The position numbers were made by a program, and so were the translations under genes. From positions 558,001 to 622,000 of the forward strand of contig JAHLTZ010000010.1 of NCBI GenBank assembly GCA_025786725.1: a stretch of DNA of 64,000 nt. The letters are read 5' to 3'. The notes below the pieces were generated by a model, which worked only from the letters and a program-made list of their open reading frames with translations, did not search any database and was not told the DNA's origin. Source of the DNA: Syncephalis fuscata (taxonomy: Eukaryota; Zoopagomycota; Zoopagomycetes; Zoopagales; Piptocephalidaceae). Positions 1-64,000 of this stretch are shown here, piece by piece; position 1 is the first letter of the stretch, and the number at the start of each line of letters is the position of its first letter.

Positions 1-818
1 CTGGTCTCTTTTATACAAAGAAAAGTAATGGCGATCATTGTAGTTACTTGCCTGGCAATACAAGATTTTTAAGTATTTCTGTACCGGTACCACTACTGCC
101 AATGAGACAAATATGCGCTGTCTCCAGTGCTAATTGGCCATTGGCTTGCCATAATCTAAATTACGGTTAGATAACAACTGGTGTATACTGTATCTAAACA
201 CTTGCCGAAGTTGTCGATCATAGCGCTGAGTTTTAGCGTCCATTATAACGGATGATCACTTGTTGACTGCAACAATTACTACGACAACAACGGCGTCGAT
301 GACTTGTACAATAAGAGACAAAAGTAGTACTAGAAAACAAATAAACAATGAATAACCACCTATAGCAAAAGTAAACCTTTACTATATTGGTACAATAATA
401 GACGATATATGCATACATACACACGCCTTTGATGACGTGCACCCATAAGTGTAATAGATCTACTTTAACTATGGAATATATTTAAATGCAAATAAACGCT
501 TGTTCTAAATATGGATATAACATGTGATAACATAGCGCCAAAAGAATTATTGGCTAATTGGACACACAAAAGTAAACCAATGAAAAAAGAACATTTTCAA
601 TCATCATAACTGTTCAAAAGTGAAAAATATAACGCAGCAAGCAAATAAAAGAAGCATGTAACAAATACGAGAATGAATAATATGACACAGGTGCGATAAT
701 GAAAGAAGATAAAAAGGAAAAATAACAAGGTAATATGTGGTTGGTTATGATGATAATAGAATGGTAATGATAATCATGGGGTGCTAATAATGCTGCTCTT
801 CCTATGCTCATGTTGTTG
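1..818. other. Intergenic / downstream flank
   Basis: AT-rich sequence downstream of the Sds3-like gene. I see no conserved protein, tRNA or clear repeat on either strand. The short open frames here are rich in Tyr, Ser and Ile and have no domain signature. The 3' UTR of the Sds3-like gene must lie at the right end of this stretch. Confidence 0.5.
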
Positions 819-2683
819 TTATGCCGAACCAACATCAGCAATACGACTTCGTGTGCTATAATGATGAAGAGGCGGTGGTTGTGGCGAGTGAACGACCGGA
901 TCGACCATAATGGCTGAACTAGCATCGCGACTACGTTTGCTTGGCGTGGTTGGCATAGAACGTGTCGCTGCGGTCATCGGGTGATCCTCATAGTGACGTT
1001 TCTGTGGTGTAGATTTTCTATAAGATCGAGAGACTGCTGTGGCTAGCAGTACCGCGTAAGTCGCTTGCTATAAAGATATACCAATAGATCGATAGTATTA
1101 AAACTTACCCTCTTCGATCATTTGATGATCCATTGCCAACTGTTGTAATCGGCATTCAATGGCCGTCATCATTGTTAATCTTAATTGAGCAGCGGCATAC
1201 TAATATTAATAATCGATAATTAAATAATTAATAAATTAAAAGTAATTATAAATGATATTTGTTAATATTAACTTACTGAAAATTGTTGTCGAGCCATTTC
1301 ACGTGTTGCGTCATATTCAGCCATTAAGGATTGCGCTGTAAAGTCGTGGCGACGACGTGCCATGGCCATACGTTCTTTGCACAGTTCTTGTGCCTCTTCA
1401 ACTCGATCGCGGATTGCCGAGTGTTTGCCCAAGTGTACCTGGCGTACTTCTTCCTCCAAGTCATCAAGTCGCGCTTCATAAATGCTATAAAACAAGTTTT
1501 ACTTAGTTTTACCAGCATTTACTTTTAATGCTCAGTAACTCACCGATCCTTCAAATCGGCAAATGCTGTTTGTATTTCATTCATGCGTTCGGTATTTTTC
1601 CGATGATCTGTTTTAAGTGCTCGTACATCTTCTTCCGATTCACTGGCCTCATCTTGTGTGCCTTTAAATAATAACGCTATGAATTAAAACATTAAATAAC
1701 ATTTTACTATTTATACCTTGGTGTGTGTGATTATCATCGTCGTCATCTCCGTCATTGTCATTGTTATTATTGTCGTCGTGGCCATCGTCATTATTACCAC
1801 GGTCCTGGTCAAGATTAGCAGTGGCCACTGTCTGTTCTAATCGACGACGTTTTGGTTGGCGACCACGTCCACGTGTTGATGGCGAGGACCGTGCACCGTT
1901 TTGGCGAGGTCGGCCTCGGCCTCGGCCACGCCCACGCCCATTTGGTGTGCGAGAGCCAGGTGTAGCTGCAGCAATCTCTACAGCTGCTCTATGTTCATCA
2001 AGTGGTGTTGCTTGTGATGCTTCACTTCCCTGTACTGATACACTACTGGCAGTAGCTGGTGATGCAGCTGTGTTCATTTCTTCATCAGATTTATTGTCAT
2101 CACGCGGTGTATTTGGCGTTGATGACGAATGAGATGCATCGGATGGTAGATCATTTTCCAAAATAGCTTCCGAATCAATTCTCTGGGTGCCACTGGTGGT
2201 TCTTTTATGTGCACGTTTTCCCATTGGCAGTGATTTCTCTATCCGGATAGAATTAGTCTCTTCAAATGAGCGATCGTTATGATTGGCTGAAGTTACAATA
2301 GCCAAATGATGATCATTATTATTACTAGCATCATCAGGATCAGTAGCATTGCTATTGCTATGATCGCTATTACTATCGTTATTATGGCTATGGTGTTGAT
2401 CACCCATTAATTTAACAGAATGGTTGATGTTAATACCATTAACCGTAGTCCCATTGGTACTACTGTTATTATTGCTGCCAGTCAATGCAAGCAATGCGGG
2501 TGTAGATGCAGTCATGGCACCGATAGAACTGTACTGTTCTCCTGATTTTGTATCTCGGCTCGATGGCTTGCAAAATGTATCGGATGGATTCGAGAATCCA
2601 GAAGCACTACGGTCCATACTAGAGAATAGTTGACCGTCTGGCATACTCCTTGGATACATCCAATGAATATTGTTCAATGTCAC
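819..2683 (-). CDS. Sds3/BRMS1-like HDAC-complex subunit
   Basis: Five exons on the minus strand: 1717-2683, 1544-1661, 1277-1484, 1109-1199, 819-1063; about 542 aa. The N-terminal 300 residues are low-complexity (Asn, Ser, Thr) with an AT-hook-like Gly-Arg tract (GRGRGRGRPR) and a basic patch, then an acidic run. Exons 2-4 encode an Sds3-type coiled coil: EEDVRALKTDHRKNTERMN, FADLKDRIYEARLDDLEEEV and a following Met/Arg/Glu-rich helix match the BRMS1/Sds3 domain. Family members scaffold Sin3-Rpd3/HDAC corepressor complexes in the nucleus; the AT hook suggests additional DNA contact (inference). The last exon uses the acceptor ending GCAAG, because the AG three codons upstream leads to a stop. 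The start is the first ATG of the open frame; a shorter start is possible. Domain call is firm, N-terminus less so. Confidence 0.8.
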
Positions 2684-4817
2684 GGTTCGGCCACGAAAAG
2701 AACAACGGTGGTATAATTTTCAAATGGATATTATGCTAAAATAGCAATAATGTCATACATGTAAGTAATTAGAAGTGTCAAAATAAAGATTAGGCCAAAA
2801 GCAAACAAATAGAAAACGGGTTAAAGTGTTGCGGGAAAATATAGCAACCAAACAACCGGACTTTGATCTGGATGTGCACAATATCGCTTATAAGCAATAA
2901 TGGACTATTAGTGGCAAGAAAATGATACTAATATTGACTACAATGGTGCAACACTACAGGTCTGGTCAGCAGTATGCAGCAGTTCTACAAAGGCCGACGA
3001 CCACGCTTAATGTGTCCAGCGTTGTAGAAATAGCCGGCCAATCGATGCCAAAGAGTCGGCAAAAGGTAATCTCAAACAAGAATACTCGAGTCCACTTGCA
3101 CCCACACAAATAAAAAAGTAGAAATAAAAGTTAAAGGTTAATAGATAGACGAGTAAAATAAAAAATATCTATATACATAGTTACATCAATGTAGACATTT
3201 ATATATGTAGGTAGATAGATAGATAGATCAATAGATAGGCTGAGGAGCAATGTTGTGAAATCAATGGAAACGAGTCTAGCCAAAAAAATGTTGGAACAGA
3301 GATGAAACCAATACGATACACATACCCACCACTATCCATCCGTACATACGTGTTTGCTTATTCACTCACACTGGCAATAATGTCAGCTACCAAGAAATAG
3401 CAGCAGCAGCAGCAGCAGCAATAGCAGCAATAGAAATTAGGCGTCCACTGGAAAGAAAATCGAGAGGCAAGCCAAGGTGCGTGTATCAGGGGAGAGACAA
3501 TGGCAGTAGCGCGTGCGCGTGCGTGCACACACGCAGAGTAATAAGAAATCAGGAGAGCTGGTGCGTTTACGATTTAAACAGCAGTAAAACATAAATTGCT
3601 TAAAAAATAGACTGTTGTCGAGTCAAAAACGATAACATGAATGAACCAAATGAATATCAAATGCCTGACAACCGCCGTACCACACCACACAAATACATAC
3701 AAAATAAAAAATCAATTTAGACGCTATTTGGCCAATAAATAGGTTACTAGAACAAGATAGGATACTATGTAGGACGAAAATTCAATAGGCGTAAAAGATG
3801 GATGTATGTATGGTGTGTGTATGAATATATATGTGTGTGCGTGTGTGCATATGTTTATAGGTCGGCCATGAATGGATGTGAAACATAGAGATGAGGGGTA
3901 TTCGTGGTTTATCAATGACGCGCTGGCATGCAAATCGGGCCTTTCCTTTATGCGGTAACCAATACTGGCCATCGACTAAAACGCTAATAGATAGACAGCA
4001 ATTATAAAGAAAAACTAATCATTTATGCGTAATAAATGATAGTTCAAAGGTACATGGCCTGCTATGCAAGGCTTGACCGCAAGACAGGCCAGCACGTTTA
4101 GAGGAAAAGCGCACCATGATGCAGCTCGTCTGGAATCATATTAAATGCCACACTGGCCCTCGCCACCTAAAATAGATATCAAGGCCTGCTCCATCCAGAC
4201 AATAAACTTTCTGCAACATTTATATTGCGTAAATAGCGTCAAGATCCTTGCACTACATTGGCAAGACCCTTGGTTGTAAATAGTATTAAAACTACAGCAT
4301 GTATACAATCCATTTAAGAAAAGTGATAGCTGGGCACGAAAAGTCCTTTTTCAGGATAAAATCGGACATGCAAGGGTAAGCGCAATATGCACATGCTAGT
4401 AAAGTTCGATAAAACCAATGACACTGTACAATAGACACCACCACCACAACTAAGACAAGAAAAATCCCTAGACCTACCTATATTTGTATATACGTGCGTG
4501 GTGTATTTGTGTGCGTTATAGATACATCAATAGATGTGGATGTATTATTGCACAGATGTCTTTGCAAGTAGGTGAGTGTGTAAATAACAAGAATGAAATG
4601 GCAGTCTATTGGGTGAACCAATAAACAGAAGCCGGTATGGGCACTGTTGTATAATGAGCGGAATCAGTTGACGAAGAAACAAAAAAGGTGTCAAGTAGAG
4701 CTGCTGCTTTTGACAAGCAATAGTAAATTGATGCGCCAAGCAATGGATAAAAGAATGAAGCACGCCGTAAAATTACGTACGTGAACAAAGATAAAGAGGG
4801 TGCACAAGTTAAAAAAG

Positions 4818-4935
4818 AAAGAGTGGGAAAGAGTGAGAGGAAGTGAGTGACAGTGAGACAGTAGAGAGGAAGTGAACGAGAGTGAAAGAGAGTGCGAGTG
4901 AGTGAGTGAGTGAGAGTAAGAGGAAGAAAGGAAGT
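4818..4935. repeat. GAGT/GAGA-rich low-complexity tract
   Basis: Purine-only stretch built from GAGTGA, GAGAGT and GAAGTG units. A similar GTGAGA/GTAAGA tract lies at about 52176-52240 upstream of the LARP1 gene. Both are 5' of genes, so a promoter GAGA-type role is conceivable but unsupported. Confidence 0.6.
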
Positions 4936-5289
4936 GAATCAAATAAAGTAGAGTGTGCACAAATGTTATCAATGTGACCAATATGGAGTTCAATCGAATA
5001 AAGAGATAAGATGAAGGAGAAAGAGAGAAAGGATGTAGAAATGGAAAAGTAAATTGAATCCAAGATATGTGAGTGAGTGCAAAAATGCAGTTTGCACCTG
5101 GAAACTAGGAGAGATGCGATGGAATTGTTGTGAAGATAATGAGGATGATGTTAATGTTTATACGAAATAAAAAATGAATATAATTTGTGTGGCGATCGTA
5201 GTAATAGCGCTACAAGTAGTAGTAGCACTAGCAATGGTAATAATGCAGTAGCTGTAGCAGCAATAGCAATTTTAGTAAAGATAGTAGCA

Positions 5290-5335
5290 ACTGTAACTAT
5301 AGCTGTAACTGTAGCTGTAACTGTAGCTGTAACAA
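5290..5335. repeat. 12-bp tandem repeat (GTAACTGTAGCT)
   Basis: Nearly four imperfect copies of a 12-bp unit, GTAACTGTAGCT, in direct tandem. A short minisatellite in the spacer; no coding role seen. Confidence 0.7.
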
Positions 5336-6967
5336 CAATAGCACAATGATTGGTATACGTAGAAGAAAGAGAAGCGGACACAAGGCTGCATCTGCCGGAG
5401 TATGGAATAGTGTGATATAGAAAAGGGATGTGACGATCCAACTGGTAAAGTCGTGTGGCCAAGAGTTTGTGTATAATTGTGCATGCGGGCTTGCGTGGCC
5501 GTAAAATGAATATTATTCAATATCTTTGTAATGCTATTTATTTTTTACTTTTAGAACTTTTGGAAAAAAGAAGCAATACAACTAGAATGGACAAAGCCGT
5601 AATTTGAAACGCTGCGTGGCGAAGGTAGAAGAGATAATAATTAAAATAATTCACAACAATACTTTACGTACTGCAAAGTGTAGCTGTAGAAGCGAAACCA
5701 GTTATTGTCACGGCATAAGATCGGCTATAGAATGGTGATTTTTTTACTATTGTCTAGTCATATGGTCATGCTATTGATATTAATTTTTTATAATGCTAGA
5801 TTACAGCCTCGGCAGTACTTCGTGTTCCAGTAAATGCCAGAGAGGTTGGAAAGGGGGATTATAGGCTACCTAGGAGTGTAACCTGTAGGTAACATAGGCG
5901 TTGCGTGAATGGTGTGTTCCTGTCTTACACTGGTGGTGTGTGTGCGTGTGTGTGTAGATGGGTGGATGGATGAATAAATGTGTGAGCATTAGAAACTATT
6001 CGTGGATTTATTTGTTACGGGCTAAAACTACTATTTCTAGATTGATTAAAATGAAAAACTGATTAAATATTAGTAATAGGCGCGGTAATATTAGTAGGAA
6101 TAGTAGATGGTTAGGAAAATACAATTTTTAGATATAAACAATTAATAAGCATTGCATGCTAAATAATAAACAATGGGTTTGCTATACAGTCGCTGGCTTA
6201 CTTACACACATGGCGTATAATGCATCGCCTTGTAAACACCAAATTGATAGGTTTAAATCTGAAACCAGGCATTAAAAATACCTGCAGAGCATTATTACTA
6301 TGCCACTTGTATTTCGGCAATTAGCTATCGTGTACATTCGGCTGCTTAAAATATTAATAATAAATAAAAGAAAAAACGGATTAATTAAAGTAGCGATTAT
6401 TAAATATGGAACAAGTATAATGTGAACGGCTATTGCACAAGAAAAGCCGTTTTTTCCCTACCCATGGACTGTAATTGCCCCATGGCCATTATCCTACAGT
6501 GACTATTGGCCAGTCACTGCGGTATTTAAATTGGCCGCAACAATGAATGCGCTAGTTGAAATGAGCAATAGCCATTACATTACACTATCTATCTAGTCTT
6601 TTGTATGGGCTAGCCATCAATACAAGCACTATTTACTGTATCTAAAACTATGATGACATGCAGTCTAGGTGGTACACTCATCCAGTTTTGTTCATGTGTA
6701 AAAAGGGAAATAAGTATCACCTGCCAAACATAGATCCCACGTGGACTTACTTGTATCTACAGTCAATCTATTTCTAGTTATACACTATTAGACCAACAAC
6801 AACATCATGTGACAAAATGATAAATATCATATTGCGCAGTCACCTCACATTAGCAATGATGCTGCTGATGCTGATGATGAATCAACTGACCGACGTGTTG
6901 TAGGCCACAAGGTTTATTCTACATTTTTTTATAGTGGTTGATTATTAAAAGTGCTACAGTACGATAG

Positions 6968-7907
6968 ATGGCTGACGAATCAATTTATAAAAAACTGATT
7001 GTGACAACGACAGAGTGGTGGCAAAAGGCTCACAACAATGGCTATAGTGAAGTGGTGGCAGCAGCGGCCGCTGTTACCACAACAGCCATTGTATATCGCG
7101 TTTATGGACGAAATATACGTCGTTACTCAACTGCCAGTGAAATACCAACGCGTATGCTTAAAGGCCAACGACGAATGACAGGTGTTTGCACGGCTGTTCG
7201 AGATGGCGATACTTTTCGTCTCTATCATACACCATTAAGCCCTTTGTTAACGCGAATTCCTCAAACTCGTAAAGGTAAACAATTTACAACAATAATATGG
7301 GAACATTTATTCTATAGCTATCATTTTATGTAGCTCTTCAAGGTAAAACGTTATCTATTCGATTGGCGGGTATTGACGCGCCCGAGGTAAAACAACAAAG
7401 CGACAAAATAGCAAACTGGCTATTTGCTTATTGTACTTTGCATTTAGGCTGCACATTTTGGTATGCCGGCCCAGCCATTTTCCGATGAGGCAAGACGTTG
7501 GCTGGAGGCTCGATTACTTCATCGCACGATTCTATTTACGCCTTATAGTGTTGATCGATATGGTCGACTTGTAGCCGGTGTATGGATACGACCTGTTGGA
7601 TGTCATTGGCTTCCTTTTGGATTGCCTCTGCTTAATTGGCTACGCAGCGATATTTCATTAAAAATGCTACGTAGTGGTTTAGCGACCGTTTATACCGGAC
7701 AGGACGCCGAGTATGGCAATCGACATGATCGTTATAAATTGGCTGAACAGCTGGCTCGGTAAGTTTACTATAACTAAGCTAGCATTGCTAAGTACTATAT
7801 GGTTATCATACTATAGTGCTCGTTACCGTGGTGTTTGGTCATTGTCGGATAAAAAGCGTGTATTACCTGGCGAGCATAAACGTGTTTATCTTCGAGGTGG
7901 CCGCTAA
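6968..7907 (+). CDS. LCL3: LCL3-like staphylococcal-nuclease-fold protein
   Basis: Four exons: 6968-7274, 7334-7386, 7448-7758, 7817-7907; about 253 aa. An Ala-rich hydrophobic segment near residues 30-47 is a probable single membrane span. It is followed by an SNase/TNase domain: VCTAVRDGDTFRLYH, SIRLAGIDAPE, AHFGMPAQPFSDEA and YGRLVAGVW are the hallmark strands, with the catalytic Asp/Arg/Glu region in IRLAGIDAPE. LCL3 proteins are fungal membrane-anchored endonuclease-like proteins reported at mitochondria. All splice phases agree and the C-terminus ends in a basic tail. Divergent to the Sds3-like gene and convergent with SAM50, whose stop lies about 130 bp away. Confidence 0.9.
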
Positions 7908-8035
7908 CGATGTTGCTTATAATCGATTGTATTGCTTAATAATAAAAATAATTAACATTAAAGCAATCATGGTCTCGCTTAATTAAAATAATAGTTATTT
8001 TATTGATTCAAGTACTAGTCGTCTTATTTAGCTAA

Positions 8036-9832
8036 TTAAAGAAAATTTACTCCAAGCCCAAATCCGAATCCAGGACGAGAACGATCCGAGGCCGCTGCAG
8101 CAAGTGGTAGCGTAAAGTTTAACTCGACTCGAGCAATACTATGCCAGTAGATTAGGCCGGCACCTATGGATATGGTCGGGCGATAATACATATCCTTTAG
8201 CATTTTAGATATTTCTTTACGATCTGTAACAAGTGCATAGGTTAGCAAAATATAATGTGACAAACAGCAATCGCTTTACCATTGTCAACTAGTCGTAGAG
8301 TGCCAGTGTTGACAAAAAAGTGGGCCTTAAACCGTTCAGAGTCTACTTTGGGTAATGGTGCAAATAGACTTAAGCCTAAAGCATAATAAATATTGCCACC
8401 AATCATATCGTCTATTAGATATTCAGTATTTAGTATTAATATTTTTATAGATTCCATGGTATACTTACAATCTTCTCGTGGTCCCACACCAAATGTTTTA
8501 AATCCTCGTAATGATACAGGTCCGCCCAATGTAAATCGATCATTGATACGAATACGGTCGCCTTGCATAGCTAATAATAGACCGCCACGTGCTGTAAGAC
8601 TTGTGTGCTAATAGCTGTCATTAATATATAGTAACTAATACCGTTCTGGCAACCACTTACAAATCCACGACCTAAAGACTGTAACCATTGTCCTTCAAGT
8701 TCACACTTGCCATAGTGGACATCGCCGCCATAGCCGGCAAAGTCATTTTGCATGCGTAGTAGATAGCCATCAGTCGGCATTTCAAGCGAATTGCGTTGAT
8801 CGCAAACTAGTACGTGTCCAAGGCTTGAACGTAGCGAATGGCCAGCATCCTGCGTACACTATAGCATTTATATTGTGTGGATATATAATCTATAGTTTAA
8901 CATGATTGTTTGTAAATTTAGTATTAATAACTTACGCCATAGATGCATGATTTGTCAAGTTGTAAACGTTACGCCAGGCCAGATCGTAATAGAATCCATG
9001 TTGGCCAAGTCGACTTATTGTCTATTCATTGCATTATTATATTTATTATTTGTTATTTATCCTTTAGTTTTGCCTAGTTACCTCATAACGTAAGGTTGCA
9101 CCGCGTGTCATTTCATTATGTGAAGAATACCACATTTTGTTACGTATTGTCTGATAGGCATGAATACTTGCTACATGATCTGGATTTGATGCTAATGGTG
9201 CAGAAAAGCTTGCCTATTGCTTAAATTAGTATCCACGATAACTGTCCCACTACTAGCAGTTACCTGAAACGATGAAGGTGTACGTGTACCCATAGCCGCA
9301 CTTGCTTCAAGACATTCGGCTCCACCAAAAGCATTACGGAATGTAACGGATCCATTCTACAAGTAATGATATAGATGATTGATACGGATACAAGCTGTGC
9401 CTACTCACTAGTAAACCTTCTTCATCGCCGATTTCTGTGCCTGTTTTAAGGGTAAGTCGGTTGCGTTCACGTAGCGCCAATAGAACGTCAACACCCTTTT
9501 CTTTGCCTAATGGGCCCCGTGCTTTGTCTAGTTCACCGGTGGCTATAGAATAGATACCAAAGCGATTGAGTCGCGACACTACTAGTTGTGTGCGCTCTAT
9601 TGCTTCGCCAAACGTCTCAGCCGCCAAAATAGGCTCCGCTAAACGCTCGAGAAAAGAGCGCGTGTATGACGAACACCGCGAAATAACACGGCATTCATAA
9701 CCACCGGGTTACTATATGCCTCATAGAGCTACTGATTCATTAATATCCACTAAACGTGTATGTCAGTATGACTCTACCTACACGAGATAACAAGTCTGCG
9801 CGTTCCTTTTCAATATACGACATTCCCTCCAT
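8036..9832 (-). CDS. SAM50: SAM50/TOB55 outer-membrane beta-barrel assembly protein (two frame breaks)
   Basis: Nine exons: 9782-9832, 9409-9728, 9264-9356, 9082-9213, 8936-9021, 8661-8858, 8469-8607, 8280-8411, 8036-8223; about 446 aa if both breaks are single missing bases. The N-terminal POTRA-like part (VMNAVLFRGVRHTR) is followed by the Omp85 barrel: RNAFGGAECLEAS, AGHSLRSSLGH, RFTLGGPVSLRGF (the conserved substrate-lock region) and a C-terminal strand ending GFGFGLGVNFL. SAM50 inserts beta-barrel proteins into the mitochondrial outer membrane and is essential in yeast. Two breaks interrupt the frame, near 9660 (after RHTR) and near 8851 at the start of exon 6. Each behaves as one lost base, and with both counted the length is a multiple of three. 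Likely consensus errors. Confidence 0.9.
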
Positions 9833-10183
9833 AATGACTATAAAGAACTCTTACTTAGATTAAGGGACAAAATCAAAGATTCAAGAACAAAGTGTGGTGT
9901 GTCATTGTTTGCACAAGCACTGGAAATATTGTCATTATTAACCAACCATTTAATAATAATCCGTTATTTACATAATTTTACATATAATAATAAACACAAT
10001 CTTATAATGGTTTTCATTCAATCTTGTAAATCAAAGGTTCTTATTATTGCAACTTGTAGAAATAGACCGGTCCGATAGCCGTTTCAATGCTTTCTTCATT
10101 TAAACAGTAAAACATGTTCATTTTTGATTATTAAACTGGGCAGTATAGTACTGAATTGTCCGAGAAAATCAATAAACGATCCT
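9833..10183. other. Spacer between SAM50 and SEC61-beta genes
   Basis: Short spacer between two minus-strand genes; it must hold the SAM50 promoter and the 3' end of the SEC61-beta mRNA. AATAA-type signals such as AATAATAATAAAC near 9985 may serve polyadenylation. Nothing else seen. Confidence 0.4.
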
Positions 10184-10633
10184 TTAACCGCGAGTGAATT
10201 TGCCATAGATGTGCAAAACAAACACAGAGCCAATAAACACCAAACTGAGTACAAGCACAACGACTGGGTCACTATCAATGAGCGCGTATATTAGTATCTA
10301 TAGCGCGGTATCTTTGAGATAATAGATACTTACACGCGTAGACCAGGTGCATCATCGCTGTACATACGCATCAAACCAGACGAGCTTGGTCCACCACGGC
10401 CCGTTTGGCGAGCAGCAGATCCAGCACTTGGATTGCGACGACTGTATATCGATAGATGTACATAAAGTATTAATATAGTTGCATACAATAGTATATATAT
10501 ATATATATTGATTAGGTACACCTACCGAATAGTACCTTTGGGAGTTGAAGAGGCTGAATCAGACTACAATAGTCAATAAATCTACGTTTTAGCATATGCC
10601 TTTATTGTATTATAACGTTAAAGCACATACCAT
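10184..10633 (-). CDS. SBH1: Sec61 beta subunit (Sbh1-like)
   Basis: Four exons: 10631-10633, 10526-10563, 10334-10441, 10184-10271; 78 aa. The first coding exon is just the ATG. The protein has the standard Sec61-beta layout: a Ser-rich N-terminus (SDSASSTPKGTIRRRNPS), the conserved GRGGPSSSGLMRMYSDDAPG block, then the tail-anchor segment DPVVVLVLSLVFIGSVFVLH followed by IYGKFTRG. It is the small tail-anchored subunit of the ER protein-conducting channel. All junction phases agree. It is divergently arranged with the phosphomannomutase gene, about 280 bp apart, so they may share a promoter region. Confidence 0.95.
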
Positions 10634-10917
10634 TGTATAATCGTGCGTGGGATGCAAGCAATCTGGAAATATCGCAATCAGAATTTATGGCGGAAAGACG
10701 TGTCAAGAAAAAGTGCTGCAACTGAGACGGGCGTGGTTTTGATTTGAGTTGATATTCGACTCTGACCAATCAACATTCGCCACCTCGGTGTGCCACTCAC
10801 ATCAATAGTTTAATATACAAATAAAACACAACTACTTGGACAGTGCTTGTACAGCCATAACATACTATTACCACTATTGCTAAGATACCTTGTTGAATTC
10901 CATTTATTATTACTACA

Positions 10918-12217
10918 ATGACTACTACTGCTAACACTTCTGATTGGTCGGACCGTACTCATCCCGATACTATCGTGCTATTCGACGTTGACGGCACGCT
11001 TACACCGTCTCGTAAGGTAAACGCGACATGGACTGAGTAGACCACCCGACAGATGACAGAGACTGACAACAACTACAACAATAATGGTGGTGGTGGTGGT
11101 GGTTGGTATCTATTTTAATAAACTATAGACGGTAACGCCTCAAGTACTGCATATGCTACAGGCCTTGCGTAAAAAGGTGGTGATTGGCTTTGTTGGTGGA
11201 TCGGATTTTCCTAAGCAGCTGGAACAATTGGGCGATGATAGTAAGATGCCAGATATATGTGATAAATAGTTGATTAATACGACTACGTAGTTCTGGAGCG
11301 ATTTGATTATTGTTTCTCGGAGAATGGCCTAACTGCTTATCGAAAAGGCACCCAGCTAGCCTCACAGGTATGGATCTTATCCATATTATTGCATAATAAG
11401 GCTTATTAACTTGCTTGCGTGTAATAGAGCTTTATTGGTCATTTAGGCGAAAAACACTATACTGAATTGGTCAACTTTTGTTTGCGTTATATTGCTGATT
11501 TGGATATTCCTGTAAAACGGTATGTCTAGCGTGTATTGTAGATTTATTGTGTATTTACAAGTGCTTAACCTTTCTTTTATTAATAGTGGTACATTTATCG
11601 AATTCCGTAATGGTATGGTGAATGTATGTCCTGTTGGACGCAACTGCTCGTAAGTAACCATAAAGTAATGGTGTTTACCAAGAGTACTGAATGAATTGGA
11701 TTCTAATTAGGCAGAAAGAACGTGATGATTTTGAAATTTACGACAAGGTATGCCAATAAACAATGGTGCTAAATACAATTTATATTGATTACAAAATATT
11801 AAATCTATTTAGGAGCACAGTGTACGCCAAAAGTTTGTTGATGCTTTAAAGGAAAAGTTTGGGGGCTATGGTCTAACCTTTGCTATTGGTAGGCATTGTA
11901 GTTGAATGTCTAAGCATGTACTAACTGTCTATTAGGTGGTCAAATCTCATTTGATGTGTTCCCCAATGGCTGGGATAAAACTTACTGTCTTCGCCATCTT
12001 CATGACCAAAAGTTTAAGGAAATTCATTTCTTTGGTGATCGTACAATGAAGGTAATTACTTTTATGATTATTTCATTAACAGAACTAATGTATAAAATGC
12101 TGCTATTAGGGAGGAAACGATCATGAAATATATGAGCATCCGCAAGTTATTGGCCATGCTGTAACATCACCCGCCGATACAATTAGTCAAATTAATGAGC
12201 TGTTTCTGAAAGAGTAA
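10918..12217 (+). CDS. SEC53: Phosphomannomutase (SEC53/PMM)
   Basis: Nine exons: 10918-11016, 11129-11240, 11291-11367, 11428-11519, 11587-11649, 11711-11747, 11813-11888, 11936-12051, 12110-12217; about 259 aa, the usual length. It converts mannose-6-phosphate to mannose-1-phosphate in the cytosol, feeding GDP-mannose synthesis for glycosylation and GPI anchors. The HAD-type nucleophile motif is intact ([14 protein letters not shown], with DVD holding the catalytic aspartates), followed by [49 protein letters not shown] and [14 protein letters not shown], then [20 protein letters not shown] with the metal-binding aspartates. No frame break. Eight introns in a 780-nt coding region shows the intron density of this genome. 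Confidence 0.96.
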
Positions 12218-12435
12218 CAACATATAATAAATTCTGATACTGCCTTTAATGCAATACATTGATGAATAATTAATTTATGCTTATATTTAACCAAATTGTT
12301 TATTGTTAATATCTATATATAATAAAAATATAGTTTTTAAAAATGATTGCTGGCTTACGATATGATCATGATTGAATAGGTGATTCAAGAATGTAGAAAT
12401 AACTTGCATTAAATATGTGTAAATAAAACTTTTAT

Positions 12436-14503
12436 TTATAACATGTATGCTTCGTAACGGCCATTACCATCTATTAGACCAATAACGCCGGATGACACTT
12501 TGTATCCAAAAGATATCCACGATTTATCTTGCCTTGCAGATGGTAAGTCTAGTACTTCAATAAGGCCTAGAGATTCATCTTCATTGTCATCTTGAGTCAC
12601 TTTTTTAATAAGACAGGCTGGAGGCTTGTAAATACGGCCAGTGTGCATATCAATAAACCAGCTTTTTTTATATTTCCTATCGACAGCTTGACATAAGGAT
12701 CCAAGGAAGGGAATAAGATTTGCGTAAAGTGGCAAAGAAATTGAACGTAGCAAATTTCCATTCCGAGCATCCAATACATCCAGTGTTTTACCAGTTTGGA
12801 GAACAATTATTTTCTCACTGTATAGCTTTGTAATGATACTGTCGACCATTGATCGACTCCATAATATATATCCTTTGTCAGAACCGTCAATTGGCCGCAA
12901 TTGGCCATAATCTCTGGCGTCAAATAATGATTGTGGTGAAGTGTTTGCTGAAATCTTTCCAAATACAAAAAACATCAGTAAAGTATCAAGTACCTTATCT
13001 TCAGCTTTGCGTTTGTTATTAACTGGATGAAATATGCTAATTAAACACATTCTTTCTGTGTACGTCTCAACTTCAACTGAAGCGTTTGGCCAATATGGAA
13101 TGGTGATTTGATCTGATAATATATTCTTACTCTTAGACTGGCCCTTTTGAGCATCAAAAAGCTCCCATAGAATGTGCAGTGAGTGGTTGTCGCTAGTAAA
13201 AGTTTGTGAATCTTGAATAGCCATGAACGTAGAAGCAATGTTAAATTCTCCGATGTCGTCTATTATTGTACATGTTAGAAACTGGCATCTGTCGCGAGAA
13301 GCAAATTGAATACAGGCAGATGTACTGTAATCATCTACTTTTGATCCTTCAATCCATCGATTTGCATCTAAATCAAATAGATCAAATCGCTGGTATGGAT
13401 ATTGTAAATGGATAGTTTTTAAAAGTATCCATTCATTATGAATGTCAGAAAAGTAGGAGCTTTCTTCTCTTCCTCCGTATTGATATCCGTGTGCAAGATA
13501 AATAAGACTAGGCGATGAGTTGCCGGCATTGGACCACACTACAATGGCGCTTCGCTGACTAATTTTTTGTTCATTGGAGGGTGTAATGTTTGGGGATATA
13601 TTTAAATGTTCATCTAAAGTATTAGCAGCTTTATGCTCAGCTTCCCTAATGTACTGTGCTTTCAATTCACCCAAATTTACTATTTTAATGTCATTAATAA
13701 ACATTTGATATGCTAATTAGTATTAATAATCACTAGTTACCTATTGGATCTCCAGGTTTTAAAATTTCTACATCATTATATGCCATTATAGCAACATTGG
13801 CCACGACAAATCGACGCATTCCGTAGCCATAAAATATTGCGTCTTTGCAATCAAACAAAGATGGTGATAAAGGAATAATTAATTCTCTCCACATTAATTC
13901 TTCGCTATTGTGATCGTTTCTTTTGCTAAAAACATCGTGTTGAATTGACCAAAGTCTATCTTCTTTTGTGTCCAATGCCAATGTATACCAAGGATTTACG
14001 TCAAATAGTCTCGTTTCAACGTGTTCATTAACTGGCAACTGGCATATCTGCGTTTTGAATCGACCCGACATAAAATTATGATTAGCTTGTCGACGTCGCT
14101 GATAAGCATAGAACCATTGAATAGCATTAAAATCAGGGACGTATTGTAAATAGCTAGCAGGCAATGGATGCTTATTATCGATATCATTAATATTTGGAAT
14201 AGCAGATGGTGCTAAAGGTTCCCGTTTTGGCTGATTTGCATCGATCGTAGATTCTTTTAGTTTTGTTATAGTATCGATATACCAGCTATACCATGTAAGC
14301 CATTCTTGTTCACGGCGATCGCCCAATGAAAACGCTTGTTTGTATCGTTTTTCCCAATAACCAGGTCGATCAACGATTGTTCGATAAATAAGCCGACAAC
14401 TGGTTGCAAAAAGTACTAATTTCTGGCCATCCATAAATCGACATAAATACAGTAAAACATCACAGTTCTGCCACAAGCGTTCGCTATGTGTAGTTAAAGA
14501 CAT
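12436..14503 (-). CDS. F-box-like protein A, 679 aa, with a 28-nt intron
   Basis: Two exons: 13741-14503 and 12436-13712, separated by an intron of only 28 nt (GTAACT ... TACTAATTAG). The phase is preserved across it (DPI then AYQMFIND). The N-terminus resembles an F-box (VLLYLCRFMDGQKLVLFATSCRLIYR) with downstream YWEKRYKQAF; the rest is long, Trp-rich and probably a beta-propeller-like substrate-binding region, though no clean WD repeat is visible. F-box proteins link Skp1-cullin ubiquitin ligases to substrates. A second F-box-like protein lies at 18070-19661, with a CAP gene either side, suggesting an old duplication within this cluster. Substrate unknown. Confidence 0.65.
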
Positions 14504-15626
14504 GTTTAACTAGCAATAACAGCATCAAAATAAGTGCGTAATAAAGAAGAAAGGCAATAATAGGCACAAATGGAAAAAGGGCATGTACAAATGTGGGCTG
14601 CTTTATTCTATTTACAACGTTCAATGGTTACACAGTTGTATGACTATTGAGAAATAAACTGTGTTATTAGTTTTTATAAATAAAAAGTATAGTGAATCAC
14701 ATAAAGTTACGGTGAGTTGTCTGTAAAAACCAAACAAAGCCTAGAATATGGTAAAAGTGTGCAGTTACAAAGTCTAATGTGAGAAATAAATAATTTATAA
14801 TTGCCATATTTGGCAATAATAATATTTTATATTTCAGTCTTTTTTTACTAACATTTATTTAAAATACTGTGACGATCGTAAACAATATAGTGATGCAATT
14901 TGCAATTTTATTAAGCGCGGTTGTATATAGTAGTTAATAAACCTGTAAAATAGTCGTGAATAATTTATTAATATTAAGCCAAATAAATACTTTACCTTTT
15001 CAGATAGTGTTTGATATAATTCTACTTTATTTTAATAAATTGCTTATCGAAGGGATTTGCCATATTTTTTACCGTAATTCTTTAAAATAAAAGTTACTAT
15101 GAAAATTTTAATAAAATTACAGATTTACTGATGTGTGTGCGAATGCTGCACTGCTTTGCTACATGAAAGTCGTGACTGCAGCAATTATTTCACAAAAGCA
15201 AGCATGAAACATATTGGTACATTGCAGATCTTTCTGTCGCGAAGATGTAAATTTTTAGTGACTTGACAATTAGCTATAAATTATGACGAAACATATTGTC
15301 ATTTTATTAATTAAACAATATTCTCCAATTTATTGCTTATATCAATATATTTACCAAGCTGTTAAATACCATCTTTCAGCACTTATCCAGCTGGTCTGCC
15401 GATCTTTTAGTTTGATTCGAGCTTTATTAAATATCCGAAAAGTACTACACTGCTGTATTTTGTTACTTACCCGAGCTTACAAAACACTGGTCCACTGTTG
15501 TTATCTGCACCAAGTTGCTACTTTCTAAACCTTTCTAATCTGGATAGCGCAGGATCGCTCTGAAAAAGATCGCTATTACCTGTTAATTTCAAGTCAACTA
15601 TACTCAGCTACAATAACGTCGCAAAC
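14504..15626. other. Intergenic region upstream of the CAP/F-box cluster
   Basis: AT-rich spacer between two divergent genes (F-box A on minus, CAP-CBM19 on plus). An open frame at 15283-15528 is hydrophobic but has no signal-peptide layout or homology I recognise. No RNA gene seen. Confidence 0.4.
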
Positions 15627-16578
15627 ATGAAGCCTACAATTTGCCTGGCTATTTCACTATTCTGGCCACTATCGGTCTTACCAGCGCCAGTTCTAAGCCA
15701 AATGTCACTAAAATGCTATGCTTGGTCAACAAGTTTCGACATGAAAATGGTCTTGCCCCGTTAGGTCTTGATACAGGATTAATCGCGGCATCCCAAAAGC
15801 ATAGCCAACTTATGGCAGATACCCGTACAATGGAGCATCAGTTGTCAGGGGAACCAGATCTGTTTCCACGCATTAATTCGGTTACATCGCAGACAAAGTG
15901 GACGGGTGTAGCGGAAAACATTGCCTATGGTCAAAAGGACGAGGAAACAGTGACCGATACTTGGATCAAATCGCCGGGTCATCGTGCCAATATGCTTGGT
16001 ACTTACACGCATTTTGGTGGCGGTATGTCTGTAGGTGATGATAATCTTAAATATTGGACGCAGGACTTTGGCAACGATGGACAACATCACGATTTCCCCA
16101 TTTGTCCCGAAGAAGATGCATCGCTGACAACGACGTCGCCAACACCCTCAGCCACACATCAACGATTGCCGGTAGTCATAATGCCGTGCTTGATACTTAC
16201 AATCATAGTGATGGCAAGCGTCAAAAGGAAGATGATTCTCCATCTTACACACTAGATGGCACTTGCACTGTCGGTCAAAGTCGCTGTGATGGCAACGACA
16301 GGCTTGTTTGCCGCAATAAGCGTAGCTGGACACGTTATACTTGCCCACAGTCACATAGCTGCCAGGTCACAGGCAATGAGGCGCAATGTTATACGGCAAA
16401 TAACTACCATCAAAGCAATTCTAGCAAATCTATGCCAGTTCAACGTGCTACTCAACCCGTTAAAACCCGTACTGTTAAACATATAACGCCGTCCACCCAT
16501 GGCAAATACCACGATAAATCCAGCAAGATAAAACAAGATACCGACCGCAATACTAGTCAAGAAGCCTCCTGTTTATGA
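15627..16578 (+). CDS. Secreted CAP-domain protein with CBM19-like chitin-binding tail (two frame breaks)
   Basis: About 317 aa if two single-base breaks are counted. From the ATG at 15627 the frame gives a secretory signal (MKPTICLAISLFWPLSVLPA). Near 15690 the frame changes to a CAP/SCP domain: MLCLVNKFRHENG, the GE-H region HQLSGEPDLFPRI, GVAENIAYG, SPGHRANMLG and YWTQDFGNDG. Around 16140-16170 it changes again, after a Thr/Pro/Ser linker, to a Cys-rich module CTVGQSRCDGNDRLVCRNK ... CPQSHSCQV ... C, which has the spacing of fungal CBM19 chitin-binding modules. A basic, Ser/Thr-rich tail ends in SCL. No canonical intron explains either change; each equals one missing base. CAP proteins are extracellular and some bind sterols; the CBM would tether this one to chitin (inference). 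Confidence 0.7.
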
Positions 16579-17388
16579 TTGACATATTTGTCATACTGAA
16601 TGGTGTTTCAAGCGCGTTGCCGCATTAATAATATTTTAGCTGGAAATTCATTGTCACAATTGCTCATTTTTAATAAAAATTGGCTTAATTTTTAGTGAAA
16701 ATCATGTTTAGAATAATGGTGTGCTTTTGTGTACTATTTTATTTTTCATATGTTATCAGAAGCGTGCAGTTGCCTTGTAGTTATCATTTTGACCAACATG
16801 TGGATTGGTTTTTGTATTTCCAAATTGATTTGTCGTGTCGAAATGTGCTATCTACTTGCCGTTCATTCCAAACTTATGTATCGCACGTGTTTATCAAACA
16901 GGAATTATACTTATCAACTATCGATTTACCATGCAGGTATCGCATTTGGCGATTGGCGGAGTTGGTTGGAATGACTGAAAAAGGAAACGCGGCTATGATG
17001 CTTCGGAGTAAATTGCAGCAGTTTTCTTTTTAGCACTTTTCTGTTTCCACGTGTCGAGATTATAGGAAAATACATGAGCGCGCTTTTAACAACGGCTTTG
17101 TATAAAGGCAATGGTGCGATTATTAGTCGATTTTGCTTATCACTACTATTCGCTTGTTTTATGCTACTTTAGTTGGGTACTTGGTAGTAATTTATTACAT
17201 TCTACTGATATTAATACTCTACTTCTATATTTGCCTTCACGACTACTTTATCTTTTTAATACTTCACGTTATACGGAATCCTAACGCGCTACATATAACA
17301 ATTTTATTCCAAAATTTATGCGACCAGCGAATAACACATTCGACATCTTTCAACGAACACTATATTACGATTATTTACGACTAGCGTC
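16579..17388. other. Intergenic region between two CAP genes
   Basis: AT-rich. An open frame from about 16704 to 17033 begins with a hydrophobic, Cys-containing stretch but has no conserved domain and I do not call it a gene. The right part is the promoter of the lone CAP gene. Confidence 0.4.
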
Positions 17389-17829
17389 ATGAACTATTTC
17401 AAAACCTTAATTGTTGCTATGGTCATGGCTGTTGCCATCTTGACTAATTTTGTTGTCGCGGATGTAGCTGATGATATGTTGAATGCGCTTAATGCTTTGC
17501 GTGCCAAATACATCCTTCCTCCGCTTCAAAAAAGCGATACTCTTGTTGCTGGTGCGCAAAAGCACAGCGATGAGATGAAGAATAGCCACGTTTTGGGCCA
17601 TTTCTTAAATGGAGAGCCTGGTCTTATGGAACGTTACCAAGGCCCGGAAAAGCTACGACGAGTTGCTGAAAACATTTCAGCAGAAACTACTCTACAACAA
17701 GCCATGGACAAGTGGGAAATCTCTGGAGTACATTTTGGTCACATGACTTCTTCATCCTTCCGCTTTTTCGGCGGTGGCTTGGCAGTAGGTGCTGATGGTG
17801 CTTACTACTGGACACAGGCATTTGCCTAG
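17389..17829 (+). CDS. Small secreted CAP-superfamily protein
   Basis: Single exon, 146 aa, intact. A clear signal peptide (MNYFKTLIVAMVMAVAILT, cleavage likely after VVA) is followed at once by a minimal CAP domain: DDMLNALNALRAKYILPPL, AQKHSDEMKNS, HFLNGEPGLMERY, RVAENISAE, FFGGGLAVG and YYWTQAFA at the C-terminus. The HRxNI-type helix is degenerate (GVHFGHMTSSS). Secreted CAP proteins in fungi bind sterols or act at the cell surface; the exact role cannot be read here. It is transcribed in the same direction as the CAP-CBM19 gene upstream and the F-box gene downstream. Confidence 0.85.
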   Translation: MNYFKTLIVAMVMAVAILTNFVVADVADDMLNALNALRAKYILPPLQKSDTLVAGAQKHSDEMKNSHVLGHFLNGEPGLMERYQGPEKLRRVAENISAETTLQQAMDKWEISGVHFGHMTSSSFRFFGGGLAVGADGAYYWTQAFA

Positions 17830-18069
17830 TCCAACGATAATGCCGTGTTTTTGCCTACCAATTAGATTTACAATAAAATACTGAGTAATTTTGGTTTGAT
17901 TCAAATAGCAATGTTGTCTTGAATGGACCACTTTAATTATCGCATGATCTACGTGCATGACAACCCCGTGATCACAGAAAAGATTGTCACATTCTCCAAA
18001 GCAACGAACTTTTCATTCTACTGCCGGCATAGCATCTATTTCTTTCGTTAAGTTCGTATATATCAATTG

Positions 18070-19661
18070 ATGGCCTGTCAACGCCCAGCTGTGTGTAATT
18101 TGCCAGTAATTGTTTTATGGCGATTGTTTGCGTTTTTGGACGATGATTCGTTGCTGACATTTCTTAGCTCGTGCTATCACATCTTCGATGTTGCAGATGA
18201 AGATGATACTGAGTGGCAGCGCTGGTTTATGAAGCGCTTTTCCGATAGTATAGAAACGTCGACATGGAGGCATTGGCATATTCATATGCTTGATAAGACT
18301 CACCTTTTATTTGGAAAAAATCGAGACAATAGGCAGCAAAGTAACGGCAGTCATTGGCTACAGCATTGCATTGCTCGATTGTGTCTTGAGAGAAATTGGC
18401 GGCAAGGTATTACTTCTTTGCAAGAGTTTACAATTCCAAATACTTCATTTTCAGATACATCAACCTTACCAACTACTCGTATTGTTACAACTAGTGTATG
18501 GGGCACCTTATTACTTACTAACAATGGCCATCTTTACTACGTCACCCACGAACTAAAGCCGAAACTTACCTATCTATATGATTTGTCCAATGACTGCCCA
18601 AGCGCATCTTATAGTTTTGTTAGTGGCATATCAAACAAGCATTATATTGTTGCTGTAGGCCCATTGGGTAGAAATAATACTGAATTTAATGATGAAAATC
18701 AACAATGGCTTTATTACTGGAACACTGACAAGTTGGAATCACAACCACCCCGTAAATTGGAGTATCTGGACAAAATCATAAAGATTGAGTCTTTAAATGG
18801 TCACTGGCTTCTATTAAGAGAGCCCATTCTTTCCGATGAAAATCACGCTGCCTGTATCGTCAATCTGGCCCATCCTATGCCTATACCAGTAAGAACGGCA
18901 ACTCATTGGAATACCTATTCCATTGTCGAGTCCGCCGACAATACATGTACTATTTATGCCGGTGCATTAAACACTAATACACAGCTTGACTCTACCCTTT
19001 ATTCTTGGGATCTGCTTCAATCGAGCCTAATTGATGTACGAACCGTAGCGTCTCAGCAGCGAATCATTGTGCCACTGCGTGTTAGTAAATTGGGCGAGCG
19101 CAGATGTCGGCTACTCAACGATAATGTCATTATGGTTTGGCAGATTCCTGTAAAAAGCCCACCATCTTCACAGTCAACGCTTGTAGAAAGCTCTCGTCGC
19201 AATAGTACGGAATTTAATACTCCACGCAATACACATACATTTGCAAATGCCTCGTCGGCTACTCCAGCCTGCCAAAGTAACATCTTTTTTATTCACGATG
19301 TAAAGTCATCGTCTGTTTGTACTCGGGTAGCTTTTTGGGCCAGGTGCCTATTGTTTCTCTTCAAAAAAAGCGTATTATTATTCTCAATGAAAGCAGTCTG
19401 GAATTGGTCGATATGGCAACAAGACAAACTATTTTTGAAACAACCGTCGCCAAAAACTTGATACATTTAGGATTTGTTTTGACTGGTTCTGGGTGCTCAG
19501 CATCCTCGGGTGGATTTTTCACTATGAGCATGGATCAGAATCCCCAAATTGGCTGGATTCCTTCGGTAAGCGGAAAAGGTACGGCGGCCATTAGTACAAC
19601 TACTGTGACGAAAGTATCGGACAACGAAATAGCCATTTGGAGCATGCATCCCTCGGTATAA
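18070..19661 (+). CDS. F-box-like protein B, about 530 aa (one frame break)
   Basis: Starts at the ATG following an in-frame TTG. N-terminal F-box-like segment (PVIVLWRLFAFLDDDSLLTF, then SSCYHIFDVADEDDTEWQRW), then LERNWRQGITSLQEF, a motif layout shared with F-box/WD proteins, and a long beta-propeller-like C-terminal region. The open frame is lost between about 19286 and 19320: a T6 run at 19285-19292 or a nearby base appears one short. After the break the product continues with SLQKKRIIILNESSLELVD and ends at 19659-19661. With one missing base the length is a multiple of three. Probably an SCF ubiquitin-ligase adaptor. Likely related to the F-box gene at 12436-14503. Confidence 0.65.
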
Positions 19662-19988
19662 CTGTTAATAAGTATTAATAACTGTAGTAATCTTTATTTT
19701 TTTATAATAAAACTAGCTGTGGCAGATACAAAAAGGACTGTTGTTATTGATCAAGTAAAAGTAGTTAACTCTGTATTTATTTTACATTTATAGCAAAAAT
19801 AACATTAAAATGTAAATAAAACTAATTATTATAATTGCGTAAAAGTAAAAAGGTTTAATAATTAGTCTTGCTAAATACAATTGTTTAATAACCTATTTAT
19901 TTATTGCAGATTGAATAGACAAAGAAATGACAAAAGTGTATAATGAATACTGATAAGCTATTGTTCCGCTTAAGATCCAACCATTGGC
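19662..19988. other. Convergent intergenic spacer
   Basis: Lies between the 3' ends of F-box B (plus) and the tetra-CAP gene (minus). Very AT-rich, with several AATAAA-like signals (for example AATAAAACTAGC near 19706 and AAATAAAACTAATT near 19815) that could serve as polyadenylation signals. Nothing else seen. Confidence 0.4.
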
Positions 19989-22241
19989 TTAGTTATTGCC
20001 TTTGCTGCTGCGTCCAATTGAACCGAAAATTGATTTAAACAGCTGCTTCACTGGTGGCTTGGATGTGGTAGTTGACTTAGTGTCAGAAGTGCTAGTGCTC
20101 TTCACCGATCCACGCGATACTTTGAACGAAATACGCTTGAAAGGATTGGACGATCGCTTGCTATTGAAAATATTATCATTGTTTATAGGCGATGTTGGTG
20201 AAGGAGTTACAATGGAAGATGAGTTTGACGAATAGCTTGACTTGGTATTAACGACAGGTGTATTGTCCGATGATTCAATCACTTCAACAGTGTGTGTAAC
20301 ACGGCTTGTATGTCCGCCAGAGTTAGAGTCGAGTCTAGATAGTGGTGGCGTTGATGATGACGACGATTCATCGGTTGTAGTTGTTTTCGTCACTACCGTG
20401 ACATAGACATCATTCTCGTAGGTCATGCCGTCAAATGGCTTCTCGTCATCTTCATCCAATTGGGCAAATAGCTGAGTCCAATAAGGCTTGTTATTTGCAT
20501 CATTAGCCATGGCAATGCCAAAGTGCGTGTAATCGCCGAGAATATTGTCGCGATGCTGAGGCGATTTAAGCCATACATCCATGACAAGCTTCTCGTCGGC
20601 ACTGCCAAAGCCAACATTCTCAGCCCACGCACTCCATTGACGACCCTTGGACACCGCATTAATGCGACTAACAAGATCAGGTTCACCTGGTAGCTGATGC
20701 GACATTTGACCGGCACATGCCTGTTCCATACAATGATCATGCGCAGCCTGGGCCAATCGTGGATCATGAATAAGCGGCCTCTTATTGCATTTTGCTCGCT
20801 CTTCATTGACCAAGTCAAGTGCCGCGGCCATTTTAGCCGCCATAGCAGACGGTGTTAAAGTGATTGTGCTGGCTGGACGTGGCTTGCCATTCGTCGACAC
20901 GTATTCAATTATCGTCTCGACTACTTCGTCACCTGATGTCGGCTTACCCATTGTACCGAATACTTGTGTCCAGTAAGGCTTGCCGTTGCGATGAGCAATG
21001 CCTATACCCATATGCGTGTAATTGCCGAGAATGTTATCTCGATGCTGTGGCGAGTTCATCCACATGCTCATAACAACACGCTCATTATCATTTCCAAAGC
21101 CAACATTCTCCCCCCAGGCCATCCATCGCTTGTTGGGAGCAGTCACTTCATTCACACGTGCAACAAGATCGGCTTCATCTGGTAGCTGATGCGACATTTT
21201 GCCTGCACCTGCCTGTGCTTCGCTATGAAGCTGAGCTGCCTTAATTAGGCAGTCATCCAGCGCCAGCAATGATAGGTTCGTCTTTTGTCGTTCCTCGTTG
21301 ACTAGTTTAAGCACGCTTTGCAGTTGCTCCTCTCCTGGAGCTTCTTCGTGTGGCAGCGGCGATAGAGGCGGTGTAGGCATGCTATTATCTTCTTCTTGAG
21401 TACTGCCATCATTGGCAAACACTTGAGTCCAGTAAGGCTTATTATCGACGCCAACGGCCATAGCTGTACCCATATGTGTATAATCAGCTAGGATGTTTTC
21501 TCGATGCTTTGGTGAATTCATCCAGCTTTCCATCATAACGTCCTCCTTCTTGCTGCCAAAGCCAACGTTTTCGGCCCATCCGACCCATGACTTGCCTTCC
21601 GACACCTTAGTCACACGAGTGATTAGATCTGGCTCGTCAGGTAGTCGGTGGCTCATGGAAGCCGCTTGGCCTTGCAAGTCACTGTGTAGCTGTGCGGCAC
21701 GTACTAAGCACTGATCAATAAATAATGGCCTGCAGCCATGTTGAACTCGTTGTTTGTTAACCAGCTGCAACATTCGTTCAATGGCTGCCTCATCTGTAAT
21801 TTGATGCTTTGGCTTGTTGTGCTGATGTTCTTTCATTGGACGACCATCCTCGGGACACACGGAGCCGTCGTTGGCAAATACTTGGGTCCAGAAGAACTTG
21901 CCCTGTGCAGAGGTCGACATGGCCGCCGCAAAGTGGGTATGCGCACCAGTGATATTTTTGTGATGACTAGGCGATTTGATCCAACTTCGCATCATCGTCT
22001 CTTCAGATTGGCTGCCAGCACCAACATTCTCGGCCCAGATGGTCCACTTGCCTTCTGGCGATACTGACTTGACACGCTTAAGTAGATCGTCTTCACCTGG
22101 CATCAGATGGCCCATCTTGTTTTCCCTGGCTTGTGCATCGCTGTGTGCTTTGGCGGCCTTCAGTAAGCATGGGTCCATGATGAGCGCCGGCTTATTGTGG
22201 CGCGCGCGCTCTTCGTTGACCAGTTGTAGCATTTTAGACAT
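19989..22241 (-). CDS. Four-CAP-domain protein (tetra-CAP), 750 aa
   Basis: One long exon with four tandem CAP domains at roughly residues 1-125, 150-285, 310-440 and 485-610, then a Ser/Thr-rich tail with a basic end. Each repeat has the CAP signatures: MLQLVNEERA-like helix, H-x-LPGE/PDE-DL, WAENVG (AWGENVG in the third), SPxHxxNI, YTHxGxxM and WTQVFAND. The repeats are more like each other and the CAP of the CAP-CBM19 gene than a typical single CAP, indicating internal duplication. As written there is no signal peptide: the ATG sits at the start of the first CAP. A strong donor (GTAAGTACTG) at about 22625 on this strand could join, in phase, to an acceptor near 22258, adding an upstream exon; no ATG is visible in it, so it may be a UTR intron. 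Location (cytosolic or secreted) is therefore open. Confidence 0.85.
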   Translation of the reverse strand: MSKMLQLVNEERARHNKPALIMDPCLLKAAKAHSDAQARENKMGHLMPGEDDLLKRVKSVSPEGKWTIWAENVGAGSQSEETMMRSWIKSPSHHKNITGAHTHFAAAMSTSAQGKFFWTQVFANDGSVCPEDGRPMKEHQHNKPKHQITDEAAIERMLQLVNKQRVQHGCRPLFIDQCLVRAAQLHSDLQGQAASMSHRLPDEPDLITRVTKVSEGKSWVGWAENVGFGSKKEDVMMESWMNSPKHRENILADYTHMGTAMAVGVDNKPYWTQVFANDGSTQEEDNSMPTPPLSPLPHEEAPGEEQLQSVLKLVNEERQKTNLSLLALDDCLIKAAQLHSEAQAGAGKMSHQLPDEADLVARVNEVTAPNKRWMAWGENVGFGNDNERVVMSMWMNSPQHRDNILGNYTHMGIGIAHRNGKPYWTQVFGTMGKPTSGDEVVETIIEYVSTNGKPRPASTITLTPSAMAAKMAAALDLVNEERAKCNKRPLIHDPRLAQAAHDHCMEQACAGQMSHQLPGEPDLVSRINAVSKGRQWSAWAENVGFGSADEKLVMDVWLKSPQHRDNILGDYTHFGIAMANDANNKPYWTQLFAQLDEDDEKPFDGMTYENDVYVTVVTKTTTTDESSSSSTPPLSRLDSNSGGHTSRVTHTVEVIESSDNTPVVNTKSSYSSNSSSIVTPSPTSPINNDNIFNSKRSSNPFKRISFKVSRGSVKSTSTSDTKSTTTSKPPVKQLFKSIFGSIGRSSKGNN

Positions 22242-23539
22242 ATTGTATGTGTTTTCTGGTTAGAATTGTGATATCTAAGTGGGATAAATGGTGGTGATAG
22301 ATTTAGTTGAAAAATAAACGGCGAACAAATATGTTACTGAATATTTTCAAAAAAATCAGCGTTAGTTTGCAATAAATGTAAATCCAAAGCACTACACTCT
22401 AATCAATAGTAGGTTTGGTAACGTGTCTAATTGTGTTGATGTTTAAGGGAGATAAAAGCAGTTAATATCAAAAATAAACGATTGAAATGGTGTTGCTGTA
22501 ATGGCGTGTAGAATTGACTAAACACAACAAGAACACACCAATTTATAGATAGACGCCCATTTCGATTAGACCAGAGAAAAGGCTGCCAAAAAAAGAAAAC
22601 GCATAGCCACTAAAACAGTACTTACCGGCACCAGTGCAGCAGCAGTATCCTTGACGTGGATATCCAATAGTTGGCTGTAGTACTTTATGGGTCACTGCCG
22701 TTACACGCAGTAGTATTCAGACAAAAAGTCGACTAGAATGTCGTTCGTTGAATCAATTGGTGGTTGTGTGTAAACGTTCTTTCTCGTTCGATCTGCAGTG
22801 ACTGTTTGTTGATGTTATGTAGAGACGGCCCGATATTGATTTGGCATGCAAGTACCAAGTAGGGCGCAGTTATTTGCCAGAAATTGCTATTACTGGTAGC
22901 GTAGATAGAAGACCGCTGAGAACAAATACAACGGCTTGTTACTGAATATATGTGTAAGTCGTATTGATAGTAGTAGTAGTAGTAGTAGTAGTAGTACGAA
23001 AAGAAACAAAGATAACAACTAGCAAGTGGCAAATGTCATATCGTCAAACTAGTTATATTAGCTGCCGAGCGCAGCGCTTTTTATTGTGAAGCGACGGAAT
23101 AGGCCAAACTGATGCATGGGTCAGCCTATCTCTGTCGTGCAATGAAAAGATGCAGCACGGTTCAAGGAGAATAATGTGTATGTCTGTTTGGTGTTCATGT
23201 GTGTACACTGTTTTACCGCATGCTCTGTACAGTCGGCTGCATGCAGTTCGGCTTGTTGGCTATACCTGAAGCTTTTTATTCATGCTTTTGTCATAGCAAT
23301 ACATATGGTAGCCAAGCAGTAGCATGTGGCATTTGTAATTAAGCATGCGACGTGCAGAGTCGGCATACTATGTATCAGATGAACGAAGCATTACAGATTT
23401 ATATGTAAAAATGACATCGTATTGTAATAAATGTCTTACTAGTCTATTTATATCGTCAAAAACTGATATGCCTATTACTAAATTGGGCAAGAAGCAGTTG
23501 CGTGTTTCATAAACTAAACTTTATACCCATTATGCGTAA
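22242..23539. other. Upstream region of tetra-CAP gene with TAG repeat
   Basis: Contains a candidate 5' splice site on the minus strand at about 22625 (see the tetra-CAP gene) and a (TAG) trinucleotide run at about 22968-22994. No other gene recognised; tyrosine- or serine-repeat open frames here come from the TAG run. Confidence 0.45.
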
Positions 23540-23734
23540 TTAAATAATGAACTGCAATCTGTAAAATAATAGAATGTAACACGCAATAAAAATGATATGC
23601 CGAGCATGGTTGGCTTTATGGCTGCAGCCAGCATGTTTGCAATGCATGTCCAGTAAAGCATCTATGGCCATCACATATTCTGCGCTACAGTTGACCACAT
23701 AAAAATCATTCAACTTTAGTTTAAATGCCTGCAA
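23540..23734 (-). pseudogene. Truncated copy of the neighbouring 24168-24617 gene
   Basis: The DNA at about 23520-23760 is similar over its whole length to about 24105-24345, so this is a diverged tandem duplicate. The translated minus strand begins MQAFKLKLNDFYVVNCSAEY, matching LQAFKTKVEWSFMWSNVSAEY of the other copy, but small deletions shift the frame after the first few residues. Only the 3' third of the gene is present. No function assigned. Confidence 0.5.
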
Positions 23735-24167
23735 TCAATTATTCAATGAAAACATATTATTCAAAGTTATTGCTAAAATTAAAATTACATAGCAGTATAG
23801 AACACTTTAGATAGACGCAATAGACATTGAGAATGTTAGAATAAAAAGTATTGGCCTGATAAACATATTGTTTATTATTTGGTCCAAATTATTGTTCAAT
23901 ATATTTATTACAATTATATAAATAGTCAGGGCAGGACCCTGATGGGAATAAATACCAAAAAGCCAAATTATTGCGTAAATTGTGTTTTTACATCACTTAG
24001 TGAATAGGTGATATAATTACAAGATTTAATGGTATATATGCATTATCTATACTTTTATGACAGTGCTACATCGGACAAAAAATAGCGACACGTTGCATAA
24101 TACTAATATTTATACCAATGATGCGCAATTGAATGATAAACTATTTGTGTGTAAAAATAATAGAATT

Positions 24168-24617
24168 TTAGAGTGCAATAAATAATAACGTGCCGAGTAG
24201 CAGGCCACTTAGCACTTGTAGCCAGTATATTGGCAGTGTATGTCCGGTAGAAGCAGCCATGATCATCATATATTCCGCGCTAACATTTGACCACATAAAA
24301 GACCATTCAACTTTAGTTTTAAATGCCTGCAATCGATTATCTAATAGCAGACATATCAGCTCGTTGGGATATGCAATAACGTTAGGCCAAATGGATCCGA
24401 TGCTGCAACTTTTTACCGGCGATTTTGCAGTACCAATACAAGAATTGAATGGATCGTATCCAATCTCATTATTACGAAGAATTGTTTCAGGAAATGAAGC
24501 AAATTGGCCGACCAATAAAGCTGATGTAAGTAGTTCCGACTTTGGTATAGCGTATACGCCCATAAGCATGCCTTCTGTTACAATGATCGATGCATTGACA
24601 TACCGAGCTTTTCTCAT
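24168..24617 (-). CDS. Unrecognised protein with C-terminal hydrophobic tail
   Basis: 149-aa open frame, possibly the 3' exon of a longer gene because the same frame stays open to about 24745 upstream without another ATG. Distinct features are GYDPFNSCIGT, GSIWPNVIAYPNELICLLL, NRLQAFKTKVEWSFMW, SNVSAEYMMI and a final hydrophobic segment (LQVLSGLLLGTLLFIAL) preceded by AAS, which would suit a GPI signal or a membrane anchor. Similar residues in a duplicate copy at 23540-23734 support this strand being the coding one. The opposite strand is also open (24190-24699) but shows no anchor or signal. I do not recognise the family. Confidence 0.4.
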   Translation of the reverse strand: MRKARYVNASIIVTEGMLMGVYAIPKSELLTSALLVGQFASFPETILRNNEIGYDPFNSCIGTAKSPVKSCSIGSIWPNVIAYPNELICLLLDNRLQAFKTKVEWSFMWSNVSAEYMMIMAASTGHTLPIYWLQVLSGLLLGTLLFIAL

Positions 24618-24967
24618 GGAGCATATTATGCCTAGTGATTTTGGGTTAACAAAGACCTCAAATGCTTTTCCCTTATATGTGGCAATCAGTGATGTGTAAG
24701 TAATAAACGCTCCATTAATTGATATCCATGTTTACCTGCGTGTAAAATAGGGCCAGTAAAGTAAAAAGCACATATAAATAGTGCATGTTGCTATAATAAT
24801 AATGCTTGTAATGCTAATGGATTGGCAATTGAGTAGAAATATACAAAGGTAGTAGGAAATATAGCACTTTGAAGGCATCACGATGATATATTAATAGAAA
24901 AAAGGCCTGTAAGACTTTGCAGTCCATGGTTGCACGACAATTGCCTATTTTCTTTTAATATAAAGCA

Positions 24968-26527
24968 ATGGCCATTGAACATGGTAAACGGCCTGTATAT
25001 TTTATTCTTTGTTTAGTTCTGCATTTTCAATTTTTGCATCCATTCAGCATGTTATCTGCCGGGACACGGCAAGACGACCCAAAGCGACTTATTATAGCCC
25101 GTTGCATTATCATTAGCTTGATAGTAGCTGGTCTTGCCACCATCACTATTATCCAAGCCAAAAAAGCTGCAAATCCTGTATATATCTATCAAACAAGTGA
25201 ATCAACAGGAACAATAGCTCTTCCAGCATTTATTTTCTATAGCCCAACCAGCTCATTAAGCAACGCTACTCTAGATATGTTTGGGGTATTTATGCGTATA
25301 GGCTCAATACGGCAGGTTGACCAAACTTTAAAAACCGGATTGACCAAACTAACATGGGGCGAGGAAATAGTTAACGGACTTGATTCAGCATCATTGGATC
25401 TTCTAAACCAAATTTCTCCTGTATGGTGTTTCCAGCCAACAGATACGTGGCAATTTACACCAAAGGGAGGATTGATTGATTTTAATTCGACAGCGATAAG
25501 AAATTATACCGATATAACTCTTACAATAACACCTAACCCAACGGTTAATACTACAGAAGGCATGAACAACGTACAGCACGAAATTCAAGTGGTGCTTTTG
25601 GAGGATTCAAATGCACTTCTTCGGGCGCGTAGTAAACATGAGCCTATCGATATTATGACCATTAGCAATAGTTTGAAATTGAAAACCAAATGGAGACAGG
25701 AACAATTTATTAATTTTCGTCAATATGAAGTTCAATCAGGAAAGAAGACTACTATAAAATACGATGCTCAGTCCGCACTAATTTCTACACCAGCAAATGT
25801 AGCGCATATTACAATATTGCCTCAAAATATTCCAACAAGTGATGGTAAACATTTTCTATATGAACGACGTCGTAAACAAGCAAATTTTTCGTGGCTGGAT
25901 TTTTATGGTTCAATAGGTGGTGCTTTGACTGTTTCTTTATCTTCGTTTGCGTTCTTATTTGGCCAACGTCGACTACGTCCTTGGGGTGTTATTCAGCGAT
26001 TTGTGTTTCGAAACCGAATACTCGGCAAGTTTCCTAAATCAGTGGTTGAGATTAACACAATGTTTATGCCAAAGAAAAAAACTTCAACTGAGCATGGTTC
26101 TGCTTTTAACCAAGCTGATATTACGTCAAATTCAAACCTAAATTTGAATAATGGCAATACAACTTAGAAAATGCTAATAAATCGGATTCAAATATCGACA
26201 ATCATAACAATAATCGACAATCGGCATTTCTCAATTTATCGGTAGATTCAGCTGAACGGACTATGGTTGCAGATAATGAATCACTCGTTCAAGAAGTCGC
26301 GCAGCTTAAAGCTTTGGTTTATTCACTATGGAGCCAGAAATGACTCAAACTCTGAAGTATCAAGATTCAATTCTAACGAATACAATGAGATCCGTTTTGC
26401 CGAACTTGAGTCTTTTCGTCAGCGTGTAGAATCATTTTATTTAGCTGATGATATATTTGTTAAACACGATGACAGCAAGGAAAAGCAGCAATCTAAATCA
26501 AAAGTTATAGCAGAGCTGAATTGGTAA
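24968..26527 (+). CDS. Two-span membrane protein of unknown function (two frame breaks near the C-terminus)
   Basis: About 519 aa. One hydrophobic segment near residues 41-62 (LIIARCIIISLIVAGLATIT), a 250-residue lumenal or extracellular part with several N-glycosylation sequons (NATL, NYTD, NTTE, NSTA), and a second membrane segment near residues 313-333 (YGSIGGALTVSLSSFAFLF). A basic RRLRPWGVIQRFVFRNRILG motif follows it. Similar layouts with an RPWG-x-Q motif occur in uncharacterised fungal proteins (from memory). The main frame stops at 26165-26167; an Asn-rich stretch and a coiled-coil tail (LVQEVAQLKALVYSLW, then ELESFRQRVESFY) continue in shifted frames to the stop at 26525. One break behaves as a missing base, the other as an extra A in an AAA run near 26337. 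Function unknown. Confidence 0.6.
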
Positions 26528-26894
26528 GCTTGATTAAGTTTGGATAGAATACACGTCATACTACTTTGCATGTGTTTTAATAAAATGATGTTTATTGCAA
26601 CATGATACGCCTCAACTGTGCATCACCATGGATTGGCAATTTTCAAACAGGGGTACATTTATATGGCGGTGTAACCTTATGGACTGCATTTCATGTGTTC
26701 ATATTGGTATAAGAACTAACGTGTTTCTTGAAATGGCTATCATTTATGCCATAAACGCCTTCTCTGACACTCGTCTTCCGCCTGTCGACCAGTCACAGCT
26801 TGTCGCTTTTTATTTTGTAGTTTTTGTTTAGCCGGTCTAAACATACCATATTATCGAATTAGCACATAGTGTATTTACCTGTTACTTTATCACC

Positions 26895-27362
26895 ATGCAA
26901 TTCTTCTCTGCTATTATCTTATGTCTACTATCAGTTGCTACTGTCTGGACACTACCAATAACAAATGAGCATGGCAATAAAGAAGCCAACGATAGTGCCA
27001 TGGTAAAGATGTTTAACTACATCAATAATCATCGTGTTCAAAAAAACCTTCCAACACTTATTATGGAGCCATGCCTTTATTATGTGGCTTATCGTCGCAG
27101 CAAAGAATTAGACACTGTCCCCAAACTGACATACTGTGTAGCCAATTCATTGAAACTTGCTCCTAATGAATGTGACGCAAAAATACCGCGTGATACATCT
27201 TTGATTCAATGGATTAAACTCGTTAATACCGACACATTTGAATCAAAAGCTCAAGAGGAAAATTTTATAAATTATATTGAAATGCCAACATCTGAATACA
27301 TTGGACTTGATGTAATTTCTGACTCAGACGAAGGACAAGCCTGGACGATTATACTTGCTTAA
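26895..27362 (+). CDS. Divergent secreted CAP-like protein
   Basis: 155 aa, single exon, intact, with a signal peptide (MQFFSAIILCLLSVATVWT). The mature part keeps the start and end of a CAP domain: MVKMFNYINNHRVQKNLPTL and LIMEPCLYYVAYRRSKEL parallel LVNEERARHNKPAL and LIMDPCLLKAAKAHSD of the tetra-CAP protein, and GQAWTIILA parallels YWTQLFA. The central signatures (H-x-LPGE, AENVG, HRxNI) are lost. Either a decaying or a rapidly diverging CAP paralogue at the edge of the cluster. Confidence 0.6.
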   Translation: MQFFSAIILCLLSVATVWTLPITNEHGNKEANDSAMVKMFNYINNHRVQKNLPTLIMEPCLYYVAYRRSKELDTVPKLTYCVANSLKLAPNECDAKIPRDTSLIQWIKLVNTDTFESKAQEENFINYIEMPTSEYIGLDVISDSDEGQAWTIILA

Positions 27363-27567
27363 TAAATCTAATAAATACACTGTATTTTCAATTTTTTACC
27401 AATATTATTGTGTAATTGCATTAATGGCCATCATTTTGTCTTTAACAATACGATTAAACAAATCACTGGGTTTAGAGCAGTTGCTTATTATATCATTTTA
27501 TTCCAATAGTAAAAGTATTAAATGGAGTACAAAAAACAGTTGCACTGTTGCCTAGTAAATGGAGCTA

Positions 27568-29798
27568 TTTTACTTTGACCTCCTATCTTAAACTGAAGGA
27601 CAAAAAGATCCATAATTAAAGATAAATCGTCCATCAGTTTTTACTACTGAAAAGTGCTATTTGTTAAAGCAGTGCACATCAACTCCGATTGAACTAATCA
27701 GAGTCAATTAATCTGCACTATTTTCAATATTTGATATCAGTGTTAATAAATGGTAAATAGTATTTCATGCTACTTACAATAAAATGTTACATTTGATTAT
27801 GTGCTGATGCAACAGTGTCAGTTTGATTTCTTATAATAATAGGTGGTAAGAAATCAGAAGGCTTGATTCACCACTGGCCATTGTACTGAATATACTGTGC
27901 ATGTTTCTGCTGGCATTAACATTACGCTGCCATACCGTACGACAATCATTGTTTTGACAAACAATACGCTATGCATTGTGCTGTTATGTTCTTCCAAATG
28001 TAAACCTGCCATCTCCTTTTTCTTGCATTTGGAGCAGAATTTTGATGTATTGTATTCATCAATATCTACAATCACCAAAAGTTCTTATCGCTCAGCAGTT
28101 TTGAACACCTTTCTGCAACGACTGACCAGTCCAGCGGCCTTGTCTTTCATAAAAGTGGCAAATCGAGTAGCTCCAAAAGCAATAAGTGTAATTTTATCAT
28201 CAAGTGGCCGAATAGGTAGAGGCTATGTGCTAGTTTATATGTTAATAAATGCCAATCCATATTATTGTTGTTATAAAGTATTCAAAGCATTACAATTTGA
28301 TATTTAATGTCACTCACCATTCAATTCCATGTTAAATATATTAAAATCAAAAGTTGAAAATGAAATAATACATAGCATGTATATAGTAATGCAACAACAC
28401 TAATACAATCAAATAGAACAATTAACTAAATAATTATTGATATTATTGCTAAGATAGCTAATGTGATTGTAATCGTAGTAAATGTAACTCATTAAAATAT
28501 GTTAATATTCAATTAATTTTTCTACATATGGCTAACAATGATCAACCTTAAATATTTTTAAAAAAATTAAATGATGCATTACATCCTTTATTTAAATTAA
28601 TTTATTAACAAAACTTTGATAGAAAGTAATATAATTATATTGTGCATAACAATATAACTTGATTGAAACGAATTCTGCTTGGGACTCAAAATAAATAATG
28701 TAACATATCATTTGATTTTTTGGAACATTTAAGACCTATCATTGTTGGCTATGTGTAGGAAGATTAATTGAATATCAATAGAAGCCATATGTTTGATTCC
28801 ATGTCATTCCGCAGTCGTTGCTGTTATTGTACTAATACATACATGCTATATATTATTTCATTTTTAGCCTTTAACTTTTAATACTTGTTAATCGAATTAA
28901 GTAAAATGCATCATAATATAAAATGTTGTGTGTCATTTAACATTATTATACAATCTAATTGAATTCATAAATCATTATAGTATGATTTGTGGTTAAAATG
29001 GCTATTTTTAATAATATGCAATCTATTAAACATGATGATGGGTGGTGAGTGACATCAATCATCAAATACCCATCATTGTAAATTTATTATCCAATATGCA
29101 TATATTATCACAGTATGTGTTATTACCATCTATACCCGTCACTTTGCTTGATTAACATTAAATTCATGACTAGTTGACATGATCTAGTTTATTATAAATA
29201 ATCTTAATAAAACATAACTCCGTTTATATTCATATTGTTTGTTCTATTAATATAACTCAGTAAACAAACTAGGCGCGATAAGTCAATTTTTATTAATAAA
29301 AGAGCTGGAACCATACCGACAAATATATTTATAAAACAATATCATCAGTAAAATAAGAAGGATAAATATTAATGCATAAACAAATGCCATTATTATAGAA
29401 CATGATATTATAATTGACGACTAAACTTGTAAGTATTAGATTCAGTATATGAGTAACAATGTTTATTGAATGTTAAATGAAATACTTGTAAACATATCTA
29501 TTCTAAACTACGCCTTTGTATACATAATTAAATAATAATCCATCAAGAGAGAAAGAAAAAGAGTTAATAAAAAAATTAGTATAAATGGTCATACCAACAC
29601 ACCACTTGAGTAAATAAATGTTTAATATTATTGCTAATACGATGTTCTGTTAGATTTAATTTATTTTATGGAAATGATAATGTTATTACATTACGTTAAT
29701 ATTTATTGTAAATGATAATTTAAATACAAATCATTTAAATCGTTACAATGGATTGCGTAAAATAATTTATTGCGTTGAATGGGGGAATCAAAGTAAAA
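27568..29798. mobile_element. TIR transposon with TnpB/Fanzor-like gene remnant (element A)
   Basis: Bounded by inverted ends: left TTTTACTTTGACCTCC at 27568, right GGGGGAATCAAAGTAAAA ending at 29798, whose complement is TTTTACTTTGATTCCCCC. The first 11 bases are identical and the following C-rich bases similar. About 2.2 kb, AT-rich. The left about 250 bp recur almost identically at 38111-38350. A broken zinc-ribbon nuclease gene lies at 27841-28310 on the minus strand. A segment at about 28490-28560 is inverted at about 28730-28800. No clear target-site duplication. Probably an inactive copy. Confidence 0.6.
27841..28310 (-). pseudogene. TnpB/Fanzor-like transposase C-terminus (broken)
   Basis: Minus-strand remnant. 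The readable core is IVDIDEYNTSKFCSKCKKKE, then LHLEEHNSTMHSVLF, and after a single-base frame break CRTVWQRNVNASRNM. This is the RuvC-III/zinc-ribbon end typical of TnpB and eukaryotic Fanzor-type nucleases: DE-x-x-TS-x-x-CxxC ... C ... C, then WxRDVNAARN-like. Upstream, across a stop, DKITLIAFGATRF and a basic helix fit the preceding region. The N-terminal part, RuvC-I and RuvC-II are not seen, so this copy cannot be functional. Assignment to TnpB/Fanzor rather than another zinc-ribbon transposase family is by motif only. Confidence 0.6.
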
Positions 29799-30369
29799 TT
29801 CAATTAATTGAAGGGTGCACATTACTGCTGCACTATGGCGAGATGGACTCCTGTTAATACAGGATTGCACCTTGGCTTTCTACTACTATTACTAGTTTTC
29901 ACATGTGGCTGAAAATCATTTGCCGATTTTAACCGCTATCACTTCCACCAAGGCCTCAGTGGACTGTCCATTTATGGTCGATTCTTTACAATATGAGTAT
30001 GAACATGAGACAGACGTGTTCGTATGCATGTGTGTATCAGATATATGTTTGCTTGGTCTGACTGCTCTCTTCAATTAATAATATTTTTATTATGATTTAG
30101 TTCAACTCTTCCTTCTTCCCACACACACACCGGCCAGGCTTGTCCTTACTCTTTCTTTTTCTTTCTCTTGCTCTTATCCCTTTATAGTTTTGATATTTTT
30201 GTTGACTCAGCTTTCTATTGATTTTCCATTTCTGTCTACCAAGTGGAATTCTTTAAACGAGTCAAGACACCACACATTTCTACGATTGTCGGGTATCTTT
30301 TAGCCGTTTAACGACTGCAAGTTATTGACTGACGCTAAAGCCACAGCCAACACACACACACGTTGCATT
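29799..30369. other. Promoter region of the GRASP gene
   Basis: Between the transposon's right end and the GRASP start codon. Pyrimidine-rich tracts (CTTTCTTTTTCTTTCTCTTG near 30150) and a CA run just upstream of the ATG (about 30350-30361) are visible. No other gene recognised. Confidence 0.4.
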
Positions 30370-31645
30370 ATGGGTAATGAACAGTCTACTCCTGTGGAGG
30401 AATCTAATGGCTTCCACGTACTTCGAGTAAGTTATTGCGGCAATTCTTATAGTTTGTATAACTATTACATTGCCATTCAAGGCCGACCTGTTATGAAACG
30501 TAACTAAGTATTTAATAATCATATAGGTAACTGAAAACTCACCAGCCCAAGATGCAGGAATTCAACCGTTTTTTGACTTTATTCTATCTATCAATGGCAC
30601 TCGTCTGGTAAGTACGCTGGTTAGTTTGCTTGTGTAGACAGTTGGTAAAGCGGTTGTTGTACTGAATGGATGTCACATGTTGATTCAGCGGAGTTACATT
30701 CATCTCGTGACCTAACCTTTGTCGTGGTACAGGACAAACCTGGATCTGAGCTCACCGACCAATTGCTATTGAATATGGGGAAGGAAGTGACACTACTCGT
30801 TTATTCAAGTAAAGATCAGAATGTTCGGGTAAGTAACAGTGTGTTGTGCTCATTTTGGTCAATCAGTTAACTGTTGTGATCATAGAGGTGAAACTAACAC
30901 CAAGTAATCAATGGTCGGGATCTGCCAAAGACGGACTTATCGGCTGTGCTATACGGTTCTGCACCTATGCAGCGGCCAGCGAGAATGTGTGGCATATTTT
31001 GGTAAGAACAATGAACACTGCATATGCAGTCCAAAGTATATTTATCCTGTGCTTATATGTACATTGATTGGTTATGTAGGATGTGGCACCCAACTCACCT
31101 GCAGCAACCGCTGGCTTACAGGCCCATACCGACTATGTTATTGGCACAATGCATCGCCACCTTGAAACACAAGCGGACTTTTCTCGCCTAATGGAGGAAC
31201 ATCAAGGCGTGCCTGTTCAGCTTTTAGTGTATAACCGTCATTGGGATACATGTCGTGAAGTGACTATCGTGCCCGATAAGAACTGGGGCGGTCAAGGTTC
31301 ATTGGGCTGCGATGTGGGCTATGGGTAAGTGAGATACGGCAGGCACTTGTGCCATGCTCTGCTATGTGCAGTTAAGTATCGGCTAATGCTTACGGGCGAT
31401 AGTTCTTACATTATAGTTACTTGCACCGAATCCCCGCTCGAAACGACTTCCAACCAGAAGACAGCAGCGAGCAACATCACACGCTTCGCCACGCCAGTCA
31501 ATCCGCCGGTCAAGATGGATCGACCACTGGCGATCAATCAAGCATCCAAGGCATTGATGCCACCATCACCACCAGTGTCGAAGCAGTCGCAACGACGGGC
31601 CCGCAGTCCGACACCGTCACCGACACTCGAGCTTCAGGACTTTAA
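30370..31645 (+). CDS. GRH1: Golgi reassembly-stacking protein (GRASP55/65 family)
   Basis: Six exons: 30370-30426, 30527-30607, 30733-30828, about 30867 (or 30888)-31001, 31080-31324, 31417-31645; about 280 aa. MGNEQST gives an N-myristoylation glycine. Two PDZ-like GRASP domains follow: [33 protein letters not shown] and [29 protein letters not shown], ending in the conserved [25 protein letters not shown] proteins tether Golgi cisternae and act in unconventional secretion (Grh1 in yeast). Exon 3 starts at the AG before GACAAACC, and exon 4 is ambiguous between two acceptors. The Ser/Thr/Gln-rich tail ends at 31643, but a second open frame (+1) runs to 32246 and also looks coding; see findings. 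Confidence 0.88.
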
Positions 31646-32619
31646 GTGGGATCCAAAGCTTGGCCCACGACCAAAATTGCCTTGGGCAGACGAGGAAGAG
31701 GATAGTAATGAAAACAAAGCGAGAAATGATAGTAGTATTACGACAATAAATGAGTGGATGCCTGCTGCTGCCCAATTTGTTACTGGCGCTGTGCCGCAGC
31801 GCAAAATGTCGACTGCTTCTGTTATTGGACGTCGTTTACGTCTGGCTACTAAACGGCGTCGCACTGCCGATTCTAATAACACTAACACCACCATCACACA
31901 ATCTTCCATACCTACCATATCAGTGAATTCACTCGAAAGAGCTAAGACATTAGAACCATCTTTAACAAATCAATTATTGGAACCTAAAATGCCTACACGT
32001 AGCAAAAGTGCTACGAGTAAGCCAGTGGCCCGAACTAACACTACAGGTCACAATACGATTATTCGGTCTGGACTTGGTTCACAGTCTACTACAACATTGT
32101 CAAAATCTACGTCTTCTATTTACATGCCAAAATGCGAACAACGGCATTCTAGCTCCACTGATTTGCCTCATGGTCTAGCACTGGCGGCCATGCGATATAG
32201 ACAGCCTAACTATTTACGTGCTCTTACTAAGATTCATGTATGTTAGATACATACACTTTTCTTTTTCCATCTTTATTCATTTCCATATTTTATTAATTCC
32301 TATTCGTGCTTACGATGCAGCCTATAGGCTTAGACGGCGTTTAACATAATTTTCTCATTTTCTACTGCGATATTGCATTCATTTTCTTTGTTGTCATGTA
32401 TTGATTTGTCTATTGGGACATTTCATTTATTCTTTTTTAAGTAATTGCTTTTGGCTTCTATAATCATTTATTTGCAGTGTTTTCTACACTGGCAAGTAAT
32501 TAATAAAATTCGAATAAATAATAATAAATACGTTTTGAATACTCAGTTATTTATGAAAATAATTTATTTAATAATGAATGTAAACAAAAACTGCCTAAAG
32601 TGCAGAACAAATAATATGC
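31646..32619. other. Possible extension of the GRASP C-terminal region, then spacer
   Basis: From about 31440 to 32246 the plus strand is open in a frame one base ahead of the GRASP tail. It reads as a low-complexity regulatory tail: [40 protein letters not shown], then Ser/Thr-rich sequence. It has no ATG with a plausible upstream context, so it is more likely an alternative or true C-terminus of GRASP than a separate gene. 32247-32619 is AT-rich spacer. Confidence 0.4.
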
Positions 32620-32882
32620 TTATTGTTTAAAAAACAACGTCATAGCAATAGCAAAAATAGCTAATGCGAACTGAGAATGAGATTTGGTGGCGATGTTATT
32701 AAAATACTGTTTGAAGTTGGCTGAACTGACGATTCGTAACTAATTAGCGTATTGTTATTTAAATTGGCCAGCATTTGTGTCATACACGCTTCATTATTTT
32801 CGCACTGAAATATCACATTAACACTCGTAACAGCTGCGACAAAAAACGTCAGAAAAAGCAATGATAATATTGGTAGGCGCAT
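32620..32882 (-). CDS. Small secreted, possibly GPI-anchored protein (one frame break)
   Basis: A clear signal peptide (MRLPILSLLFLTFFVAAVTS) begins the frame. A short mature region with a Cys pair (QCENNEACMTQMLANLNNN) follows. The open frame stops at 32661-32663. One base earlier in phase, the sequence reads SHSQFALAIFAIAMTLFF and ends KQ-stop at 32620, a typical GPI-attachment hydrophobic tail. With a single missing base near 32700 the length is a multiple of three (87 aa). No family recognised. Same layout and strand as the Ser/Thr-rich protein at 34582-35006. Confidence 0.5.
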
Positions 32883-34581
32883 GTTGTAAGACGAGGGCTG
32901 TCCTAAATGGTTCGTACTTAGGTGTACATGCTAATTGTGAATAGAAACGGATAATAATACTTATTGCAAAAACAACGGTTATAGCTCCTAATCGATGGCT
33001 TATATTATTACCAGGTTAGCCACCAACAATTTTGTTTTATACAAAAAACCAAAAGTATCTAGCCAATGCCAGAGCTTAAGTATGCCAAGAAAACCAATAG
33101 GCGTGAAACAAAAGAAAAGAAGCCTTTGGTGTGTACGACCTGTGATCCAGTGCAACTGAAACATCATTGTGCATAATATAACATAGCGTTGTAAACTGAC
33201 ATGTTGCTAGATGTATTATTAGCACGAGGCATTGGCAGCGTGATCTTCTATATTATGATTCAACCGTCACATTGAGGACCTACAAGGATATGTCATGATA
33301 TGCTATAGTGTATTGGTATGTGATTTTCTGTTTATTGAAACTTGACTTGAACCTTGTAAAAAACACTATATTGAGACATCCATGAACGTGTATAGCTCAT
33401 TTCTTGGCTAAATGAGACTAAAATGGTATAGTTAAAGCAACGCCACTACTCTTACTATAATAGTGCATCAGGACAATTAGTTGATATGGCAGTTTGTAAA
33501 AAAAGATAATTAGCATGAAAAATATAGGCCTATAACATTGGGATTATCAAAATATATCGCCATTAGATAGGCCACTATGTAATATGTATAAAACTGTTAG
33601 ATTAATAATTTGATGCTTGGCTATTTGTAATACAGTTTGTTATTTAGAATCAGCTGTAAATATTGTAGCAACAATGTAATGTAACTATTTAGTTTAATCA
33701 ATTGCTAATTTTGATGTTTTGAATGTAGTTAATAATAGAACATTGGGTATAAGCGCCATCCGTAAAAACCGGTTTATTAAAAAGCGGTACCGCACAATAC
33801 CGAGATAATTACCGCATGAATATAATATGGGGTTGGCGTATATATATATATATATAATTAGTTACGGATAAATAAACAACATATAGTTTCATTTTCTAAA
33901 AGTATTTTTATTAATAGCTTTTTTTTTAAAATGCTTTTAAATTTATTTATAAATAACCATATTAAAAAATAACTAAACATAGCAATAGCGTATTATAGTG
34001 CTATTATTATAGTGACTATATTGCTAAATACTGAATATAAATAAAACTGTTTTAATATTTTATTGGTTTACTTGATTGTTGTGGCAATTAGAACATCCAC
34101 AGTTGAAAAAAACGTGTTATAGTTTATATATAATAATAGTCAAACCTCGCCTTTTTATTATCGTGTAATACTATAGTTTCATAAGCACTAAACTGACATG
34201 ATGCCTACCTTTTTTTATTTAGTTTAATGTAAATTAAAAGGTCGTACAAACATTTATTAATAAATTTAAATTAAAAACAATTTAGTGAGCTTTAAATACT
34301 GAACTATAAATAAGGTTATGTTAATAATTATTACCTTTTACTTAATATTTTAAATACAAATAATAATGGAAATACTCAACAATTTTATTATTATATATTG
34401 TATCGATAATATTGCATAGCTGTATATTACACTTTGTGCTGTTACACAGATTCTACACTGATCATTTCAACCACTGTAAATGGAGGCAATGTATATTAAT
34501 TATAAACAACGCTTACTATTAAGTATATTATAAAAAATTTATTATGCAATAGCAAGCATGGTATTTATTACAAATAAGTAA
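32883..34581. other. AT-rich intergenic region
   Basis: 1.7 kb with no recognisable gene. Contains a (TA)n run at about 33839-33857 and many poly-A/T stretches. No RNA gene or transposon end found by eye. Confidence 0.45.
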
Positions 34582-35006
34582 TTAAATAACCAATTTGGCG
34601 ATACCAGCAGTCACAGCAGTTAAAGAGATGAGCAAGGTAGATTGCGTGAATGAGTTGGCCTGTACTGCAGAAGCAGCGCTAGATACAGTGTCACTATCCG
34701 AGGAAGTTGGAGTGGTAGTGGCATCGGTGCCGGATGAGGTTGTCGAGCCAGTGTTGTCGGTTGTGAACTGCCACTAGAGTCGGTAGTGTCGGTAGGGGAT
34801 GTGACCGTATCTGAGCTCACGCTGGTGGAAGCGGAGGTAGTCGGGCTAGCACTAGAGCTAGAGCTGACACTAGAGGAGACGGATCCTGCGTCCTGGGGCG
34901 AAGCAATGGTACTGGTGGAAACGAAAGCAACTATACAGATGAATAGGAGAAGTGCCACCAAAGATGGGCGACGGCTGGAGACGGATGCAGCAGAAAAGAC
35001 ACGCAT
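34582..35006 (-). CDS. Ser/Thr-rich GPI-anchored-type surface protein (one frame break)
   Basis: About 141 aa. The signal region (RRPSLVALLLFICIVAFVS after a Ser/Arg-rich start) is followed by an almost pure Ser/Thr/Ala region suited to O-mannosylation. Near 34768 the frame slips by one; the continuing frame gives STTSSGTDATTTPTSSDSD, then AASAVQANSFTQST and a hydrophobic end (LLISLTAVTAGIAKLVI-stop), a GPI signal. The unshifted frame instead becomes Pro/Arg/Leu-rich and loses the anchor. One missing base makes the length a multiple of three. Likely a cell-wall or surface mucin-like protein; no enzymatic role seen. Confidence 0.6.
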
Positions 35007-35532
35007 ATTGATGAGCTGATGAATTGATGAATAGATTGACAGGCTAGTTAAAGCGGTACTAGAATGGAGGTGATAGTAGTGGTAGGTAATGTGATTGAAT
35101 AGTTGCTAGTGCAGATTACCAGTAGAATAGTGGCTGAAGTACAGTTAATACAGATAAACAATACACTAGTCTTTGTATTTATACTTTTATGCACTTGCAG
35201 TCTTGGAAAAACTGGATTTTGCCAAGAATTATAAGAACTTCTTTTTCCGAATAATTTAGCTAGACCAAGTATTACCTTGTTTAAGCGCACTATTCATTCG
35301 GGACCTATCCAATATGGTAATTACCGGAGTAGTCCCTGATATAAAACAAGGGCCCTTTTCTAATTCTTTACTAAGTTAGTTTCTCATCACTTCACAATGC
35401 TATAGAATTCTATAGATAGATGAGTAATAGGCACACAAGCAATAAAACTTCAATTCTTGGCAAACAATGGCTATTATTATTATTGCTACTATTATTATTA
35501 TTATTTCACAAAAATGCTGATCATTAACAAAA
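35007..35532. other. Intergenic spacer
   Basis: Spacer holding the promoter of the GPI-type protein gene and the 3' end of the RWDD1-like gene. An ATT/ATG-rich trinucleotide stretch at about 35466-35512 is the only repeat seen. Confidence 0.4.
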
Positions 35533-36616
35533 TTAGTCAATAGTAGTACCGCGTAACATAGCGGCCACAGTATCCGTGCCATCCTCTTCGTCGTCCGTGA
35601 GTACGAGCTCTTCTTCTTCTTCAAATAGCGTCGTGTCAACCGTGACGTCGCCATCTTCGATGAAATTGGCGTCAGATGCGGCCAACGATGCGTCCTTCTC
35701 AAATAGTTGACGACCTGTCAATAAAAGTACAATATGAGTAAATGACATCATTTATGGCCGAGTAAGTGTACCTGTTAGCTTATTTCGTTTTGGATTATTC
35801 TTTTCTTCGCGTTGTCGTCGCTCAACCGCCAAATCATACATATCTATATCAAATGCACGTTTCCATCCAAAGAATACTTCGGGCGTCACTTTGGTACCAA
35901 CAAATTTTCTTTGCTCTTCCTAGAGAAATAGACCAACTCATTTAATGCAATTAATAAAACTCTATGATTTGCCAACATACCTCGGCCTCTTTACGTCGCT
36001 TTTCCTCTACTTGTTGCTCTAGTAGCTCTCGTCGCTTCAAAACAACACTTTCAAGCATTTCTTTTAGCTGACTTGCCAAAGCAAACACCATTACCATGCC
36101 ACGATATTCTTCCGCCTAATCGCCTGTATTGGTCACTCAATATGACAATTTATTACAATGTACTTGCCATTTCACGCACACAATCACGTAGTTGGATTAA
36201 TTCAGCGTCATCAAATTCACCTTCATTCGGCTCAACACGTAGTTGTGGCAAATCGTCTGGATATGCAGGCGTGTAAATAACTTCTAGCCATACCGATACT
36301 ACAGCATTGTAAGTAAACAGTATTTAACCATCTATTCCATTACACTACCTTCTATTTCGTCCGAACCATGCATCTTTTCTTCTGACACTATGCTAATACG
36401 GAATTGTGTTGGATCTTTGCTGATCTCTATTATTGATCCGGATCATGTCGATAGATTAGTAACAGTGATATTCTGTTTAAACTACGCCTACCTTCATACT
36501 CGGTCGGATAGATCGACAAGAGTACTTCAAGCTCATTGGCTTGTTCTTCAGCGTAATCTTGTAGCAGCTAGTTAATAAAACATACCGTTACTCGTTTGTA
36601 CCTATTTACCCGTCAT
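35533..36616 (-). CDS. GIR2: RWD-domain protein (RWDD1/GIR2/DFRP2)
   Basis: Seven exons: 36610-36616, 36492-36557, 36349-36426, 36168-36298, 35981-36115, 35772-35919, 35533-35714; 248 aa. The first coding exon is only 7 nt. The protein opens MTDYAEEQANELEVLLSIYP, the classic RWD start, and continues with the RWD YTPAYPDDLPQL motif, EEYRGMVMVFALAS, a charged helix, then FGWKRAFD, TGRQLFEKD and an acidic C-terminus: full-length RWDD1/Gir2 order. Gir2 binds the DRG-family GTPase Rbg2 and Gcn1 and affects Gcn2 signalling in yeast. The intron between exons 4 and 5 starts with GC (GCAAGT at 36167), a GC-AG intron. Intact frame. Confidence 0.93.
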
Positions 36617-37151
36617 CGTGGCACTGCTACAGCTAATAAAATCGACAAATAAAGTAGAATAAAAAGTCCGATTCAAGAACTTGCTAGAATGGCGGTAAAA
36701 GAGGCAGTGGCGTCATAAATAGATTGATCATATTGATCATTTAACAATTTACAGATATTCATTCAAATGAACTAGTATTTATTAATATATTGCTTATATA
36801 GCATAGCACTTTTACTATCCATTGCTATGGAGCATTGGCATACTGGCACTGTAGAAAATCGATGATGCTTTGTCATCGGGCTATTACTATTCCCGAGCAT
36901 CACTCCGCAAAGACCCGTAAGAAAACGGGTAAAGTAGGATTCATGCTGTTGTTCCGATATACACTTAAAACATTTTAGCAACTATTTATGCCTCGTGTTT
37001 GCCTGGAACAACACAAATCATCTGCATCGGTTTCCCTTTTATCTTTTCATACATATTGTAGCATCCAAGAGACATTGAGATAGTCTCTCTTTTTCATACA
37101 GTTACTACTACTACTACTACTGCTGCTGCTGCCTTTTTTTCTATTACAAAT
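36617..37151. other. Divergent promoter region (RWDD1-like / RCF2)
   Basis: Divergent spacer. A CTACTACTACTACTGCTGCTGCTGC tract lies at about 37104-37129, just upstream of the RCF2 start. Nothing else recognised. Confidence 0.4.
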
Positions 37152-37913
37152 ATGAAGATCCTTACACAAAAAGAAAGTGACGAAGCACAGCAGGCCGCCA
37201 TCAACGGTGGTATCAAAGGAGCTGCCGTTGGCCTTGCCGCTAGTTTGGTGCTTTCACTTGCTGCACAGCGCTTTTCTCCCGGCTATCGTCGCCTTACATT
37301 ACCGCTTAAGGTTTTCTTTGTGACGGCCGGCGTATCAGTAACTACGGTTATTCAGGCAGAACATGAAATGGGAGCCTACGAAGTGGAGCGAATGCGCCGT
37401 CGTGGATCGCAAAGACCTACACTTGAGTCTATGTTGAATCCGGATCAAGTTACTGCCCAACAACATCAAGCGGAATTAGCCATGGTGCCAGCACGCCCAT
37501 TAGCACAACGTACAGTCGATTTCATCAATGCGAATCGATGGTCAGTGGTTGGTAAGTAATATAGCTTCTACGCAATGTGACTATGTTTATTGATTCGCTG
37601 GTTGTTTAGGTGGTACATGGGCTACTGGTATGGTTGGTGCTGGTACCTATCTCTGGGCACAAAAGTAAGCATATACAGTTAACCATTAGTAACAATTGCT
37701 CATTCTGTATTATCATTGCATTATAGATATATGACATGGCAACAAAAGCTTGTCGAAGCACGTATGTACGCTCAAGCAATTACCATCTTTGCCTTATTGG
37801 CTACAGCTGCTCTTTCAATGTCGCAAGAGCCAGTTAATCCACAAGCCGTGAAAGATGATACATGGCGTCGTCGACTAGCCTCAGCTCCAGAAAAGAACGC
37901 CATTTCTCAGTAA
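37152..37913 (+). CDS. RCF2: HIG1-domain respiratory supercomplex factor (RCF2-like)
   Basis: Three exons: 37152-37551, 37610-37664, 37727-37913; 213 aa. Two N-terminal hydrophobic spans (GAAVGLAASLVLSLA; LPLKVFFVTAGVSVTTV) flank the conserved PGYRRLTLPLK motif. The C-terminal HIG1 domain, VGGTWATGMVGAGTYLW and KLVEARMYAQAITIFALLA, matches the fungal Rcf2 layout. Rcf2 associates with cytochrome c oxidase and respiratory supercomplexes in the mitochondrial inner membrane. All splice phases agree, frame intact. Confidence 0.9.
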
Positions 37914-38110
37914 TCATTTGCAGTATATTAACATTAGTAAACTTGTTATCAATTTATTATTGCTGTTATTATTAATGTTTCATCTGTGACTAAGCAAATA
38001 TTTTATTTCTTTTTTATTTAAACTATTACAAGACAGAACAAACAAAATATTGTTTACTAATTGAATAATGAACTACAAATATCAATCATCAAAGTTTAAT
38101 ATAAGAACCA

Positions 38111-38676
38111 TTTTACTTTGACTCGCTATTCTTAAACTGAAGAACAAAAAGATCCATAATTTGAATGATAAATCGTCCATCAGTTTTTACTACTGAAAAG
38201 TGCTATTTGTTAAAGCAGTGTACATCAACTCCGATTGAACTAATCAGAGTCAATTAATCTGCACTATTTTCAATATTTGATATCAGTGTTAATAAATGGT
38301 AAATAGTATTTCATGCTACTTACAACAAAATGTTACATTTGATTATGATGTTTATGCAACAGTAGAAGATTGGAAAATAAAAGAGACCATTTAGACGCAA
38401 TAATCCATGCTGTACATAGATGCAACAACAATCAATGCGGAATGACATGGAATCGCGATCAATGGCTTCTATTAATATTCGATTAATCTTTCTACACATG
38501 GCCAACGACAATAATAATCGGCCTCAAATGTTCCAAAGAAATCAAATATTATGCTGCAGTAGTTATTTAAATCAATTTATTAACAATATTTTAATAGGAA
38601 GTAATATAACTATGTTTGTTGCGCATAACTGTGCGACTTCAATTGGAACAAGTTTTGCTTTGGGGGTTCAAAATGG
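38111..38676. mobile_element. Non-autonomous relative of element A (element B)
   Basis: Starts with TTTTACTTTGACT, the same end as element A, and its first about 230 bp are nearly identical to 27568-27810. The right part (ATTGGAACAAGTTTTGCTTTG then GGGGTTCAAAA) is shared with element C at 45525-45570 and, more weakly, with 28660-28690. It lacks the zinc-ribbon gene, so it is a short deletion derivative of about 570 bp. The right end is degenerate. Confidence 0.55.
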
Positions 38677-38799
38677 TGAATTTCAAAAATGCCACTTTTT
38701 CGGTTTTCAATTTTAAAAAATTCATCATAATAAATTACAATTTTAAATAAGCATAAATAAAATATTAAAATATTAATTTCTTTTATTAAGAAAATATAT

Positions 38800-39178
38800 C
38801 TAGATGTCTACTAAACTATTCAAGAAGTTATATTTACCAGTATTGAAGAGCTGAGGATTGCCGTTGACGAGTTTAAACTTGTTAACGATTGCAATTTTAA
38901 AAAGAAATGTTTTAACAAGATTACAGTCTATTTGTTCTCATGAAGATCGTTTCGACAACAAATGTCAGCTTGTTTTGACCACCGGAAAGCAAAAGATTGG
39001 ACTGGTAAAGATTGCATTAAGCAATATTAATTATTTTAATGGTTATCTATATGATTATGGTAATGATACTATTAAATATGTTACTAACTATATTACAAAT
39101 GATATTGCTACATTTTTAAATATAAAACCAAAAGATGTACAAGTAAAAGCATTAAGTAAATATTTAAGTATTTAATAT
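38800..39178 (+). other. Unrecognised decayed open frame
   Basis: Reading frames here change every 30-60 codons. A stretch from about 38940 to 39175 (EDRFDNKCQLVLTTGKQKIG, then YGNDTIKYVTNYITNDIATF) looks protein-like and an adjacent frame starting at 38803 opens MSTKLFKKLYLPVLKS. No family recognised. It may be a transposon or gene remnant next to element B. Confidence 0.25.
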
Positions 39179-41036
39179 ACATTAACAATTATAATAGCAT
39201 AATAAATGCTAGTATTTCTTATTGCAAAGCTTGGTCTGATTTTGATTTAATAAAAGATAATGGCATTGTTACAACAATAGCAATAGAATGATGTAACTTT
39301 AACCAAGCAACCAAAGGAGGAAAAGAAATAGCAGTAGTAGCTTAGTCAAATGTTTTAATATCAATTTAATAAAAATACTATTATTAATATAAAATAACTT
39401 TAACTTCAAACAATAGTTTGAATCAGCAGAATTATAACAGAAGTTACAACTGTATAAATTTTAATAATAAACTAAAAATTCCTGATAAAAAAAGGTAATT
39501 TAGAATTTTGCTTATTTACGTAATTTACTTAATTGTAGCAATTTTAACAGCAATTTCAATTGTGTTTTATTTGTTAAAAAACTTTCAACAATATACTTGT
39601 GACAAATGCAACTTAAAAAATACAATACAAAAACATTCATTGTAGGGGTTAGTATTAATAATATTAAACTAATGGTTAGTGTTGAAATAAACGTTTTTAT
39701 TGAAAAGCAAATACAAACTGCTAATAAAGCAAATGTTAAAATAAATAAGTGTAATACAAAAAAATTTAATTAATAAATATTCTTTAAAATATAAAATTAA
39801 CTAACAAATAAAATTCAAGTGGCTTATTTAGAACGTTTCAGATATCAGATTTAGCAATGAAATAGTTCCTAATTACATGAGAGTATTATTGCTCTGATCA
39901 ACTTAAATTAGTTAGTTGGCCATCAAGCAAGAGTGAAGATATGTAAAATAAAGCCGTCAAAATGATATTTGTCATTGATAAGCTAGAACAATCTACTCGT
40001 AACATCCATTCTTAAATGTCGTAGTAGTCGCTCCAATGTTCTAATTTAAAAGAGTTATGGAACATGGTAAAAAAAAGCTTAAGAGGATGTTGTGGTGGAT
40101 TATTTAAGCCACTTGATTTGTATTAAATCTTATGATATTTTTATTAACTAAATAAAGCTAACTTTTTCCACAATATTAAGCACGCTATTGGTTGTTTGAT
40201 GTGATTTGGCAGTTAAATAGCTATAATAGCCGCACATTTAAACCAACTATTTATTTTATTAAAGATGAAAATGGGTGTTGAATGTCATTGATTATTAAAC
40301 TATTTACTTATCATTATTATTGTACTGTACATATCTATCCTGTATACATATACTATATGTCCATCTATATCATTAATATTGTAAATTGTAAAAACTATAC
40401 TAATAAAAGCTAAAAGTTTATTGCTAATTGTATTCTTTTAGTAAATCTTGATTTATTTCGTTCATTGCTCTTGGTCAATTACATACAGTATAGTCTCACT
40501 ATTCCTATTTATGTATTTGATTTGCTTATTTATTTTGTTTTATAATATTGTATGCTTTATTGTCGTGTTTTATTAAAAAACATCTTTATTTTAATTTCAG
40601 TATAATATTATTTGGCTATATGATAATGATAGCTTTGCTATTATCCATACCAATCTATACCTATAGCTTACATGATATAATTATACACACTTTGTTATTA
40701 ATTTAACTATTTAATTAATAGTTGTCAATTATTGGATACAAATAGAACATGATTATAAATATAGCAATTTGATTGTATATAGTTAAGATGGAACCATAGA
40801 TTTATTACTATAAGCTTGCACAGTTGAATAGAGGCAACTAGATGCAAACATGTTGGTAAAATAATGATTTCATTAATTAAAGACTGGATAAGCCGGAGCA
40901 TTGGCCAAAACTTGATATATGGATAGACAGGACGGCGTAGTTGTCAAATGGTCTTGCTTTTACCGAATATATACCTAAAGTGTATTGGAATAGTGGTTTG
41001 ATTGCACCACCAATGCTAATGTCTTGAAACCGTTGA
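39179..41036. other. AT-rich region downstream of the microexon gene
   Basis: Very AT-rich, no conserved protein seen. Its right end should hold the 3' UTR and polyadenylation site of the microexon gene. No tRNA-like or repeat structure noticed apart from poly-A/T tracts. Confidence 0.4.
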
Positions 41037-43171
41037 TTATGCTGTATTTACAAATAAAGATATTATATGTTATATAATTAATGTATAAGCCATCGATATA
41101 CAATACTACTTACAACCTATTAGTATTAAGTTGTTGGTACACATAATGTATAACATGTAGTTAGTGAGTAATTAATTAATATATAATACAACTTACATTC
41201 CTCTAATGTTGATTTGTTGATAGATACAGTACATGATATATGATTAGTGAATATCCAGTTAATATACAATACAACTTACTATCTATTATATTAAGTTATT
41301 GATACACACAGTACATATTATATAATTAATGTATAATCAGCTAATACACAATACTACATACCGCCTATTAATATTAAATAATTGGCACAGTCATTAAATA
41401 TTATAGTTAATATATAGTCAGCTAATACACAATACTACTTACAAACTAATGATATTAAATAATTGGTGCAATCGATAAATAGCATGTGATTAGTGAGTAA
41501 TCAATTAATACACAATATCACTTACAGCCTATTAATATTAAATAATTGATACAATAAATAAATAGTATAGTTAATGTATAGTCAATTAATATACAATACC
41601 ACTTACACCCTATGGATATTAAATAATTGGTATAATCAATAAATAGTATAGTTAATGTATATCCAGTTAATACACAATACAACTTACCAGCTATTAGTAT
41701 TAAATAGTTAATAACATTAGTAAATAGCATAGTTAATGTATAGTCAGCTAATATACAATATAACTTACAATCTATTCATATTAAATAATCAGTGCAATCA
41801 ATAAATAGCATAGTTAATTTATAGTCAGCTAATATACGATACAACTTACGACCTATTAATATTAAAGAATTAATACAGCCAGTAAATAACATAGTTAATG
41901 TATAGTCAGTTAATGTACAATATCACTTACCTACTATTAATATTAAATAATTGGCACAATTAGTAAATAGCATAGTTAATAGATAGAAAATTAATATACA
42001 ATACAACTTACTGCCTATTAATAGTAAGTTATTGATACACACAATACACGATGTATAATTAGCCAGTAGTCGGTTGATATATAATGCTACTTACATCCTA
42101 TTAATATCAAATTAATACACACAGTATATGGATATAATCAGTGAGTAATTAGTTAGTATAAAATGCCACTTACTTTCTATTATATTAAGTTATCGATGCA
42201 CGTAATTCATGATATATAATTAGTTAATACTCAATTAATATGCAATATAGCTTACTAACTATAGCATTAAGTTGTTGATATACATAATACATGGTATATA
42301 ATTAATTTACAAGTCAGCAACATACAATACAACTTACGGCCTATTAACATTAAGTTATTGATAGATATAGTGTATAATATATAATTAGCCAATGCTCAAA
42401 CAATATACAATATGACTTACATGCTATTAATATTGAGTTATTGATACACGTATCACATGGTATAAATTAGCACATAATCAGTTAATATACAATACAATTT
42501 ACCTCCTATGTCATTAGGTTGTTGATACACACAATACATGGAATATGATTAATTTATAAGCCACCAGTATACAATATTACTTACTGCCTATTAGTATTAA
42601 GTCATTAATCCACATAGTACATCATATGCAATCAGTAAGTAATCAATTGATATACAATACAACTTACATCCCGCTAATATTAATTAGTTGATGGATGTAG
42701 TACATGGTATATAATTAGTGTATGTCATATTGATATACAACGCAACCTACCAGCTATAAATATTTATTTGTTGAAGCACACAGTACATAGTATATAATTA
42801 GTGCGTAGTTAGTTAATATATAATACAACTTACGATCTATTAATAATAAATAGTTGATACAATTAGTAAATAGCATGTGATTAGTGAGTAATTAATTAAT
42901 ATACAATACAACTTACCTTCTATTAATAATAAATGATTGGTACGATCAACAAATAGCATGTGATTAATGCAGTCAATTAGTACACAACGCAACTTACTGG
43001 CTATTATAATCATTATTTAGAAATACTGTTAGTAAGCATAATAATATGATATATCTATTGTTATTGCAGCATATCAGCACGACGAACTAAGGCTGGATTG
43101 GCATCCACCATGACTGTAGCGGCCACAAGCGCAACGACAATGGTGCAAACGACGGCAATGGAAAGCTTCAT
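41037..43171 (-). CDS. Microexon-array gene for a small secreted cysteine-rich peptide
   Basis: Exon 1 (43081-43171) encodes a signal peptide (MKLSIAVVCTIVVALVAA, then VMVDANPALVR). Internal exons, plus coordinates in transcript order: 42998-43000, 42917-42919, 42834-42836, 42751-42753, 42668-42673, 42585-42587, 42503-42505, 42421-42423, 42338-42340, 42256-42258, 42174-42176, 42095-42097, 42012-42014, 41931-41933, 41850-41852, 41769-41771, 41688-41690, 41607-41609, 41526-41528, 41443-41445, 41362-41364, 41280-41282, 41197-41202, 41114-41116; last 41037-41041. Each is preceded by an AG (mostly TAATAG-like) and followed by GTAAGT or a close variant. Joined in phase 1 they stay open and give spacing C-x2-C-x3-C-x5-C-x-C-x3-C, one Ser and TAA. 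The other two phases hit early stops. 57 aa in all. The exon 1 donor (GTGCTG) is weak, so that junction is uncertain, but it gives an 80-nt intron. Function unknown. Confidence 0.8.
41042..43080 (-). repeat. Tandem array of about 25 introns, period about 81 bp
   Basis: About 24 imperfect copies of an 80-83 bp unit. On the minus strand each copy reads GTAAGT-TGTATTGTATATTAAC ... TACTAAT-like branch region ... TTAATATTAATAG, then 3 nt, then the next GTAAGT. Internal spacer lengths are 76-80 nt (final intron 72). Ends are the best-conserved parts, which is what splice-site selection would preserve, whereas a neutral satellite would drift evenly. Seen from the plus strand it is an AT-rich satellite with CTTAC every 81 bp. 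Confidence 0.85.
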
Positions 43172-44803
43172 GGTAATACTGATTTGTTAAGATAAACAAA
43201 TAAAAGAGATAGTAGAGTGTGGTTGGTATAGGGTAGAGAGTAGTGTGTGTTTAGTAAGAAGTAGAGTGTGATGATGATATCGCAGTTGGTTGTGTATATT
43301 TTGTGGGCTATTTAAACTTATGATTATGCTGAGATGCCAGTATACTGTAGTATACGATATATACAATTGCTGTGTAATATGAACCAATAAAACAATCCAA
43401 ACAATGGTTTGAGGTGCACATGTACCAATAGATTCATGATGTGATAGCATGCTTCCTAGGCTTGATTTTAATCTGCTCGGCCCTGATGCAACCTGCTCAG
43501 TCTTAATTTTAACTTGTCCGGTCTTGATTTTAATCTTCTCGGCATTTACGCAGCTGACGCGGCAATTCCAATGAGCGGTACATATACGATAGACATGTAC
43601 ATCATTCTGTATCTTCTGTTGCACGATTTAACTATCTGGTGAAAGCAAGATATTGTTTGGTTTTGTGAAAACGATAATGATGTCTTTGCTGCCATTTCTA
43701 CCAATTCAGTCCTCAATATCTGTTGCATACAGAATAGCACACAAAACTGATGCAAAAACAAGCTTAATGTATCAAACTGGTATTTTATATAGGTTTTACT
43801 ACTATACATAGGTTGGCCATAATTTTTAAATTATAAAGTATGTTGATTGGTACATGCATGCATTTTATTCGACATTATGCCTATTGTTACAGGGGTAATC
43901 ATTGTTTTGAATTCACAAATGCATCACATTCAGGCATATCATGCCACATGTTGTGCAACTGCTATCATTCAAATGGCGGCTAATCTGAATCACGTGAAAT
44001 TGATTATACAATGAGTACTATTTGTAGGATGATGTATCACAGCATTTTGAGCAATGAAACAGTCCAACAAGTCATTTTTGTCATCAGTCTTCTGCTGTAA
44101 ACTAGATTGCATCGGATAAACTACACGCAATACAATATGCAGACACTGAACTAGACACAATAGGAAGCCCTAACCAGTTACCAGCAATTTCGAGTGTACA
44201 ATGGCTGTGAACTGCATATCAACCGGTAATCATACAAGGCCTAACTGCTGCTTACATTTCTGAAACTACTTTTGACAAGCAAGATAAAATGTAGAAGAAC
44301 AAACCAAAGCAGAAACTAATGGGAAACAATTGGCAGCTCAAAAGTTTACTGGTTTAACCTGTGCCAAATTATTGTAGCTATGCTAAGCTGGACTGTGTTT
44401 ATCAAAAAGTTGGCTGTTGCTGATGCAACTAGAACAGCAGCAATGTTAAACCAAGATAATACACAGAAAACAGAGAGTTGTAAATATAATTGAATTAACA
44501 AGTTTAGTAGTTAAATAACTTATTATTGGCACTATAATTTATAATTCTGGCTGTTTGTATGGACAAATACTTACAATCACATTGTAACTTATATATTTAC
44601 ATTTATACAACCACTAACTAAGCCAACTACTATAAGACTTAATCTAATCATTTATTAGAGTAAGTAACTAACATTATACATTATTGTAATAATAAAAAGA
44701 CATGTTAACTTATTTATTGACCATTAATAAAAGTTGTATAGCTGTATATTAAAATAAAATAAAATAACAAATTGAGTGCGTAATATTTATATAATCAGAT
44801 CAT
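43172..44803. other. Promoter of the microexon gene and AT-rich spacer
   Basis: The left edge is the upstream region of the microexon gene, with a GT/GA-rich 70-bp stretch (about 43200-43275). Around 44290-44490 the plus strand has short protein-like pieces (KAETNGKQLAAQKFTGLTCA; KKLAVADATRTAAMLNQD) interrupted by stops, probably a decayed gene or transposon. Nothing else recognised. Confidence 0.35.
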
Positions 44804-45573
44804 TTTTACTTTGACTTCACATATTTTATTTACTCGTTTCACCATATTTCTTATTACCATTTTATTATTCTATTCAGTAATATATTACATGATAATGTTG
44901 AATATAAAAATATAAATAGCATGCGTATTTGGACATCAATAAAAACATTATTCAATCCCTAGCCTTTGTTTCTCTTATTTTACATTAACACCTGTTCAAG
45001 TAATCTCAACGGCATGCCGTATATTCTGGTTACAACTGTCGCTACAAGATCTTCCTTATAAAGACACTTAGCTTATCATTATTGCATATGATGGAGACCA
45101 TTTGCTTCATCAATGGTCGGCAAATAATCTGCACCTACCAAGTTGATACCAAGAATGCTTAAGACAATGGTAAACATTAGAAGTGCTAGTCGTCCTACCT
45201 TTTTGTCACCATAGACGAGTATCTTACATTGCAAATATGCCCAAAATGCAACAGTAGAAGATTGGCAGATAGAAGTGGCCATTTAGATGCAAAGAAACCA
45301 CACTGTACGTAGTAACAACAATAACAACTGCGGAACAATATGGAATCGCAATCAATGGCTTTTATTAATATTCTATCAAATTTTCTACGCATGGCCAACA
45401 GCAATAATGATCGGCCTCGTGAATAGTAAAGTAGTTAAATGAAAACATTATACTTGTGTTTTGTCATGCATAACAGCAGTAACAGTGGCTATTCTACGGC
45501 CACTTTGTTACAATTGACTTCAATTGGAACGAATTTTGCTTTGAGGGCTTTAAATGTGGGAATCAAAGTACAA
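44804..45573. mobile_element. Non-autonomous relative of element A (element C)
   Basis: Left end TTTTACTTTGACTTC, right end GGGAATCAAAGTACAA, inverted as in element A; about 770 bp. Its right half (about 45250-45570) is similar to 38350-38680 of element B, including GCAACAGTAGAAGATTGG and CAATTGGAACGAATTTTGCT. No zinc-ribbon coding sequence. A short minus-strand frame inside, 45079-45173, reads as a signal-like peptide (MFTIVLSILGINLVGA), of unknown meaning. Confidence 0.5.
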
Positions 45574-45920
45574 TAAAACCAATCAAATCATTGGCATTAT
45601 TTTAGAACAGATAGTATAGCTGGAATTGTATTAAATATAACTAATTGTAATAGGTTAGGTTGCTATTCTGATACCATGGCCATATTGCCATGATAGTGTG
45701 CCTAAGAGATATATTGTATGGCTAGAAAACATATTACATTGAGCGGCACAATAATATATACTGGATATCAGCGCTAATTACTAACAAACAACAAACAGTT
45801 ATGAAAATATGGCCTGTAGATGTTCGTTAAATGTAATAACACTAATGATAACATTAAAATAATAGCAATATATAGGTAATCAATGTCATTTAATTAAAAA
45901 ACATTAATTGATGTTTAAAT

Positions 45921-46367
45921 CTACTCATAGATGAGCGATTCGATGACACGCTTGTGGGACTGGACACCATCCTTGAACCAGAGGGAGATTTCATGTTCGG
46001 CGCTCTCGACGCTGTCGGAACCGTGGCACAAGTTGCGACCCATATCAATGCAGAAGTCGCCGCGGATGGTACCTGGAGCTGAAGCCAATGGGTTGGTGGC
46101 ACCGAGCATGACACGGCCAGTCTTGACGACTTCCTTACCGCCCCAGACCATACCGACAACAGGGCCGGAGGTCATGTAGGTCATAAGGCTTGGGAAGAAG
46201 GGCTTGCTCTTAAGATCGGCGTAGTGCTCTTCCAAAAGATCGCGTGTTGGGTGGATAAGACGCAGGGCAAGGAGCTGGTATCCCTTGCGTTCGAAACGGC
46301 TGATGATATCGCCGACCAAACCGCGCTCGACGCCGTCAGGCTTGACCATGATGTAAGTGCGCTCCAT
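45921..46367 (-). CDS. YNK1: Nucleoside diphosphate kinase
   Basis: Single intact exon, 148 aa. The full NDK signature is present: [72 protein letters not shown] and the active-site [16 protein letters not shown], whose His is phosphorylated during transfer of the gamma-phosphate from NTP to NDP. Length and sequence are typical of eukaryotic group I hexameric NDKs. Codons are more GC-rich than in neighbouring genes (many GCC, ATC, AAG), as expected for a highly expressed gene; it has no intron in the coding region. Confidence 0.98.
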
Positions 46368-47263
46368 AATGACGTTTAGGATGTAAAAGTTACAGTTGTC
46401 GCCTCAAAAGAGTGATCGAAATCCTATAAGCAAGAAGAGAAGAAAAAGAGTGGCAAGGTGCAAGTGATAGTGTGGCGCCGGAATTGTCCGCCTTTTTGAA
46501 ACTTTTTTTTTCATTCTTACATGGGCGAAATTGTAGTACGTCGTACCACTTTAGAACTGCCACTTGTTCGGGTTGGGGCCCTTCTATCTACAAATGGGCA
46601 ATTACTTCACGTGTGTTCAGTAGTGCTTACGCATACGCTACACTGTAGAGCATTCATTAGAATATTGTAAAAAATGTGCTACGTAATTAATAGCCATCAT
46701 GTATGATGTGCGATGTATCAATAGGTCAATGGCACACGATAATAGCAAACCATTTGTAGACAAATCTCAAAGAATGACATTTATTGCCAAACAGCAATAT
46801 CAATGTAATACAAAATCGTCATTATTAATTACAAGATTGGTAATTTGTAAAATATCAAACAGTAGTTTTCTATCGTGCCGTAATGTTATACCGTATCGGT
46901 ACTAATATTATAAATGAAATGTATCACTGATACAGCTTACATTAAATGTTAAATCTACTAAATAAATATATAAATGATCTATTTTATTTGTTAATTAGTT
47001 AGTTATTGCTATTATGGAGTAGTAAAGTGCTGCTAGTATTAGTGAGTTAATTCAATAATAGACCGGTCGATTTACTGAAACCAAACTACTATTCTATTTA
47101 TTTATTTTATAGTTTGCGGTTAAGACTGATAATAATCACTGAGGGCGTAAAGGCCTAGCACGTCCTGATCATTATAATCGACAATAAGCAATTGAAATGA
47201 TGATCATTAACGTTAATCGTCATGATGATAGCCGCAATAGTATTGCTAGCTATAGAGGGTGCT
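46368..47263. other. Intergenic region upstream of NDK
   Basis: Contains the NDK promoter and the LARP1 3' end. A C/T-rich stretch and an A9 run lie near 46490-46512. No gene recognised; short open frames at 46699-46905 show no domain. Confidence 0.4.
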
Positions 47264-48577
47264 TTAAGGTGCATGAGAAGCACTTAGAGGTGGAAAGTTC
47301 TTATCGCGTTGATCGGCATCGAGTGGTACGGGTGGCACTTGAGCGGGCATCGGCTGATGCTGTGCTTGACGGAAGTCTCTAATGGTCTAGAAAGTGTAAT
47401 GTTATAAGTATATTAATTCATTAGTTAATTAACAACTATTTAACTTACCTTGAATTTCTCCAACTGTTCATTTAATTTTGACATTACTTGAAGAGAATGC
47501 GTCGCTTTATCTTTACGATAGTGTAGATAGGCCCAGAACTTTTCTAGACCGTATAATTCACCGCGTCCAACGTCATTTAAGGTAATTTGCTGGAAATCAT
47601 CAAATAAGTCTTGACGGAATCGACGTTCCAAACCATAGGAAAAGAATCGGAATAAGCATTCTAATCCATAACTAAATAGCAGATACACTATTAACATAAG
47701 TATAAATATAAAAAGCGTTTTACTTACCGGTAATTGGCATTGGCGTCTTCTTCGGCCAATTTGCGGAATTCATTGTACATACGGCGATTAAAGTTATGTC
47801 GCAAAAAGTGGGACCAGAATCTGAAAAGTGTATTCATTTCCTGAGAGTTGCCAACACCTAATCGCTTACGTTCTATCATTATTATTGTTATCATTAGCTG
47901 ATATAGATATATAGATATATAACTAATTAACTAACCTTTAAGAGCCTTGGCATGATATTTATAGTATTTATGTTGAATAAAACCATTTTCACGCAATAAA
48001 GCATGACTTGGATGTTCAAATACGGGAAAGTTGGCCATACTATCCATAGAACTTGATAGTAGTCCCGTTCCAGGTGATTTAGGCGATGCCGCTACTTGAT
48101 ATTGTTCACCTAGCAACGCATCTTGATGATCTGGCTCGCCACTAGTAAATCAAATCAATTAATAAATATTATTCATTGGTCAATTAATCGTGTCATTTGT
48201 ACTTACCCAATGACCCAACCAACGGCTGTTTGTGCAAAGTATCGACGAGAATCCGAGGCAATTTGTGTATCTTTAAGTGGAAAGAATCGCTGTTTAGGCA
48301 CACGTTTATTACTACCTTGTAGTAATTTCTCTTTATGTTGCTTTTGTTGTTGGTCACGCATTTCCTTCTTCTTAATTTTTTGACTCTTTGTTTTATCGCT
48401 GTAATAACGTAATTAATACATTAACCATATAAACACAACACCATAAACTCACATTGCATCAGCCAAATGTATAATCTTACTCGATATATGACTGCCACCA
48501 CCACTGGCCATATATGAGGTGTGAGCACGAGCATTACTTTGCATCTCTGCAAATTGTTCTTCGCTACTACTCTCAAT

Positions 48578-48611
<34 letters not shown>

Positions 48612-51600
48612 TAATACACATTACATTAGATATATAATACGCTTCTTACCTAATGGTTTCCACTTTATGATTGGATGCAAAAGGTTGCTCATATTTCCTG
48701 TTCCATCTTATTAGTTACTAATGCGTATTAATCAATAAATTGCTTACTTTTTCTTTCGCATATCCAATTCATAGTAATGAAGACCTTGATTAATCATATC
48801 GTTGACGTCATCTAACACCATAGTTTGTATTAGTTATTATACTTCATTTGTCATACTTATAACTACCATTAAACGCTTTACGTTCAAATGACACATGAGT
48901 ACGATCATGTCGTTTCTGCGTAACCAGCACTAGAGCGGCCACTGTATCGTCATCCAACTCTTCGTCATCGCCCCAGTCGCCTTCCAAGTAATAATCATTC
49001 TGTGTATCATACTTGTAGCGACCATAATCCTCATCGTCGTAACCATCTTCGTAGTCACTGTCACCAGCAACTAGCATATCCATATCTATATCATCGTCAT
49101 CGTCGCTATCATTGACGATAGCTCGACTAGATGATGATTTAATAGTTGCCGCTGGGCGTATCGAGTCATCTCCGTCATCGGAGGGAGCTTCATATCGTTG
49201 AGATCGACCTGAAGCGCCTTCTGGCCACGTCTCATCGTCGTCAAAGGTAAAAACATCAGTTTCTGTAGTCTCTGTTGTTTTAACACTAGTTGTTGTAGTT
49301 GCAGACACATGCGACCCATTCAATGGATACTGAGCATCTTTACCATTCGTTAGTGAATCGCGAGTACCACGACGTTGACGTCTATTCGTCTTCACCGTCC
49401 AACCGGCGTCCATTTCAGTCTTGCTTGATGGCTATAATAATTCCACATGTAAATTAAATATCCCACCAATCCCACCAACACCAATGCCCTCTATTAATCC
49501 GTAGAATAATGATTATAATCACCAACGTCAATGCAATAACAATATTAATGGTAATAATCGTAATAATAATAACAACAATAACTGTGTATTAAAATAAGTA
49601 TGCAAATCGCTTATTGAATAGTAAACGGATAATAAGAAATAGAAAGATATATAAAATAACTAATGTCTGTCACGCAATCGCCTATGAAAGAAGCTCTTTC
49701 AGTCTATAATCCAGTTTAGTCCACTTGCTGGCCTTTCTTTCTTTCTTTCTTTTCTCTCTTTCTCATTCTCTCTTTTCTGTCTCCACTTGTTCACATATGC
49801 AACCCACCGCCACTACCACCACCGCCACCGCCGTCCCAAATCCACATATTAATGCGACTGATTGGTTACTACCTCGGCAGTAGAATGACTATTCTCCGAT
49901 GACTTATGGGCCGTCGTTGTATTGTTACTATCATTGTCAGGGGCGGTGGTGGTCGTCTATATTACAGTTAGTCAGTATTAATTACAATAACAATAGGCTA
50001 GTATGGCTAATTACTTGAGCGGTGACTGCAGTAGTGGCATTTGTTCCTGTTGAAGGACCTGTCGTTGTCGTCGTCGTTGTTGTTGTTGTTGTTGTCTTCA
50101 TTGATTCGGGTAGTAGCCAAGTCTTCCAATCGGCCTTTTTACGAACCATTGTATCTTTAACTTCAAGTACTTCGCTTGAGGCTACAGCCTATTACATTGA
50201 TATAAACGTATTGTTATGTTAATAGCCTACTCATACAATAATAGTAATAGTCTTACCTCTAGTATAAATGAAGTAGACTGTGACAAGTTTTTAATACGAT
50301 TAAATGCCGCTAGAATATCAATAGGCACGTAGCCTTCGTTGTTCATCTAGTAACAACAATAAGTATTATTGACCTATTAATATACATCGCTTGTTTATTA
50401 CTTACATGAGAGCGGAGATAAATGTCACGACAAAGGTTTTCAATACTGAAATAATATTCACTATAATGCTGGATTAATACAAGTGTATAAGTGTCATTAT
50501 TGTGCAATTTACATTTGTGCCCGTAAATAGTGCTTAAGCGTATCTTGATCGGCTGATGTAGGATCGGCCGCTACTGCAGGATAACCAGGAACACATGGAT
50601 AAGCTGTGCCATAAACAGTTGCTGTATCAACATTTACATCTGGTGTACCTGATGGATAATAACGAGCATTATGACGTTGTCCATTGCCATGTCCACGACC
50701 TATATATTCAATCAGTCATTATTACTAGCATTACTATTACTAGCTACTTACGATTGCCGCCATGACGACTGCCGCCGCGATGGCTTTTGCCACGCGTTGT
50801 ATGACCGCGCGCATTGGTTACGGTATCGTCTTCACCACTTTTCTTGGCATTACCGCCCGCAGTCTGTTTATTAGTATTACTGTTATCATTAGCCGTAGTA
50901 GCTGCTGTAGATTTGGCACGATCTCCTCCTTCGCCATGTGCTTGTCGTGCTGCTGCTGTCGATGATGCTGATGGTTGCTGTTGTTGCGATGACTGTCCGC
51001 GTTTATCACGATTGCCGCCACTTCGACGAGCTGATCGGCCACCACGACCGCTACGAGAACGGCCTGTCGTTGATGATTCGTCTTTATCGTTTGATCCATT
51101 GGCACGATAGCCAGATTGACTCGTTGGCTGCTTATGCTTGATATCCACAGACATTCGAACCCATTTACCTTTGCCTATAACAACAACAACAACAACATTA
51201 CCAAGTAAGTTAATCTCTACTTTTACTATTATTATTATTATTATCATCTTGGTAATACCTTTCTTATCCTTCTTTGCTTTATCTTTAGCTGCACTAGGGG
51301 CAGTGCCGGCCTGCTCATTAACGCCATTAGATGTACCGTTTGCATTACTGGCATCCGATGATGCGGCCACGCCACTGGATGCACCCGTTGACATGATTAT
51401 CGCAGCAGCTTCCTGAGGCACTGGCCACGCCACTGGATCCTCAATTTGCGGTGGTACAGCTGTTTTTGACGGTGTAGATCCGCTGCTACCGCCGCGTCCC
51501 TTTTTCTCAGTCTTTTGTTGACGTTTGCCTTCTCCTGTATGCATAATCAATCAGTCACTTTCCCTTCTAGCCTATTACGACATTACCTTCAGCGCTAGTC

Positions 51601-51782
51601 GTAGCAGTAGCCGCAGCAGTCGAGTTGCTTCCTGCATCGCCCGTGACTGCTGGCTTGCCTGCTTTCCAAGGATTAGCGGCAGCTGCTTTAGCTGTGTCTG
51701 TGGTAGGAGCAGTGGCATGAGCGGCGCTCTGTCCAGCAACCTGATCCACAGACGACGGCGTAGGCAAGCGAGAATCAACCAT
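47264..51782 (-). CDS. LARP1: La-related protein 1 (LARP1), 1058 aa
   Basis: Seventeen exons: 51587-51782, 51259-51534, 50752-51174, 50513-50699, 50406-50460, 50257-50346, 50015-50188, 49873-49956, 48867-49431, 48748-48811, 48650-48706, 48453-48569, 48207-48398, 47936-48141, 47728-47872, 47449-47671, 47264-47386. The N-terminal third is Ala/Ser/Gly-rich with RG motifs. The La motif spans exons 4-7 ([54 protein letters not shown]). After an acidic linker and a conserved [20 protein letters not shown] patch, the C-terminal DM15 repeats are clear: [71 protein letters not shown]15 binds the mRNA cap and TOP motif in animal LARP1, repressing ribosomal-protein mRNAs under TOR control. All 16 junctions are in phase and no frame break is present. 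Confidence 0.94.
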
Positions 51783-54519
51783 GCTGCAAAGAGAACGAGA
51801 AGAAAGTAAAGATCCGTCTCTGATCCAAAAACAGTGTTAACTTTTAAATAATGGCAACACACACACACACCCGATAGGAGAATATATGCAAATACACAAG
51901 ATCACAAGCCCCTTCTCGGCATCGCATACACTCAAGAAATACAAGTGTTTAATCGACTTACTTGACAGCAGCAGTACCACTCAACCAATAAAAAAATCGA
52001 ATCCACTGGTTGTAAACAGTGTAGACAAGAATGACAAAAATGTAATAAATTGTATGCAGCGTGCTTCAACAACAACAATTTTGGGCAACAAATAAAAAGC
52101 CAATAAGAAGATAAAAAGAAAATGTATTGGCTGGACACAAATGTCAATGACACACAAATGCACCTGGACCAATACAGAGTGAGAGTGGAAGTGAGAGTGA
52201 GAAAGTAAGAGTGAGTGAGAAAGTAAGAGTGAGAAATTGATAGAGCGACAATATTTGCACACTAATCGTTGTTTGCAGTCACTCGTAATAATAGTAGCAA
52301 TGATATCACACCTGCAGTAATTGTCATCAATGTAATAATGGCTGTATGTGTTAGTGTCTTAAGAAAATAACACAAGTAAATGAACAAAGAGTGCATCAAA
52401 GAAGCAAGGATAATTGAAGGGGAACATCAAACTACATCCTATTCACGTTGTAACATCGCTATTACAAATGGATCAATTTGATTTATAGATACTCATAGCT
52501 GAAACAGAATATTCAATTGACAGAGATGTAATATGATTGATTAAGGAGATTATAGTTTATTATAATAGGAGCAGTATAGCTATTTTTATCTTTATCGCTT
52601 GCTATTAATCCATGTATTACTATTGGTTATACTACTGGAATGGCATATGGATGACTTTGAATAAACCCGTTGATTGAAGTTTATGCCCCCTATTTTGAGT
52701 TTCTTAAAGTAGAACTCATTATTAAAATGTTGTTGATAAATTGAGTTAAATAAAATATATTATTGTATAAAACATTGTATTCAATTAACATTATTATACG
52801 CTTTAATCATCACATTATTACATTTAATGAGTATTTGATGACTGATGTCACTCACCACCCATCATCATGTTCAATAGATTCAATATTATTAAATGTTAGT
52901 CATTTGATCATCAAACAAACAATAAATGACTAGTAAATTATTTAATATTTACAAAAAAACTTATTTATTTAATTAATTAATAAATAATATAATATATACA
53001 AGCCATAAATCAAATGACAATGTTCATAAAATGATTATAAGTTAATTCAAACACAAATGAAAGAGTTGTTCAAGTGGTGGAATAAAACAAAGAATAAAAA
53101 CCAATTATAATTATAGAATATGTCATCAGTAGAACAATGAATGTAATAAGAATGACACACACACACACACACACAACAAACAATAAAGAAAATATATTCA
53201 TAAAACAATATTATCAATAAAGCAATGATAGCATTGTCAAAAAGAGTATTCTAAATAGATTACCATCTAAAGACTACTATTACATAGTGCTTCTAAGTTA
53301 ACGTACGTAAATATGATACTTAATACATTCAGAAAGGTAAAGTGATAATTGCTAATTATATAAATAAATAAAATACATTAACAACTTTAAATTCATTATA
53401 ATTGTGTGCACATACTATTTGCTCTTTTAAAAACAATATACAATATACAATATACAATATATTTTACATTCAAATTAATTTGTTTATCCTATTTTTATTG
53501 CCAAAAGTAGGGAGGCTCAAAGTAGAATAGCTCCTAACGGATAGGATTGGCCTTTGAGTCATCATTAACCAGATGAATGATGAAATAACCTATCAATGAC
53601 GGGGGTTCAAATAGCCAGCTACTCTTTTAGGCCATATCAACTAATTAAGCAATGCCGAACAATCAATAGATGCTGTACAAATAGAATCGGTTCCTTAACA
53701 ACCAACTATACACGGAAATCCCAAGGAGGACAAAAAGGAAGACGAAGCAGAAGAAGAAGCACTAAGAAGCATAGAGAGGAAGAGGAAGAGAAGAATCCAA
53801 ATAGAATTGGCACTACAAGAAGCAGGAGAAACAGTAGCAGTAACAGCAGCAGTAATAGAAGGACCAGTCAGTATACTATACACATGCACCTATTTACTTT
53901 TTTGACTATTTGTTAATTGTATTAAGAGTGACTGGCATTACATTAATAGATTTAGTCTTTATTTCTCTTTCTATCTAATTCTAATTCTATTTATTGTCTC
54001 TATCTGTCCATCTATCTTTATACTCTCATACTATCTCTCTGTCTCTCTCTCTTTCTCCGTCTGTATCTATTGGTTAATTGATCGCTCTTTATTCTCTAAA
54101 TACAAAACAGTGTCATAAAATATCTTTCTTTCAATTGTTGTTTTACACTTGCCAAACTCACCTGTTTTCTTGTCTTACTTGTTTCTTTCTTAGCTTTGAT
54201 ATCTCCGTGGTGTCTCAGACCTTGACACGCGCAACACGCACTCACTCTTGCTCACGCACTCCTCATACTTGCTCATACTCATCTGGCGTGTGTTTTATTG
54301 TTATCGCGATAATTACTATTACAGTAGTTACACGTGTATTCATGTGCCCTCGTCCCACCTTGTCTATCGTTTCCTTGGTCATATATATTCCTTCAACGCC
54401 TGCATTACTTTGTTACTAGCATATACCATAATACATCCACCTATTCCACCACCTCTTCATCACTTATACTGCAGTAGCAACGATATTTCTGTATTCGAGC
54501 AATTCACTCTTAATTTATC
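51783..54519. other. Intergenic region with repeat remnants
   Basis: Holds the LARP1 promoter on the left and the promoter of the 54520 gene on the right. Contains a GTGAGA/GTAAGA tract (about 52176-52240), an (AC)n run at about 53155-53174 and pyrimidine-rich runs at 53950-54060. A segment at about 52842-52900 matches the reverse complement of about 29020-29080 in element A, and CTCAAAGTAGAA at 53517-53527 resembles an element end, so a decayed, inverted relative of element A probably spans about 52.7-53.5 kb. No gene recognised. Confidence 0.4.
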
Positions 54520-57500
54520 ATGTGGGTCTATCCAGCAATGACTGGGTCGCTTGTACGATCGGTCTGGAAGACTATGCAGTCATTAAATGGGCCGTTTATA
54601 CTACAACGCAATGATACGGCATCAATAGCTATGGAAGAAGCGATGGCCTCAGAGAGTGGTGGTAACAACAACGGTAACAGTAACAGTCGTGGTCATACTA
54701 AACGACGTTCCACAGTAACAGCAACTAGTCACAATAGTAACGGTCATAGTAGAAGTATGACACCAACAATGGCCACAGCAACTGTAGGAACAGCAGGTCG
54801 ACGTTCATTACAGAATCCCATTTATCGTATTATTACTCGTAACTTTCCTCATTATCGTGGTATGTAATAACAGTGCACAATTAAATAATAACAATGAACT
54901 CATCTATCAATATAGTGGCAGAAGCAGTGGAATGGACAGATATTATAGAAGATTTGGATCAATTACAACAAACAGTTGTACCCAGAATTGAAGGGAAATT
55001 AACATCAAAAAAAGTGGTAAAATGGTTAAGAAATTGGCATTTACATGGTGAATCAGTAAGTGTATAAATATTGTAAATTACCTAAATACTTATTCTATTA
55101 CAGATGTTACCAACTGCACTATTAAAAGATACAGATAGTAATCAAGGTATTGGTGTCCATACAAATCAACATCGAAATGATTCAAATCAAGAGGTAGAAG
55201 TGGATGAGACTGGATATGCTTCATCTTCAGAAGGGGATTCAGAAGAGGAAGAGGAGGAAGAGGAAGAAGTTGAACTATTGTATTCTACTACTGCACCCAT
55301 ACGTGTACCTTCTAATCGTAGTAATAACAGTAATCATAGTAATAATCCATTATTATTAATACGTTCATCTACATTATCTACTAAAACAGTAGATACACTT
55401 GGTCTACCTGTAGTAAGAACACAATCTGCATCTTCATTAACATTGCCACAACCACACCATCATCAGCATCATCAGCATCAACATCAACATCATCAACATG
55501 ATGATAGTAAGCGAGATAGTGATCAATATGATATGTTGCCACTGCCATCAAGTCCATTAAGACCATCATTAGTAAAACAACATAAGCGTAGTTGGTCTGC
55601 TGGCAGTTATGATCCATCTACTGGTCAACCAACATCTAATATGAATAATACGTTAAATGAATCAGATTCACCGGCATTAATACCGTGTCATACTACAAAT
55701 CATGGTAAGACACGTGTCTATCCTAAATATCCACCTGTACCACCACCTGCACCATTACCACCACAAACAACTGTGCCCAGTATGACAACACCATTATCTA
55801 AAAGTGTGCCATTACCGACCAATCATTCTACCAATACACCCACTTTACCAAATAATACTGGTGGAAATAGTAATGGTGGAAATAACAACGATGTTACGTT
55901 ATGGGATACTATTGAGTCATATACACGATGGGTAGCGGCTATGGATCCTGGACTAGAGGCGTGTCTATCTCCGAATAGACATCACCTGATCTAGATCTAT
56001 ATGAAGATGAATTGGGCCAATTACCAGCAACAGCTACGTCAACAGGTCATCATCAACAGACGGTGAATGGCAGGAAGCGAGGTCAATCAACGACTAATAA
56101 TCCTTCAATGCCATCCTCTATTGGTATTGAACAATTATGGGAGTTTTCATTACAGTTTGTAGCTCTATTATCTATGCCAGATGTTGAAGGCAGACCCTCC
56201 TATCAAAGTAAGTTATATTTAGTTAGCAGTCAATAGTATTGGGTATTAACGATATATTTGGTTATTAGCGTTACGTGAAATGGCTCAAGTACGACAAAGA
56301 AGACGTGTTTTATCTTATTTTACCTGTTTTATTCTTCTTGTTCGTTATTGTTCCTTTGATCTATTTCTACTTGTACTATTTGCCTCCAATTGTGGTATGC
56401 TATTTCTAATGAAGAATTCCCGTCGAGTAAACATGACACTGGCCAAACGGTAAGACATTAACTAATATAATATAGTATAATATAATATAATATAATATAA
56501 TAATATTTAATTTAATTAGATCTGTACGACAACGTGTTAATTGGGCCAAACAGTGGATGGGTGGACTGATTAAACCCAAGGCAAATAATCATAGTAACAA
56601 TAGCAATAATAGCGGTAATGGTAATACACCATTAGATTCTCAATTAGTACCATCTACACCTATTATGAATGCTACTATACCATCCACACCTATACAGTCA
56701 CAACAACCAACAACCCCTACTGTAACACCTAGTACAGGGAGTAGGGCAACTGCTGTAAGACGTAAATTAAGATTACGTGGTCGTAATAGTGATGCTGCCA
56801 CTACTACTTCATCTGTCAATACAGTTGTTAATCGACTGGAAGAAGAAGAGGCGGCATTGGCAGTCAATATGGGTAATGGCAGTGTAAGTGATCCATCCCC
56901 ACCAGCACCACCACAGAATAAACAATCAACTCGTCATTCGTTCACTTTAACCTGTCCAGAGGATACAGTATCCATACAAGGCACGAATGAATCGACTACT
57001 ACTGCTACTACTGCTACTGCTACTAGTACTAGTACTAGTACTACTACCATTAGCAATAGTACATCTGTACAATCTAATCAAGTGAATCAAGGTACAACAC
57101 CAACTGTGATGGCCCGTCAAGTAGTGGCAAGTGCTACTTCAGCAACTGCAAAACGACTATCTTTTTTTCGTACACGTAGTCCAAGTAACGCTACAGATAA
57201 GATGGCCCAACAACAGCGTTCTCATTCTTCTTCACCACCATTAAATGCAACATCAGTATCAACTGTTGTACACCCAGCTGCCATATCAGCTGCCGGTTCC
57301 CTAGCTTATAGCAACATCAACGTTGTGCTAATGGTCCAGTTACCACAAGTAGTAATACACCATTAAATACCGATGGATCACTACTGCATCTATAGCCACT
57401 GGTACTAAACGTCGCTTCTTATTTGGTAGATCCACGCCATCATCATCCATATCAAATCAATCAGAAGTGATTAATGAATCGATATCTTCATCCACTCATA

Positions 57501-57637
57501 CGAATGGTATACGATCACATTCACCCATGTCAAATGAATTATCTACTAATCCGCATAATACAACAATTGATTCATCTAGTAGTAATACTGGTAATACGGG
57601 CAGTACATCAGCTGCTTTTGCTTTGATATCTACGTAA
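54520..57637 (+). CDS. Large low-complexity protein with a membrane hairpin, unknown function (three frame breaks)
   Basis: Five exons: 54520-54859, 54916-55055, 55104-56207, 56269-56449, 56520-57637; about 961 aa when three one-base breaks (near 55975, 57315 and 57392) are counted, which makes the total a multiple of three. The conserved-looking parts are NPIYRIITRNFPHYRG, VEWTDIIEDLDQLQQTVVPR with SKKVVKWLRNWHLHG, WDTIESYTRWVAAMDP, IEQLWEFSLQFVALLSMP, and exon 4, which encodes a hydrophobic hairpin (VLSYFTCFILLVRYC; LFLLVLFASNCGMLFL) followed by TLAKRSVRQRVNWAKQWMGG. Between them lie acidic, His-rich, Pro-rich and Ser/Asn/Thr-rich linkers. I do not recognise the family. Probably a peripheral or reticulon-like membrane-associated protein, but that is a guess from layout. 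Convergent with PRP22. Confidence 0.6.
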
Positions 57638-57872
57638 TTCTTTTCTTTTCTTTTTTTCTTTATTCTCTTTAGTTTAAATAGCAATATTGGTGGTATAATT
57701 AGAATGATTGCTATTTCTTTTATTTTTGTATTATTAAATATAGTAATTACTTTTAATTAATTAATTAATTAATAAAAAGCCATATAATAGTAACAATTCC
57801 ATCCTTGATTTATTTGTCAATAGATACAATAATGAGTATAGTAAAAATAATATGATTTGATCTTTATACGGT

Positions 57873-61932
<4,060 letters not shown>

Positions 61933-62240
61933 TAGAACAAATAGTGTTAAAATAGAGTGGCAATACAGAAAACAAGAATAGTTGAGAAATAGAATTGATG
62001 TACACACACACACACACATTTACACATTGGTTCATTATTATGTTACCAATCAATATTAAAGTTGAATCTAGATTGAATCGACTCGATTTGGTATGATCCA
62101 CGCGTACTAAGAGATGGTCGTGTAATAAACGCTTTTTCCTTCTTTTGCAGTAGCAGCAGTAGTAATAGCAGCAGTAGTAATAGCAGCAGCAGTAGTAACC
62201 ATCACTGTAAAAGGCCATACAATGCTTATAGTGATACACT
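61933..62240. promoter_or_regulatory. Shared divergent promoter of PRP22 and INTS3
   Basis: 308 bp separate the divergent start codons. It contains an (AC)n run at about 62001-62018 and AGCAGCAGT-type repeats at about 62151-62197. Both genes must have their promoters and 5' UTRs here. Confidence 0.5.
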
Positions 62241-64000
62241 ATGAATCCTGCCAATGAACCAAATCTAGTTGAGCCAACTTCACGGCTACTTGACCTTGAT
62301 CCAATTGATGAGGTCGATTCGGAGGAATTGGTAAGTTAAAAGGACGACATAAACAAGAGAAAGCGAGAGAGAGACGAGACGAGACTGTCTGAGAACCTTT
62401 TACTATGCGTATTCGTTAATATAATACTATACTAACTTGTTACTATTATTATAATATATGATATATGATATAGAAAATGGCGGCGGCTTTTGACGTTCTT
62501 GCTACACAATTACAAGGAAAGCCAGAAGCTGAAGTGCAACATATGTTACATAAAGCGGTAAGTTGATTAATAATTCTATTCTATAGCAATAATAATAATA
62601 TAATGTACTATCATATTATATCATATAATCTATTAAATGGCCATAATAGTCATCGGAAAGTTTAGAAAACCATGCTGAAATGGTGGGCGGTTTAATTTAT
62701 GGCATGATTACAGATGGTAAAAATGCTGAACAGGTAATTAAATGAATACACTATTTAAGACATTTAATAACTATTGTATTTAGTGGTTACATTATATGAA
62801 TTTTGTAGTGCGTGATGGTTATGCTCACGCGGTAGGTGTAATGCGTTATTTGGTAGGATTGGCCCGATTCAATCGTATTACTAATGACTGTCAACGACAA
62901 GTAAGTGTCATTGTATTACTGGTAGGTTAAACTACTAATATAGAATTGATATATGATTATAGCTGTTATGGCTATTAAACCATATGGTTGAACTAAGTGT
63001 GCCCAGTATGGAAACAGTTCTTCTTGTATTGTTACGACAGTTACGCGGTAATTAACACATACTTTTATAATAACATTTATTCATTTAATCTAATACGTAT
63101 ATATTATATTTATTATAGGTGGCGATGTTACACCTCAGAATATTTGGCTTATTGGCAATACGCTTGAATTGTTGATGCGGCATCGTGATTGGCTATTTAC
63201 ACATCCACGTCTTGTATCCACATCACTTTATGTTTATCTACGATTGATGTTAGATCATGCAAAGTTTTCATCTATGCTTGAAAGAGAAGTGGCATTCTGT
63301 TCTTGTTTATTACGTGAGAAGGTAGGTGGATTATTATTGTTATAATTATTGTTAATAATATGGGTCTATGTATATGAATATCTATACAGTTTCTAGAATG
63401 TAGTGATATTGGTAGAGATCTCGTACGGGCTCTACAAGATGTGGCACGTATTCCAGAATTTGAACAAATATGGCGTGATTTATTAGTAGAACCACGTAAA
63501 TTAAGTCCTCATTGTAAAGGTAAGTATTAATACAATGATAGTATTAGTCGTTACTTATTTATATTAATAGGATTGACTGAATTATTACGTAAACCTACAC
63601 CGAGACATTATCTACAAAGCGATTGACACTTGAAATGGAACAACGTATTTTGTTTATTCTTGAACGTGTACGTGTTATTAATAGACAATATTTATATTAT
63701 ATTGACGTATTTTATATAGTTATCTTGGGAAAGACATCGTAGAAATTTATCTTGGTTTGTTGAGCGGTATTTAACATCACCCGAATCAGATGCTATTGTA
63801 TCGGATGTTATTCGATATATTATTGGTGTATATCATCCATCCAATGATGTATTGGCATCCAATATTGTACCACGTTATGTAGTTATTGGAGGTTTATTAC
63901 GTTATATTAAGGTAAGTAAATGAGTATATTAGATAACTATTTGTTAATAATATGTATAGTCTAATGTTACAGCGGCTATGGCAAAATTGGCTATATTTTA
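62241..64000 (+). CDS. INTS3: Integrator complex subunit 3 (INTS3), 5' part (one frame break; runs off the window)
   Basis: Exons 62241-62330, 62474-62557, 62650-62733, 62784-62900, 62963-63047, 63119-63321, 63390-63519, 63571-63667, 63720-63911 and a partial one from 63973. The translation follows INTS3 closely: GGDVTPQNIWLIGNTLELL, SLYVYLRLMLDHAKF, REVAFCSCLLREKFLECSDI, GRDLVRALQDVARIPEFE, IWRDLLVEPRKLSPH, WFVERYLTSPESDAI, DVIRYIIGVYHPSNDVLAS, IVPRYVVIGGLLRYIK. INTS3 belongs to Integrator, which ends snRNA and attenuated mRNA transcripts, and in animals also to the SOSS single-strand DNA-repair complex. A break near 63622 (after LQS) equals one missing base before an Arg codon conserved in the family. 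The 3' part lies beyond the window. Confidence 0.93.

Follow-up and report, generated by a model that had tools for sequence, protein, structure and literature searches.

Arrays of single-codon exons predicted to form a micro-exon gene family for secreted, mostly cysteine-rich peptides in the fungus Syncephalis fuscata

Genes cut into very short exons have been described in flukes and aphids. The micro-exon genes (MEGs) of Schistosoma mansoni are described as encoding secreted proteins with a conserved signal peptide from many short exons, the lengths of which are mostly multiples of three (PMC10526429). Most of these exons are given as 15 bp long (with a range of 6-81 bp in the body of that article and 3-81 bp in its abstract), the introns as 0.1-5 kb, and the number of genes as 35 (PMC10526429). 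The bicycle genes of aphids are presented as a large family of putative secreted effectors with many microexons, about 17 exons on average, almost all internal ones starting at codon position 2 (PMC9168663). Exons at the lower size limit are also on record, including an isolated 1-nt exon in Arabidopsis APC11 (PMC4674806), a 1-nt exon in Fusarium CYP621A and a 3-bp exon in Drosophila homothorax (PMC12940212, PMC7392893). In recursive splicing, an acceptor and a donor are reported to lie side by side at a ratchet point, and the intron is removed stepwise (PMC8605326).

Here we analyze a 64,000-nucleotide stretch of contig JAHLTZ010000010.1 (the window), in which the original prediction had placed a gene built from two dozen exons of 3-6 nt in a fungal-type genome. 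The organism is indeed a fungus, Syncephalis fuscata (Zoopagomycota, Zoopagales), of a genus treated as mycoparasitic (PMC6784888). The minus-strand array consists of 24 units lying 3' of a leader exon, each formed by (C/T)AG, 3 or 6 nt, and GTAAGT or a near variant; all units are present on that strand where they had been predicted, from 43000 down to 41114. They recur with a period of ~81 bp, and the tandem-repeat rows reported by TRF for the array have ~70-74% matches. The features of the locus are as follows; the leader and the RR were recognised by eye.

43260..43330, minus strand: upstream stretch with the TATA-like motif TTTAAATAGCCCACAAAATATACACAACC, common to the family; putative promoter
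43075..43171, minus strand: exon 1, 97 nt, MKLSIAVVCTIVVALVAATVMVDANPALVRRA + G, with one base left over; leader resembling a signal peptide, then a short spacer with RR at its end
43069..43074, minus strand: exon-1 donor place, which reads ATATGC in the window copy; the 20 remaining models of 21 have GTATGT or GTATGC
43001..43074, minus strand: intron 1, 74 nt, with a TACTAAC branch-point-like motif seen by eye
41114..43000, minus strand: 24 microexons (22 of 3 nt, 2 of 6 nt) with introns of 76-80 nt, from the sequence and TRF
42668..42673, minus strand: 5th microexon, 6 nt
41197..41202, minus strand: 23rd microexon, 6 nt
41037..41041, minus strand: terminal exon, coding part CA TAA; the uninterrupted paralogues stop where the same 3' stretch begins
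40800..41036, minus strand: 3' flank or 3' UTR, common to the array genes and the uninterrupted gene L050

Chaining of acceptors and donors without regard to the reading frame yields exactly these 24 units with an open product, and thereby recovers the anticipated open frame after exon 1 that ends with TAA in the final 5-nt piece CATAA. The second half of the product, AKDPAGCRACLKRCIGHSGCFCDKECS, is followed by the TAA stop and carries the six cysteines (C-x2-C-x3-C-x5-C-x-C-x3-C) that had been recognised in the joined units. The two other phases contain 1 and 2 stops (counted on 23 of the 24 units), so the earlier claim that they are closed holds for the window; it fails for the family, where 13 of 18 arrays have no stop in the phase that takes the microexons themselves as codons. 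The stops in the window are by themselves modest evidence, and the question was decided by family-wide unit counts.

The leader exon was found at no fewer than 150 places, including that of the window (150 of the 322 candidates from the whole genome were scored). A strict unit pattern, AATAGNNNGTAAGTNNNATTNTATA, occurs 693+774 = 1467 times in the genome and 0+0 times in its reversed control, and a second strict pattern with a variable gap, TAATAG-N{0,14}-GTAAGTNNNATT, occurs 938+1019 = 1957 times against 0+4. Among the 100 places listed of these 1957, all on C1 and C2, the acceptor does not directly abut the donor but is separated from it by exactly 3 nt in 99; the sole other spacing is 8 nt, at C1:688920-688945. 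The two patterns catch 46% and 54% of the 465 microexons in the open models described below, from which a genome total of about 3160-3640 microexons is extrapolated, or, at 31 per gene, about 100-120 arrays; these gene numbers are rough because some copies are near-identical duplicates, perhaps alleles. Unit matches apart from the listed leader places were observed at C1:575187-575779, C1:609973-610565, C2:276019-276203 and C2:469798-471188, and possibly represent arrays of other gene families.

A single-sequence protein search returned 9 relatives and a profile search 11, all from S. fuscata, and at the sensitivity of these word-based searches none were found outside this species. No protein with joined microexons was recognised among the 11 annotated family proteins. 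One of them, P0004 (C256:745357-745825), matches in two pieces 270 bp apart, adjoining a leader with a 43-aa open frame, and looks like a two-piece gene model forced onto an array.

Gene modeling covered the window and 20 other stretches; together these yielded 21 models of arrays as well as L050, a gene without interruptions. Of the 21 mechanical, frame-blind models, 15 have a frame that stays open from the ATG to the terminal exon; these 15 comprise 465 microexons, 444 of them 3 nt long and all with lengths that are multiples of 3, and the intron mode is 78 nt. The six models that are not open as built include three with odd-sized pieces (L039, L049, L051) and three in which the rule finds no terminal exon (L049b, L043, L044). 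L044 was opened by a hand-made model with 44 microexons, of which three are 15 nt and the other 41 are 3 nt long; this model uses one GC donor and two AAG acceptors, the latter before 15-nt exons, and passes over one unit. Its product would have a leader as well as one coiled-coil-like and one hydrophobic stretch, and the other phases are full of stops; L043 compared with L044 has a one-base loss inside one microexon. These two loci (C2:519k and C2:537k) would form a divergent array subfamily that does not have the six-cysteine pattern. An intron of 494 nt was observed in L056 at about 925-1422, where the close relative L057 has the usual one, and is probably due to an insertion.

The splice sites of the 465 microexons are nearly invariant. 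Donors read GTAAGT in 398 of them and acceptors end in TAG in 461; the information content is 1.5-2 bits at the final acceptor positions and at most of the donor positions, and only 0.05-0.14 bit in the exon columns. Of the 465 exons, only 113 end in G. As judged from these site statistics, the exon contributes nothing to splice recognition.

The reading frame is set by exon 1, the length of which is 1 modulo 3 in 20 of 20 array models (L043 and L044 included, L050 and one spurious start set apart). In the 18 arrays with at least 5 clean units (490 microexons; L039, L043 and L044 were dropped), the exon-1 phase contains 0 stops in 513 codons and the other phases 5 and 45, while shuffling the order of microexons within genes gave a mean of 33.8 stops with a minimum of 20 (2000 trials). 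After removal of one of each near-identical pair, 14 arrays (386 microexons, 404 codons) have 3, 0 and 39 stops in the three phases, the exon-1 phase being the one with 0 in 404 codons; the corresponding order shuffles average 27.9 stops and never fall below 15 (5000 trials). The motif C..C...C appears in 10 of these 14 genes (shuffles: mean 0.14, maximum 3), and the 14 arrays hold 68 cysteines (shuffles: mean 33.2, maximum 48). The expectation that random joining of 3-mers would not produce such a frame and such cysteines was thus borne out. The phase in which each microexon forms its own codon has few stops as well, and hence the argument for the exon-1 phase rests on the order test and the cysteines. 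That other phase (5 stops in the 18 arrays) was rejected, given that it has C..C...C in 0 of the 14 genes and is the wrong phase for exon 1. Chance or a simple minisatellite as the source of the arrays is ruled out by the reversed-pattern controls together with the exon-order shuffles.

Further evidence comes from uninterrupted paralogues. All 20 of the other stretches align with the intronless gene L050 in two blocks, one running from the upstream region to approximately the exon-1 junction and one starting at the terminal exon; the alignment is weaker (72-75%) for L043 and L044. Between these shared flanks L050 contains one open frame with C-x2-C-x3-C at its start; Pfam gave no hit for the 66-aa peptide up to an E value of 1. 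Because the upstream region is also common to the array genes, we ruled out that L050 is a processed pseudogene inserted elsewhere. Six more uninterrupted genes code for similar cysteine peptides and have the same leader and 3' flank, and the protein P0001 matches at least 19 places, among the 150 listed, over at least 60 of 69 residues with no stop (at 100% on C236 and C273). When the spliced strings of 17 arrays were compared with the uninterrupted frames at the nucleotide level, 10 of them beat at least 196 of 200 order shuffles, including 5 that beat all 200; for four of the 17 (L048, L040, L058 and L055) the match is no better than that of the shuffles. In one such comparison, L049b and L059 have 33 of 41 bases in common. 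In a tree of leaders and 3' flanks (25 rows; L064 was too short, and L043 and L044 were left out), the uninterrupted members fall in at least two places, and 13 of the 22 inner branches are weak.

Four recent gene pairs allowed a comparison of substitution between exons, introns and splice sites. The splice hexamers are changed at 8 of 1558 positions and the introns at 229 of 8640 (p 1.9e-9), i.e. the hexamers five times less, whereas the exons, changed at 14 of 405, do not differ from the introns (p 0.34). In these four pairs, purifying selection on amino acids was not seen, as the exons diverge at the intron rate. The splice sites of the arrays are thus conserved while the codons drift or diversify. 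The introns are alike both within and between family members (mean identity 0.74-0.78), and within a gene neighbours are slightly more similar (0.776) than distant introns (0.739). Of eight intron pairs that are at least 97.5% identical, three have the same codons on both sides, and 14 of the 48 flanking exon bases differ overall. This pattern suggests block-wise copying of units, after which either the codons changed rapidly or introns moved independently of them.

Taken together, the family-wide statistics, the uninterrupted paralogues and the conservation of splice sites uphold the proposal of a gene with two dozen exons of 3-6 nt that share one reading phase. We assign a probability of about 0.92 to the reading that S. 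fuscata has a family of micro-exon genes in which single-codon exons would encode secreted, mostly cysteine-rich peptides.

Two other accounts of the arrays need to be weighed against this reading. A degenerate minisatellite, the unit of which contains AG-NNN-GTAAGT by chance and has no coding role, would fit the tandem repetition at ~81 bp with its ~70-74% matches; it is at odds with the order-dependent absence of stops and the cysteine pattern, with the coding homology to uninterrupted ORFs, and with the three variable bases placed exactly between nearly invariant splice sites. The stop and order tests and the match to the uninterrupted genes refute it as a full account, and we give it almost no credence. 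The arrays could instead be a splice-capable relic, only the uninterrupted paralogues making the peptide and the array copies decaying or being removed as one large intron that reaches from exon 1 to the terminal exon. In favor of a relic, exon 1 joined directly to the window's terminal piece reads GCA TAA and would leave the leader only, uninterrupted members do exist (the P0001 matches at 19 or more of the 150 listed places), GT is missing from the first donor of the window copy, and six of the 21 mechanical models were not open. However, neither 0 stops in 404-513 codons with a conserved order of cysteines nor splice hexamers that, in recently duplicated genes, diverged five times less than the introns would be expected of decaying copies, and we consider the relic quite improbable.

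How the arrays arose is a separate matter, on which the data point in two directions: i) repeated introner-like insertion into an uninterrupted gene, and ii) duplication of an intron-plus-codon unit, followed in some members by total intron loss through cDNA. Insertion would account for nearly identical introns that adjoin different codons (the 14 differing flanking bases of 48 in the eight pairs) and for the alignment of array codons with uninterrupted genes, and introner-like elements are described from fungi (PMC4457414). On the other hand, the three of eight pairs with identical codons on both sides point to unit duplication, as does the additional unit of L042 compared with its close relative L041; it is hard to see how insertions could have occurred at exact 3-nt intervals, always in one phase and some 30 times per gene; and the occurrence of uninterrupted members in two or more places of the 25-row tree, many forks of which are weak, is easier to understand as complete losses. 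We therefore regard the insertion origin as doubtful, though a genuine contender.

Within the preferred reading of the arrays as micro-exon genes, the window copy may itself be impaired, as its first donor is AT where 20 of the 21 models have GT; the normal splicing of this copy is therefore in doubt, and the conclusions on the family are unaffected. The locus L045 on C61 is collinear with window positions 36978-43647 at ~97% identity and has a GT donor; it may be the other allele of the window locus or a duplicate (segmental duplication). Further pairs in the family are likewise near-identical. Elsewhere in the window, CAP-domain (cysteine-rich secretory) proteins are encoded at 15617-16252 (+) and 19989-22256 (-), including a 755-aa member with four CAP stretches, and a pair that look alike by eye, at 17335-17829 (+) and 26841-27362 (+), probably also encode CAP-domain proteins.

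The gene structure suggests the following mechanism. Exon 1 would encode a leader for secretion, followed by a short spacer. We take the two arginines at the end of this spacer to be a Kex2-type site, so that the array would encode the mature peptide. This peptide, mostly starting with C-x2-C-x3-C and often containing six cysteines, would be assembled from a run of 18 to about 44 exons, each starting at codon position 2 and nearly all one codon long, and the terminal exon would provide the stop and the 3' UTR. In the stretches read, a stop follows soon after exon 1 on read-through, and unspliced RNA would accordingly give the leader only. The ~78-nt introns would hold all splice information in their TAATAG acceptors and GTAAGT donors, which would leave the 3 nt between the sites free to vary. 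From what is known of splicing biology, an acceptor and a donor 3 nt apart are presumably not occupied together; introns would then have to be removed one by one or in alternation, by intron definition. Splicing would most likely proceed intron by intron, the next strong GTAAGT donor arriving each time at the end of the growing exon, in what would amount to a codon-retaining form of stepwise splicing. With unit lengths that are multiples of 3 and a common phase, units could be skipped, duplicated or lost without a frame shift. Expression, secretion, cleavage after RR, the order of splicing and a role at the host-fungus interface are all predicted here from gene structure.

On this basis one may speculate about a codon-cassette system, in which each residue of a secreted peptide would have its own intron-bounded cassette. 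Stepwise splicing with frame-neutral skipping of cassettes would produce a library of peptides per locus, and single codons would be gained, lost or exchanged between genes through recombination of their near-identical introns. Splice sites would be kept and triplets would vary in a host-fungus arms race. We put this proposal forward tentatively, as one that could well prove wrong.

The predicted family would push the lower limit of gene fragmentation, with a mature peptide from ~30 one-codon exons in a large family of an early-diverging fungus. It opens tests of how the spliceosome deals with an acceptor and a donor 3 nt apart many times in succession, and the coexistence of arrays and uninterrupted paralogues offers a system for the study of intron gain or loss. 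Same-phase microexons in variable secreted proteins of parasites would have appeared repeatedly, in flukes, aphids and now a mycoparasitic fungus, and the family makes the reason for this recurrence accessible to tests. The gene class appears to have been missed by annotation, as only 11 family proteins were found compared with the 150 or more leader places.

Comparison with the known systems places the arrays among micro-exon genes in the general sense, in that many very short internal exons joined in frame are present at the sequence level. Their architecture had been proposed to be undescribed in fungi; in the literature on microexons in fungi or Syncephalis available to us, no description of runs of single-codon exons was found, which agrees with the proposal and falls short of proving it. 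The APC11, CYP621A and homothorax exons, as described, indicate that exons of 1-3 nt are within reach of the spliceosome, as would be needed here; however, those are single tiny exons in ordinary genes, whereas the S. fuscata arrays are runs of ~30 that would carry a whole mature peptide. At ratchet points the acceptor abuts the donor within long introns, in contrast to the arrays, where 3 nt would be retained each time at intervals of ~78 nt. The bicycle genes, as they have been characterized, resemble the arrays in that the internal exons of the array genes also start at codon position 2; bicycle exons are longer than the array exons, bicycle genes are known for paired C-Y-C motifs, and word-based protein searches revealed no sequence relationship between the two families. 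Neither did these single-sequence and profile searches reveal one with the MEG proteins. The features that the arrays have in common with MEGs, as the latter are reported, are a secretory-type leader (here recognised by eye) and many short exons in multiples of three; the differences are that nearly all internal exons are 3 nt long, that the introns measure ~78 nt and are alike, and that roughly 100 arrays are estimated. On these gene models, the S. fuscata arrays are extreme micro-exon genes, far more finely cut than those of flukes and aphids.
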